Below, piece after piece: positions 1 through 64,000 of a stretch of 64,000 nucleotides of DNA (the first letter of the stretch is position 1; each line of letters begins with the position of its first letter). The position numbers and the translations under genes were made by a program. Source of the DNA: Arctopsyche grandis (Eukaryota > Arthropoda > Insecta > Trichoptera > Hydropsychidae); NCBI RefSeq assembly GCF_051622035.1, contig NC_135364.1:992001-1056000 (forward strand), given 5' to 3'. The notes below the pieces were generated by a model, which did not search any database, was not told where the DNA came from, and worked only from the letters and a program-made list of their open reading frames with translations.

Positions 1-159
1 AGTGGTGCACCAAATGACGAGAGATTTGTAACGCAATTCCAGTTATATCGACAACCCTTCCTTGTTTGCAAATTTGGCTAGGCCGATTTTGTTGATTGTT
101 GCCCGCATACATATGCTTGATTACTATCTGCGTAACTGCATTGCATAATGTGTTTATAA

Positions 160-325
160 CTTTGTATTTTTTAAATATTTTTATCTGAACCGGAAGTATT
201 ACTTTCATCGATGTTTTTCTCAGAAACCTTTTGATTTATTGAACTTAAATTTCATATCTAGTTTTTATTTAATAACTTAATACGCCAACACCCATGCCAT
301 GATATGTCATCGGTTGCAACACTAG
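160..325 (+). mobile_element. 3' end of a Helitron, CCGGAAGT family
   Basis: It contains GAACCGGAAGTATTACTTTC and ends with a near-palindrome around CATGATATGTCATCGG followed by TTGCAACACTAG and host T at 326. Other copies in the window share this terminus. The upstream extent is uncertain. Confidence 0.55.
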
Positions 326-1015
326 TATAATAATATAATAATAAAAAAAAGTACTAGCACTTTAATTTTGCATTACGTTAAGTATACACATATGGATACA
401 TTAAAAGCGGGTGGGTCTCTCCCGAGATGTCCTTGTAAATTTAAAATCTAATTAGAAAATGTTGAGTGGGGAGGTAGGTAGGTAGGTAGGTTGTTGGTGG
501 GTTTTTTTCGTCGGTAGGTATATTTAATTTAGCCGGTTTTTCCAGATGGCTGCCGGAAAAGCGGGCGGACGGACACGCGGGGACGACGGACTCGGAGGAG
601 CATCTCCACGGCGAGGCGCGTCGTAAATATTAATTTGGACCAATTTAACCTGTCGGCGCTGGCCGACCCATCGCGCTGCTCAGACCATAACCGCTGGTTT
701 AATTTGAATTTATGGCGGGACACACAAAGGGGATATTAACTGGCTGCCAGATAGAGAGAGAGAAAATGCGGTTGCGCTCTCGCCGCGAAAGCTCGCCAAA
801 ACGACCCGAACGAGAGTTCAAACATGATGCACCGACGTAATGCGAATAGTGTCAGCATCTGGGTTTCACCAATTCCCTCTTTTATTTTATACCTATATAT
901 TATCTATTATACTAATGTCACGATAGTTTGAATTTAATACGAATAGTGAAAACCTAAATAAGCGCATAAAATTGTAAATAAGTTTTTCAGCTCTTTTTCC
1001 TGGGTTTGCTACAAA

Positions 1016-1922
1016 TAAGGCTTCCAATCCCGGGATCCCGGGATCCTGGTGTTTTCTGGTACCGTGAATCCCGGTGCTGAAACTAGTCTGAATACCGGGA
1101 TTACGTTGCTGGAAAAATTTCTTTAAAAATATTATTTTTACAAAAATAATAAGGAAAAATCATAAAAAAACATTATATAATGTTTTCTCTGGCCCATTTT
1201 GACGCCGGCTTGCGAAAAATACTACATACAATAAAATAGGTGTGATTTTTTCTCTTAGAAAAGTCAAAAATGTTGTGACAACGATTCTTTCCACGCCCTG
1301 AACATATTTAGCTGAAAATTTATATTTGTATTATTTTTGTACTAACATAGAGTTGACAAGGTTTTGGTCGGAATTCGTAAGCCGGAAGTAAAACTTTAGT
1401 TTTCCTACATTTGTGTTCAATTTGTATTGAAAACGCTCATAGCCGGTATGTGTAAACGTGTATACATATACATACATATGTATGTTCAATTATCGAATTT
1501 TGTTTTTTATCCTTCTTATATTTCTCAAATACATATGTAGATAAAGTCGTAGGTTGGTCACAACTAAATTTTTTACATAAAGTAAATGTAATTGAAGTTT
1601 TTTTTATATTAGGTGGATTGTTTCGATGAATAATTACTAGACGGTACAAACTATTTGTAAAAAACTTATGGATGCGAACCGAAAATTTAAAGAATGTAGC
1701 CAAACTCTCAAAATTAGTATGCCAATATGGGAGTATATTTTGCGTGAAACATCGGTAGAGTTTGCAAAATGCAATTGAACGTTTTTGAAATATGAAAACA
1801 TGCAATTGAACTTTTTTTCTTATACATTTGAAATTCCAGTGCTAGCACCGGGATCCCGGGATCGAAAATTCCCAGCACCGCAATCCCGGTGCTGAAGTAA
1901 CCTTCCGGGATTGGAAGCACTA
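1016..1922. mobile_element. hAT-like element with GC-rich terminal inverted repeats
   Basis: The ends read TAAGGCTTCCAATCCCGGGA (1016) and, from the other side, TAGTGCTTCCAATCCCGGAA (1922). Just inside are repeated CCCGGGATC and AGCACCGG motifs. The TAGTG start is hAT-like, but the expected 8-bp target copies (GCTACAAA and TTTGCAAA) match only partly. No transposase is recognised. Confidence 0.45.
1200..1640 (+). repeat. CCGGAAGT-family fragment inside a hAT-like element
   Basis: TCAAAAATGTTGTGAC, GTTTTGGTCGGAATTCGTAA and GCCGGAAGTA occur in the same order as at 38.0-38.4 kb. This places a Helitron fragment within the inverted-repeat element 1016-1922. Confidence 0.5.
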
Positions 1923-2129
1923 TTTGCAAACCACACGGCTGCATGCTCATTTCGATTGAATTTTGACTGTTTGAATTTCAGCATGTACGAAAGGCGAGAT
2001 ATTCATGGCGTTGCGCAGATGACATTTCGATGTATGTACATTGATGATTGACAATTCTTAAAATTGAGTTGGATCTTTCTGGCAAGTTTAAAATGGCAAA
2101 AGCCGAGACAAAAGTATGAAATGAGCATG

Positions 2130-2320
2130 CAGCCACATGGTCTATTATGCTGTACATTAACATTAGATTAATATAATACTATGATTACTAACAAAATTAA
2201 ATTAAAATTGTAAAATAGAAAATTATCAGTAGATCAGTAGCTATTAAAATAGATATAAGATGTATTGTGAAGATAATTTCGTAATAATAAAAAGCATTTC
2301 AAAATCAAAATCAAATAAGC
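2130..2320 (+). repeat. Dispersed repeat R (retroelement-like 3' end)
   Basis: It contains GATCAGTAGCTATTAAAATA then GTAATAATAAAAAGCATTT and A-rich sequence. The same block is at 4600-5050 (minus), 25738-26118 (minus), 51560-51965 (plus) and 52010-52085 (plus). The A-rich end and AATAAA suggest a retroposed 3' end. Confidence 0.55.
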
Positions 2321-3239
2321 GCATAGGAGTTGAAGATTGCATAACAGCATAAGATACATAAGACATTGAAAACGAGACAATACAATTTTTTTTGTCATTT
2401 TAAAAAAATTACATCTTCGTTATATTTTTTTAATTATAATATTTATAACAATATAAAGTTACAAACAATATGCAAATAGAATGAAACAACCGAAATTAGA
2501 TGTTTTGCCTTATTGAAAATGAATCAACGAATATTAACGAACGCATCAATTATTAAGCGGATTTTATTTTACAATTCTCTTAATATTCATCAAGTAAATA
2601 TATACATATATATATATAATAGTCAGAACTGCATCCAAATATTGTCGTCCTTGAAAAAATTTAAAACTAAACTGTACATAGATCGTGCTCCTGAATTCAA
2701 ACCTCCTTTGACTCATCAATGATGACTGATGAGTATTCGAGACTAAATTAGAAGCACAACATGACTCGAAAATTTTCGATCGGCCGAATTTTAACCGGTA
2801 TTTTTTCAGACGTGGGCGCAAGAAAAAAATTGAAAATTGTGAGCAAGTCATCCGTGATTCGTTTAACTGACAGTGCCCCATCATCCGACCCTTTGTTCTT
2901 GTGACTGTGATGTATTGAGGGGTACAATGGGTGCCATCGGAGAAGATTGATTTTACCACCGCGCAAATATTTCAACACTAGAAAAACTATACGTTCTCGT
3001 GTCAAAATTAAATTTTATAAGCCTACGTGGTGTTTTATATTTATCATGATTTATTTGCCGAGTCGAGATTCTGGGGGGGAAACGTTCGCGTGGGCGTTTT
3101 CTTATACAAGAGCAATCAATCAGTGCGCGAAAGTACTGGACATGACGGCTCGAAAGAGAGTAATGATATTTCAATCAGCGTTCGAGCTCAAACATTTTTT
3201 GGCACCTAGCATCCTCAAATTTGAGATCTCAATGTAAAT

Positions 3240-3821
3240 AATAATCGACGCATATTTATCTGTCATAGAAAAGAGTTTTTTTCATTATTATAAATTATCG
3301 TTTTGCAGATAATTTAATTCAAAAACTTATAAAAAGAGGACGCCTATGTACATATGTATAAGACGAGGTATCATTTCTGGTCAAATATTAACGTCATGTC
3401 GATAAGAATTTCAGTAACCGATACTAAGTTTCAGTTCAATAGGACTAACGGTAAATCCCCAAAATACACAGACCCACAGACACACACATTTTTTCTAGAT
3501 CATGAAAACGTAATCAGTAATCGATTCTGAGTCTGAATCAGTCAAAATCTCGAGTTCGAATTTTCGCATGATCATAAAACTTCATCTATTGTTACTACGT
3601 ACATATGTAGATAAAGTAAAAATGGCAAAGTTTGAAAACGATCGGATAATAACACAAACTTCGTTACACGACAAAATCGATTCTGAACTAAGAAGAGATT
3701 AGTAAAAATTCGACCACTTACGGATCGAACACAGAACCGACACATTTCTTTTAATTTTTTTTATTTAATAACTTAATATGCCACCACCCATGCGATGATA
3801 TGTCATCCGGTACAACACTAG
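3240..3821 (+). mobile_element. Rearranged Helitron fragments ending in a hairpin-CTAG terminus
   Basis: The right end has hairpin GATGATATGTCATC (3794-3807) and CTAG at 3818-3821 before T, the same terminus as at 325. Its left half (about 3300-3620) is the reverse complement of the 37.25-37.56 kb element, so pieces of opposite orientation are joined here. Confidence 0.5.
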
Positions 3822-4599
3822 TATTTATATAATAGCATCGAATATATGTTTCGAATGTGTACATGTGTGTGTATGTCGCGTATGGCGCAAAATAATAATG
3901 TCAAATTCGCGCGCGCTGACATTTGCTACCGTCGAAATTTATTGTGACTCGGATTAAAGTTATTCGAAACTGTCAGCTGTAATCTCCAATTTGTATGTCA
4001 TTTCAGTTTTAATTAATTCGCCGACGTTTTTGCAATAAATTAAGCGACATGACCTGCACACACACGCTCGCAAAGTACCCGAACACAATGGCCGATAATG
4101 GATAAGTGTGAATTTTAACCGTTTTCCCGTCACCGGACAGTTGGCTGTGAATTTTTTATATGCAATTATCACCACGATGGTACGTGTGCGAGTGCCTTAA
4201 CGTTGATCTCGATGCGAATATAATTTGTTTTGCATTTTTAAAACATTAAATAAGATTAACTGAAGTACGGCCGTGTTGAATTTTAAGTCGTATGCGCTTA
4301 TACATATCTGTCATGATCGTGTGATGATTGCATTAAAACTGTGTATTTGGAGTTCTGTGTGGTTGGTTAGTTTTGAGTTTTAACTAACTGTTATATTATA
4401 TAATGCGTCGTTAACTTGTCATTTTCAACGGTTTAATAATATCCCATTTCTTAGCTTCACAATAACCAACACATTTGAGCGTGGAATAATTGCTCATTGT
4501 TTCACATTTTTAATTATTCACAATTAAACGCATCGATGTCACGGTTTTCATGCAAATTTATGATAAATAAAATATTTAGTTCACCAATATTGAAAATAT

Positions 4600-5055
4600 A
4601 GTGTTCTTATTTGAGCTATTAACTCTAAATTTAATTTTTATATGCTTTTTATTATTACGAATTTATGTTCACAATACATCTATTTTAATAGCTACTGATC
4701 TACTGATCAATTTTAATTTAATTTTGTTAGTAATCATAGTATTATATTATTCAAATTTCAATGTACAGCATAATAGGAAAAAGAGTTAATTGAGTTAACT
4801 CAATTAAACAGTGGTAAAAGTTACTTTTTTCAACATGTCCCCTAATTCAGTTTGCCAGAAATATCTTCAAAAATGTCTCTAAATATGGTGTAGTAAAATC
4901 GATAGTTACGAAAAAATATCATAGTTAATAACTCAATGACAGAAAAGTCAGAGATAATGTTTAATACATTTAGAGTTAATAAGAATGTAAAATAGGTTTT
5001 TGAACTCTTTTTCCTATTATGCTGTACATTGACATTTGAACAGCATAATAGGAAT
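4600..5055 (-). repeat. Dispersed repeat R, with a 13-bp inverted repeat at its edge
   Basis: It aligns to the 2.2-kb copy in opposite orientation. At 5015-5055, CCTATTATGCTGT and ACAGCATAATAGG are exact inverse copies about 14 bp apart. Confidence 0.5.
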
Positions 5056-5059
5056 GGTC

Positions 5060-5290
5060 GATAGAAAGCCGCGTTTGATTAACTAGCTATCATCACTTCA
5101 ATCTGACATAAGATTCAGATATAATTTTTAATTATAATACTCCGCTTCATCTCAGAGAAATTAACTTACTTCAATGATAGCTAGACCCCGTATGTCAATA
5201 AATATCAAAGCAAACTAAATAGTGGAAGTGGGTCAAAATCAAATCAAAATTTTTTGACGGGCCGAAATTTTATGGAACTAACAGAATGAA
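5060..5290 (+). repeat. Dispersed repeat with TAGAAAGCCGCGTTTG motif
   Basis: TAGAAAGCCGCGTTTG and the following TAGCTATCATC recur at 11460-11520, where a SINE interrupts the repeat. The later AATATCAAAG block recurs at about 12100. Confidence 0.4.
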
Positions 5291-6110
5291 GCCAATAAAA
5301 TGCTTGTAAGACTGTTGCTGTTGCTGTTTATTACCTGTATTGAAATGTTGTTATTACCTGTATTGGAATGAGACAATCCAGATTTATTTTTACAAGGATT
5401 TTATTGGCTTAACTTCGCCAATCGGTCTGACAAAATTCCTACATTCTTCCGATCGCTTTGAAACTTTGCTATTTTGCGAGGTTTAGCCGCCGATAGAGAT
5501 TATAATTGCTTTTGCTAATTCGACGGAGAAATATAATCGTAATAAACACGTTTAAGAATCCAAAAATTTTGGAGACGGTGACAGCTAACCCTTTGCCACT
5601 AGCCTGTAGCCTTATATGTTTGACTTTCCACCCCCCACTCGTTTTGTCAGATTTTAATTGTTTAAACACCTATAATTTTATCTTTTTCACACTATATCTT
5701 ATTGGAGTGTAAATCTCTATAGTTTAAGTAGAGCAAACATACAGAAAATGTACCATGTCGTAACATTAGCGTTCATAAGCGCCGCTTTGCGGTTGTTTTT
5801 AAAAGCTTCCGCTTGACATATCAGAATATATTCAAGTTTTTCATCTTGAATATATCCTTTTGAAGAATTGACGTTTGCGCCTTATGAAAAGTTTTTGGAT
5901 GTTATAGAGGATTTTAAAAGAATAAGAAATGATGATGGATGGTTTTCGTGACAGATTTCGATAGGGAGCTTGAAACAGGCCCGGTAACTAAAGGGTTAAG
6001 CAACAACAGACACAGACAATGGCACTTTCAACAAATAAACATAAATATTTGAACGTTTTTATTGTATGCTAATAGTGGGGTCGTAAATCTCGCCGATCAC
6101 TCCAGAGGAG
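5290..6110. other. Non-coding stretch with Helitron-like remnants
   Basis: 5390-5720 contains CTTCCGATCG, TTAATTGTTTAAACACCTAT and related phrases of the 9.47/12.46-kb repeat. Beyond that, TGAATATATCC/ATATATTCA forms a short inverted repeat near 5826-5855. No gene is seen. Confidence 0.35.
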
Positions 6111-6597
6111 GGTGGGGTTGGACATTTTAATAAATATATTGAGGTGTGTTGTCGTCTGTCCAATAAAACTGGTTATTAGGACCCACCGGAGTGCTTCTAC
6201 TATGAATGCACAAGGCGATGACACAAACACGTACTATAAATATATTTTTAAACCGTCGACGAATATATTCGTCTTCCTGTCGCCGCACAATGGAGGGTTA
6301 AATGAACAAAGGCCCGATTAAACCACATCGTTAAATTTAAATAAGAAATTTAAATTATTTAAAGTATCACATCTCACTAGTGGCCATGTTGGTGAACGGT
6401 CAAAACATCGCAAAAGAATCACTAAATTTTCTAAACGTTCATGAATAAAAATCGCTCCATTTGTAAGGATCGTGTATTGGCTGTAACTTTTGTGCAAATT
6501 TTCCAAGGAGCAGAAGTAGGTTTTTATAGATAAATTGAACGACCTCTGCTGACAAGGATATGTGGATGGCCACCTTTACTGACTAATGGTCAAGAAA

Positions 6598-6790
6598 CCA
6601 GCAGCATAGATCAGCTGTTAGCGTTTTATTTTTTTAATTGAGTGCTCACGGGCTCGATCCCTGGCCCGGTGCTGCTGGTCAGACTCCAGGTAGATCATTT
6701 CCTACCAGAGTTTCCCAATTTATCTGATTTCATTGAAAGGGTTCCAACAAATTGGTAACCTTGTTCTATTTCTCACAAAATTCGATTTCA
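6598..6790 (+). mobile_element. tRNA-derived SINE, family A (degenerate)
   Basis: Head AGCAGCATAGATCA, then a B-box-like GGGCTCGATCCC. The family's body follows: GCTGCTGGTCAG, ACTCCAGGTAGATC, TATCTGATTTCATTGAAA. Confidence 0.6.
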
Positions 6791-6884
6791 GCATCTCGAA
6801 TTTGCTGATTTACAAAATATTACAAAAATGTTTATCAAATTTATCCATAGATCTCTCTGATGCTCTTTACAATTGCTCTATGAA

Positions 6885-7018
6885 AGTGTCGTTTTGAGAC
6901 GACGCATTCCACCGTGTGCCATGCATGCGTGCCATGAATGTCACATTTTTTCTATATGTTTCAAACTATCTAAAAAAAACCCACGTGCCACATTCATCGC
7001 TGTGTGATTTCGACCTAT
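6885..7018. mobile_element. Decayed Harbinger-type MITE
   Basis: The right half (CCACGTGCCACATTCATCGC then TGTGTGATTTCGACCTA) matches the inverted terminus of the intact MITE at 45159-45347. The left terminus is too degraded to define. Confidence 0.4.
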
Positions 7019-7033
7019 AGGTTGCCAATTTTA

Positions 7034-7560
7034 TTTATTTATTTATAGTTAGTTTTGGACCATTGTGGCATTACAGGAAGAACCTAATGCGCCACAATGA
7101 CCTACATTTGATAAAGAAACATAAGTAAAATACATAAAATAAATAGCAAAAATGCGAAGGCAGAAAAACATGATAAAATGAAATACAAAAAAAAATAAAA
7201 AACAAAAGAAAAAAAAATAAACAAAGGTGTAAAAATCAAATAAATAAAATCCTCAAATCCTACTCTTAGTTTCACAATGAACAAAAGAATAAAAAAAATA
7301 GTAAAACAAAATAAAAAAAAAACACAGCGAGGCCCGAATGGAAGAGACTATCACATTCAAATTAAGAAAATAATGTTGAGCGCAGGTTACCAGATAAATA
7401 TGCTAAAATAATATCCGATAATCTACGCTCACTCAGGTGGAAAATATCGCATTCAGGCACGGCAGCAACGATTTCATTAAGAAGTCAAATAGCTCTTGGA
7501 ATAGGAGCCATTCGAAAAAGAACTGTGCGAGCAGGAGGTACAATCATCAAATGATGATTT
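7034..7560 (-). mobile_element. 3' end of a 5'-truncated LINE with terminal hairpin
   Basis: On the minus strand, remnants of the ORF2 C-terminus (VAAVPECDIFHLSERRLSDI, after a stop-interrupted RMAPIPRAI) lie at about 7545-7395. A very A/T-rich 3' UTR follows, then hairpin 7061-7099 (9-bp stem CATTGTGGC/GCCACAATG, 21-nt loop), and a (TAAA)n tail at 7049-7034. The C-terminal pattern (R, LN, D-I-F) parallels that of the RT fragment at 32 kb. Confidence 0.6.
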
Positions 7561-7660
7561 TGATGGAACCAATGCAGCAATCGACCTTGGGTCACATATA
7601 TCCAAGTTCTGGCAGCATCACCGGGCTAAGGAATGAATCCACGACCCCTCAATTGGAACT
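7560..7660 (-). mobile_element. SINE family A fragment
   Basis: Read on the minus strand it has the B-box region, GGTGATGCTGCCAGAACTTG, then GTGACCCAAGGTCGATTG and GGTTCCATC. It is strongly degenerate. Confidence 0.4.
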
Positions 7661-8250
7661 AATGTATCGTAGTGAATTTACGTAACCATGACTTCCGTAT
7701 ACCTTTACAACATTGAACCAAACTTAATCAAACACATACATAGTGCTAAAATTACAATTCGTTTAAATTGTCTACCGAATGGATTTGCCAAGTGTCGGGT
7801 CGTCTAGATTCCACATCAATTTAAATCATCATACCATACCAATCCGAGACTTGATGAAGACAAATCGGCATCATCATCTACATATGTACATATGGTAGCT
7901 ACACAGTTATGCGTCATCCGCGTTTTGGTCGTTGGCCAGGGCCAGGTGAGCCAGAGGTGAAACAGTGAGCCGCTGTCACTATAATGTCCGTTGGGCGTGT
8001 CCATCCGTCCATCAGTGATTGACGTCTTCCGTCAAAAGCCGACGACAGACCAGGCCTGAATTGGGTATTCTGCCCACATACGCCAAAACAAACGAGCCGA
8101 CACTGAACACCCATTAGAATAGTAAACACGACAGGAACCAACCACTGCACTGTAATGGCATTTTAGATATCCTTTGAAGTGTCTGATACACATTTCTAGT
8201 ACAGGTGCTCTTAGACAGTGGTCCGCGGACCGCTTATGGCCCATAAGTTA
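7660..8250. other. Non-coding stretch, nothing recognised
   Basis: I see no coding pattern with family resemblance and no clear repeat boundaries. Frames here are short and overlap on both strands. Confidence 0.3.
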
Positions 8251-8252
8251 TG

Positions 8253-9066
8253 GGGTAAAAGTCGGAATTCTCGACAGGGGGACCCTCTAGGCTCGGTCGA
8301 CGCGCTCCTTCCTATCATTGGTTGCTCTTTGCAACTACTCTAGTATTGCCGTGCCCTGAATTAACTCGACTTTTACCTGATGAAATACTCCGACATATAC
8401 TGCCTGTTTCTCATATAATTTCTGACGGTTAGGCAGCGTACGGAAATATTCCACATATTGCGAATGGAATATACACGCATTCGTCTGTGGTTGAATACAA
8501 ATTCATCTAAATATGAATCAAAACGGGCACGCGTTGTGCCCAATTGACGCCTCATCTTTCCTTTCACACGCATCCACATATTTTACACATTTTGCGTATG
8601 TATTTCACTATCATTTGGATCCACGAAATTATAACCACTTTTACCGGAGTTCAGAATATTTCCGTACGCTGCCCAACCGTCCAACCATAACTGAGGGGTC
8701 ATGGGTTCATTCTCTAGCCCGGTGCTGCTGCCAGAGCTTGGATATATGTGACCAAAAATCGATTGCTGCAACAGTTCCATCAAAATTGGCAACCTATAGG
8801 GTGAAATAACATTGCGTTGAATGCGGCATGCGATTTTTTATATATATGTAGTTTTAGGTAAAAGTCGGGTTTCTAGACTGCTGTACGCTGCCCAACCGTT
8901 CAAAATTATATGCAAACCAGGCAGTATATGTTGGAGTATTTTATCAGGTAAAAGTTGAGTTCATTCAGGGCACGGCGATACTAAAGTACTTGCAAAGAGC
9001 AACCAATGACAAAGCCTCGCTTCCGAGCCTAGAGGGCCCGCCCTGTCGAGAATTCCGACTTTTGCC
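8253..9066. mobile_element. Inverted pair of short GGTAAAAGTCGG MITEs
   Basis: 8253-8453 and 8866-9066 are inverted copies of about 200 bp. Each includes a unit flanked by GGTAAAAGTCGGAATTC and GACTTTTACC, and CAGCGTACGG/GTACGCTGCCCAACCG phrases. The CGTACGCTGCC phrase occurs a third time near 8670. A SINE A fragment (about 8692-8800) lies between the arms. Confidence 0.5.
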
Positions 9067-9132
9067 GTTTATGGACCCTTGGAAAGATTTTGGGAGGTTG
9101 ATGATCACTCGTCTTCTTATTTTATATCTGAT

Positions 9133-10111
9133 CAGTGCCGGTTTTAGGAGGGGCTGGATCAGATGGCGCCCAAAGGCGCCGAGTAAGTTAGGGCGCCGCT
9201 CGATGCGCCAAGGGCGCTTTAAAATTTAAAATTAGAGCACCAAAGGATGTTTTTAAAACAGCATAATTTAGAAGTATTATATCCGAACTTTTGGGTTGCT
9301 ATGCGAATTTTGATGACACTACCTGAAACTGTAGCAAGTGGTGAACGTAGTTTTCCGTAACGGTAATTAATTAAAACTTATCTTCGGTCTGCATTGTCAC
9401 AAAATAGACTTTCCAATTTTGGAAATCTATCTATTGAAGATGATATCGCTGAAAATCTTGATTTTTACATACCTCCTTTACGTTTCACATGGCTTTCGTG
9501 TCAGTGGTGATTTTTATCTCTTATCCGATCGTTTTCATACTTTGCCATATTGCTCATTTTGGTCATCAATATACGTAAATGTATCGTCTGCCATTACGTT
9601 GGAGATAAAATATCGTATACAATGCGTAACAAATATCCAGAATCTCGGATACGGTGACGTTTATGACGGTACGTAAGGCTACCATAATCTATCTTCAACC
9701 TTTTCGCCTTGATATGCTATTTCAGATTTTAATTGTTTAAACGCCTTTAATTCACTCTATATTTTATAAAATTTGCTCTATAGGTTCTCGTTATCTCTAA
9801 TATTTAAATATTTATAGTTTTAACTCTCATATGTATATATAAATTTCAAATTTGGCGTCTAGCTTCATGTAATGTAATACACGATATATATTGATTTTTG
9901 GCCAAATATGTCATTCAGCTTGAAATATAATTTTATTTATTTCTTTATTTGTCTATTTTAACTTCACCGGGGGTTGGGAAATCTTGTTAATCACTTTTTT
10001 GCCGGTTCCAAGCCTGGAAAAAGGAGGTTGGTAACCTGTTTTGTATAATTTGTTACTAGGGGCGCTTAGAAAAATTGCCCGAGTGCGCCATAGAGTGTAA
10101 GGCCGGCACTG
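9133..10111 (+). mobile_element. hAT transposon remnant with broken transposase C-terminus
   Basis: The ends are CAGTGCCGG (9133) and CCGGCACTG (10111). They are flanked by 8-bp copies TATCTGAT (9125-9132) and TATCTGAC (10112-10119), differing at one base. From about 9271 the plus strand encodes the hAT dimerisation region (YPNFWVAMRILMTLPETVAS then GERSF, a frame break with stops, then LIKTYLRSALSQNRLSNF and LSIEDDIAENLDF). Family knowledge: this C-terminal region holds the catalytic Glu and the dimer interface. The N-terminal BED and RNase H parts are missing. At about 9467 another repeat has inserted. Confidence 0.8.
9467..9918. repeat. Dispersed repeat F3 nested in the hAT element
   Basis: It is almost identical to 12457-12893 from CCTTTACGTTTCACATGGCT to GATATATATTGATTTTTGG. 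Shorter, more diverged relatives occur at 5.4, 14.7, 16.6, 23.5, 31.4/33.0, 49.7, 54.6 and 59.9 kb. The 33.0-kb relative ends in a Helitron-type terminus, so F3 may be a Helitron segment. Confidence 0.6.
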
Positions 10112-10137
10112 TATCTGACTTATATCTTCTAATTCTA

Positions 10138-10300
10138 AGCCAGTGGCGTAGACTAGTGGTTAGCATATTATGCTTTCGAAGAAAATGGTCACGAGTTCGA
10201 GTCCCACTAGAGTCCCGCTGCTGGCCACACCTTGGTTTGTGACTCCAGGTCGATCGTTTCTTATCAGAGTTTGTCAATTTTTAAAATTGTCCTACGTCAT
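10138..10300 (+). mobile_element. tRNA-derived SINE, family A
   Basis: An A-box region (GTAGACTAGTGGTTAGCATA) and B box (GAGTTCGAGTCCC) are present. The family body follows: GCTGCTGGCC, GTGACTCCAGGTCGATCGTT, TCTTATCAGAGTTTGTCAAT. It is truncated at the 3' side. It lies just after the hAT element's target duplication. Confidence 0.7.
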
Positions 10301-10847
10301 ATTCATTCTAAGCAATTTAATGTCAGTATAAATGTTTATTTAGTAATTTGATTTCTTTGTTTGATTTGCAAAAGTTTAGAATTCCTGATATAGTCATATA
10401 TGTACATACATATACATTATGTAAGTTCCCGTTCCGACTTTTGGCAATGTCTGTTTCGCGGACATCGGATACCGCAGATCAATCAGATCGATCAGCGTCC
10501 GACGTTTGGCGATACAAAGTTACAAAATGGCCTCAATAAATCATGTCGGTGCAGATTAATCGTCCAAAGCCTGAGCTTATAAGCTCAAGCTTAGCACAAT
10601 AGCGACCTGACTCTCATCCATCATTGGCCGTATTGTGACGTCGTACTACACGCCACGAAAATACCTCGGATCGGGGTGTTTTCAAACTCACCCCCTTCAC
10701 ATCGTATATTAGCTATAGATAAAAAAAATCTGATTTGAATACTTTCACCGATCCCATACATAATATGTACGTTGGATTTGTAACGTGAAATTTACTCACC
10801 ATTACAACAATAACTTACCAAAGGCATTCAAAGTAAGTGACCAATTA
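10301..10847. other. Non-coding stretch, nothing firm
   Basis: There are two overlapping short frames without recognisable domains and a TACATACATATACATT-type simple motif near 10400. I see no gene or element boundary. Confidence 0.3.
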
Positions 10848-11306
10848 AACATAATAATTTCGAAAGAGACTTTGCATATATGTAACCTTGGTTGGTTGGT
10901 TCGTAGACAACACATTCGATTTATTTATTTTTCGATTCATAGGCGCTGATTCGATTTTTCTCGATTCAACGGATTCGAAGTCCCTGGGGGAGAAGGCTCT
11001 GGGGGCGAAAGCGCTGGGGGCGAAGCCCTAGTGGACGAAGCTTCCGGGGGCGAAAGCTCCGGGGGGCGATGGCGCCGGGGGGGCCGCTGGATTCTGGTAT
11101 ACATATAATTTCGAAAGAGACTTAGTATATATGTATGTTTGTTTGTTCGTGACAGTCAATTTAATAAAAAAACCAAATGAGTATTCAAATAAATTTATAT
11201 AAAATAAAACTATTCAAATAAATTTTATAAAATGTTTACTATTAGATTAGTCATGTTTAAGCGGTTTATATTACAAATACCGAGCGAAGCTGGGTAAAAT
11301 CGCTAG
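10848..11306 (+). mobile_element. Non-autonomous Helitron with GC-rich minisatellite (copy 1)
   Basis: The 5' end resembles TCTAATATATAATTTCGAAA (here decayed) followed by GAGACTTTG. The middle carries G-rich tandem units (GGGGGCGAAGG-like) at about 10976-11094. The 3' end is CCGAGCGAAGCTGGGTAAAA followed by TCGCTAG and host T at 11307. No replication or helicase protein is encoded, so it depends on an autonomous partner. Confidence 0.72.
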
Positions 11307-11526
11307 TTAAATATAATTTAGCAATAGATACATTTTAAATTGAGTTTGTCAGTTTTGTTAGTAAATACTTTTATTGTATTCATAATATTACATCGATCGT
11401 ATAAGAAAATGATAATAAAAAAAGTAACTGTTACCATTGTTCTAATTTTTGAAGGGGCGGTAGAAAGCCGCGTTTGGATATCTAGCTGTCATCGCTTAGA
11501 TCTGCCATAATATTTTGATATTTTTA

Positions 11527-12012
11527 TTTTTATTTAAATCGAACATGTACTCGCCTTTACAGATCGTTTCAAAGCGATGAGTATACTAATACAGATACAA
11601 TACAATAATACAATCATTTTTATATAATACATATACAATGCGAATTCATACAAACACCATTCACAGTAACATCTATGGATAAATTTTTGCAGCACTTTAT
11701 CATAGAAATTGGCAAACCATTGAGATTTGCAAGACAGATTGGAAAGGAAATGTTAACTTCCAGGAACCGTTTTAGTGAGAATCAGAAAAAAATGCATAAT
11801 TTGAAAATGTGAAATGAAATGTGAAAGAAAAATGTGAAATGAAAAATGAAAATGTGAAGTGAAAATGATAAAATGCATACAAAAATGAAACGAAACAATC
11901 AACCTGGAGTCACAAAACAGGTTTGGCCAACAGCTACTAGTGGGAATCGAACCGTGACCACTCTGGTCGAAAGCAAAATATGCTAACCACTAGTCTACGC
12001 TGCTGGTTGATT
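11527..12012 (-). mobile_element. Full-length SINE family A, with internal GTGAAATG-type repeat
   Basis: On the minus strand: head CAGCGTAGACTAGTGGTTAG, B box GGTTCGATTCCC, body, then a 3' part containing GATCTGTAAAGGCGAGTAC (short stem GAGTAC with GTATACTC) and an ATAAAAATAAAAATA tail near 11527. An internal block of GAAATGTGAAA-like units (about 11806-11885) is unusual for the family. The SINE splits a repeat whose halves lie at 11455-11520 and 12045-12190. Confidence 0.75.
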
Positions 12013-12456
12013 TTTGAAATATTTTTTAATGATTAAACTCTTTTAGCTTCATGTCGAAGATATTAGTTGAATTCAATCTTAGCTAACCCCCATGTAAAAT
12101 ATCAAAGCGATCTCAATTATAGGAGTTCAAAATGAAATCACAATTTTTCAAGGGACAGGAATATCATGGAGCTAACAAAAAGCTGGTAATTAGAAAATCT
12201 CTTGCGAGATTTCGGTTTCAAGCAATAATTTTTATGCTTCATATGCTTCGTCTGGCTGGTTGACTAGATTTTTTTTTTATATTTTGGCAACAGTAGTACT
12301 AACTATAGGTACTAACGGCCACACATCTGCTCTATAAGCGTTTTTCTTAATAAATAATGGGTATTAAAATTATGAAACAAAAATTTCTGTTGTTAATATG
12401 ATATTATACTCGAAACCAAGTTAAAATTTGATGATTCGGATTATCCGTGTTTTTAC

Positions 12457-12893
12457 GTTTCCTTTACGTTTCACATGGCTTTCGTGTTAGTGGTCATTTT
12501 TATCTCTTATCCGATCATTTTCATACTTTGCCATATTGCTCATTTTGGTCATCAATACACGTTAATGTATCGTCTGCCATTACGTTGGAGATAAAATATC
12601 GTATACAACGCGTTTTAAAAACGGGGCCCGTAAACCTTCCTGACGTTTAATAAGCGTTCGTCCCGTGTCTTCCAACCTGTTCGCCTTGATATGGCCATAT
12701 AAGATTTTAATTATTTAAACGCCTATAATTCACTCTATATTTTATAAAATTTGCTCTATAGGTTCTCGTTATCTCTAATATTTAAATATTTATAGTTTTA
12801 ACTCTCATATGTATATATAAATTTCAAATTTGGCGTCTAGCTTCATGTAATGTAATACACGATATATATTGATTTTTGGTCAAATATGACATT
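12457..12893. repeat. Dispersed repeat F3, second close copy
   Basis: This is a direct repeat of 9467-9918 with few substitutions and one replaced internal segment (about 12612-12700). The close similarity implies recent duplication or a recently active family. Confidence 0.6.
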
Positions 12894-13150
12894 CAATTAT
12901 CCATTAAAGTGGGAAGTGGCCATAACAATATGAAGATTGTCCAGATGGATTCCCGCTATGATGTCACCATAGAGTGTCAACCGGGTGCGTGCAGTGAAGG
13001 ACACTATCCGACTCGGTCAGAGTGCAAGCATACATATAAATTTGACAAAAAGTTAATTTGAGCAGAACAGAGCTGGGTGTCTTCGTCAGAATTTTGCTTT
13101 TGTTTTGAGATATTAATTTTTTATTATAAATAATAATAAAAGCTTCGTAT
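12894..13150. other. Non-coding stretch, nothing recognised
   Basis: I see no repeat match and no convincing coding sequence between the F3 copy and the GC-richer island. Confidence 0.3.
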
Positions 13151-13189
13151 TGAGCTTGGATTATACGTGGAAGAAGGAGGGACTCGATC

Positions 13190-13440
13190 CTGTCGAAGGT
13201 GAGAGTGGTCGAGTGCGCGGCTGGGTCTTTATTTATGTCCGCACCTCCCGCGGAACACTTTATAACCCCCGACGTCCGCATAAATATCTCCGGCGGCGCA
13301 TTTATATTTCACCATGGCGGCGAGCGTATATATATTACATCTCATTCCTTACTCATTTAAACAACTTTTAAATTGGTTGTAACTTATCGTGCACCCTGAT
13401 TTATTGCGGCCGCAGCAGCAGCAAGCGCGCTCCAACCTAC
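13190..13440. promoter_or_regulatory. GC-richer unique island, possible regulatory DNA
   Basis: A block of mixed composition contains repeated TTTAT/ATAAA cores within GC-rich context (CTTTATTTATGTCC, CACTTTATAACC, GCATAAATATCTCC, GCGCATTTATATTT). These resemble Caudal or posterior-Hox sites. It ends in GCGGCCGCAGCAGCAGCAAG. No coding pattern is seen. Function is inference from composition and motif clustering only. Confidence 0.25.
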
Positions 13441-13917
13441 CCCCTCCCACATCCTAACACTCGTTAGTTCTTTTTTGCTCATCACTGATCAGTTGCTAAG
13501 ATGAAATTAGTCCCAAATATTCCTTTGTTTGCTGAGTTGTTTTCTTTTATAAAACTTGGCACTCTCATAAATTCAAGTACGGCAGATGTTATGCAGATCC
13601 TTATACATATATAACACATTTTTCTACCCCCATTTCTTCCGCCTTTAGGAAGTGTAGATTAAGAGATTTAGGCAGTGGGAGGTAAGATGGGGGATTATTA
13701 TTCAACATTCAAGCCGTTTTAACGTACACTGAAGTTGATCTAAAAAATCCTAAACATGAGGCCACCACTCCCAACAAATATTTGTTGGGGGTGGATTAAT
13801 CTTAATAATAAAATTATATTATTAAGATTATATTTGAATTATAGGCGTTTAAACAATTAAAATCTAACAAAACGAGTGGGTGGGCGGAAAGTAAATCATA
13901 TATATAAAGACGGTAAT

Positions 13918-13953
13918 CTCTGTGTGTGTTTGTGTGGGTGTGTGTGTGTGTGT
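13918..13953. repeat. (GT)n microsatellite
   Basis: Interrupted GT repeat within GTGTGTGTTTGTGTGGGTGT and following bases. Confidence 0.8.
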
Positions 13954-14297
13954 CCTAATTCTCGCCGAACATAATGAATGAATCGATAAAAATCGATAAA
14001 TTCATTTTTCGTCGAGTCGACTTTGCCGCGACTCGAACCACTCATTTCAAACATCTGAATATAGGTCTAAATTGAGCTAATGGTCACGAACATCACGCCA
14101 AATCCAATTCTTCATTTCGCCTTTATTTTTTAATCATTAATTGAAATATTCCTTCTCGCCATATAAAAATACGTAATTTTAATAATTTCATTTAGCGAGG
14201 TTTTGAACCATTTTTTTATATATTTATTTTTAATTAAATTTAAATTTAAATTATTTATATTTTGACGATATTCGAGAAAAAAAATGATTTCATTCAC

Positions 14298-14368
14298 CGC
14301 GGGCGCCGGGAATCGAACCTCGGACCCTCCGATCCAAACGCGTTGTGCTCACGACCCCGCGCCGCACA
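14298..14368 (-). repeat. tRNA-like relic, probably a SINE head
   Basis: On the minus strand, GCGGGGTCGTGAGCAC (A-box-like) and GAGGTTCGATTCCCGG (B box) are followed by CGCCCGC. The outer GCGGG/CCCGC can pair, but the anticodon stem does not fold well. It is therefore not a credible functional tRNA. Confidence 0.45.
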
Positions 14369-14633
14369 CCATATCCTCGCCCAGACTACGTGTTGTAAAT
14401 ACACATCATATGTATATGCACGTAATTTTTTATGTGTAATAATAATATTCAACGTTACAAGGTCAATGACCGTTTGTGTATAATCGGAAAATATTACATT
14501 TTGTTAACGTTAACTTTAAGAATTGAAAATTATTACAAATAAAGAATTGAAAACTATCTATGAGAGTATACGAAAATAACGGTTCCGGTTCCGGATTTTT
14601 TTTTTAGTTTTATACGAGTATATAATAATTTTA

Positions 14634-14670
14634 TACCCATGCGATGATATTTCATCGGGCTATTCACTAG
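14634..14670 (+). mobile_element. Helitron 3' terminus (hairpin plus CTAG)
   Basis: CGATGATATTTCATCG (14642-14657, 6-bp stem) is followed by GGCTATTCACTAG|T. It belongs to the same 3' family as 325 and 3821. The rest of the element is not clearly delimited. Confidence 0.55.
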
Positions 14671-15059
14671 TATGTTGTATATAAGGCTACTGGCCACTGG
14701 CGAAGCTGAGCTGTCATCGGCTTAAAAATTTTTGGATTCTTAAACGTGTTTATTACGATTATTTTTCACAATCATACTGACGGAAGCGATTTAAATTTCT
14801 ATCGTTGACTAAACCGCACAAAATGGCAAAGTTTCAAAACGATCTGAAGAAAGTAGGAATAGTGTCAGACCAATGAGCGAAGTGAAACTTGTAAAAACCT
14901 TGTGAAAATGAGGGTGAAGGATAGAAACCGGTATTGTATTTTCGGAAAGTGAGCAAAATTATGATTATTTCAGCCTAAATGTGCGATTCTATTGTGAACG
15001 ACCCAGTACCGCGATGTTGCTCCATAAATCTTTCATGTCATGATATTCAAAGAATTTTA

Positions 15060-15360
15060 TTATAATAAAAATGATGAAAAAAGTTCTTGAGACCTATTCA
15101 AAAGTGCCTGTACTGAACTTTGTAGTAGTGAACGTGTTAAATGGTGGGTGTGCGGGACCCCCGGTAGAGATGGTCGGGGTCCCGCGTAGGTGTCGGTGCG
15201 TGAGGGCCCCGTAGAGACCACAAATAAAGTTATAATTATGTCGGCAGTGGGCCCCCCGCTGACCAGCCCTGACTTACGAGACAAGACACTACCCGTATCC
15301 AAAACACCGTAAGAGTCACGCACATTATGTACATTTGTACCTATACTATGCAAAACTTAT
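15060..15360. other. GC-richer unrecognised segment
   Basis: It contains GGTGGGTGTGCGGGACCCCC and GTCGGGGTCCCGCG, which form a GGGACCCC/GGGGTCCC inverse pair. A 97-codon minus-strand frame spans it, but I recognise no domain. Confidence 0.3.
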
Positions 15361-15539
15361 TGATTTTTGAATGGCACATTTTGTTTAACAAGGGCCCTCA
15401 ACTACAACAAGTCGTGATCCAAATTTACAATAACCAAGTAACTTGAGATATCAACCTTTCAAATATTTGGACGCCAACGGAGATATACACTGCAACTGTT
15501 ACAGTGTAACGATAAAGTAATAATTCGTTTGTAACGTTA

Positions 15540-16380
15540 CGTTTTGCTCGCGAAATGCTCGCGAGCATTTTGTCGAGCGTCGTCTTTACCTTTAAATATT
15601 CGCACTGTTCTCTAAAAAGTTCGCAATATTCGACGGATAATTTACCGGTCACCATGATGCTACGAACGCTTCAATTTTGGTTGTGAAGTCACTACCTGAA
15701 CTGGCTAGAGTGGCTAAGCGAAATGCTCACGAGCATTATCGCGAGCATTGTCGCGAGCGTAGTCTTCACCATTATACATTCTTTTCACATTACATAAAAT
15801 GTTCATGATGTTCTTCTGACCATTCATTTATAACAATGAGTGATGTTATGAATGCTTCACTTGTGGTTGTGATATCACGACTTGAACAGGCTAGAGTGGC
15901 TCAGCGAAATGCTCGCGAGCATTTTCGCGAGCGTGGTCTTCACCATTACACATTCTTTTCACATTACATAAAATGTTCATGATGTTCTTCTGACGATTCG
16001 CTTGTAACAGTGAGTGACTTTATGTATGCTTTACGTGTGACGTCACGACCTGCAAACACACCAGACTGACTCGGCGAGATGATCGCGAGCATAGCTGCGA
16101 ACTTCATATTTTCCATTACATATTCGAACCCTTTTCTATACTTCGATATGTTCAGCTGACGATTAGCTTGTTACAGTGAGTAACGTTATGAATATTTCAC
16201 TTGTGAAGTCACGACTTGCCCACACCAGAGTGGCTCGGCGAGATGCTCGCGAGCATGGTCACGAAAGTTGTATTTTCCTTTACATATATATTCGAACCCT
16301 TCTCTATATGTAATTCGCGATGTTCAGCTGACAATTAACTTGTTACAGTGAGTGACGCTATGAATGCTTCACTTCATTAA
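15540..16380. repeat. Five-copy tandem array, about 170-bp unit with a 14-bp palindrome
   Basis: Units are marked by ATGCTCGCGAGCAT or one-base variants at 15555, 15723, 15909, 16079 and 16243 (spacings 168, 186, 170, 164). Each unit also has CATTACATATTC-like, ATGTTCATGATGTTC-like, GTTACAGTGAGTGA and GTGACGTCACGACTTG segments in the same order. Units are diverged (about 75-90% by eye), so the array is old. Confidence 0.8.
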
Positions 16381-16401
16381 AAATTAAAAATTAAATTGTA
16401 T

Positions 16402-16460
16402 CCAGGAAGGTGCATTTGGGTCTTCCTGTCAAGCCTTCCTGGTAAAATAAAATAAAATAT
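16402..16460 (+). mobile_element. Isolated SINE/LINE 3' tail with terminal hairpin
   Basis: CCAGGAAGG (16402-16410) pairs with CCTTCCTGG (16434-16442). The loop is GCATTTGGGTCTTCCTGTCA plus one base; an AAATAAAATAAAAT tail follows. The element body upstream is not recognisable. Confidence 0.6.
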
Positions 16461-16599
16461 ACGCCTATTCCCAAAGAAAGTTTGAATATACACATTTATT
16501 TTGATCATTAATTAAAGAAAACATTTTTTGAAAAATTATTATTTTTAATAAAAATACCAATAATTTTATTTTACTTTTTAAAAACTACATAGACGTCAC

Positions 16600-16800
16600 C
16601 CAGATTTAAAATTTTCGAACTTCAAACGCGTCTTAAACGATATTTTATCTCTATCGTAATGGCGGAAGATCCATTTACTTATAGTGATGACCAAAATGAG
16701 CAATATATCAAAATATGAAAACGATCGGATAAGAGGTAAATTGTCCTCTGAATTGTAATCGTAAGTGAAACGTAAAGGAGGGTTGTAAAAAGCCGGCTTT
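16600..16800 (+). repeat. F3-type Helitron-like fragment
   Basis: GACCAAAATGAGCAATAT, GAAAACGATCGGATAAGAGG and GTGAAACGTAAAGGAGG match the reverse complement of the 9.47-kb repeat. Confidence 0.5.
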
Positions 16801-16809
16801 TCGGTTTCG

Positions 16810-18028
16810 GTTTAAGTCGGCTTGGAAGCCCTAGGTTTTTCTCACACTCGAACCACTCTCCAAAAAGTTCCCAACGTTGATTAAGCTCACTGTTTTTTGA
16901 ATTACCAGGCTTAAGGGGGTTAAGAACTCAAGTTCTGGAGCAACTTTCAGCAGCACCTACGTATGCAAGAATGGGTGTACACCGAAGTTGTGGGTAGGTA
17001 CGTACATAGATTTGTCGACGAGTTCAACAGGTTGGTGGCATGCTCCGAAGACAGCCAGCGAATCCATTATCCTGAAGGCTTCAGGATGCCGCAGCTTAGG
17101 CGGGGGGGTCTGCCATGAAACCGACTATAAATTTCCCAGCTCTCGGGTTCAACTAGCGCGAAAATTACGCTCCCCATAAATACTGTGACGTCGCGTAATA
17201 AAGCGTGCGATTCGTCCGATAAATTTGCGATTCGACGTCCGTAGTGGGAAAGCTTTACGTCAATTAACTCCGGAAGCTTCCCATTTTCGACCGACTGTGT
17301 GTGTGTGTGTGCAGATCAAAGGAAAATCGGGAGCTTTCAAGTGTGTGTGTTTTCGTACGGTGCGTTTCAAATTGTATGACCCCGGCGATCAAAAGAAATA
17401 TTAAACTGTGAAAATAATGAATTTTTCCTCGGCCGGCGGTCTGTGATCTTTATTATTATTTTACGAATAAAACTGCTGTTGAATAAATTATGGACCTTTT
17501 AAAAAGCGGTGTTGGATTCATGTTTTAATTTTTACCGATTGATTGATTGCGGTTTTGGAGAAGGTTGAGAATTTATATAGTGTCGGTCGTTGTGCTACCA
17601 TTTTGCTGTTTAATATCAAATAATACGGTTTGAGATTGAGTCGTTTTGACAAATGCAAGTGCACACTTTTCCGTTGCGGTGTTATTTGATTATTTTTCAC
17701 TACACGATGAAATAATTGCTATTCCGAAATTTAATTAAATATTGACAGATTTATAAAGCGAATTACGTAAAATGTACATGGTATCGCATTCACTCCCCCC
17801 CCCCCCATTCGATTCGTGATGGCCAATTACATTTCGTTTCAGTTTCGCATTGCATTTTGGTCAAGAAATACAACATTGTTCGATCGTATAGCGGTTGATA
17901 GAATTTGGCTATTGTTTTTTTTAAGTTTTGAGTTCGTGTTTTGAAATATTTACATAAATACATTTAGAATATAAAATTTAATATTATTTATTTAATTAAA
18001 ATATTAATTTATTTATGGAATACGTATA
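16810..18028. other. Mostly unique non-coding DNA
   Basis: It includes a (GT)n near 17297-17312, a CGGGGGGGTC run near 17101 and a poly-C run near 17793-17807. 16950-17060 weakly resembles 47.22-47.34 kb (TATGCAAGA, GGGTAGGT, CCGAAG). I see no coding exon I can support. Confidence 0.3.
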
Positions 18029-18571
18029 TCTAATATATAATTTCGAAAGAGACTTTGTATATATGTAACATTGGTTGGTTGGTTCGTAAACAACACATTC
18101 GATTTTTTTTTTTCAATTTATAGGCGCCAATTCGATTTTTTTTCGATTCAAAGGATTCGAAGGCCCCGGGATCCGGGGGCGAAGGCTCCTGAGGCGAAAT
18201 CCCCGCGGGGATTTTTTTTTTTTTCCCGGGGGCGAAGGCTAGGCGGGGGCGAAGGCTAGGCTTCCCGGGGGCAAAGTCCCCGGAGGCGAAGTCCCCGGGG
18301 GCGAATAGGGCGAAGAGGGCGAAGGCGCCTTCACACCAGAGGCGAAAGCCCCGGAAGGTGCCGGGGGGGGCGCCGGATTCTGGAATACATATAATTTCGA
18401 AAGATACTTAGTATATATGACATTCAATTTAATAAAAAAAACAAATGAATAAACAAATAAATTTATATAAAATAAAACTATTCAAATAAATTTAATAAAA
18501 TATTTACTATTAGATGTCATGTTTAAGCGGTTTATATTACAAATTCCGAGCGAAGCCGGATAAAACCACGT
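18029..18571 (+). mobile_element. Non-autonomous Helitron with GC-rich minisatellite (copy 2)
   Basis: It starts A|TC at 18028-18030 with TCTAATATATAATTTCGAAA. A GC-rich block of GGGGGCGAAGG-like units runs about 18162-18375. A 3' subterminal CCGAGCGAAGCCGGATAAAA follows, but the final CTAG has mutated to ACGTA. It aligns to copies 1 and 3 over most of its length, including the AATAAAACTATTCAAATAAA stretch before the end. Confidence 0.72.
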
Positions 18572-18829
18572 ATTTTATATTAATGGAAATTTATATTTTT
18601 TAGACGATAAAAGTATTTGTCACCGTCATGTTATGGACAGCAAAACATACAGAAATATTATTAAAAACCTTGCATTGTATTACATACATATATTGTAATA
18701 ATATTATATATAAGAAATAATTTAATAAAAATTATTTTAATTATTTTACGTCCTTACAATATTACAACACATTGCACTAATACGACAGAATTCTTGGTTC
18801 TCGTCTAACGCTACACAGGATCGACTATA

Positions 18830-19030
18830 GCAGCATAGATCAATGATTTGCATGTAATGCTTTCAATGGTGTGGTCATGGGTTTTATCCCGTATGCTGGT
18901 TGCCAGACCTTGGATATGTGACTCTTAGGCCGATCGTTTCCTATCAGAGTTTGCCAATTTATCTGATTTAATTGAAACGGTTCCAAAAAATTGACAACCC
19001 TGTCCCACCGCAAAAATGTCGTGTTTAATA
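18830..19030 (+). mobile_element. tRNA-derived SINE, family A
   Basis: Head AGCAGCATAGATCAATGATT, B-box-like GGTTTTATCCC, and body GCCAGACCTTGGATATGTGA then CGATCGTTTCCTATCAGAGT and GAAACGGTTCC. Confidence 0.7.
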
Positions 19031-19311
19031 AATGGATTTATGCCTGTTTAAATAACTAACAAATTATTCTTAATCTGTATAGCATACTCGTCGCGTTGGA
19101 CTAATCTGATAGACTGGTAATTTAAAGTATATTATATATATATAAATTCAAGTCTCCCAAACTGACCTAAAATTAATAAACATTTATTAAACGGATTGAT
19201 TAAATGGGTATTAACTTTTTCAAAATCTGTGTGATATTAGTATACATACTTATGTATGTATTATAGATAATAAAAATGAACGGCCAGTAAAGGCGCAGAT
19301 ACACAGAGTGT

Positions 19312-19530
19312 TACGTGTTTATTTTTAGATAGATTGGCACGTGTAAATGAAAGCTAGTACGCCCGATCTATGTTTTGACCACCGAGGTCATAACTCACCT
19401 CTGGAGTATTTTTGGTAATATTTTATCCAGGTTTGACAGTAATTATTAACGGTGATTCCCATATTTGAAGAAATGTACGAGAACCTAGTTGATTATAGTA
19501 ATATCGTACGAATTAAAAATGACTTCATGT
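19312..19530 (+). repeat. Dispersed repeat shared with 62.45 kb
   Basis: CAGGTTTGACAGTAATTATT, GGTGATTCCCATATTTGAAG and AATATCGTACGA match 62585-62655 in order and orientation. An upstream ACACAGAG and GGCACG block is also shared. Confidence 0.5.
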
Positions 19531-19579
19531 CATACCTATCACAGCTAGAAACCACGAGCACTACCATGCCGTACGGTTC

Positions 19580-22500
19580 CTATAATTTTTTTACAAACAG
19601 AAAATAGTCAATCAGTGAGTAAACGATATTATAACACTGATTATATGACTTATTATATTGTTATCTGACTAACTGATTATGTATATAATACTAACCAAAT
19701 CAATTAAAGTTGTTTACCAAATAAATACGGGCCATTATAATATATAATATTTTGCCAAACCCTGTTTAATGATTTAGTATGGTTTTATGATTATATAAAT
19801 GCATTCAAACATTCAATCGAAAATTGCTTGCATTAGTTATGATACAAAATAAATTCAGCAAGCTTGGAACGGCAGACTTTGATCGCTTGCCAATTTATAA
19901 TTGAAATGACAATTTATTATTAATTAATTGCACGACCGCGAATATTTGGCATTGCCAGTACTATTTATGTACATATGTACATACATATAATATGTAGATC
20001 AGCGATAAATTTATTTAAATTTCAAATAATTTATAAAACATTCCACACGTTTTGAGACAGCCTCGAAATTTTTGACTGTACTGCTTATCAAATTTATTTT
20101 ACACCGAAATATTTTCGCAATAATAAATTACGCGATGGATATGATAATGTACTATCATCAACAATGCTTTAATTATAATTTAAAACTGAAAAAAAAAATG
20201 TTAATAGCGACATTTGAATACAAAATAAGCTGCGAAACTACACGCATTTTAAAAATGCATTTCAATACATTTGAATACGTACGTTTTTTTATTATTATTA
20301 TTTTCGCGTCAATATTTTCATCTTAATGGTCGACTTTATTGCCCATATAAATATTTACGCCATCCGAGTCCGAAACGCTAATTTATTTCAGAAAATTTAC
20401 CTGTTATCTGTATGCGAGTCGTTTTAATTGCCATATTTCAACGTCACTAAAAGCCGCCATTTCGACCACTTCTTTATTAGTTTCGTTTATTCATCGACGT
20501 GTAATTTGTTCAGATCGACTCACCATTCGTTATCATCCTTATCGATCGGAACAAATCTACTACACATTCGGAAAAATTTAAAATTTTCATAAATAAACCT
20601 CTTCTGAACCACTTTAAAAATGCGCACACGTTCGGCAGTTAATTTTAAAAGACGCCCAAACACACACACACATCGTACGAATGATAATGTTCGGCCGTAA
20701 TAAATTCACAAATTATCTTCTCTTTTTTATGCGTTTTATCTGAAAGCGAATAAATCATACCTCCATACACGTATACGAGGCATTATATTATGTATTACGG
20801 ACGGCGAGCATTCGAAGCGGATTACGTGTATGAAGATTTATTGCTCGGAATCTATTTATTTTATTACTTTATGACGCGCGACGGGGATTACAATCAGTGA
20901 TAAATTTTAATGACTCGAAATTGTACATTTGAGAAATCTTAACGTTCAATTACCGGCCGAACACGGTGTGTAGTTAAGAGATTGGAGGCTCGTATCGGAG
21001 ATTTGTGATTCTAATTGCTACCTATATATATTAACAATTTGTATCTTTATACCATTAATAAGCAAATGGAATTCTCCTCAGTAGCTTTGCTTATTAAACT
21101 TCAATATAGATATACGTATGTATATACATGTCAATAGTAAAATATAATAGGCATTTCTAGGCAGTCTTAATCAAGGTTTGAAATCATCATCATAAAAAAT
21201 TTAATTTTTTTAATATTTGTAATTGCATTTCAGTTATATAGTTATCTTTTATGATCTTTTATGAAACTTTATCATTCAGCATAGAGCTTTTTTCGACTTT
21301 GAAATCGATCATATTATATAATTAAAATACGCAAAATAAAGTATTATTTTAAAAATAAATCAGTGAATTAATGCAATTTTTTTAGGTTGTAGCTATTTGC
21401 AGGTACTATATCTGCAAATTATTGGCTATTTGCAGGTAATATATCTGCGACAGGCGCAAAGCCTTCTGCGCATGCGCGTGAACTGTCACTGTCAGCGTGT
21501 TTACTGTTAAAAGTTTGTTTTAAACCTTTTAAAATTTAGTTGGAACTCGTAAAATGACGTAGTATGAACGATTGATTAAACATATAAGATTAAAATAATG
21601 AACGATTGATTAAACAAGTATAGCATAGTGTAAGAAACTATATTCGGATTGTGATTTTGAATATTAAATCTACATATACATACATTTAAGAAAAAAATTA
21701 AAAAGAAATCCTCTTCAAATGTGTACTTAAAATGAGCATTTGAGCTTATTCAGCTGATTGCGGCGATTCAAAATCCGCTCAAAAGGATCTTCTTACAAAA
21801 TTTGCAATTGTACAATACAACATGGGAAAATCCTCGTTCTCGTATATCTCATTTCTCATTTCGAATTATCCGCAATTCGAATTGTGAGAACCGGTCGTGA
21901 ATTGGCCCCTATAAATTATCAACTTCAAAAGATTTGTGTTATTTAACTACACGGCCTTTTACGGACGCGTTATTTATACACAGATTTTTTTTAAAGTTGA
22001 CGACGACACTCCAGCTTCGTTTTATTCCTATTTATTTATATACATATATGTATACGTGTGTGTATTTTAATTTATTTGATTTTTGCGAAATTTATACGCG
22101 TGTGTTTCGCATAGAACGAACGGTGGCCATTAGAATGATTTAGAGTTATTATATTTTATAGCTCGTATATTTTATTTTCGGTCGTTAATATTACCATTTT
22201 TTTGTTTAATTCACAAACTACACAAACCTTGAGTTATTGAACGGTTGTTATTTTTTATTATATTTTTATTTAATGCCAGTTCTATTGAATAACACGCAGA
22301 TATAAATGATTGTTTGCGTGCTAACGCACGAAACTTGTTACGTAAAGGGTATTTTCGTTTTATTATTATTTATAAAAAATTAAAATGTCGCAGTTTGGGA
22401 TGTACTGGTCTACGGCAAGTCATAAAAACCGATATATCTATTCAAATTAAGATTAACTTACAACTTAAGTGCTTTTGTGTGCGTAATTTATAGCAGTTTA

Positions 22501-23480
22501 AGTAGCGCAAGAATACCGGTAGGGGAACCATAGAACATCGCATATATCAAATTGAATGGTGTCTGCATTACAAATGGATTTGATTATTTAAAAATATACA
22601 CACACACACATACGCTCGAGCATGTGTTTAAATTAATATTTATGAATTTAATAATATTTTTTTAATTAAAATTTAAACGTGATTTCGAAGCTAACGCGCC
22701 ATCGATTGAATATAATCAGACATCGATTATAGCAAAGGTTAAAGCAGGATGGGTTTGTAATGGAAATTTTGAAATTTGTTATACCGATGCTATCGCTACG
22801 TGTGCAAGGTTTTGTGTTTATAATATTATAGTCGGTTTCACAACAGTACGTATAATTTCGGTCGTAATCCTGAAAGGTCGAGTGAAGAAGCATAGATATG
22901 TTGATTCATCTTACAATAGATTTACATAAAACGGTCTATTTGCTTTTATAAACATTTTTTTTATTTATTTACTTATGTATATCAGAATAGAGTACTGAAA
23001 ATTTTGACTGTTTCAAATATTCATAGTTTTAATTTTGGTTTCATTTGCATTTTGAATATTGATCGATTGTACAGGTAGGTAGTGTTTCAAAAAAGGTCAA
23101 AAAAAGATGATTTTATTTATTCGATTTTACACTTGGCAGCTTTATTTTTAATATTACTAAATTCTGACGATAAAAGATTCTAAGAAAATAACATTTAATT
23201 TATCGAAAGGTTCTCTTGACGTTTCAATGCCGAAATGTTGGCATTTGTTGCATGTATGTACATATCTTCATGTAAATATGTCTAATTGTATGAGCTTGAT
23301 TAATAAATTGTATAAATATGTAAATATGATAAAATAAAATAAACAACTAGCTAAATCAACTCAAAATATTTCGTAAACATTTTGGTTTTTTGTACAAAAT
23401 GAAACTTAATTGAAATTTTAAAAAGTTTTATATACCATTAAAATTTATCCGAAAGTAAACTTAAGAAGAATCTGAAAGTA
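19580..23480. other. Long AT-rich stretch without a recognisable gene
   Basis: I find only short frames, scattered TACATATGTA-type motifs and (CA) tracts (20650, 22597). A direct repeat GGCTATTTGCAGGTA..ATATCTGC occurs near 21388-21449. I can support no repeat family or exon. Confidence 0.35.
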
Positions 23481-23660
23481 AAGGCTACTGGCTATCTAAT
23501 TATTCCATTATTATGTACAGTAGAAATGAAACTAGCAAAATGGCAAAGTTTCAAACCGATCGGAAGAATGTAGGAATTTCGACTGAATCATTAGCGAAAT
23601 GAAACATATAAAAGCCTCGTAAAAAGTAACACAACTTAGATAAAGATATTTATTTTATTT
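23480..23660 (+). repeat. F3-type Helitron-like fragment
   Basis: AGCAAAATGGCAAAGTTTCA, CCGATCGGAAGAATGTAGGA, then GCGAAATGAAACATATAAAA match the copies at 14.82 and 32.95 kb. Confidence 0.5.
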
Positions 23661-23662
23661 AT

Positions 23663-23703
23663 ACCAGAAAGGCCTAACAGGTAAACCCAATTTGCCTTCC
23701 TGG
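23663..23703 (-). mobile_element. SINE/LINE 3' tail hairpin
   Basis: On the minus strand CCAGGAAGGC pairs with GCCTTTCTGG (one mismatch) around a loop with TTGGGTTTACCTGTTAG. A TATAAATAAAATAAATA tail follows. Confidence 0.55.
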
Positions 23704-23925
23704 CCAAAAATAATTACATCAACACATATTTTAGCAATCAACTGTGAGATTTTGGTATTTTTGCTAAAAATGAAATTAAAAAAAAAACCGTAAGACTTTG
23801 GACTGTAGTATGTGTGGCTCAAAATGTTGTAAATTATATAAGCTATCAACCCTTCAAGGCTTTGTATCGAGCTACCAAACACCCTGAATATATAAATAAA
23901 AATATCAAACATACATATGTATATA

Positions 23926-23929
<4 letters not shown>

Positions 23930-24005
<76 letters not shown>
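23930..24005. repeat. (TA)n microsatellite
   Basis: An almost uninterrupted AT dinucleotide run of about 75 bp. The long Tyr/Ile frames on both strands here are artefacts of it. Confidence 0.95.
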
Positions 24006-24011
<6 letters not shown>

Positions 24012-24464
24012 GATAAACAAACATATATACATTATGCTAAATAATAAAATTAGAAAATGAAAAAAACATGTGTAAATATGTAGCCATTTAAAATATATTG
24101 CCTGACAGAACTGTATGATGTAGTCAAAACATCAAGACCGCCAGACAGCAGGCATATGAAAATCTGTCGTTTGAAGATACTCTTCTTCGAACAATGACCC
24201 ATTGAGCTCATATTCTACGCTATCAAACATCCTAAAAAAAAATTCGCTTCTGGCACATTTTTTTTATCACATGGAATTACCTAGGTAGCTTACCTTGATT
24301 CAAGCATAATCTTTTTAATGCACTAGCTTCACCCTACTTAAAATGCCTATTCATTGAAATCTGGTTATTTTCAGTCAAAGGTTGATTTTTTCAATAACAA
24401 GCCCCCGTACACTTTCGTTCTGGCAAACATATCGACTCACAAGAGCGATTGTGCGGAATAGATC

Positions 24465-24857
24465 TTACGTAGCGCACTTATCACGACTATCCCCTTCAAG
24501 ACGAAAGGAGAAGCACCAGAACTGGCCAGAAGTGGATACAGTTTGAAGAACAAAAGTCATTAGTGCAAGGCGGTGAGCATTAATCATCCCGTCCGGTGGA
24601 TACTCACACCAGTCTCTCATCTCCCGCGGTTCGCGGTTAACTTCTTGCCACTCAATACGTCTTGCGTTTTTCAGCCATACGAATGAGCGTACACGTCTTG
24701 CCTTTCGACGTTGACGGACGTTTAACATAATGATCTTCCTTTTCTGCTTCTGTTCAACCGCCTCTATGTACGTAGATTCATTACGTGGCTGACAAAAAGA
24801 ATGCGATCGACTTTTGAAGAAAAAAACTGCTTTTATTAAATTTGGATCATAGCTCAA
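24465..24857 (-). other. Unrecognised 130-codon open frame
   Basis: The frame has a basic centre (VRQRRKARRVRSFVWLKNAR) and an aromatic/acidic part (EWQEVNREPREMRDWCEYPP). Composition is GC-richer than its surroundings and it is not a visible repeat. I cannot assign a family. It could be a transposase remnant, an exon or chance. Confidence 0.2.
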
Positions 24858-25196
24858 ACTACCCTCAACGTAAGTAAATAAGTATGCTCAGATAACAGGC
24901 ACTACTATGCCGCACATAAGAGATATAAAAAATTACAACTTACACGAAAACCATCTGAAACGTAAAGGAGGTATGTAAAAAATGCTTGAATTAGGATTCA
25001 AAAGTTTTCTAAACAGAAGCAATTTAAATATTGCCATGATTTGAGATTTACTGGTGTCAGAAGTGGGATTACAATGATCGCAAAGAAATTTAAAATTATA
25101 TATTAATTATATTATTTACAACAGAGTTTACAATAGAATGAAATTCAAAATATTAACAGAAAGTATATTGCACATTGAAGTGTGTGTATGCGTGGT

Positions 25197-25411
25197 TACT
25201 AGGGATCCCAAATATTCGAATGTCGAATATCGAATAGTAGCTTTAAATTATTTATTTGTAGGTTTAAGTAGTTCAAAATATTATTAAATTTTTAAGAGAA
25301 TCATTATCCGGAACATCAAATATGTAGAACTAAATGTGCTGTAGAGTTAAAATAAAAAAAATAAGTTCGTATAAAAAGTATTCGAATATTCGGATTTGGG
25401 ATGCCTAGACT
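25197..25411. mobile_element. hAT-like MITE with TTCGAATA-rich ends
   Basis: The ends read CTAGGGATCCCAAATATTCG and, inverted, CTAGGCATCCCAAATCCGAA. The interior is AT-rich without coding. Target-site copies are not evident. A related end (CTAGAGTTTCCAATTATTCG) starts at 57648. Confidence 0.5.
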
Positions 25412-25737
25412 GGATACCCGGGTCTACCTCGTTCCACCAACTTGCAATATCTCAAGACACGTTTTCCCAACTTTTTCCGTGTATTTCGTCATCAAGTTTG
25501 TATATACATAAACAAAACTCATATACGAAAATGTTGTACATAGTAAAATTCTTATTTTACGAGAAAAACATAAAAAAATATGGTAAGAATAAATTTGAAC
25601 ATTTTTAAAAATATATTTAAAAAAATATTAAATCTATTGAGAGTTCAAAAATCTCAATATGTCTCGTATATTAAATATATTACATGTAAAAAAATTGAAT
25701 TTTTGTATACAATATATGTACAAACTTCTATTTAATG

Positions 25738-26118
25738 AAATGAAAGTAAAATGGAAGAAGATTGTAAAGTTTTCAAACTAGCAGTAGACAGTTTTAAAAT
25801 TATGATGATTAGGAGTGTTTCAATATTAATATGTCTATTCTTTCAATTTGGGTTTGTTTTAAGCCATAATATAAATACTAACCTAGTTGAACAAACTGAA
25901 AACTAAATGTCGATTATCTGCAAACCAAATATCTTTCCTTTGCTTTTGATTTATAAATGCTTTTTATTATTACTAAATTATGTTCACAATACATCTTATA
26001 TCTATTTTAATAGCTACTGATCTACTGATCATTTTCTATATTAAAATTTTAATTTAATTTTGTTAGTAATCATAGTATTATATTATTCTAATGTTAATGT
26101 ACAGCATAATAGGAAAGA
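25738..26118 (-). repeat. Dispersed repeat R, long copy
   Basis: About 380 bp align in inverse orientation to 51560-51965, including the phrase TAATATGTCTATTCTTTCAA. The right edge carries ACAGCATAATAGGAAAGAGA, also seen at 4.77 kb. Confidence 0.6.
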
Positions 26119-26639
26119 GAGCTCAAAAACTTTTTTACAATTCTTAAAAATCCTCATAATATGTACATCTAATACATATTATTGATTAAAGATTCTCTAA
26201 AGTCGACGATCTAATGCAGATCGTGTTTAGGTAATCTGTGTATGTATAAACATCTTTCCTTGAATATCGCCTAAACTAACAACAACTAATGCTTATAATT
26301 GAAAGTGCATATAATCAGATTTCATTACTAAACAAGTTCATTAAACTTTTATATATGTATACACCCATCAAAAGTTTGGAGCGAATTAATCTTCCCATCA
26401 AGGATCCATACACAGCACAATACATCCAATTTCATTTCACACTATCAAATTAGTTAATCCATTCAATCTTTACATTGGTGAATTACGAGCGCAATTAGAC
26501 CCAATCTATCAAGAGCTCGAACAATCACGCTCTAACCCCTTCGCGTCGTCACATTCAATCGTTTCTTTTCTCATCTTCTACTTTTTATTTTTTTATTGTA
26601 CATTACGTTTATTTATACACGTTCGTATACAAACACATT

Positions 26640-26900
26640 CGTAAGTTGCGTGTGCGATACGATCGCGGTGTGGGCCTTTTGTGAGCGGTCGTTAGCTCAG
26701 AGCCATATATCAATCTGGCCTGGGACGTTGCGCAGATGTTGCTTATTATAAATTTGTCAGCGAATCAGACCGGATGTTCTGACATTTTCGCCCTGTCAGC
26801 GCATAATGAGCTTAATTGCGCTCGGACGGCCGCCTCATCAATCATCCGGTGACGAAGTGACGAACGAGAGACGCCCCAGACGCTCAAACTAGTTAGTATA
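26640..26900. promoter_or_regulatory. GC-richer unique island, possible regulatory DNA
   Basis: It is non-repetitive and contains AGCGCATAATGAGCTTAATT and CTCATCAATCATCCGGTGAC (homeodomain/PBC-like TCAATCA). No open frame of note. Function is inferred only from composition and contrast with the surrounding repeats. Confidence 0.22.
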
Positions 26901-27185
26901 CAACTAAACTAGTCATACCCATATATGAACATATGTATCACTTGTAACTAACCCTAATACCTTTGTAGTGAATGAATTAAAACTTAAAGTTATGTATGTT
27001 AGATGAGAATTGGTCAATGTGTCATTTTGCATGGGACCAATGATGGAAGTACATAAGTACATAAATATATTGTAAAGAAATCACACTGGGATTTTTTTGG
27101 AAGAAAATAATAAGATAAAGTGGTGCGCGTTGGTGACCATTTGCTCGAATGATGTATTGATAAGTGACTATAAAACTTTTAGAAG

Positions 27186-27683
27186 ACTAAAGGTCTGACC
27201 GCACTATGCGTCAAACGAACGATCCGACACTTCACAACAGTGTGCGAAAATATTAGGTAAACCGCACTTGAACGACAGCAATGCGACACTACGCAGTAAA
27301 TTATGTCAATCATTCGCTCGGTACCTCGGAGCAAGATGGACGAAACGGACGCTATTATAGTAACTTTGATACGTGAGGAAGAAGAACAATCGAGAAAAAC
27401 CAAAAGATTATGGCTACATGCTATTTCAAAGTCACGATATAAAGAAGGATAATAATTGTCGCAAGGCAACCCCCACTCTACGACACTTGCGTCAAGTCGC
27501 GAACGACACCTTGCTTCAAAGTTGGACGGAAAGTCAACTTTGACGCACGGTTTCGTTCTACGTCATGCGACTGTCGCGCAGTGTGTTATGTCTTATACAA
27601 TTTCATACAAACAATATTTGGTCGTATACTGTTGTGAAGTGTCGGATCGTTCGGTTGTCGCATAGTGCGGTCAGACCTTTAGT
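27186..27683 (+). mobile_element. PIF/Harbinger-type element, internally deleted
   Basis: Terminal inverted repeats of about 53 bp (start AAAGGTCTGACCGCACTATG at 27189; inverse ends near 27681) differ at about 2 positions. Inside, plus strand 27336-27452 encodes a short peptide resembling the Harbinger transposase N-terminus. TTA/TAA at the edges fits the TWA target preference, but the flanks are palindromic, so the exact duplication is ambiguous. Confidence 0.72.
27336..27452 (+). pseudogene. Harbinger transposase N-terminal remnant
   Basis: ATG opens MDETDAIIVTLIREEEEQSR, then KTKRLWLHAISKSRYKEG and two stops. Family knowledge: Harbinger/HARBI1 nucleases start with an acidic stretch and then a basic R-x-W-x-H/R-P-type motif before the DDE domain. 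The DDE domain is absent here because the element is a deletion derivative. Confidence 0.5.
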
Positions 27684-27696
27684 GCATTATAATTTA

Positions 27697-28370
27697 CTAG
27701 TGTTTTACCCGATGACATATCATCGTATGGGTGTTGGCATATTAAGTTATTAAAAAAAAATTGGATGTGACCAACCCATGACTTTATCTATGTATTTGAG
27801 GAATATAAGGAGGTCACAAAACAAAATTCGATATTGAACCGTACAGACACATTCACACATACCGGCAGCATTATGAAATACATAGCTATGACAGCATTTT
27901 CGATACAAATTGAGCGCAAATGTATGGAAACTTGCACAAGATAAAAGTTCTACTTCCGGTTATCGGTTTTTGTTCAAATTTTTTTATTACTTAAAATCAC
28001 TATTAGTATAATACACAATGAATATTAAGAAGATTAAAATAATTTAAAAGGTCAAAATAAGATATTGAAATATTGTTTTAAAAAAAAAAATACTACTTCT
28101 GGTTTACGAATGATGACCAAAACCTTATCAGCTTTAAGTTAGTACATAAAAAATTCAAAATATAAATTTTCAGCTTGATAAGTTCAGGGGTGTGGACAGA
28201 ATCAAACATTTTTGATCTTTCTAAGAAGAAAAAATCCCACTTCCGGTTGATAAAATTTAGTGATTTTTTTTTATTTTCATCACATTGCTACAAGAATTAT
28301 ACTTGAATTGAAACATTAATAGAAATGTGTCGTCGATCATGAGTCCGTTCCCCACGCGGTCCAATTTTTT
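27697..28370 (-). mobile_element. Helitron, CCGGAAGT family, minus strand with intact 3' end
   Basis: Read on the minus strand it contains several CCGGAAGT blocks and ends with perfect hairpin CGATGATATGTCATCG (27725-27710), then GGTAAAACACTAG|T at 27697. It aligns to the longer plus-strand copy at 37.3-38.4 kb. It lies directly beside the Harbinger element that ends at 27683. Confidence 0.65.
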
Positions 28371-30570
28371 TCAAATACCTTTTAAATATATTTATATTTA
28401 ATTGTTTAATATGAAAAAAAATGGTAAAAACTACCTACCTACCAATATATGTATAATGTATAAACAATATAAAACACCGATAGAAAAAATAATTAATTAA
28501 ATAAATTTTCAATAGATGGTGGTATATTATTTCTAAATTATTTCGGTCTATTTTGCTAGCGGAAACATTCGCATCAAACAGTATATATAGAACTTTTTTT
28601 ATTTTCTTATTATTCGTATTACATTCGTTTTGTTGGAAGCGGTCTAGCTTACATACAGATGTATGTCAAATCGAAACGACTATTATAGTACGGCGAGCGT
28701 TATCTCAGACACATAGACGGAATAGCGTAATTATATATATGATAAGTGGTATATTCAAAGCCGCGCCTACCATATATACAAATGTGTGCAAGGCACACAG
28801 GCGGCCGAAATATAAAGGCGGCCGAAAGAAATGAGAGTCAAAAAAATTATATTCCTTAAATACGTAACACGACATCGTACTTTTGAAAATGAATTTAGGT
28901 TGTCTTATTGTATACTTGTGGATTGCTGTTGATGATGATCAAGTACCGAATCTCATAATCGCAAGAAGTTCTATAAAAGCCATTTAAAAAAAAAATTGAA
29001 ACTAGTGCAGTTGGTTTGAGTAAATGGTAGGTATCGTGATGAAATTTAGCAACACTAAATACAAGACCCACGAGATCATATAGAAAGTGTAATAGTAGAA
29101 AGACATCGAGAAACAAAACAACCATGCATTTGAAATTTTCGCATTATTCAACACTTTATTTGCAAGTTCATCCATATGTCAATCGTTCTCAAACCGACGA
29201 GCCACAGTTTGAGAGCATGCGGTGCGCCACAGTAATTTACGACGTGATTTGTCGCAAACTTAATTGAAAACGAGAGACAAATTCTTCGAAGCATTCGTCG
29301 CCATCTGAACTAAAACAAAGTTTTGGAAAGACGAAGAGAGATTTCAACCCCCCTAACACCACCCACTCCATTTTTCGTTTCATTTTAATTAAATAGGGGA
29401 CGATTTTTGATACACGCAATTCTTACGAGAACCATTTCGCTAATGAGCACTTTAACCCCACAGGAGCTGGCGTTCACTTTCGATCCTACAATATTTCATG
29501 TATAATATAATATAAGAGCGTGATTTATTCGGTGAGATTTTAATCGGCATTTAGCGTCACCGTTCGCGATTAGTAAACTTTTAATTAAATTCGAATTCGA
29601 TGATTGATGACTGTGTTCTTTTGCGTGCGCGCAGGCGGCATTTCTACTTCTTTTGTGATAACCATCGACTTATAGCTTGATGAATGGCGCTAATATATCA
29701 TGAATGTTGCACCATTCAACATTCAACTGCTAACACCCCTTTCGAAAGTATTAAATATGCTGTTCTTTGTGTTTCCAAACAAACCGAAACCGTCGCGAGA
29801 CGAATCGGAACAAATTGAATGAACTCTCTTTTGCTTGACTTTTACTTATCGCTTTCATATAAAAAACTTGATTATGAAGGCGAAATTTCATACAATAGAA
29901 AAAAATACATTATACTTGATTTATTTGTTAAGCTTTTCATACATACATATCAATATTTATATTAGACGGTCAATATGCACCAGTTATTATCAGAGTTGTC
30001 GGTCCCGATGATGAATGATCATTATAAATAATGAAAGATACATTTATATTGAATGGTCAGCTTTTAAACAAAACCATGACAAAAGGCGCAATCATTTTTT
30101 CAAACAAGTCCCAAGGACATTGCTACAATGTGGGAGTTCGAATAGTTGCACAACTTATCGAGACGATTTTTTCGCTGTTAGACTTTTTTCATACACTTAT
30201 CAATGTATATTATGTACATCATTACAAGATCACAATAACTATTGTACTACAAAGCAAAATAGCAAAAAAAAGGTTAACGACAGTGAACCATTTTTTTGTG
30301 CATAAAAGAATACTGGCCATCGATCTCTGATAATTACTGATCAAAGTTACTGTTGTTGCGTAGGCGTGGATTCAGGGATCAAAATGATAGGCCATAGTCA
30401 GTTCTCGGCATTTATTATATAACTCTGGAGGTCTACACGGAACGGTAGCTCACTCCAGACTGTCCAGTACATTGTGTGTCCCTCATTTTAAAGACAGGTA
30501 GCCGAGTCTTCAGACTCGCAGTAGTCCGAACGGCTACAGCAATCCCCATAAACGTTATACCCTAAATCGG
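28370..30570. other. AT-rich stretch without a recognisable gene
   Basis: 28660-28740 shares GACGGCGAGCGTTATCTCAG-like phrases (inverse) with 47450-47480. Otherwise only short frames without domains are present. Confidence 0.3.
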
Positions 30571-30790
30571 AATCTCTAATATATAATTTCGAAAGAGAAT
30601 TTATATGTATGTAAGTTTTGGTTCGTAGAATTCTTGACATTATCAAAAATATTAAATTTTCTATGACGACTTTGATTTCGATTCCTTTTTCAGTTCCAGA
30701 TCCGGATTCCTTTTTAAGTTCCGGTTACCGATTCCTTTTTCAGTTCTGGATCAGGATTCCTGTTTCAGTTCCAGTTCCAATTTCTATTTT
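30571..30790 (+). mobile_element. Helitron 5' end with 25-bp minisatellite, 3' part missing
   Basis: TCTCTAATATATAATTTCGA at 30574-30593 matches the 5' terminus of the other Helitrons. It is followed not by GC-rich units but by about five units of a 25-bp repeat (core CAGTTCCGGATCCGGATTCC) at about 30670-30786. No CTAG 3' terminus is seen. Confidence 0.6.
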
Positions 30791-31329
30791 AAAAAGAAGA
30801 GCATTAAAAAAATGTATCCATATTTTCCCTGAAATTAAATATAAATAAAAAAAAAGTTTTTTTTAAAAACAAGCCTCTTCTATATTTTGTATATAAAATT
30901 AAGATAGTATACATATGTATAACAAATCGAATGTCCCGACGGGCGTACGAGTCACGATGAGCGGTGGTACGCAAATAGGGCCGGCCCGTACCTTGCAACT
31001 TGCGAGCGACTTGGTTGAGAGCGACCAGACCAATGCATGCAGGTAGATGGGACATGCCACACCCGTCAACTTGTTTGTCGCACACATTTCCATACATTTT
31101 TTCGTGTCGCGCAACTAGTCGGCCGACAAAGTTGCACGGTGCGGCCCAGCCCTTAGGCAATGCAACCAAACAGACGTTAGTCTAGGCTTTTCGATGCATC
31201 CCGGTTAATGTGCATACTTTAACCAAAAACTTCTCATGTCAACGAGTTGAAAACAAAAAACGTACAGCGAGATGTCCAGTCACAAACGTCACACTAACAG
31301 TTGAACCTAGGACATATGGCCATAACAAG

Positions 31330-33080
31330 CATATCGAATCGCCATTATAATATAAACATTTTAACATTCATTATATAACCTATGAGTGAATTAAAAATAT
31401 ATATGAGAGATAATGAGAACCATTAATGCAAATTTTATAAGATATAGTGCGAAAAAGAAAATGTTATAGGCGTTTAAACAATTAAAATCTGACGAAGCGA
31501 GAGGGTGGCGGAAAGGCAGATAAATACAGCAACTTACCATTAGACGTCAAAATTGTAGCATGTTTTTTAAACTTGTCTATTTCGATTATTTTTCACCATC
31601 ATACTGGCGGATTTGATTTGAATATATTTTATTTTATTTTATTTTATTTTTATTAATTGAAAAATCAACAGACAGGATGTACAGAGATAGGTATAAAAAA
31701 AAACAAAAAGTAAATAAATAATATATGTAACATCCGAGTCCAATAATAGATTTTTACAAAAATGAAAAAGATAAATATAAGGAAAACAAATTAAAAAGTA
31801 AAGAATAAAGGCATGACAAAATATGTAGTACATTGCATAATTAAACTATAGTATTAAAATATTTGGAAAAGGTTATAAGATAGAATATAAGAAGAAATTG
31901 AAATTTACAAATATAAAAAACAAATGAAAAAGGTAAATACAAAATAAACAAATGAAAAGGAAAAGAATGAAAGCTATAATATGATTAAATAGCACATTAC
32001 ATAACTAAACTAAAGTATAAAAATAATGGAAATATTGAAAAAATAGAATAGGAGAAAAAATGAATCAATCGGTCAAGATTCTCTTGATGTTAGACCTGAA
32101 TTGATGTAGGGAAATACCAAACAGATCAACCTCATTCAGCTCTCCGTTAAACATACGATAAACGCGCTGCAGATAAAAATATTTTTGGGAATTAGTATTG
32201 AAAGGATCAAGTGAAAAGAGTGCAACGCGTCTAGAGTATCGAACTGGGATTCTGAAATTAACCTTATTCAGTAAATCAGAACAATCAAGAAAACCATTTA
32301 TGAGCTTAAAGAAGAATATAGCATCAGAATGTCGTCGCCTGACAGAAAGATTGTTAAAAGAAAGGATTTTTAAAATGTCGGAAGCAGTAGAATGGGTATA
32401 GGTAGGAAAAAGGTAGCGTAAGGATTTAATAAATTTAAGTTGAACTTTCTCAATACAATTAATATGGGATAAATAAAAAGGTGACCAGATAATTGAGGCA
32501 AATTCAAGGTGAGACCTTACGAAGGAAAAATAAAGTAATTTTAGTACATAAGGATCATTAAAGGGTTTTGTTGAGCGGAGTAGGAATCCAAGAGATTTAA
32601 ATGCTTTGTTGGTAATAAAAGAAATATGTTCAGAGAAATCTAGTTTATTATTGAGTATTACACCAAGATCCTTAATAGAAGATGACGTGTTAAGGATTGA
32701 ATGATTTAATTGATATTGATTAGTAATAATTGACTTATTTCTAGTGAAATTTAAAATAGAGCATTTTTCTAGATTAATAAAAAGATCATTATTTAAACAA
32801 TATATAGAGAATCTATCTAGATCTTCTTGTATCTTATGACAATCGTCTATGGTGTATATAGGTTTGTAAATTTTTAAATCATCAGCGTAAAGAAGTATAA
32901 AGGAATGTTTGAAGATGTATGAGATATATGTATATATTGTTGACCAAACCGCGCAAAATGGAAAAGTTTCAAAACCAAATGTTGTCAGACGAACGAGCGA
33001 AGGCAAACATAGAAGAGGCATGTAAAAAAAACCATTCGTTACCATTACAAATACCGATCGAAACCGGGTAAGACCACTAG
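31330..33080 (+). mobile_element. Helitron-like element split by the LINE insertion
   Basis: Left part 31330-31626 and right part 32926-33080 join into one repeat when compared with the copy near 14.69-14.90 kb, which runs through the join uninterrupted (GATTTAAATT to GACTAAACCG). The right part carries AAATGGAAAAGTTTCAAAAC and ends in CCGATCGAAACCGGGTAAGA followed by CCACTAG|T at 33077-33081. This matches a Helitron 3' end: a short hairpin, about ten bases, then CTRR before T. Confidence 0.6.
31627..32925 (-). mobile_element. 5'-truncated non-LTR retrotransposon (LINE), RT C-terminal half
   Basis: One long frame (stop at 32065) covers the end of a reverse transcriptase. It has the YADD catalytic box (FILLYADDLKIYKPI), then the thumb and C-terminal region typical of CR1/Jockey-type LINEs (KDLGVILNNKLDFSEHI, RSHLEFASIIWSPFYL, IEKVQLKFIKSLRYL). 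It ends with a C-terminal RVYRMFNGELNEVDLF motif. There is no upstream endonuclease or RT finger domain, so the copy is 5' truncated, as usual for target-primed insertion. A long A-rich 3' UTR follows, then a (TAAAA)n tail read on the minus strand (31627-31652). It sits inside an older Helitron-like repeat whose halves flank it. The reading frame itself is unbroken over about 290 codons. Confidence 0.85.
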
Positions 33081-33089
33081 TACCAACTC

Positions 33090-34020
33090 GGAATTCTCCA
33101 CATTAAATTGGTCCGGATTTGCTACATTACACTTTTCTTCAATGGCGATCCTTCTATGTGTAGACATTAAAAATAGTTAGAATATTTGAACAAGTCTTCG
33201 AGTGTCAGTTTTTGATGGGTCGAAATCAAGTATCCGTAGTAGGGTCGAAAAACATTTTTTCCCGGGTGTCGATAAGTAATACCACTGAAGCACGACGCCA
33301 ATGATTGATGACTTTACCCGAGAGGGGAAGAGGAAGAGGGAGATTCGGTGCAAAGCGTTGTTGTCCTAAAAGGTGATATTACACGTTCCGAGAATCATGA
33401 TTGACGATATGAAATGTAGATCAATCATCTGTTTAATCAATCAAATACCCATCGACGACGGCGCTGCCACCAGGTGGAGATGGGGGGAGGGGACGTCCAA
33501 AATTAGCAAAGTGGTGAATAAAAATAACACACACACACACACACATAATTTAATGATGATGTGTAATAAATCAATCCTATTATCCGGATGATCGTTGAAC
33601 GTAGGTTCGTCTGTGTCGAATGGAAGATGAAAGCGAAGCCAACTTTCGAAACGTTGCAATTTTTGAAGAGTCATCGTTCAGTCGCCGAGCACCGAGAGCG
33701 AAATATTCATGTCGTAAATTATAAAGTTGACGTGTAATGGAATTGGAGATCCGGTAGCTGCACTTCGTATGCAACAAGGTAGAGCGCATATTGATTGATC
33801 ATACCGGTTACGAGTGGTGGCAATTAATTTTCATCTATCAAACGGGAGCTATTTATTCATCATCATTTTTAGTGCGAGTCAAGTCATTTGATTTAATTTT
33901 TATATCTATATACATACGTGAATCGAGACGATTCCGTTAATGTAATGAAATGCTATTTATGTTTCAAATTTAACGGCCAAAACTGTCTAAGTACAATTTC
34001 TATAAATTGCTTATTTATTT
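33090..34020. other. Unique non-coding stretch with (CA)n
   Basis: (AC)n lies at 33527-33545. Opposed short frames overlap without domain resemblance. Nothing else is recognised. Confidence 0.3.
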
Positions 34021-34021
34021 T

Positions 34022-34503
34022 ATTTAATTTAATTTATTTTCATTTTTTATTTCATCAATCATGCATATTCGTCTTACGGGTTGCTTCAATGCGATGACTG
34101 TATTATACAGATCTAGAAAAATTAATCATAAATACATTATCATTACATATTTTTACATTAAACACGACATATATGGTCAAACATTGTACAGAAGCATTTT
34201 ATGTATAAGGCAAATACGATCAACATCCACAGAGACATATATAGACAAATTTGCAGCATTTATACAAACCCGTAAAAATCGAGATGCCGAATAACTCGAA
34301 TTTTTGCGAGAGAGGTAATAGGACAGTGATGCCAATTTGTAGGAACCGTTTCAATGAAAATAAGATAAATTGACAAACTCTGATAGAAAACAATCGACAT
34401 GGGGTCACAAACCAAGGTCTGGCCGGCAGCAAACAGTGGGAATCTAACCCATGACTTTGTTCGGAAGCATTATATGCTAACTACTAGTCCGTACTGCTGG
34501 TTA
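34022..34503 (-). mobile_element. Full-length SINE family A
   Basis: Minus strand: head CAGTACGGACTAGTAGTTAG, a decayed B box, and body CTTGGTTTGTGACCCCATGT then GTTTTCTATCAGAGTTTGTC. A long 3' region with CGCATTGAAGCAACCCGTAA is followed by an ATTGATGAAATAAAAA tail. Confidence 0.7.
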
Positions 34504-34509
34504 TATTAT

Positions 34510-36890
34510 TATGCTTGCTTATATTTACATACATATGTATATCTATGTAAATTAGATCTTACATTTTTTTCTGATTCTCTTGTAGCACGTACCAACATGA
34601 GTCCTTGAAGGATTTTTTTTATCAACTATTTTTTTGCTCTCTTGCTTTGTAGGACAATAGTAATTGACAATAGTGAACCATTTTTTGTAGGCAAAAGAAA
34701 CTTGTCCGCCAATCTCTGCTTATTACTAAAGGGCGGATAGGGAGCGTGCTTTTTCCAGGAATCAGGGCGTTTTGGGTCTATCTAAAAAAAAGGTTCGGCG
34801 AACCTTTAACAAAGCACCGCGAACAATTAACAATGAACGGCATGCTTCCGGTCCACTCACTACTTATTAGCTTGTCACGGGTGGGCAATAAATCGTTTCA
34901 ATAAGTTCTAGAACAAATTGTTAGACGAATCACATCATCTGTAGCCTGTAGGTTCCATTATTGAAGGGAGAATGTTTACATAGTCCTATGCTTATATAAA
35001 AAGATTAAATGTTGAACATCTTTTGACATTAGAATAGGACTTGTATAAGGTTGTTATATTACAAATAGTTAAAGAAAAGCAACTGAATGTATAAAGTTGT
35101 TCAACTTCCAAAACATTTCTTAATTCTTTCTACAATTTATCTAGTTTAGTGTAGTTTGTTGGAGGTTGAGTTTTTAAACAAAATTGTAGGATATGAGAAT
35201 CTGCTGGCCTACTCTTCATCATAATCAACGACGGCAGCTTATGATGTCAGATGCCAAAAGTTATACGACTATAATCCACTCGTAATATGATTGCTACTAT
35301 ATTATGCACATCCGGCTGACCTTTATTTGCTTGCATTTGAGCATCCCTGACGATAATCGGTTAAGTGGAGCTGGTTTGACCGCCGGCAGCCAAGAAGAGC
35401 TCGCAGCCAGCCAGAGCATAATGGCTTATTGTGTGCATCATGATTTATGTTCGCTCACCTTCTTCATCCATGCGATGGCGGCACGTCTTCCCCACCAGAC
35501 AATTGTGCGGCCAAAACCGTTCGCTACAACATCGTCAAGCCATCCATCATCGAGTGGCTCACCAACAAAGGCCCTCCACTTTCACACGAGGGACTTCGAC
35601 TCAATTTGTCCGGCCTTTATGCATTATATATTACGCGGGCTCGTAATTGGAATATCGTATTTCAAGTGCGCAAGCTATGTATATGGCAGTTGAATGGCAC
35701 ATCACGACCCAGAAGATTTAAATTGCTCCAAGGACCGTGTCCGCCGAGCCAGAGCTCTTGCTCCGAGGACCGAAGTATGTATTATCTCCTTGTCGTTTTG
35801 AGATCATTTGTCAACTCTAGCGCTATCGAAACGTTCATCCGCGCTCGTTGACAGGAGAGTTCGCCGTGTGCCATTCGTCTTCTGATCTCATCTCGTTTGA
35901 AACAAAACCCGGCCATTCAATCGTAATGAGAAATGATAGACTGTTGCAATTCCATGTCAGGACTTATCTCAGTCTAACTTCTTACATATGTATATGTATT
36001 TTGGCACTGGCAAAGCCTAAATGTCACAGTTACCTATGTACATATATTACTCATAGAATTATGTATGTGGTATCTTGGATTGGGTACGCTTCCAAATAAT
36101 TGCAGTTGAAAAATAATCTGTTGGGCGGGATGAATCTATACAATATATTAATAATTATTGTATGTATGTAGTACATACATATGTCCACGATTCCCATTTT
36201 AGACCCTAGTTTTGTTTGGAAAGGTCTAAAAGCCCTGGATTTAAGAACGAGTGCGTTCGTCCGCCACGAAAAGCTACAGTTTTATACTTTGGAAGGGCTC
36301 AAAGATCCTATACAACATCGATTTATTGTGTTTATTCACAACGCATAGTTTTATACTTCAAACAATCAAATTTGGTATACTATCCGACTACATACATTCA
36401 TATAAATAATGCTAAAACTTAAGACTATTTTGAAGGAATAGGTTCTTTGAAGATTTTTCTTATATTTGGATGCAAGTTTTATTAAGTAAGACTATTGCTT
36501 TTCCCCCAACTTGTGTGGGCTCGAGCAACGCTATGTAGTTCTGATATAAAAATCGGTGTTTGTCCGCTATGCTATTTAGTGGCATCGTATTTTGTATAAT
36601 TGTATATTATATACAAATTCGGTGTAAAACATAACGGTTTTTGGAATCAGGGCTCTGTATCAAAGTTCCTCATATGAAATTTTGAAGCCCTTTACATCCG
36701 AAATGCATATTTTTTTGTTTGTGATGTTTATTGAGCTTTTATTACCCCCAACATTAGAAATTCTTATCAACATGAAGAAATTTGATCATTGATATAAAAG
36801 GTAAAATACAAAATGCAATGAAACTACTTTCATAATTAGGATAGTATATAAAATAAAGTTTACATATAATACTATAACATATAGATTGAG
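34510..36890. other. Intergenic DNA with a GC-richer unique block at 35.34-35.70 kb
   Basis: 35340-35700 has overlapping open frames in several phases on the plus strand, which suggests low stop density from composition rather than one gene. It includes TTTATGCATTATATATTACG and homeodomain-like TAATTG. No domain is recognised. The rest is AT-rich without structure. Confidence 0.3.
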
Positions 36891-36895
36891 TGATT

Positions 36896-37170
36896 TGTCA
36901 ACCACTGGTTTACTAGCGCGATCAACTGATTTCGCGTTCGCGCCAAAAATGCCTCGGCGTATAAACGCGCTGTATATAACAGCCAATAAGGTCTCGCTAC
37001 ACATCGACCAATGATCTCTCAGTACGGAAAGTACCCGATGGATATAAATATTCAGCGGTTTTGATTCGTGCTTTATTCGGAGTTGGCTGGTCGACGTATA
37101 AAGAGCAATAAACCAACTCTACATAGTACTACTGCTGCGTCTTTCACTCCGATCTCAGAAACCCGTTTAG
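36896..37170 (+). repeat. Possible solo LTR
   Basis: TGTCAACCACTGG opens the segment. TATATAAC, GATATAAATATTC and GTATAAAGAGCAATAAACC look like a promoter with a poly(A) signal close behind, followed by CTGCTGCGTCTTTCACTCCG. This order fits U3-R-U5. I see no flanking duplication or second copy, so it is tentative. Confidence 0.3.
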
Positions 37171-37279
37171 ACGTTTACGCCGAATCACATAAATACATAC
37201 TTGAAGTGACAGTAAATAGAATCCCTAATCTAGTTTTTTTTTACTTTATCTATGTACGTAGTAACAATAGATGAAGTTT

Positions 37280-38440
37280 TGTGATCATGCGAAAATTCGA
37301 ACTCGAGATTTTGACTGATTCGAACTCAGAATCGATTACTGATCACGTTTTAATGATCTAGAAAAAATGTGTGTGTGTGTCTGTGTGTGTGTTTGTGTGT
37401 GTGTCTGTGTACTTTGGGGATTTTTTCAACACCGTTAGTCCTATCGAACCGAAACTTAGTATCGGTTAATGAAATTCTTATAGACACTACGTGAATTTTT
37501 TTCAAATTTTTAAGTTGACCGGAAATGGTACCTTCCCTTATAGGTGTCCTCTTTTTTTAAGTTTTTGAATTCGATTTTCTCCCAAACTATTAACTGATTT
37601 TTTTTTTACATGTACTAGAAATAAAATTTTTTATAATTTTATATTTTTTAAATATTTTTATCTGAACCGGAAGTAGTACTTTTACTCTAGAGAATCGAGG
37701 TTTTTTATGTTTTTCTCAAAAGCCTTTTGATTTATCGAACTGAAATTTCATATCGATCAGTTTAAGCTCAATACCAAGTTATGTATAAAATTTGGTAAGC
37801 GTCCGTCGACCGGAAGTGGCAGTTTACTCTTGTTCGATTTGTCTTCCACTATTTTTTTCGACCCCTTTAACATGTGTGGTCTTCACGAAAAAATTCAAGT
37901 ATAATTCTTGTATCAATGTGATTAAAATAAAAAAAAAATCACTAAATTTAATAAACCGGAAGTGGGATTTTTTCCCTTCCGGAAGTATCCGGAAGGAAGG
38001 TCAAAAATGTTGTCGCCTGGATCCTGACCACACCCCTGAACGTATTAAGCTGAAAATTTATACTTATATTCTTTATGTACTAACTTAGATTTGGTAACGT
38101 TTTGGTCAGAATTCGTAAACCGGAAGTAGTATTTTTTTTAAAAACAATATTTCATTATTTTATTTTGACCTTTTAAATTACTTTTATCCTCTTGATATTA
38201 AATGTGTATAATAATTATACTGATTTTAAATAATTAAAAAAATTTGAACAAAATCCGCCAACCGGAAGTAGAAATTTTGTCTTGTGCAAGTATTTGCATA
38301 TATTTGCGCTCAATTTGTATCGCTATCATAGTTATTAGTTCAATATCGAATTTTGTTTTGTAACCTTCTTATATTCCTCAAATACATAGATAAAGTCATG
38401 GGTTGGTCACACCCGAATTTTTTTTATTCCAATTTACATT
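37280..38440 (+). mobile_element. Long copy of the CCGGAAGT-family Helitron-like repeat
   Basis: The longest copy carries at least six CCGGAAGT blocks (near 37667, 37811, 37956, 37979, 38119, 38261) spaced 20-160 bp. It also has a (GT)n tract near 37370-37410 and a TTGGTCACACCC stretch near the right end. The CTAG terminus seen in the 27.7-kb copy is absent. No credible protein is encoded. Confidence 0.55.
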
Positions 38441-38659
38441 AAAAAATATCTCAATATTATATTATAAGTGCACTTTAAAGCCCCGCCACAAATCGATTAC
38501 GATATCACCGTTGGTTAACCTTTAATATTGAACGTATGCACTCAAGAATAATTTGAACAGGTACTCGATTCCTTCTCTTATCGTTTCAACAATGAGCACA
38601 AATCAGACGTGGGCGGTTATGATATCCTCACGTGCTCGTGAAACGTATATATTTAAGGA

Positions 38660-38711
38660 TGCTGTTGTTGTTCACCTGTCGTACAAGCAGAGACAGTGAA
38701 CAACAACAGCA
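38660..38711. other. 52-nt near-perfect hairpin
   Basis: TGCTGTTGTTGTTCAC (16 bp) pairs perfectly with GTGAACAACAACAGCA and continues as TGTC/GACA after one bulged C, around a GTACAAGCAGA-type loop. It could be a foldback relic or a transcribed hairpin. Confidence 0.5.
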
Positions 38712-39639
38712 GAATAATACAATGTGTATACTTTATAAACTGCCCATTGACTTTTGTAAAATTCAAATGCGTATTTTGGATTATCAAGATCAAGACTGAC
38801 ATGTGTATGAAAATGTTCCCGCTCAAGAGCGGGAAAGCAAAAAATTGTCTATAGACTCATTTGAGTGCTCCCCTCCACGGAAATCTTTAGTAAAAGGCGA
38901 AAGATTTATTCGTATTGAAGGGAAACCAGAGTAACTTTAGCTGACTGTTGGCGAATATATATACAGGAGTTTAACGCTAAGTATTGCACAATTTATTGGC
39001 AACTAGCGACATCTATCGAATTGTACACTTACTATGCATATCTAAAACTACAAGCAGTGCAAGCTTGCCCTTATGCATTTACATTTTTTTATTGTAAGAA
39101 TAAAAGTCAAGAGATTATGGATGTAGTTACAAATGTATAAGACCGTTACGGAAGTAGTAACGAAAAATGCTTGCTGTTTTTTTTTAAATTTATTTTATTT
39201 AATAGCTATCTCTTTTGCGGTAATTAGATTATTAGTCACATCACGATCGCCCAAAAGACAATTTTTGTCATGAATACCGCGAATACGGAATATTTGGCAT
39301 TCGATTTGTTAGTATGATAGTTATCGTTAGTATGATGAACTTTTCGGCTGCCGTTCAGATGCTCCGTTATAGAGATTTTAGTGACTTTTGGGCGAGCGCT
39401 TTGTGACCAATAATCACCGAACCCTTTTTTGCATATTTTTGGTGTAGTGGGGCCGAAGCAGGCCAGAGTGACATTTCGGCACTTTTTTTCTAAGCCGTGA
39501 TGCACTCAGTTACTTTTTTAAATTAGAAATTTTGAGTAAAATTTTGGCCTCAAATATTGATTTTCATACAAAATCGTGCTTTTATTTCGAAATTCGCAAA
39601 ACAGGAAAAAAATCGGCTTCTATTGATAGATTATATATA

Positions 39640-40030
39640 GAGTTTTAATTCATCTATGTACGTAGTAACAATAAAAACTCAAATTTTTTGAAAATATTTT
39701 TACCTCAACCGGAAGTTCTCTAGAAAATCGAGGTTTTTTATGTTTTTCTCAGAACCCTTTCAATGTATTGGTCTGAAATTTCATATCTCAAAGTTTAAGA
39801 TTAATAAAAAGTGATATATAATATTTTGTGAACGCCCGTTAACCGGTTCTTTCACTATCATTTTTGACCCTTTAAAACTATGCATATTCACGAGAAAATT
39901 CAAGTATTATTCTTGCATCAATGGGATAAAAATCATAAAACTTAATAAACCGGAAGTGGAATTTTTTCCCCTTACAAAAGTCAAAAATGTTGTGACCACA
40001 CGATTTTTTTCACACGACTCGGGTCAAAAA
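39640..40030 (+). repeat. Fragment of the CCGGAAGT-family repeat
   Basis: It aligns to 37620-38030, with CCGGAAGT near 39707 and 39951 and the same flanking phrase AATAAACCGGAAGTGG. It is truncated on both sides. Confidence 0.55.
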
Positions 40031-40613
40031 CCCTTTTGTTTAAAATTGAAGTCAATAATCTCCATCTTATAGTTACGGTCAAATTTTTTCTCCAAGACGA
40101 AGGATTTGACATGCATTTTTTCTGATGCAACGTGTGAAAAATATTTGAGAGCCACTGGTTTAATTTTTATGAGCTTAAATCTTCAGAAATATTCAATATT
40201 TGTTAAATTACAGATGAATATGTGCTTTACTTTATTTTTAATTATTGAAAAATATTGATACCGTCAATTTTGAATTAATTTTATAAATTCAAAATCGTAT
40301 TATTTAACAAGAAACATTATAAGAAATGACATGTAAAAATTCCTGAATTGAATACATTTTTGTGTAATTATAATTACATATGATTTAATATTTATTATAC
40401 TTTGGCCACTTTCTTATTGATCAATTGATATGGATAATATTATTTATTTATGTAAGAATAGCTTGATGGCTAATTAATAAATCGATAAATAAACATAAAA
40501 TATTCACAAAAAAATAAAATATATTTTGAGAAGTTGTTGCATATGTATTTATTCAAACATTTAGATACAAAAAAGTTTGTTTTAAATACATTTATTGATT
40601 ATTTTATAAATCA

Positions 40614-40619
40614 TTTATT
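40614..40619 (-). terminator. Poly(A) signal AATAAA of the Kelch-like gene
   Basis: AATAAA on the minus strand lies 35-40 bases after the TGA stop (40656-40654). A second copy is at 40596-40591. The 3' UTR would therefore be very short. Confidence 0.55.
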
Positions 40620-40653
40620 TTCAAATATCTAATACTAAAAAAACTGCAGTCTA

Positions 40654-43016
40654 TCAAATAATCGAATCATATGGAATGACATGTGCAATCGCATAACGTC
40701 TCTCTCTGCTAAGAGTTTTTGAGGCTTTCCAAGATTTGCTTGTCTCATCGTATTCCCAAACATCACGACTCGAATTTCCACCTGAAAATCACAACAATAA
40801 GTTAATTCTACGCATAATTAAGCATATAAATTCAAATTAATTGACATGAAAAAACTCACCCATGCTAAGTATTTTATTTTGGAAACAGCAGAGACTGATC
40901 GTTTCTACAGGTTTCGGTAGTTTGGTGAATGCTGTCCACAGATTTGCATTCGGATCGTAATACTCGACACTGTCTAATTCAGTCAAATTAGTAGAAGTTT
41001 GCCAAATATTGCCACTAGTGACTAAATATGTATCACTTATCAGCAATTTACAGCCACCAGCGACGAAAAGCTTTCCTTTGAATGCGACGCTCTAAAAATG
41101 GTGAAATCAAAATTAAGTTAATTTTATTTGGAAAGTTTTATATTATTTGCGATAGTTGTTAATACAATTAATTTTGATATTCACCGAATGTCTTTCTCTT
41201 TCCTGAATCATCTGAGCGCGGAAAGTCCAAGAATTGGTCTCTACTGAATACATCTGCACCTTATTCGTTGATATACTTTTTCCATTTTTACGTGTAAGAC
41301 CGCCTGTTACAAATATTTTGCCATCGATGACAGAAGCACTATGAAAACTAACAGCCACCAATAATGGAGAGATGATCTCCCAATTCCCGGTCTTGCTGTT
41401 CCACCTAATCGAAATCAATAAGCGTTAACTTTTATGTCAATCGATCTCATGAAATGATTGCAATTTAATCACCTTTCTACAGAATTTGTAGGTCCAGAAC
41501 CACCAATGGCGTAGACATCAGCGGATGAATTACGACGAAGTGTCACTGCTGAGAAAATATAACGAGCTTGATTTAAAGGCTTCAATGGATGTTTCTGGCC
41601 GCTTTTCAAATCAATGTATTCCACCTGAAAACAATTTGTTATATTCCAATTTCTCTAAACAAGTACTCCATAACACGGGAAAACGTTACTGAAGTCACTA
41701 ATTCATTTGAAGAATTCTTTCCGCCGATGATAACGATCCAATCTCCCAAGACGACAGACGCAAAATGATACTTATTAATTCCAATGTTTTTGAATAGAGT
41801 CCAACTTTTATTTAGTTCGTCATAAATATCGATGGTATTTGCCGTCTGTAAACACGTTATGCGATAAAATAATTAATTTACAATCCAATCAAAATATTTT
41901 ACCTGTGATATAAAACTCACATCTAAATTAGACCCCCCAACCAATGCCATTTTTTTTTCTTTTTTTCTACGAGGGGTCTCTCTTTGCATGGTAGATTTGT
42001 CAATCTTGTCTTTAAATTCTTGTCTAAGAGAAGTCATACACTCAGCACACGAATGACAGAACGTTATTACTTCATCGATAAAAAACTGAAAACATTACAC
42101 TTTATTCGAATGAATTTTAAACAAAAAAATCTGTAACATTCAATTATTCTCAAATACCTCTATCGAGAGCAAGGATAACCTCACGGATTTCATCACCTGT
42201 GCAAATTTATTTTTACGGTTCGCATCATCATATATTACCCACAATTTCACAGCATTGAATACGTCTTCTTCTGAAAGCACGTTCAAATAATTCGATTTCA
42301 AGATTTTGATCACGGTGGAGGCTGGCAGTTTGAGAAAATCTTGTGTTTTGTGCAGCTAAAACAAAATTGGAATTGAAAAATATTTAAGCGACACATTTTT
42401 TAAAAGCTTTTTTATATAATCAACACTCACTGTATTGAAATTTTCCTGGGTCAAATCCATTGCTCTCGTCTTCAATTCGGAATCATTCGTTAATCTCAAA
42501 ACTTCCAGGCAATTAGAAAGATCGACCGTTTCATATCGCGGTGGAATTTTTACTTCGAGTCGATTGGCTAGCTCGATTAACTTTTCGTAGTGATTGTCGT
42601 CTATACCTAAAATTATAATTCAGATTATTAAATTTAATGACCAAAACAAGCATTTTGAATTGAATATTTTAGATAATTAATTCGGACTTATTTCTCCAGT
42701 GTAACAATACTTCAGGATTCCGTCGATAACGTCGAAGTCAAAAGGGGAAAAAACCTCACTCAATTTATCTTTGTTTCTCTCAAAGAATTCGCTGCACGCC
42801 GATAACACAATCAAGTGCACGTAGAATCTGCAATTATGAAAAATAACGATTAGACTGACAAAAAAATTTGTATTGAATTATTTTTGGATTCGAATGAAGA
42901 TACCTCTGGCCTCGAACAGTAAAAATGGAGTCGCATTTTTTATTTTCTTTCATGGCATCATACAAATGTTCCACCCGTTTTGCAGCAAAATCGGACTTTG
43001 CCTTCACTACAAACAT
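40654..43016 (-). CDS. Kelch-like (BTB-BACK-Kelch) Cullin-3 adaptor, 10 coding exons
   Basis: I assembled the protein by hand from coding exons 43016-42904, 42827-42688, 42606-42431, 42355-42158, 42085-41903, 41845-41690, 41624-41473, 41404-41185, 41091-40860 and 40781-40654. All introns are GT-AG, 57-93 bp, and all phases agree, giving 565 residues (family usually 550-620). Residues about 27-105 form a BTB domain (motifs DSIFTVRGQRF, VLSACSEFF, GILKYCYTGEIS). A BACK domain follows (about 140-210; LPASTVIKILKSNYLNVLSE). Six Kelch blades from about 255 show GG pairs (ALVGG, VIIGG, AIGG, FVTGG, FVAGG, SMGG) and downstream W residues (SWTLF, NWEII, SWTF, LWTAF, SWKAS). Family knowledge: such proteins dimerise by BTB, bind Cul3 and present substrates for ubiquitination through the Kelch propeller. 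The BTB is somewhat short and its usual H-R pocket reads H-L, so it may be diverged. The KLHL orthologue is not identifiable here. No frameshift or stop is seen, so the gene looks functional. Confidence 0.93.
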
Positions 43017-43121
43017 CTTGTTTCTGATTTTCTCTTAGATTTATTCTGAAAAAAAATTGAAAATTACACATTATAAATACGGTAGAAATACAAGTGCCAA
43101 GCATAATAAAGTCAGACTTAC

Positions 43122-43158
43122 CAATTGGACAGAATAGCAGCGAATGATCTGGAGCACT
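43122..43158 (-). other. Non-coding first exon (5' UTR) of the Kelch-like gene
   Basis: A strong donor (G|GTAAGT) lies at 43121-43116. It pairs with a pyrimidine-rich acceptor ending at 43046, just upstream of the ATG exon (5' UTR part 43045-43017). The intron is 76 bp, the same size as the coding introns. The exon start is placed at the presumed initiator at 43158. The exact start is inferred; the splice sites are seen. Confidence 0.65.
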
Positions 43159-43188
43159 GTCATTCTGCGGTTTTTTATAGCTTTTATA
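43155..43188 (-). promoter_or_regulatory. Core promoter of the Kelch-like gene: TATA box plus initiator
   Basis: On the minus strand TATAAAAG lies at 43188-43181. An ACAGTG initiator-like site, close to the arthropod TCAGT type, has its A at 43158, 30 bases after the first T of the TATA box. This is the canonical spacing and sits directly upstream of the strong 5' UTR donor. A second weaker match, CTATAAAAAA, overlaps just downstream. Confidence 0.6.
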
Positions 43189-43199
43189 TCACGATAGAT

Positions 43200-44600
43200 A
43201 AGGATATCTCAACCCATTTATTTACTGAGACCAACAATTTAAAATTAATTTTTTTTTTCATAAATGCCATATTGCCATGACAGGTGACCCTAAAGCGATA
43301 CTACATATTACCAACATACGGGGAATATATAAGAGAACTTAAGTTTAGATAGTATTCACTAGTGGGACTTAATTTCGAATTCTTTTCACTTAAAATTAAA
43401 TATACACATTCACTAGGTACATCTTAGCTTTAATTACAATACTTGGCCCTTTGTATAGGAAACATTTTGATCTTTAATTTAGATAAAATTGTGAAAGTAA
43501 TACGAACTTTTAATTTAATAGTTTAATAGTTGGAAATTAAATGTTTTAAGATATTTTGGGAGAAAGATGACATTATTTTATGTTTAAAAATTAGTTATCA
43601 AGGGTCATATGGAAAATGTGGTTGTTTTAAGACTCATTTTATTAGGAAAAATACAATCACGATAATAAAAATGTACACAGCATAAAACGTAACGTATTAT
43701 ATTTTTTAAATAACCAAAAATATTGATTTATGAAATTTCAAATGATTGAATTATAAGTGCGATATTCATTCACGTCTTTTGCAGTAAAAAAGAGATTTTT
43801 TTAAAACGAACATAGAGTTACAGGGTTGATGCTAGATTGTTTACAAGGATGTGTTATTATACCACAGAAAAACATGTTTTTACAAAATTATATTTACAAT
43901 AATATTGAAAAACAATATTATATGAAAACCGCATAAAAATAACCACTCATCCGATATTAAAATAATCGTCTTCTCACAAATGAAATACGTTTTGGAATTA
44001 AAAATACGATCATCGATAATGGAATTCGACAAACTACTCAAATCCGCCATGCATTTTTTGCACTCAAAAGGAATACGTACGTAATTAACCAGAATTTAAA
44101 GTTAGTGATTAATGAGAATTGATTAAAAACTGCAAAATTTATTTTTTTCAAGACAATTTCAATGATATTGTAAAACCGCAGAAAAAAACAACTGACTTTT
44201 GATAATAAAACCAGAATTGTTTATACTGATTTCAACTCTACGTACATATGTATAAGATTATACTTGGCAATGCTTGGCCAGACTATCGGCGCCCACTCTT
44301 TTTATTTGTTGCTAAACTTATTTTTATTTGTTGTTATTATTATTAAACACGTGTAAAACGCAACGAAACAATCCTTGAAATGATTTGATAAACTAAGACC
44401 ATTATTTTTTCCAATCGAAAAAAGTTTTCATGCTGATACAAATCGAGACATCTTACAAGGTTTATGCAATTTCATTTGACTTATCTTAGTTTGTATGTGT
44501 GTGTGGAGGAGGGGGGGGGGGTTTAAATTAGTATTACATGGCGCATCTACATAACTAAAAGAAGTGGATCCTAGGATGTCGACCGAATGTGCAGAAACAG
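43200..44600. other. AT-rich DNA upstream of the Kelch-like gene
   Basis: I see no repeat boundary or gene. A poly-G run lies near 44507-44520. Confidence 0.35.
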
Positions 44601-44607
44601 ACACTAT

Positions 44608-45040
44608 TTAATAATAATAATAATAATAATAACTTTTATTCCAGACGATAGGAGAATAGTGTAATCCCCAACGCCCATATAAATCATAATTATTGATAAT
44701 ATAGATAATAAATACAATATTATTGAAAAATAATAAAAAAAAACATAAATAAATATATAAATAATAATAATAATAAGAATAATTAATTGATTAATCAATT
44801 TAATGTATATTTAAGGCGGTCATACATTGAAGAATGCAAATGTACATACATACATTGAAGAATGCAAATGTACATACATTGAAGAATGCAAATGTGAAGA
44901 TGGAGCAACAAGAAGACAATTAGGCGATAAAAATATACGAAGACGTAGAGAGGCAGTTCTCATCCTGAGAATGGCCTCAAAGTGAGGCACATGCCCATCC
45001 ACAAACATTTGCGACGCGCTGCAGCCCTTAGGTAGCCTGA
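44608..45040 (-). mobile_element. 3' end of a 5'-truncated LINE
   Basis: On the minus strand, an ORF2 C-terminal peptide (HVPHFEAILRMRTASLRLRI then FLSPN) lies near 45000-44900. A 3' UTR follows, then GCGTTGGGGATTACACTATT near 44673-44654, and a (TTA)n tail at 44633-44608. A short tandem repeat lies within the 3' UTR. No RT catalytic region is present. Confidence 0.5.
44824..44896. repeat. Three-unit minisatellite
   Basis: CATTGAAGAATGCAAATGTA occurs three times at spacings of about 30 and 26 bp. Confidence 0.85.
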
Positions 45041-45158
45041 AGAGAGAACGTTAGCAGTTGTTATATTGTAACTTTATCTTCCTCATCGTCTCCCGTTTGT
45101 ATCTGGTCCATAGTTCTCTAGTATAGAGGCTAGTACAAAAGGACATATATTACTATTA

Positions 45159-45347
45159 GGGCGAAATCACACAGCGTGGTATGCGGTATGTGGTACGTCG
45201 ACAAGTTCTCCTATATTTCTTAACGATCACTGTCAAGGAAGGATAAATAAAACCATACAATTTGACCAGGTATGCCACATTTTTTATATATGTTTAAGAC
45301 TATCCAAAAAAAAAACGTCCCACATACCGCGCTGTGTGATTTCGCCC
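45159..45347. mobile_element. PIF/Harbinger-type MITE, intact
   Basis: The inverted ends are GGGCGAAATCACACAGCG (45159) and its complement ending at 45347. TTA is duplicated at 45156-45158 and 45348-45350. It is 189 bp without coding capacity. Confidence 0.8.
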
Positions 45348-45407
45348 TTATAGTATTACAGACATACTATTTGAGTTGGTCCGAGTACACATGTACATAC
45401 ATACATA

Positions 45408-46692
45408 CAGTGGTGTAGTCGGGCCAGGTCGTCAACCTGGTACTTCTTTTTGAGCCAGGTCGCCACCCTGGCACTTTGATTGATATAAACATTGTTTTTC
45501 TAGTACAATTAAAAATATTTTGACTAAAATTTCATATAAAATTTTGTATTCCAAATATTGTGAGCAGACTCTCGTTCTAACATTCGATGACCATAATCGA
45601 ATAGTAATCTGAGCACATCCAAAACTTAAAAGACGTTTAATCAACTTTATTGGATTTTTTATCTAAAACCACCCCAAAACTTCGAAAGAAAACATTCTTT
45701 AAACTATTGACCATACGCACTCGAGGATAGATAAAATGAGGGAACTCAGCTTAAATGAATAATCTTTAAATTCACATGTTAAAATTTGATAGTTTTTTGA
45801 CATATGTATGTATACATAGTACATGGTTTTAGCATTGCTAAAGGGAAATATTGCTGTTGACAAACAAACACGGGTTTTGCAAAATCAAAGATGTTGAAGA
45901 GGGTGCATCCTGGAAGTTTTTATAAAATATAAAAAAATGGGTCTACCTCACGGGCCGGAATGTGAAATGCCGGAAAACGCAAATATCGGAAGGCAAAGAT
46001 CGAAAATTGGAAGATTTTAAGTCGAAAGATCAAAAAAAAAATGGTGCATGGTAAACGGTACATACTCACTTAATTTGCGCAAGCAGGATACAACAGTAAC
46101 AAGAGGAACAGGCTTTTCCTCCCGTATTCTGCGCGCGCACATTAATACGGGAGGAAAAGCCTGTTCCTCTTGTTCCTGTTGTATCCTGCTCGCGCAAATT
46201 AAGTGAGTATGTACGTGAGTATGTACCGTTTACCATGCACCATTTTTTTTGATCTTTCGACTTAAGATCTTCCGATTTTCGATCTTTGCCTTCCGATATT
46301 CTGCGCGCGCACATTAATACGGGAGGAAAAGCCTGTTCCCCTTGTTCCTGTTGTATCCTGCTCGCGCAAATTAAGTGAGTATGTACCGTTTACCATGCAC
46401 CATTTTTTTTATCTTTCGACTTAAGATCTTTCGATTTTCGATCTTTGCCTTCCGATATTTGCGTTTTCCGGCATTTCACATTCCGGCCCGTCACGGAGAC
46501 CGAAAAAAAAATACATCATAATTTCAACAAGTAAGAATATTTGCTAATAATTATTTGATTTCTTTTTATAAATATTAAAACTACCAATATTAGGATACAA
46601 CTTTATTTTTTAGTAAGGAAAAAAGCGGGGGGAGGGGGGTCATAAAAACTAAACACCGACCTTGTTCTTTTTTATTTAGCACTACACCACTG
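45408..46692. mobile_element. Non-autonomous hAT element with nested palindrome
   Basis: The ends are CAGTGGTGTAGT (45408) and ACTACACCACTG (to 46692). An exact 8-bp duplication CATACATA lies at 45400-45407 and 46693-46700, diagnostic of hAT insertion. No transposase is seen. The interior holds a second inverted-repeat structure at 45949-46494. Confidence 0.85.
45949..46494. repeat. Nested palindrome with a 172-bp duplicated arm
   Basis: The left arm (45949-46128) begins GGGCCGGAATGTGAAATGCC. A centre CTGCGCGCGCACATT (46129) joins it to an inverted right arm. The centre plus arm is then repeated from 46301, and the outer end is the inverse of the left start (near 46494). The structure is arm, centre, inverse arm, centre, inverse arm. 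All copies are nearly identical, so it is young. Confidence 0.8.
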
Positions 46693-46739
46693 CATACATA
46701 CATGCAAATTTGAGTTACACTAATACTATTGTACATTTT

Positions 46740-46990
46740 GGACAACGTTCTACCCCACGTGTTACATAATATTCGGCCAACGGGAGAATCCAAAATAGGC
46801 AACCACCAGACCGAAGTATGCGGCCCGCTTAATTCGTGGACGTGGAATTCCCGAGTGGAGTCCAGTGGGGAATCGCAAGCCGGAGAGTGTATCGAACGTT
46901 TAAACAGCGCGAACGAATGGTATTCGCACATTGTTGCGATTGTTTGCGGTCGAAGTTTGCGGTGGTTGTGTGGCGACATCACCTGCATAA
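46740..46990. promoter_or_regulatory. GC-richer unique island, possible regulatory DNA
   Basis: It contains GGAATTCCCGAGTGGAGTCC and GTGGGGAATCGC (Rel-like cores) and TGCGGTGGTTGTGTGG (Runt-like cores). Frames on both strands are probably compositional. Inference only. Confidence 0.2.
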
Positions 46991-47430
46991 ACAACCGGAG
47001 GTATTCGGTTCGAATCCGGGCGATCGCCACCCGCGCCGCCCCACCTTATCAGGGCTGGACATCTGGACCGGGTCCTGCCACATTCTCCATGCTACTGGCA
47101 CGCCGGTATGCCAGCCCTGAAAACAATGCTGATAAATCGCAACGTGACCCCACCCCTCTACCACTTCCCCCTCCTCCTCACACAAAATGCTCACCTTCGC
47201 TTTTGCCTTCGTGACGACAGGACACACCTATGTATGCAAGACGAAGGGCTTTTGGGTAGGTCCGAAGGTGACCCAAAACTTCCAGGACGAGTATTTACCA
47301 AACACTGCTTCAGTAGCATGTTTTTACTCGTACTTTTGTCGGAGATGCGCAAATGAAACCGATATAATATGCAATGCCCTAAATAGAAATAACCTGCAAA
47401 TGGCTTACAAAAAATCATATATATAATATC
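46970..47430 (+). repeat. tRNA-like relic and downstream repeat-like sequence
   Basis: GTGGCGA and TCGCCAC (46970 and about 47024) can pair as a 7-bp acceptor-like stem around a B box (GGTTCGAATCC), but the span is about 61 nt, too short for a tRNA. GGGCTGG/CCAGCCC forms a second stem (47052/47110). It is probably another SINE family. Confidence 0.35.
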
Positions 47431-47555
47431 GCTATCCTGTTTGTGTGTCTGTCTATCTGAGATAACGCTCGCCGTAAGAAGCGTAGTAGCGGGGAAGAGG
47501 GGGGGGAGGGTGTTGCGCGTCATGTGACGTCGGGCTGAGCGACGGGTGACAATAG

Positions 47556-47577
47556 ACACACACACACACACACACAC
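47556..47577. repeat. (CA)n microsatellite
   Basis: Eleven CA dinucleotides. Confidence 0.9.
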
Positions 47578-48169
47578 TTTATTCATGATTTTATTATTTT
47601 TTATTTTTGTGTTTTTTCTAATTATCTTACTTCATTTATTACTTAGTTGCTTAATTTGAATATAATTATTATTATTAGTTTATTGTGGTTATAACTATAA
47701 TCTAGGTTATTATTTTTATTATTATTAATATTATTATCTTACCACTATCATTGATACTATTTTATTGTATTTATTATTATAATTATTGTTATTGATATTT
47801 TTTATTTTTAATTTTTAAATTTTTCTTTTTTCTCACCTATGTACAGTCACGGTTTCGGAAACCGGAACACCATAGAAAAATGTGATTTTGCGTGAAATTT
47901 CAGTGAACTTAAATAAAATAAACACCCAAAGTTATTAAAATGGTAGATTATATCACAGTGCTTTATTTTAACGACAATTGTTAAGAAAAGAAACAACAAC
48001 AAAAAAGGTAGGGAGAATTTTAGTCCGAGCCGGTTTTTATGACCAAACGCAGTCTCCACAGTTGAATGAAATTTTGAATGAAAAAACACAGTTGAGCGTA
48101 AAATTTTAATTTTATTAGTCACATGGTATTATTTACAAATTATAAAAACTTAATTAATATTATGTTGCG

Positions 48170-49268
48170 GCTCCTTTTAATTTTATGACGGCTTTTATAC
48201 GGTTAGGCATAGAATCTATTAAGTTTCTTAAAATGTCGATGGGGAAGTCTTCATACCATACTTTTTCAATGATCTCTTTTAATGATTGATGGCTAGACAC
48301 ATTTGTTTTACTAATCCTATATTTAATAGCCATCCATAAATTTTCAATTGGGTTTAAATCGGGACTATTCCCAGGCCATGTTAATGTCTTTACACCAAAT
48401 TCCTACAAATAAACCCGAACCTAATAAAAAGTAACAAAAATATTTCAGTTTTTTGATCGAAATATTATTAATTACATTCATTCATTAGTGAGTATTAATT
48501 TTATTCATTAAATAAAATTAATACTCACTAATTTAGCTCGATGACAAGGGGCAGAGTCATCTTGGAATATGACATCATCAGAATTTGAAAGATGGTTTTC
48601 CATTGATGGGATAAAACTTTTTTCTAGAATTTTTTTATATGCTATTCCATTAATGGAACCTTGCACAAACTGTATTCGACCAATTCCATAATAAGAAAAA
48701 CATCCCCAAACCATGTGGCTTGGGGCATGCTTCACTGTCTCAGGGTACATTTTTGGTCGAATCTTTCTCCAACTTTTCTTCGAACATACGGAAAACCATT
48801 TGAGCTGAAGAGGTTAAATTTCGACTCATCAGAAAATATGACTTGTCGCCAATCCGATTTCGACCACTCTAATCGGTTTTTCATAATTTTCTTCGTAAGT
48901 AATGGTTTTTTCGCAGGTTTCCGAGCGTGCAGTCCAGCTTCTCTGAGTCGTTTTCTTAAGGTTACATCACTAATTTCAATTGAAAATTGATCCGAGATCT
49001 CTTTTCTTATCTCTACAGCAGTTTTGAACCGTTGCCGTAAAGATAATAGAGTTATCAAGCGATCTTGTCTCTCGGATGTGCATCTTTTCGGTCCTGTCCT
49101 CTTCTTACGAGCAAAAGTTCCAGAATCCTTTTTCTTTTTCATTATTCTTGACACAGTAGATACAGAAAGTCCCATTTATTGAGAAATTGATCGCAATGAA
49201 TGACCAGAGTCTACCAAAGCCGTGATTTTTATATTCTCCTCCAATGATAGTTGAGTGTATTGTTGCAT
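48170..49268 (-). pseudogene. Tc1-type DD34E transposase pseudogene
   Basis: Starts at ATG 49268-49266 (MQQYTQLSLEEN). The N-terminal half is a helix-turn-helix DNA-binding region (SISQ-stop-MGLSVSTVSRI, then a second HTH around ISDVTLRKRLREAGL). Catalytic residues are visible: first Asp in VIFSDESKFNLF, second in VIFQDDSAPCHRAK, Glu in SPDLNPIENLW; the second Asp to Glu spacing is 34 once an insertion is removed. Lesions: a stop right after SISQ near 49177; a one-base loss in an A run near 48750 that shifts frame before YPETVKHAPSHMVWG; an insertion of about 107 bp after HRAKL (about 48417-48523); and a stop six codons later. The C-terminus (DFPIDILRNLIDSMPNRI) and stop at 48170 are intact. 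Few lesions suggest a fairly recent death. Confidence 0.9.
48484..48532. repeat. Perfect 22-bp inverted repeat inside the Tc1 transposase
   Basis: Arms 48484-48505 and 48511-48532 are exactly complementary with a 5-base spacer (CATTA). One arm carries GTGAGT, a consensus splice donor on the minus strand, directly after the HRAKL codons. TTATTAG, a plausible acceptor, lies about 107 bp downstream. It could be a small hairpin insertion or an intron. Confidence 0.75.
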
Positions 49269-49649
49269 GGTATTTTTATTTTCAACGATTTCGATCCGTA
49301 CACCTCGAAAACTCACACTAAACTGAACTCAAATCGTAGAAAACAATCACATTTAAAAGACCCGATCGTTAAAAACTACACACCTAAAGGGACAATATTT
49401 TTATTGCCCAAAAATCGTGACGGTATATGCGAAAATTTTTAAAATGATTTATCTTCTAATAATTATTTTTGGTTATCAATTTTGAAATCAATAAAACTGT
49501 AAATTTTCCTAACAAAATAAATAAACCATTTCGAACGGGCTGGATTGCCGAACGTGTAATGCGCGCACTTTTTATTACGATTTATATTACATGCGCGCGC
49601 GCCTATAAATTACCGTCAAAGAGTAATCGTAAACGTATTGACCATGCAC

Positions 49650-49860
49650 GTATATCGAATTATCAACTTTATAATATAAACATTTCCACATTCATTATAT
49701 AACCAATTAGTGAATTAAAAATATGTATGAGAGATAAGGAGAGCCTACGATGCAAATTTCATAAGATATATGTTGTGTGAAAATGTTAAAGTTTTAGGCT
49801 TTTAAACAATTAAAATCTGAAAAAAGTAGTGGAATTGAGATATCTCAGGTGGGAGTTGCT
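49650..49860 (+). repeat. F3-type Helitron-like fragment
   Basis: TTATAATATAAACATTTCCA, GTGAATTAAAAATATGTATG and TTTAAACAATTAAAATCTGA match 31340-31490 in order. Confidence 0.5.
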
Positions 49861-50121
49861 TGGTGTGATCAAATACGTAACATATTGATCCATTCAGTCA
49901 TTAATTTGAGAGTTCTTAATTAAGTTGGCTGGAGCATGTTCGCAACGCCTTCTAAGGAAATCCACAAATGGTTGGATAACAGGTTAGTTCAATCTGCGAA
50001 AGGCTGGAACTCTAAAAGCAGCAGAAGACAGATTCATCTGCATTCCGGAAGAACTTAATAAATACGCTTAGACCCAGATCAAATACCCAAGAGCTTTGTG
50101 GGCTAGGGACATGTATTTTTA

Positions 50122-50568
50122 AATTATTTTTAAGCAATCATGCTCACTCGTCTTTACAGATCGCTCCAATACGATTAGAGTAATATACAGATAAGAAATA
50201 TCAATTATAAACACATAATTATATATTTTACATTAAAACATATATGGTCAAACATTTGTATAGAAGCATTGTAAACATTATACAAGACAAATACAATCAA
50301 CATCCACAAAGACATATATGGACAAATTTGCAAAATTTATTCATATCAGTGAAAAATTGAGAAGTTGAATAATGCGAATCTTTTGCGAGATCGGAAAAGG
50401 ATGCTCATTTGAAGGAACCGTTTCAATTAAAATCAGATAAATTGATATGAAACGATAAACTGGAGTCAAATATCCATAATCTGGCCAGCAGCAATCAGTT
50501 TGAATCGAGCCTGTGACCACTTTTTGCAAAAACATTATATGCTAACCACTAGTCCATGCTTCTGGTTA
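50122..50568 (-). mobile_element. Full-length SINE family A
   Basis: Minus strand: head GCATGGACTAGTGGTTAGCA, a decayed B box, and body ATTGCTGCTGGCCAGATTAT. The 3' region has CGTATTGGAGCGATCTGTAA then AGACGAGTGAG, and an A/T-rich tail. Confidence 0.7.
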
Positions 50569-50648
50569 GATGAATAGTTATTGCATGAAATTTACGACAC
50601 TTGACTGTAATATTTAGACATTTTTGTATACAACCATAGCATCTATTA

Positions 50649-51056
50649 GAGCCCTACCACACCGGGTGACTTGCGTTCAACTCGGTGAGTGATTTTGTTG
50701 CGTGACCAGATCAAATGTATGCAGTTGTATGGAGCATGCAAATCACCGGTATCCCAAGTCGTAAAATCACCCGAACAGTGAGATCGGCTATCAGCATTCG
50801 GTTTGGGCACGGTGATTTTATTACTTGAGCAACCATCGCGATCCCTCAATCAAAGCTGCCACATTCGGTGATTAGTTGCCAGCGAATACTTAATGAAAAC
50901 ACGTGTGACTGTATCGTCACGTATTGAAAACTCTAACGTATTAGTGAGCAAATTCTTGGTCGCTTCTGGTTGCCCGAATTGGGTGACCAATAGTGACCAC
51001 GAGCAACTACGCTTGGGCAACAAAATCACTCGCAATCTCCCGGTGTAGACCAGCTC
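50649..51056. mobile_element. PIF/Harbinger-type non-autonomous element
   Basis: The ends GAGCCCTACCACACCGGG (50649) and, inverted, GAGCTGGTCTACACCGGG (51056) differ at few positions. TTA is duplicated at 50646-50648 and 51057-51059. GTGATTTTGTTG motifs recur just inside both ends. No transposase remnant is recognised. Confidence 0.78.
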
Positions 51057-51559
51057 TTAAATTGTCAGATCAAATCTGAATTTGGTCTTAAACACAACAT
51101 TTTTTAATCGTGAAGCAAAAAGTTGTAAAGGATAGTGATTTCACTGTCACTATCACTGGGCCATAATTCGTCGACCCACGCATCAAGAAACAACGACAAA
51201 ACGCAGTATTTTAAACGGCGCTCACTTTTTATTAAGTGCACGAATGCGTGCAGGTTTCTAGTTTGTAATAAATTCTAAATTCCTAAGATTCCCTAAAAAT
51301 AATTTACAATACACCCATATATACTAACTTGAAACTGCATGCCATATATTATATAATATTCCGTTTGTTACAGACATACTAACAAACTAACCAGTAGATT
51401 CTATGGCAGAATCACTAATAACCATACTAACACACTTGTGAAGAGTCTCGGTGATTACAACAAAATGTCTATACCCTTCAGGTATAAACACAGATTACCG
51501 AAACAGAATCTGCTTTAGGTCATCGACTTTAGAGAGTCTTTAATTAATATTATGTATTA

Positions 51560-51965
51560 GATGTATTATGAGCATTTATACGAATTGTAAATACATATTA
51601 ACATTATAATAATATAATACTATGATTACTAACACAATTAATTTAAAATTGTAAAATAGAAAATGATCAGTAGATCAGTAGCTATTAAAATAGATATAAG
51701 ATGTATTGTGAATATTTCGTAATAATAAAAAGCATTTATAAATCAAAATCAAAGGAAAAATCTTTGGTTGGCAGATAAACGACATTTAGTTTTCAGTTTG
51801 TTCAACTAGGTAAGTATTTATATTATGGCTTAAAACAAACCCACATTGAAAGAATAGACATATTAATATTGAAACACTCCTAATCATCATAATTTTAAAA
51901 CTGTCTGCTGCTCGTTTGAAAACTTTTCAATCTTCTTCCATTTTACTTTCATTTCATCTTATTTA
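51560..51965 (+). repeat. Dispersed repeat R, long copy
   Basis: This is the plus-strand partner of 25738-26118. A short extra copy of its TGTATTGTGAACATAATTTC segment follows at 52026-52080. Confidence 0.6.
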
Positions 51966-52089
51966 ATAGTAAAGTAGTTGTTTTGTCCATTTGTAACTTC
52001 ACATTTTCACTATTAAAATATATATATAAGATGTATTGTGAACATAATTTCATAATAATAAAAAGCATTTAAAAATCAAATTCTTAAGT

Positions 52090-53060
52090 TGAATAAATTT
52101 CAAAAATTAAATCATAATCAAATTTTTTTTTGAAAAATTTCACTGATCGATTATGAATCGAAAAAAAGCTTAATCGATTCAATTAACGCTTGAAACATTT
52201 GAAAAAAAGCGATCCTCAACCTTCTCCACTCCGGTCCATCTAGTCATAAAATTAGAATAAATAGCCCGTTGTGGGCGCGTCTCTTATGAAACGTATCAAT
52301 ATGCAAATTCAATTAATTCGATGATATACGCGCATCGCATTGACTTTACACTTAAACACAACATTAAGATAGATTTACACCGTAAAACGTGGGCCATAAT
52401 TCGTCGACCCACGCAACAAGACAAATGTTGCCAGGCGTGTCCATAATTCAACCCGTTCGGACCATCTATCACTGGTCAAAGGCATACCTATCTTCGCGGC
52501 GGCACTCAACGCGTTAATAATTAAGCGTCAACCGCTTCTAAATCACATTAAATAAATTAAAAAATAAAATAAAAATAACAATAACGATAATAAAAAAAAG
52601 AAGAGACACATTCGGTCGAACAGTTCCGAATCGCTTTTCGATTCAAATCGTGTGTAAACGGACGGAAAGACACAATGGCAACGGCGGGGTTAAGAGTTGT
52701 TAATAGTCGGTTCATTTTACTTATCTTCTTTATGCGTTGTCTTCTGGTATGTTTATTAGGTGGCTCGTAAATTTGGAACCCGTAAAAAGGTATGGTGGGG
52801 ACCACCGGTCGATTACAATGTCACATCGAACGCATAAAAACACCATAAAATGTTCGATTTTAACCCCATCGACCCCCCCCCCCTCCCGTTCCGTAGAACA
52901 CGCTCTTTGAAACGGTATGTAATTTGAACGAATGGTGTCGTTGTTGCGTGTTATAGTGTAATGGCTGGGTAGTTAAGGATGTGATGTTCGCTTTAAACCG
53001 TCCATAGTTCTAGAGGTCAAATTTTGAGTAGCTTCTCATGAATCCTCCAAGGTTTTTTAA
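52090..53060. other. Non-coding stretch
   Basis: It holds one of two copies of a 25-nt phrase starting GGGCCATAATTCGTCGACCC (52391 and 51158) and a poly-C run near 52876. No gene is recognised. Confidence 0.35.
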
Positions 53061-53067
53061 AACACCT

Positions 53068-54062
53068 TTTCAGATTTATTTTTATTTAATCAATCATGCA
53101 CAAACAGATTGCTCCAACCCAACGAGTATGCTATACAGATTAATAAATATTAACTATTTATTACAACAGGTATAAACCCATTTATTAAACACGACATCTA
53201 CGGTCAAATTTTTGCAGCGAAAATTGAGATGCTGAATAGCTCGAATTTTTACGAAAAGGAACCGTTTCAATAAAATCAGATAAATCGGTAAACTCTGATA
53301 GGATCCAAGGTCTGGCCAGCAGCATCTTTTGTGCTAAGCTTAATAAGCTCTCTTGGAAAAGTCAGCCTTTTTGATGCAGTTTGTATCAGAAAGATATATG
53401 TATATGTATGTAAGCAGCGAAAATCGACATGCTGAATAACTTGAATTTTTGCGAAAGAGATGAGACAGAGAAGACAATTTGTTGGAACCGTTTCAATAAA
53501 ATCAGAAAAATTGGTATACTCTGATAGAAAACCTTGCAGTCACATATCTAAGGTCTGCCCAGCAGCATACGGGATAGAACCCGTGACCACACAATTGAAA
53601 GCATTACACATTAACCATTGATCTTTTGTACTATGATTAATAATCTCACATGTAAAAGCTAGCATTTTTGATACAGTTTATATCAGAAAGATGTATAAGT
53701 AGCTTTGAAATGGTTTCCAAATTTAACTGAGAATTCTATATTTCAACTCTATTTCGGAAAAGCAAATCAAACTTCTCTGATAATGATCTTAAAACACTTT
53801 AAATTTTTCCCAATGGAACTGTTCAAGTGTTAATGGTTAGTACTGCTACCACCAGGTCGTCTATTATGATGTATAAATTGAATTTTTCGCGTGATTTTCG
53901 GTAATAGGGCGATTTGCTCAAATTTGATAAAAAGTCAGTCATCTCAATTTTTGGACCGCTATCACATATCCAAGCTCTGGCCAGCAGCATAAGGTATAGA
54001 ACCCGTGACCACACAATTGAAACCATTACTTGCTAACCTTTGATCTATGCTGCTGGTTATTT
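53068..54062 (-). mobile_element. Three consecutive SINE family A copies, same orientation
   Basis: Copies at about 53068-53325 (head lost), 53400-53640 and 53930-54062 all read on the minus strand. Shared phrases are CAGCAGCATA, GAACCCGTGACCACACAATT and GAACCGTTTCAATAAAATCA. The second and third share a head with AATGGTTAATGTG / AAAGGTTAGCAAG in place of the usual A box. Confidence 0.65.
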
Positions 54063-54574
54063 ATATTTTTACAACGTTTCACAACATAAATCCAATTCAC
54101 TCTAATATATAGGTACATAAAAAAGCTACAATAATACAAAACCCACCGGCAAATGTATTTACATTAAAACACCGTACTGTCCAAAAAGACCATCGTATTT
54201 GATGATATTCACAAGCGAAAGACTTTGAATCACATCAGGTATAGCTTATTGTATCGAAAACCCAACAGTAAAACTGTTTTCTGTATTTAACAGTATTTAA
54301 ATATTAAGGAGACGTCGAGGTGAACCTGTATGAAGTAACCTGATTAGGATCTGTCATTTCTGGTTACCTGACAACTCGTTCACAGATTTTCCGTAAACCG
54401 AGGATGCGCTCCAGGCATTACGTATACGGTCATATCTTTCTCACCCCGTCTGTTCACATAGATCTCGTTTACTATGCCATTACGTATGCAGTCATCTCTT
54501 TCACAGACCGTCTGTTCACCGATAACAGACGGTTGATATAAACGTCATTCGAATTTTGGCCGAAACACCACGCT

Positions 54575-54750
54575 ATTTAACATTCATTTTAACAATCGTA
54601 GGTTATAACCTACGAGTGAAGTAAAAATATATAAGAGAGATAAAGAGAGCCTATAATGCAAGTATCAAAACGATCGGAAGACTGTAGGAATAGATACTGA
54701 ATTGATATCGAAGTGAAAAAAATAGAATAGGCTTGTAAAAAAGTTTGTCA
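54575..54750 (+). repeat. F3-type Helitron-like fragment
   Basis: ATAACCTACGAGTGAAGTAA, AAGAGAGATAAAGAGAGCCT and CAAAACGATCGGAAGACTGT follow the 31.38-kb and 23.56-kb relatives. Confidence 0.5.
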
Positions 54751-55281
54751 CGACAAATCAGCAACGCTTTCTAATAAACAACAGTCGATCGTGAAGATTT
54801 ACATGCATGCATTTCGCATGCCCACACGATAGTTTGCATACGTTTATTTATTTTTAATTTGTCTCAAAATTTACCGCATCTCGCGGGAATTTCACGATAT
54901 CTATTGTGAAACATCAAATTTACGGCTTTTCGACATCGGATTTGGCGAAAAAACAAAATAAAGAAAAGAAAATGGCCGCAATAATGTAAAATGTCAAAGG
55001 AGCGGCGTGGGAGGGTTGGCGAGAGGTCAAGCAGCCGTGTATGTACATTTGGATGGGATTCTGTGTCCGGGACCACCGAAACAACGGGGGCTTCTCGTGT
55101 TAAACAAAACGGTGACCCCACAACTAAATCACATCCAACCTCCCCCATCTCCCACTCATACACCCTCCTCAACGCCTATTCGCTTTATTCCTTATTTTAT
55201 TCGAGTGCTACTACTACTACTACTAGCATCTAAATGTGGCTTACATTCATATATACATATATCAACATTAATATACATTAA

Positions 55282-55500
55282 CCAACAGCGTGGTCTAGTG
55301 GCGAGTATTGAATTCTTTCGTGCTTGATGTCACAGGTTTGATTCCCACTAAGAGTCTCGTTATTGGCCAGACCTTGGTTTGTCTAGGTCGATCATTTCTT
55401 ATCAGAATTTGGCAATTTTTCTGATTTCATTGAAACGGTTCCTGTAAAATAGGCTTTTCCTTCCCAATTCCCTATCTCGATGTTTATTTTACCCTAATAA
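55282..55500 (+). mobile_element. tRNA-derived SINE, family A
   Basis: Head AGCGTGGTCTAGTGGCGAGT, B-box-like GGTTTGATTCCCACT, body GGCCAGACCTTGGTTTGTCT then TTATCAGAATTTGGCAATTT and GAAACGGTTCC. Confidence 0.65.
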
Positions 55501-55787
55501 CGAACTGATTTGAAATTATATGCTATGCAATGCCACTCATTCCCGTTTTTCCCGTTTCCGTTTTTGGGATTTTATTTACAGAAAACATCGCGGACATGCA
55601 CACAATAACTCTTGTGAGCTTCATCGTAATCGTTTGAATGGTATAGGAACGCATACGTGACAGACAAACCGACAAACATTGATTTTAATATGTATAGATG
55701 AATTTGTCCAATTATATGCGATTTTTCACTATCCACACACTTAAATCGAACATTATTTTAATATAATATATAATATACTAGCTGTAT

Positions 55788-56292
55788 TACCCGGCTTCGC
55801 TCGGTATTTGTAATATAAACCGCTTAAACATGACTAATCTAATAGTAAACATTTTATTAAATTTATTTGAATAGTTTTATTTTATATAAATTTATTTGAA
55901 TTCTCATTTGTTTTTTTTATTAAATTGACTGTCCCGAACAAACAAACATATACTGTCTTTTTCGAAATTATATGTATACCGATACGAGTTAGATTTATAC
56001 GTATACCGATACGATACGAAATTATATAAATCCGGCGCCTGCGCCCCTGGAGCCTTCGCCCCCAAATGCTTTGCCCCATAGGGCTTTGCCCTCGGTGGCT
56101 GCGCCCCCCGCGGTGCCTGCGGCCTCGATGCCTTTGCCCCCGGGGACTTCGAATCCTTTAAATCGAAAAAAATCGAATCGGCGCCTATGAATCGAAAAAA
56201 AAACTACGAACCAACGAACGAAGGTTACATACATATATACATACATACATACATATGTATATACAAAGTCTCTTTCCAAATTTTATATTAGA
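55788..56292 (-). mobile_element. Non-autonomous Helitron with GC-rich minisatellite (copy 3), both ends intact
   Basis: On the minus strand it begins A|TCTAATATAAAATTTGGAAA at 56292 and ends CCGAGCGAAGCCGGGTAATA then CAGCTAG|T with the last base at 55788. The A and T on either side fit the Helitron rule of insertion between A and T without target duplication. The GC-rich units lie at about 56034-56152. Confidence 0.78.
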
Positions 56293-56299
56293 TGTACGT

Positions 56300-57640
56300 C
56301 ATACGATAATCAGTAATATTTAATCAAAAAATTACAGAACGCTTGCAATCGACGTGAAAATATTTTCACTTCCGAAATATAATATTATATCAGCGTGTTG
56401 TTTTTCCGACGAAGAAAAGCGTCGTAAGTTTTTCTTCCGCTTCACTCATCAATTCATCTGGTCTGAAGTGCTCCCGGGAAAAACAATGGCCTTGTAACGA
56501 TGAGAGCCCATTCGAATCATCGCCTCCTTTCGGACGAGACCTCAAAGTCCAAATGGCCATCCTGGCAAGACTTCAGAAGAGTGTTGACGGTGATTGATGA
56601 TGGCCGCTGCGGCCGCTAATGACGCCGACCGAAAACTTGCTTTATTGACAGCTTTTCTCCGCAAATTTGTTATTTTTTTTCCACCTCCCCCTCCTCCCAA
56701 AACTACACTTTCAGAAAGATGAATGTCTTTGAATTTGTGTATGTGTGTGTCGATGATTTGGTTCGATTTTTATCACCCGCATTATTTATTTATTTATGTA
56801 CGCGTGCGATGTTAAATAGTGATTTAAGCGTGTATCGATTTGAATTACGATTGTGTGTTGTACGAATTGTAGATTGTTAATTCATTTCAATCGACCGACA
56901 GTAGCTTTGAATATAAATTATATTCCCATAATATATTATGTAAATTGGTTGAAATGTTTCTGTCGAACTGTATCTTCAAACCTGAACGATTCATAATATC
57001 GATTCGACTACACACTATCAATAATAGATTTAATCTATCTACAAATATGTCCATTTTTTATGCTTCAGCTTCAATTTCGAAATTGTATCGTTTGCTACAG
57101 TGTTTTTCAAACTGTGTGTGTTGATCAAAAGAGAGCATTTTGTACTATTTATTGCTTCCTATTACCAAGTTTCTTGAAATTGTGAATGTAAACGCATTAT
57201 AAATGAAAGTTATAGACTCATCCATTGCGGATTCGGTGTTATGCTTTCGACATTGAAAATTTTCATCGCTTAAATTTTCAGAAGACTGACTGTGTGTGAT
57301 GCCTTTATCGAGTGTGAACATCGTGCAGAAAGCAATATTTTCGCATCGGCGATGATTTAGTACGGCGTTGAAAGTTGGCAGGGGCGTTAAACACGCCGGG
57401 TCGTAAATAAACGTTTTAAGCCGGTTAAATTTAGAGAGCGCTATAACGAGTCGGCTTACGCGCCCGAGCCGACATTTAACAGATCGGTCCAAAAATCGAG
57501 ACGACAGGCTTTTTACCAAATTTGGACAAATCGCCCGATCACCGAAAATCGCGCGAAAATTAAATTCAATCAATCCGAACCCACATATGTGTTTGGTGCT
57601 TTTAAGTGAGCCCTCATGATCAACAACCTGGTGGCAGCAG
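56300..57640. other. Mostly unique DNA without a recognisable gene
   Basis: A 142-codon minus-strand frame at 57145-57573 has no domain I recognise and sits in non-repetitive DNA. 56440-56660 is GC-richer. I do not call a gene. Confidence 0.3.
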
Positions 57641-57647
57641 TACTAAC

Positions 57648-58060
57648 TAGAGTTTCCAATTATTCGACTTCATCAACTATTCGAATATCGAATAGTAAAA
57701 TTCAGAATATTCGAATAGTTTTAAACAATAGAAAACAGTGTGAAATATTAATTCAAAATAATTAAAATGAGTGGGGTCAAAATTTAATCTCGCCCTTAAT
57801 TTTGTTTTTATTATTCCTGCTGTGGAGAACACTCTTTCAGTAGCAGTAGATTTTGGCTTAATTGTTAATTAAGTTTTTAGAAAGATATCTAAAGCTTCGG
57901 TTCGTTTTTTAAAGTTATCCAAGTACTTTAAATCTTTTTTCAACCTTTTGGAATTATTTTTGAATTTGAAAAACGTACTTTTATAACGTGCAATCAATTT
58001 GAGAAAAAATACCCGGATCGATAACGTGTCACTACGAATTCCGAAAAACAACTAAAGTTC
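57648..58060 (-). mobile_element. hAT transposase relic
   Basis: On the minus strand near 57857-57790 the peptide STATERVFSTAGIIKTKLRA is the hAT C-terminal core (usual form S-E-R-x-F-S-x-A-G). Upstream, a 60-codon piece (LIARYKSTFFKFKNNSKRLK) may be part of the same protein, separated by a stop. One end resembles the TTCGAATA-rich MITE at 25.2 kb. Confidence 0.6.
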
Positions 58061-58154
58061 AAAACAACATAAATGAAAAGAAATATTTCTGCTTATCCAT
58101 AAAAATTGCGTATGTTTTTTTATATATAAGTGAATGGTTTTTTTTTTATATATA

Positions 58155-58508
58155 CATATTAGCGATCTGGAACTGAAGCAGTTATGGGGATCCAGAACTG
58201 AACAGTAATCGAGATCTGGAACTGAAACAAATCGGGATCCGGAACTAAAACAGTTATGGGGATCCGGAACTGAAACAGTAATCGGGATCAGGAACTGAAA
58301 CAGTAATCGGGATCCAGAATTGAAAAAGGCATCTGGATCCGGAAATGATAAAAAAACTGAAAAAGTAATCCGGAAACAGAATCGAAATGGAAAGCGGAAT
58401 TGATATCGTCAGCATACAAACTTTGATTTGTTTTCGATGTTACCAACCAACAATACATACATACATACTTACGTACTTACAAAGTCTCTTTCGAAATTAT
58501 ATATTAGA
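58155..58508 (-). mobile_element. Helitron 5' end with 25-bp minisatellite (about nine units)
   Basis: On the minus strand the 5' end TCTAATATATAATTTCGAAA begins at about 58508. After about 110 bp comes a tandem array (58162-58395) of 25-bp units with core GGATCCGGAACTGAAACAGT (plus strand). It is the reverse complement of the array at 30.7 kb. The 3' end is not recognisable. Confidence 0.65.
58162..58395. repeat. 25-bp minisatellite inside a Helitron
   Basis: About nine imperfect units, core GGATCCGGAACTGAAACAGT plus about five bases (AATCG). Units differ by single substitutions and small deletions. Confidence 0.8.
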
Positions 58509-59569
58509 TGTATGAGAATCGGGATTTTCAAAACTTGTACAGTGACATGCGTGTTGCTTTATCATATGCTGCACCACATTTTAATGTTCTTATTGAATAT
58601 ACATATGTATAACATACATATCTTAAAATAAAACAAAATAATACTAAATCATACATATGTATGTATATTACATTTTGGTATACTTATTTCAATATAACTG
58701 GTTTCCGTATTTAAAAGCTTTATTCTAGAATGAGTTCGTGGTCTATATTTGTCTGCCAAAGAGAACGAAAAGCAATAAGAATCCCTGAATTAGAAGCTTT
58801 TCATTGATACGTTAGATACGTTGGTGTCAGCAGTGGGATGTAGTAATAGATTTTGATTCGGCTCATAGTTTCGTAGGATAAGCGTGCTCGAAGGATGATG
58901 TTTTGTCAGTAGGCGACGACAGGAAGGATTTAGAGGATCGTGTATCGGTTTCATTGTACCGTTTGGCAGGAGCGTCGTGCCCGTTCCAGCTTATTTATGG
59001 GGCATTCAATAGAGTCGGCACGAGATATGAAATGTTAGTGCACGATTCCGCAGTCGCTTATCTCCGGTCGCTACCGGAGTACTGCTCCGCCATATTGTCG
59101 TTCAGGTGCACCACAATCGTGCCAAATTTTAAATTTCAAATCGTTAATGTTGTATAAAGTTTTCCATATCGGCTCAGGGCTACCTATTAGATTTTGTTTG
59201 TTTATAATAAATTGATCTTGGAAGCTGTAGTTACAATTACATATGTACATACATATATTTATTCAAAAGCAGTCGGAAAAGTATAAAAGTATAATATTCT
59301 TAAAACAAAAAGAAGATACATGCAAAAATAACGTGTGGGTAGGACGTGAAGATTGTGGATCTATGAAGATGTTTTTTTTTAGTCTGAACTGAAGAATGAA
59401 TAGTGATGAAGATTCCACCATAATGTCCCATTGCTCTCTTCTCTTCAGCGAAGTTGACAGATGAATTAAATGGTACCCTTAAGTGTACCATTAAGAAGCA
59501 AAATAAGTTTCAGATCTTTTTAGATGACGAAGAGATTTTCATCTAGAAATTTTCAGTAGTTTTTGTTAT

Positions 59570-60200
59570 TACTAAATTTCAAATTACTATAGAAGTTTGA
59601 ATTTTTACTTTATTTTCAAATTTTTGTTGACCGGTAGTACCTCTCCTTATACATACATAGGTGTCCCCTTTTATAAGTTTTTGGATTTAAGACACTCAAC
59701 AGATCGGACTGAAACTATTTTACATGTACCTAAAATAGTGTAATAGTAAAATAGTAATAAATCCGAAACCTTTCAGTCTATTGAACTAAATTTTTGTATC
59801 TAGAAGTAATATATAAAATTTTGTGAAGATCCGTCAGCTGGAAGTGGCAGTTTAACCTTGTTCGATTTATTTTTACAAACCTCCTTTACGTTTCACTTTA
59901 AGACGACTTTTTTATATCTCTTATCTCTTATCCGATCGTTTACATACTTTGTCATATTGCTCATTTGGTCATCGTAAATGGATCCTCCGCCATTACAATG
60001 GTGCAAAAATATCGTGTAAGACGCGTTTGAAATCTGCCCGGCGAGATAGTCGTTGACGTTTATCCACCGTTTGTTTAGCCTATTCTCACTTTTCGCCATG
60101 TCAAATTTCAATTGTTTAAACGCCTATAACTTTTTCTTTTTTCTCTCTTTATTTTATAAAATTTGCTTTATAGATTCTCGTTATTTATTTTTGAACCATT
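59570..60200. repeat. Fused fragments of two Helitron-like repeats
   Basis: 59570-59870 is a degenerate piece of the CCGGAAGT family (GGAAGTGGCAGTTTAACCTT). From about 59877 it changes to the repeat that begins CCTCCTTTACGTTTCAC and runs to the TTAGCCTATTCTC and GCTTTATAGATTCTCG phrases, as at 9.47 and 12.46 kb. Confidence 0.5.
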
Positions 60201-60368
60201 TTGAACCATAAGATAACTTCGAATATGTATACTTGTATGTATGTATTTTGTTGGAAATGTTTTAAAAATACATTAGATCTAAATTGATCTACAATAAATT
60301 TTAAGAAAAGTTATGATGGAAACTGAAAGTTTTGATTATTGATTGTAAACATCACTACTTATGTCTGG

Positions 60369-60819
60369 TATTTATTTATTTTTTTACATATATATATACC
60401 AGGAAGGCCTTACAGGTAAACCCCAATGCGCCTTCCTGGCCAATTACAAATTACAATTACAATGCAGCATTTTTATTAAAGGTCGTTGAATTACGAGATA
60501 CTGAAAAACTTGCAAATTAACGAGACATCTATGAATTGTACATCAATCATACTTCAAATAGTGGTGACATAGTAGATAGGAAGGATTTATAGCCAATTTT
60601 TTAAACGGGAACATTTTTTAAACCGTTTCAACAATGAAATCAGAGAAAATTGGCAAACTCTGAAACAATCGACCTGAAGTCACAATATCCAAGTCTGACC
60701 AGCAGCACTACAGATGTACTCAGAAAAAATTATTTTCCAATCGAGGTCAGCTCATGGGATCGAACCCGGCGCCTCTCGATGTTAAGCAGAAGCTTAACGA
60801 CCGAGCTATGCTGCTGGCT
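60369..60819 (-). mobile_element. Full-length tRNA-derived SINE, family B
   Basis: Minus strand: head AGCATAGCTCGGTCGTTAAG (A box) and GGGTTCGATCCCATGAGCTG (B box at 60767-60756), resembling a tRNA-Lys-type head. It shares the central CAGACTTGG and CTGATTTCATTGTTGAAACG parts with family A. It ends in a perfect 10-bp hairpin (60439-60399) and an AT-rich tail. Confidence 0.85.
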
Positions 60820-61139
60820 AGTGACAGTTATTATGGAAATTCGTATGTTTTTTGATTAAAAATCGAAATTGAATAAAAATAATACAATATAATACACTAG
60901 CTTAATCCGGCATGCGTTGCAATGCCAGAATAACGCATGTAATTCCCGTTTCCGTCCCCGTTTGGTTGCAGCTCAGCTTGTGTCTCTTCAAATGCTGCTG
61001 GCTAAATTTGTACCGTAGCAATCGATTTTACTAGACCAGATCAAGAGGTAAATCAGCTAATCACGATGGAAATATGGAAAATATTTCGGAGATTATATTT
61101 AAAAACCTGTTTATAAAAAAGACTTGTACTGTACTGTCT

Positions 61140-61262
61140 GTCTGTCTCTCACAGAGGTGTCTCCTTGCACCTCGCAAGAATGCATCCACGGTCTTAGAAG
61201 ACCTGACACACTCAGGGAGAGCATTGTACATGAGCACACCCCTGTGAAAGACACTAGCAAAG
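61140..61262 (-). pseudogene. LINE ORF2 C-terminal remnant
   Basis: The minus strand encodes GVLMYNALPECVRSSKTVDA then FLRGARRHL, which matches the usual non-LTR C-terminal pattern (G-V-x-x-Y/F-N-x-L-P). No other LINE part is recognisable around it. Confidence 0.45.
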
Positions 61263-61439
61263 TTATATCATAATTTAATATTATTTTGGGTACTTTTCAG
61301 TTCTACTACCTATAGCTTAGTCTTTCTAGTTAAAGCCAAATATATTTTCACTAAATTTGTTTGTACATATATTTTAGTGGATAAAATTTTGCGGCAACCC
61401 TGTTCCCGGGCTTCTGTAGGTGTATGTGTGTTTGAACGA

Positions 61440-62120
61440 CAAACCAGCCGGCCGTTATCTCCTACCAAATAAATCACATTTCGTTAGTTTCCTGCTGGAA
61501 ACGAGCAATGGATGCTCCTTGCTCTCTCCTTTCTCCACCCACATCCTACCACCTCCCCATTTCCCATCTCCAGCTCGGTTTTCCACGGCTGCAGCAACCC
61601 TTCATCGGCAGATAGAGCCATCAGCAAGAGGCAATATGCCCCGCGGAGGAGACAACTTCCCATATCGCACATCGTTAAGATCTCCATTTGCCGCAACTGT
61701 CGCACCTATACGAACCGTACAACTCGGACGGGAGTGTCGATATCACCACATTACCTCCACTCTCACGAAACCGGGTCATAACGACAGGGGAATTAGTCAG
61801 TAATCGAAGAAACGCTTCTCGGTGACCATTTCGGTCTATCATTACTGTGTGTGTGTGTTTCTTAATGACGAGGCGCTGACTTGAGGCGTTTGAAGATGGC
61901 CGACGTTACACGTTAACGACCCATCTTTATGAACCGGCGAGATCATGACTTAACCGCCTCAGTTTACGGCTTTTCCACGCGAGACTACGATTTAACCGTT
62001 TAGTTGGCGGCTCGTCTAAGAATACCGGCCTGTCTTGTAGTACTTGACGTGCGTAGTAGATAGAGCCTGATTAATGTTCCGGTCGATGGGATTTAATGTT
62101 GGTGTTCGAGTGTTGGAGCG
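61440..62120. promoter_or_regulatory. GC-richer unique region, possible regulatory DNA
   Basis: Non-repetitive, with open frames on both strands that show no domains. It includes CGGCGAGATCATGACTTAAC and repeated TTAACCG / TTTAACCG cores. Function is inference only. Confidence 0.2.
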
Positions 62121-62452
62121 ATTGGTTTTTATTAATTGAAGTGGTTGGATTCGAATTGGGAAAAATTCGTGAAAAACTGTAAATTTCCCGGAGGAAAATT
62201 GATAAATATATTCACACACTATGACTAAAATTCGACTACTTCATAGATGCAAACATTTTCACATATCATTTAGTCAAAGTAAGCTCAAACTAAAATTCAA
62301 GGTCTGATACCGAGTCCATACCGATAGCTTGGTCGTTACTCGCAGCATGAAAACAGGTGATTCGACCATTATTGAACAAATTGAACGTCCGTGTTAATCG
62401 TCCAAGCTACTTGGTCCAATCTACTCGCATCGTGTCAACTCGGTATTAAAAA

Positions 62453-62662
62453 CACACAGAGAGGCACGCGGCACGTTTTTATTGGATTTTTAGATATGTA
62501 GTTTTGCACGAAACCGCTAGACGTACTCCGGTACCCCAAATCAGTGCTTTCTGTGATATTTTATATTTGCATTGATAAAGGTTTGACAGTGATCGATAAT
62601 GGTGACTCTCATATTTGAAGAAACGTAGGAGAAACTAAATAATAAGATCGTACGATTTGCAT
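62453..62662 (+). repeat. Dispersed repeat shared with 19.3 kb
   Basis: AAAGGTTTGACAGTGATCGA, GGTGACTCTCATATTTGAAG and AGATCGTACGA align to 19425-19515. Confidence 0.5.
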
Positions 62663-62995
62663 GTGCACCGTGTGAAGCTACGCCTCTCATCATTGGAATC
62701 TATGCACGCGTTCCATGCCGCACTCTTGAGTTTGTGCTTACTATTAAATATACACTTTTTAGCCGTATTTAGATGTATCCATCGCAGTCTTCATAACTTT
62801 CAAATTATTTGCAAGCCTAACCTAACTTGGCCCAAACAGTTTTTTGAACACTTCAATGATATATGTTTACGCTTTTATTATTTTTATTTTATTTTATTCC
62901 TATACATATATGCCTGAAAAGCCCAAAGCGGTTTCCTAGTCAGTTAACAAACAATTAGACAGTATCATAGAGACAGATTGGGAAGCATTTTATAG

Positions 62996-63420
62996 CCAGC
63001 AGCATAGCTCGGTCGTTTAACTTCTGCCTAACACCGAGAGGCGTCGGGTTCTATCCCATGAGCTGACCTCAATTGAAAATAATTTTTCTGAATATATCTG
63101 TGGTGCTGCTGGTCATACCTGGATATTTGTGACTCCAGGTTGATCGTTTCCTATCAGAGTTTGCTAATTTCTCTGATTTCATTGTTGAAATGGTTCCCGA
63201 TTAAAATTGGCTAAAAACCTTCCTACCTACTATGTCACCACTATTTGAGCATGATTAATGTACAATAAAATGTATGTGCAATTCATAAATGTCTCGTTAA
63301 TTTGCCAGTTTTTCAGTGTCTTGTAATTCAGTGATTTGTGTAATTAAAAAATGCTGCATTGTTTGTAATTGGCTAGGAAGCGCATTGGGTTTTACCTGTA
63401 AGGCCTTCCTAGTATAAAAA
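62996..63420 (+). mobile_element. Full-length tRNA-derived SINE, family B
   Basis: A box (TAGCTCGGTCGTTTAAC, 63005) and B box (GGGTTCTATCCC, 63046). The body aligns throughout with the 60.4-60.8-kb copy in opposite orientation. The 3' hairpin is at 63373-63412 and an A-rich tail follows from 63413. Confidence 0.85.
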
Positions 63421-64000
63421 AAAAACAATTATATAAAAAAAGCAATTATAATATCAGCAAATTCAAAATGCTTATAAACTCGAATTTGCTAGAGAAATAT
63501 AAGATATCTTTTACCTGCATTACATATGTAAGTATACAATAATTCATAAAAGAAACAAAAAGATATGTATATACAAAAAGATATGTATATATATACTTTT
63601 TTTTTTTAAACACAAACCTCATATTTATTTAACCATTATAAATTAATAATTTTATTTATTTATTATTATTTTAATCAGTTTATATAATAATAAACAAATA
63701 ATATTATTATTTATATTAATAATAATTTTATTAATAAGTTATACGGAACAACTATAAACTACCTTTTATTCCGTTCTTGTGTCTTTTATTCCGTTTTTGG
63801 AAACCCTTTATCGCGTCCACGCTACAATACCATGCTATTTTATTAATAATACCATACATTGTATTGTAAATGAATACTAGACATCTCATATAAAATATGC
63901 TGAACATGTAATTTAAAAATACACAACAAATGTTCAAACTTTGTAACAATATGTATGTACACAGTTGTTTGAATGGTAAGGGCACAGACAAACAACGGTC

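Follow-up and report, generated by a model that had tools for sequence, protein, structure and literature searches.

The closest described counterparts of the elements analysed here come from fish and monocots. As set out in the available part of Hayashi et al. 2014 (PMC4176376), the zebrafish L2-clade LINEs ZfL2-1 and ZfL2-2 resemble the present elements in carrying a 3' stem-loop before terminal repeats, with a stem that is exchangeable between LINEs and a loop that is specific. Each of the two still moves with the stem of the other, one of them about half as fast; movement ceases or nearly ceases when the loop is replaced or the stem left unpaired. The protein region between the endonuclease and the reverse transcriptase (RT) binds stems in general but is specific for the loop. 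That paper also reports that in the eel LINE UnaL2 a change of stem sequence sharply lowered activity and that a bulge in the stem was needed. UnaL2, which PMC3747384 mentions as well, mobilises a SINE via a common 3' stem-loop tail, as we propose below for an insect pair. L1-clade LINEs and SINEs of monocots likewise have a common tail hairpin of about 50 nt, in which the loop is conserved and stem changes are compensatory (Ohshima, PMC3747384, available sections).

In insects, the lepidopteran SINEs HaSE1, HaSE2 and PxSE are tRNA-derived and, like the SINE B and SINE C families described below, have a common central domain and different 3' ends, one of which is LINE-like (PMC3272025, PMC8010984, available text). 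The partner of HaSE1, which we set beside SINE B by description, is an RTE LINE, and the words stem-loop and hairpin are absent from the main texts of these two papers as available (PMC3272025, PMC8010984). Our literature search, whose coverage took in few subscription papers, found no insect LINE/SINE pair with a covarying hairpin of this type.

A LINE/SINE 3' hairpin with a variable stem is a known kind of structure, with fish and monocot precedents. ZfL2 differs from the present elements in LINE group and in having another, larger structured loop, and the ZfL2 stem swap was made in the laboratory, whereas the stem differences here are natural and known from sequence alone (PMC4176376, available part). 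The monocot tails differ in belonging to the plant L1 clade and in their conserved UCU loop and CGAG flank, and the internal loop and inner stem present here are not described for them in the available text of PMC3747384. UnaL2 activity is stem-sensitive (PMC4176376, available part), whereas the stems of our principal pair, LINE A and SINE B, differ at four pairs. To the known cases the present one adds an insect LINE group, a loop that is itself structured, several stems within a single genome, and a SINE stem for which no LINE counterpart has so far been found. On one kind of loop this genome sets four or more clearly distinct natural stems, carried by abundant SINEs and by LINE families whose ORFs are open, and with these existing variants it can be tested what the LINE enzyme reads in the 3' tail. 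In this insect case covariation, beyond sequence likeness, backs the common LINE/SINE tail structure.

The 3' hairpins of LINE A and SINE B

The window, a stretch of 64,000 nt (positions 992001-1056000 of one contig), contains a 5'-truncated LINE A copy at 7034..7557 (minus strand), comprising the end of ORF2, a T-rich 3' UTR, a hairpin and AAAT-like repeats. The first-pass annotation had recognised a LINE 3' end at 7034-7560; a 5'-truncated end at about 7557-7034 is supported by a filled/empty comparison with 8689..8811 (plus), a host-repeat paralogue without the LINE that stands in for the empty site; in tblastn, residues 632-697 of the LINE A ORF2 match 7562-7365 at 86% identity. The LINE A hairpin spans 7060..7102 (minus), with arms 5' GGTCATTGTGGC and 3' GCCACAATGG enclosing a 21-nt structured loop at 7070-7090. 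Its family form folds at -26.2 kcal/mol (z -6.2); in the window copy the first C of CCA is replaced by T. A SINE B copy with a putative tRNA-like head, a body and a LINE-like tail lies at 60395..60820 (minus), its hairpin at 60399..60441 (minus; stem GGCCAGGAAGGC/GCCTTCCTGG, loop GCATTGGGGTTTACCTGTAAG) folding at -26.5 kcal/mol (z -4.4). Both hairpins fall within a few bases of where they had first been placed, and direct comparison returns the same figure for their loops as before, 21 nt each with 16 of 21 positions identical.

A second SINE B copy (62993..63416, plus), matching the first at 80.5%, has a hairpin with a decayed stem at 63372-63413. SINE B-type hairpins without a recognised SINE body upstream are found at 16401..16443 (plus; variant loop GCATTTGGGTCTTCCTGTCAA) and, in degenerate form, at 23661..23706 (minus). 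Directly upstream of the hairpin at 16401-16443 is a tandem-like repeat of about 170 nt (15513-16374, plus). When the window was scanned with a pattern covering both loops and up to three mismatches, 4 matches were obtained against 0.04 expected; a looser loop pattern gave the same 4 against 0.53 expected, a number reached in 1 of 100 shuffles. A-box-like and B-box-like words are visible by eye in SINE B, and ARAGORN predicted no tRNA gene in the window.

The loop had been read as open. RNAalifold and single folds instead place an inner stem, RGG/CCU, under a loop of 4-5 nt (a pentaloop in LINE A and SINE B). Folding energies of four 46-nt copies range from -21.0 to -26.5 kcal/mol (z -4.3 to -6.2), and none of 200 shuffles of each folds as well. 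Three of the five LINE/SINE loop differences lie in the pentaloop; a fourth turns A-U into G-U and so preserves pairing, and the fifth falls on the final base of the loop. Conservation is thus seen in the inner stem and on both sides of the internal loop. In the RNA, an outer stem of 10-12 bp leads to the internal loop, GCNUU/GUNA(U), above which a 3-bp inner stem, RGR/YCU, carries an apical loop of 4-5 nt; A-rich AAAT-like repeats follow the hairpin.

The stems, first described as unrelated, correspond at six of ten pairs. In fetched copies the family form of LINE A is GGCCA-TTGT-GGC[GCATTAGGTTCTTCCTGTAAT]GCC-ACAA-TGG and that of SINE B is GGCCA-GGAA-GGC[GCATTGGGGTTTACCTGTAAK]GCC-TTCC-TGG. 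Both consensuses have CCA/TGG and GGC/GCC. In the middle, TTGT/ACAA of LINE A stands against GGAA/TTCC of SINE B, so that four pairs are exchanged with pairing kept, all of them compensatory changes. The rough chance that four differences per arm all fall on partners and all pair is 6e-5, on the assumption that changes are equal and independent. Judged from these sequences, the LINE A and SINE B stems are homologous. The homology is confined to the tail: alignments of SINE B with LINE A contexts start at the hairpin or at most 25 nt upstream, in A/T-rich flank, and run to the end, so that the LINE and the SINE share a 3' tail and little else. We therefore rejected the reading, named in the first-pass annotation as one that would overturn its claim, that one family is a fragment of the other with its stem. 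One exception to tail-only homology is L114/L115, a truncated LINE end inside a SINE-like repeat; in L115 (minus strand, near 1903) about 200 nt of a truncated LINE A end apparently lie within such a repeat.

Covariation was assessed in a 24-row alignment (A2). Of 27 distinct hairpins it takes in 23, and a further row is window:7056-7101, which has the same hairpin as L094; L095:1219, L129:4475, window:63370 and window:23661, with broken, duplicated or shifted arms, were left out. Because RNAalifold omitted the outermost pairs, pairs were counted on structures that we named ourselves. In these, 94.2% of named-stem cells are paired (79.7 shuffled), and the covariation score is 0.41, compared with 0.168 shuffled and 0.05-0.12 when partners are slid by 1-3 columns. 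Cells with two-sided changes number 31 against 11.4 shuffled, with 0 of 500 shuffles as high; pairs with two-sided changes, 4 against a shuffled mean of 4.5, show no excess, and neither do further pair types (10 against 10.0). By these shuffle and slide controls, which ignore kinship, covariation exceeds the controls in score and in cell count; a lack of significant covariation had been the other result that was to count against the first-pass claim. Folding and covariation together establish a conserved tail stem-loop: the hairpins are real, covarying and common to LINEs and SINEs.

Families, counts and copy ages in the genome

Other LINE families have the same architecture on other stems. 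Families B and C are 44% identical to the LINE A ORF2 over matched segments and 41% identical to each other. Family B (L123) has the stem AGCACACTCGTC/GACGAGTGTGCT and the loop GCTTTGGAGCAATCTGTTA; family C (L133) has the stem GGCCACAGCGAC/GTCACTGTGGCT, with one mismatch, and the loop GCGTTGGAGATCTCTGTAAT. Thirteen further LINE 3' ends were fetched: the LINE A stem with another loop occurs in 3 of 3 ends of subfamily A2 (90% to LINE A), the known hairpin in the single end of LINE A1, and family C's own hairpin in 9 of 9 (for L165 the top match belongs to a SINE next to it; its family C hairpin was found separately). LINE B2 (L129 near 1110) has no visible ORF, and LINE D (L097 near 2302), which emerged when hairpins of any kind were sought 3' of a weak protein match (32% over 105 aa), is tentatively a hairpin-bearing LINE. 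A clear hairpin of this kind is absent from the weak LINE relatives L120, L109, L102, L126, L101 and others, several of which are fragments. The window provides an internal negative in a distant LINE of the same wider group (32065..33102, minus; E 1.9e-69 to the clade profile; 26.5% over 283 aa), downstream of which scanning and reading found no such hairpin.

A second SINE family, SINE C (L104 near 5715-6170, plus; L116, minus strand, near 3498), joins a SINE B-like core sequence to a terminal hairpin that resembles the LINE B tail in both stem and loop, and would appear to be the product of a tail exchange on a core common with SINE B. An alignment of 14 hand-picked representatives (A3), with kinship ignored in the statistics, has 95.6% of cells paired, with two-sided changes at 9 of 10 outer and 1 of 3 inner pairs; the hairpins not taken up include a weak hit in L102, L111 (3602) and the window copy at 63372-63413. 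Its covariation score is 0.823, against a shuffled mean of 0.264 and 0.077-0.213 with slid partners, and 0 of 500 shuffles reach it; the count of two-sided pairs, 10 against a shuffled mean of 7.8, is reached by 27 of 500. The variable internal-loop letters in A3 columns 15 and 31 tend to change jointly (A..A, T..T, G..A and T..C, but also T..A), which may indicate a non-standard contact.

Across the 475.7-Mb assembly (189 contigs), the first loop pattern has 1,717 + 1,711 exact matches (3,428), against 0 + 0 for the same pattern written backwards. Exact LINE-stem cores number 690 + 674 (1,364) and exact SINE-stem cores 1,340 + 1,405 (2,745), each with 0 in the reversed-pattern control.

Young copies are present in LINE A, LINE C and two SINE B subfamilies. 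The best 64 of 17,926 LINE A candidates match the query at 90-100% identity (59 of them at 96% or more), and by our own count 19 of these 64 scored copies hold open 989-aa frames; in family C, the best 150 of 11,972 candidates are 95-100% identical, with 6 in 972-aa open frames. As best candidates, these scored matches document young copies and not the spread of ages. For SINE B, 19 copies with a recognised head were each compared to the nearest other copy. Six copies with loop GTTTA-T (two representing one locus, L099/L120) are at 98.8-99.8%, and in the ATTTA/ATTTT group five of six are at 99.0-99.8% and one at 95.7%. The four GTTTA-G copies are at 89.8-93.4% and include the window's own copy (60395..60820), which at 93.4% belongs to an older subfamily. 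As for the other three, L160 and L161 are identical and may be a duplication, and L162 is at 95.7%. Since two SINE B subfamilies lie at 98.8-99.8% identity, their helper must have been active recently.

Reading of the tail and origin of the SINE B stem

Taking folding, covariation, copy number, several LINE and two SINE families and tail-only homology as given by the analysis, we infer how the protein reads the tail and what mobilises SINE B. The hairpin is probably the 3' template-recognition element of a stringent-type insect LINE clade, carried by the SINEs so that the RT copies them. By analogy with zebrafish ZfL2 and the monocot L1/SINE tails, recognition is most likely by loop sequence and stem shape: for an ORF2 protein of the LINE A type, sequence would matter in the internal loop and the inner stem but mainly shape in the outer stem, which would for that reason be open to rewriting pair by pair. 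LINE A or a close relative could then move SINE B in spite of the four of ten stem pairs at which LINE A and SINE B differ. The shared hairpin, the young copies on both sides and the GGAA-stem LINE that our searches did not find incline us, by a modest margin, towards LINE A itself as the mover of SINE B. If so, a SINE stem may drift pair by pair from that of its helper, the enzyme reading only the geometry of the outer stem. It is conceivable, and close to an even call, that SINE B, with a stem absent from the LINEs of this genome, nevertheless owes its recent amplification to a LINE whose own stem differs, the evolved equivalent of a stem swap in which the loop is kept.

The chief rival to mobilisation by LINE A holds that SINE B took its whole tail, together with the GGAA stem (CCAGGAAGGC), from a different LINE of the clade, which has since been lost, become rare or diverged. 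On this view the stems parted between LINE families and not within the SINE, and the partner could be a LINE other than LINE A. We regard this as unlikely, although the LINE families of the genome do differ in stem, both LINE and SINE stems vary in monocots (PMC3747384, available text), and the window holds two old hairpins of the GGAA type next to which no SINE body was recognised. The SINE C tail, like that of LINE B in stem and loop, also speaks for such a donor; it hints that SINEs may normally copy the donor stem, against the reading that we prefer. Against a lost donor stands the distribution of the two stems over 77 distinct contexts in the window and the fetched loci, which were mostly first hits on contig C1 and thus a non-random sample in which other stems were also sought. 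Upstream of the 48 contexts with a GGAA-type or decayed GGAA stem is a SINE in 45, neither element in 3 and a LINE in none; upstream of the 29 TTGT-type contexts is a LINE in 19, neither in 9 and a SINE in one, probably mislabelled (L129:4487), in which the 5' arm is broken and the 3' arm GGAA-type. Sixteen copies fetched for a loop match without a stem match are single decayed members of the GGAA or TTGT class, except L187 and L179, in which the 5' arm is more broken. In SINE B copies a T precedes GGCC. The SINE B stem and loop with a letter other than T there occur at 12 places genome-wide, and the five that were read are all SINEs (L162, L196-L199), with no LINE bearing the SINE B stem among them; this search is blind to a LINE with T at that position or with a different loop. 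The recent activity of the helper, seen in the two young SINE B subfamilies, likewise argues against a donor that has disappeared.

Two further observations temper the preferred reading, in which LINE A moves SINE B and the outer stem is read by shape. The window's own SINE B copy is from the older subfamily, and the stem sensitivity reported for UnaL2, with its needed bulge, weighs against shape-only reading of the stem. The hairpin could also be conserved for another role, such as RNA stability, 3'-end formation or particle assembly, and the present analysis bears on sequence and fold. We consider this very improbable, as in LINEs and SINEs with nothing else in common the hairpin directly precedes the terminal repeats, the position at which fish LINEs are read (PMC4176376, available part). 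That unrelated hairpins came by chance or convergence to have similar loops is extremely unlikely: a 16/21 match singled out in a long sequence might owe its likeness to selection among coincidences, but the 4 window matches against 0.04 expected, the 3,428 genomic matches against 0, the six common and four compensatory stem pairs, the other LINE families with the same architecture and a block-shuffled control of 337 kb (0 hairpins, against 28 distinct ones in DNA mostly fetched for the motif) all speak against it.

Relatives of the LINE protein and other features of the window

That the LINE codes for a reverse transcriptase is evident from L117, whose 697-aa frame matches PF00078 at 9.6e-27, RVT_1 being the only Pfam domain found in it; several relatives of the protein have PF03372 together with RVT_1. 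The LINE group is a candidate for the Jockey superfamily (CR1/L2/Jockey-like). At least 120 relatives of the protein were listed, and the 12 that carry an organism name come from what we take to be 11 Lepidoptera and one wasp, Cotesia. Bacterial genome bins contain 11 relatives, 26-44% identical in the best segment, and a hairpin scan of one of them (L150) gave no match. Among viral contigs no relative of the protein was confirmed. The loop pattern was found in 91 stretches of public viral contigs; none of the 90 matches scored has a 10-pair stem, the best 3 having 7 flanking pairs by a lax count, and the loop pattern extended by the inner end of the outer stem returned 0 stretches. Within the window, Pfam gave nothing for the LINE frame 32065-33102 or the 64-residue LINE end, and the only Rfam hit at the gathering threshold is U5 spliceosomal RNA, at 38815-38934 (minus; 101.8 bits). 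A Tc1/Tc3-like transposase fragment lies at 48732-49175 (minus; PF01498, 2.1e-17).
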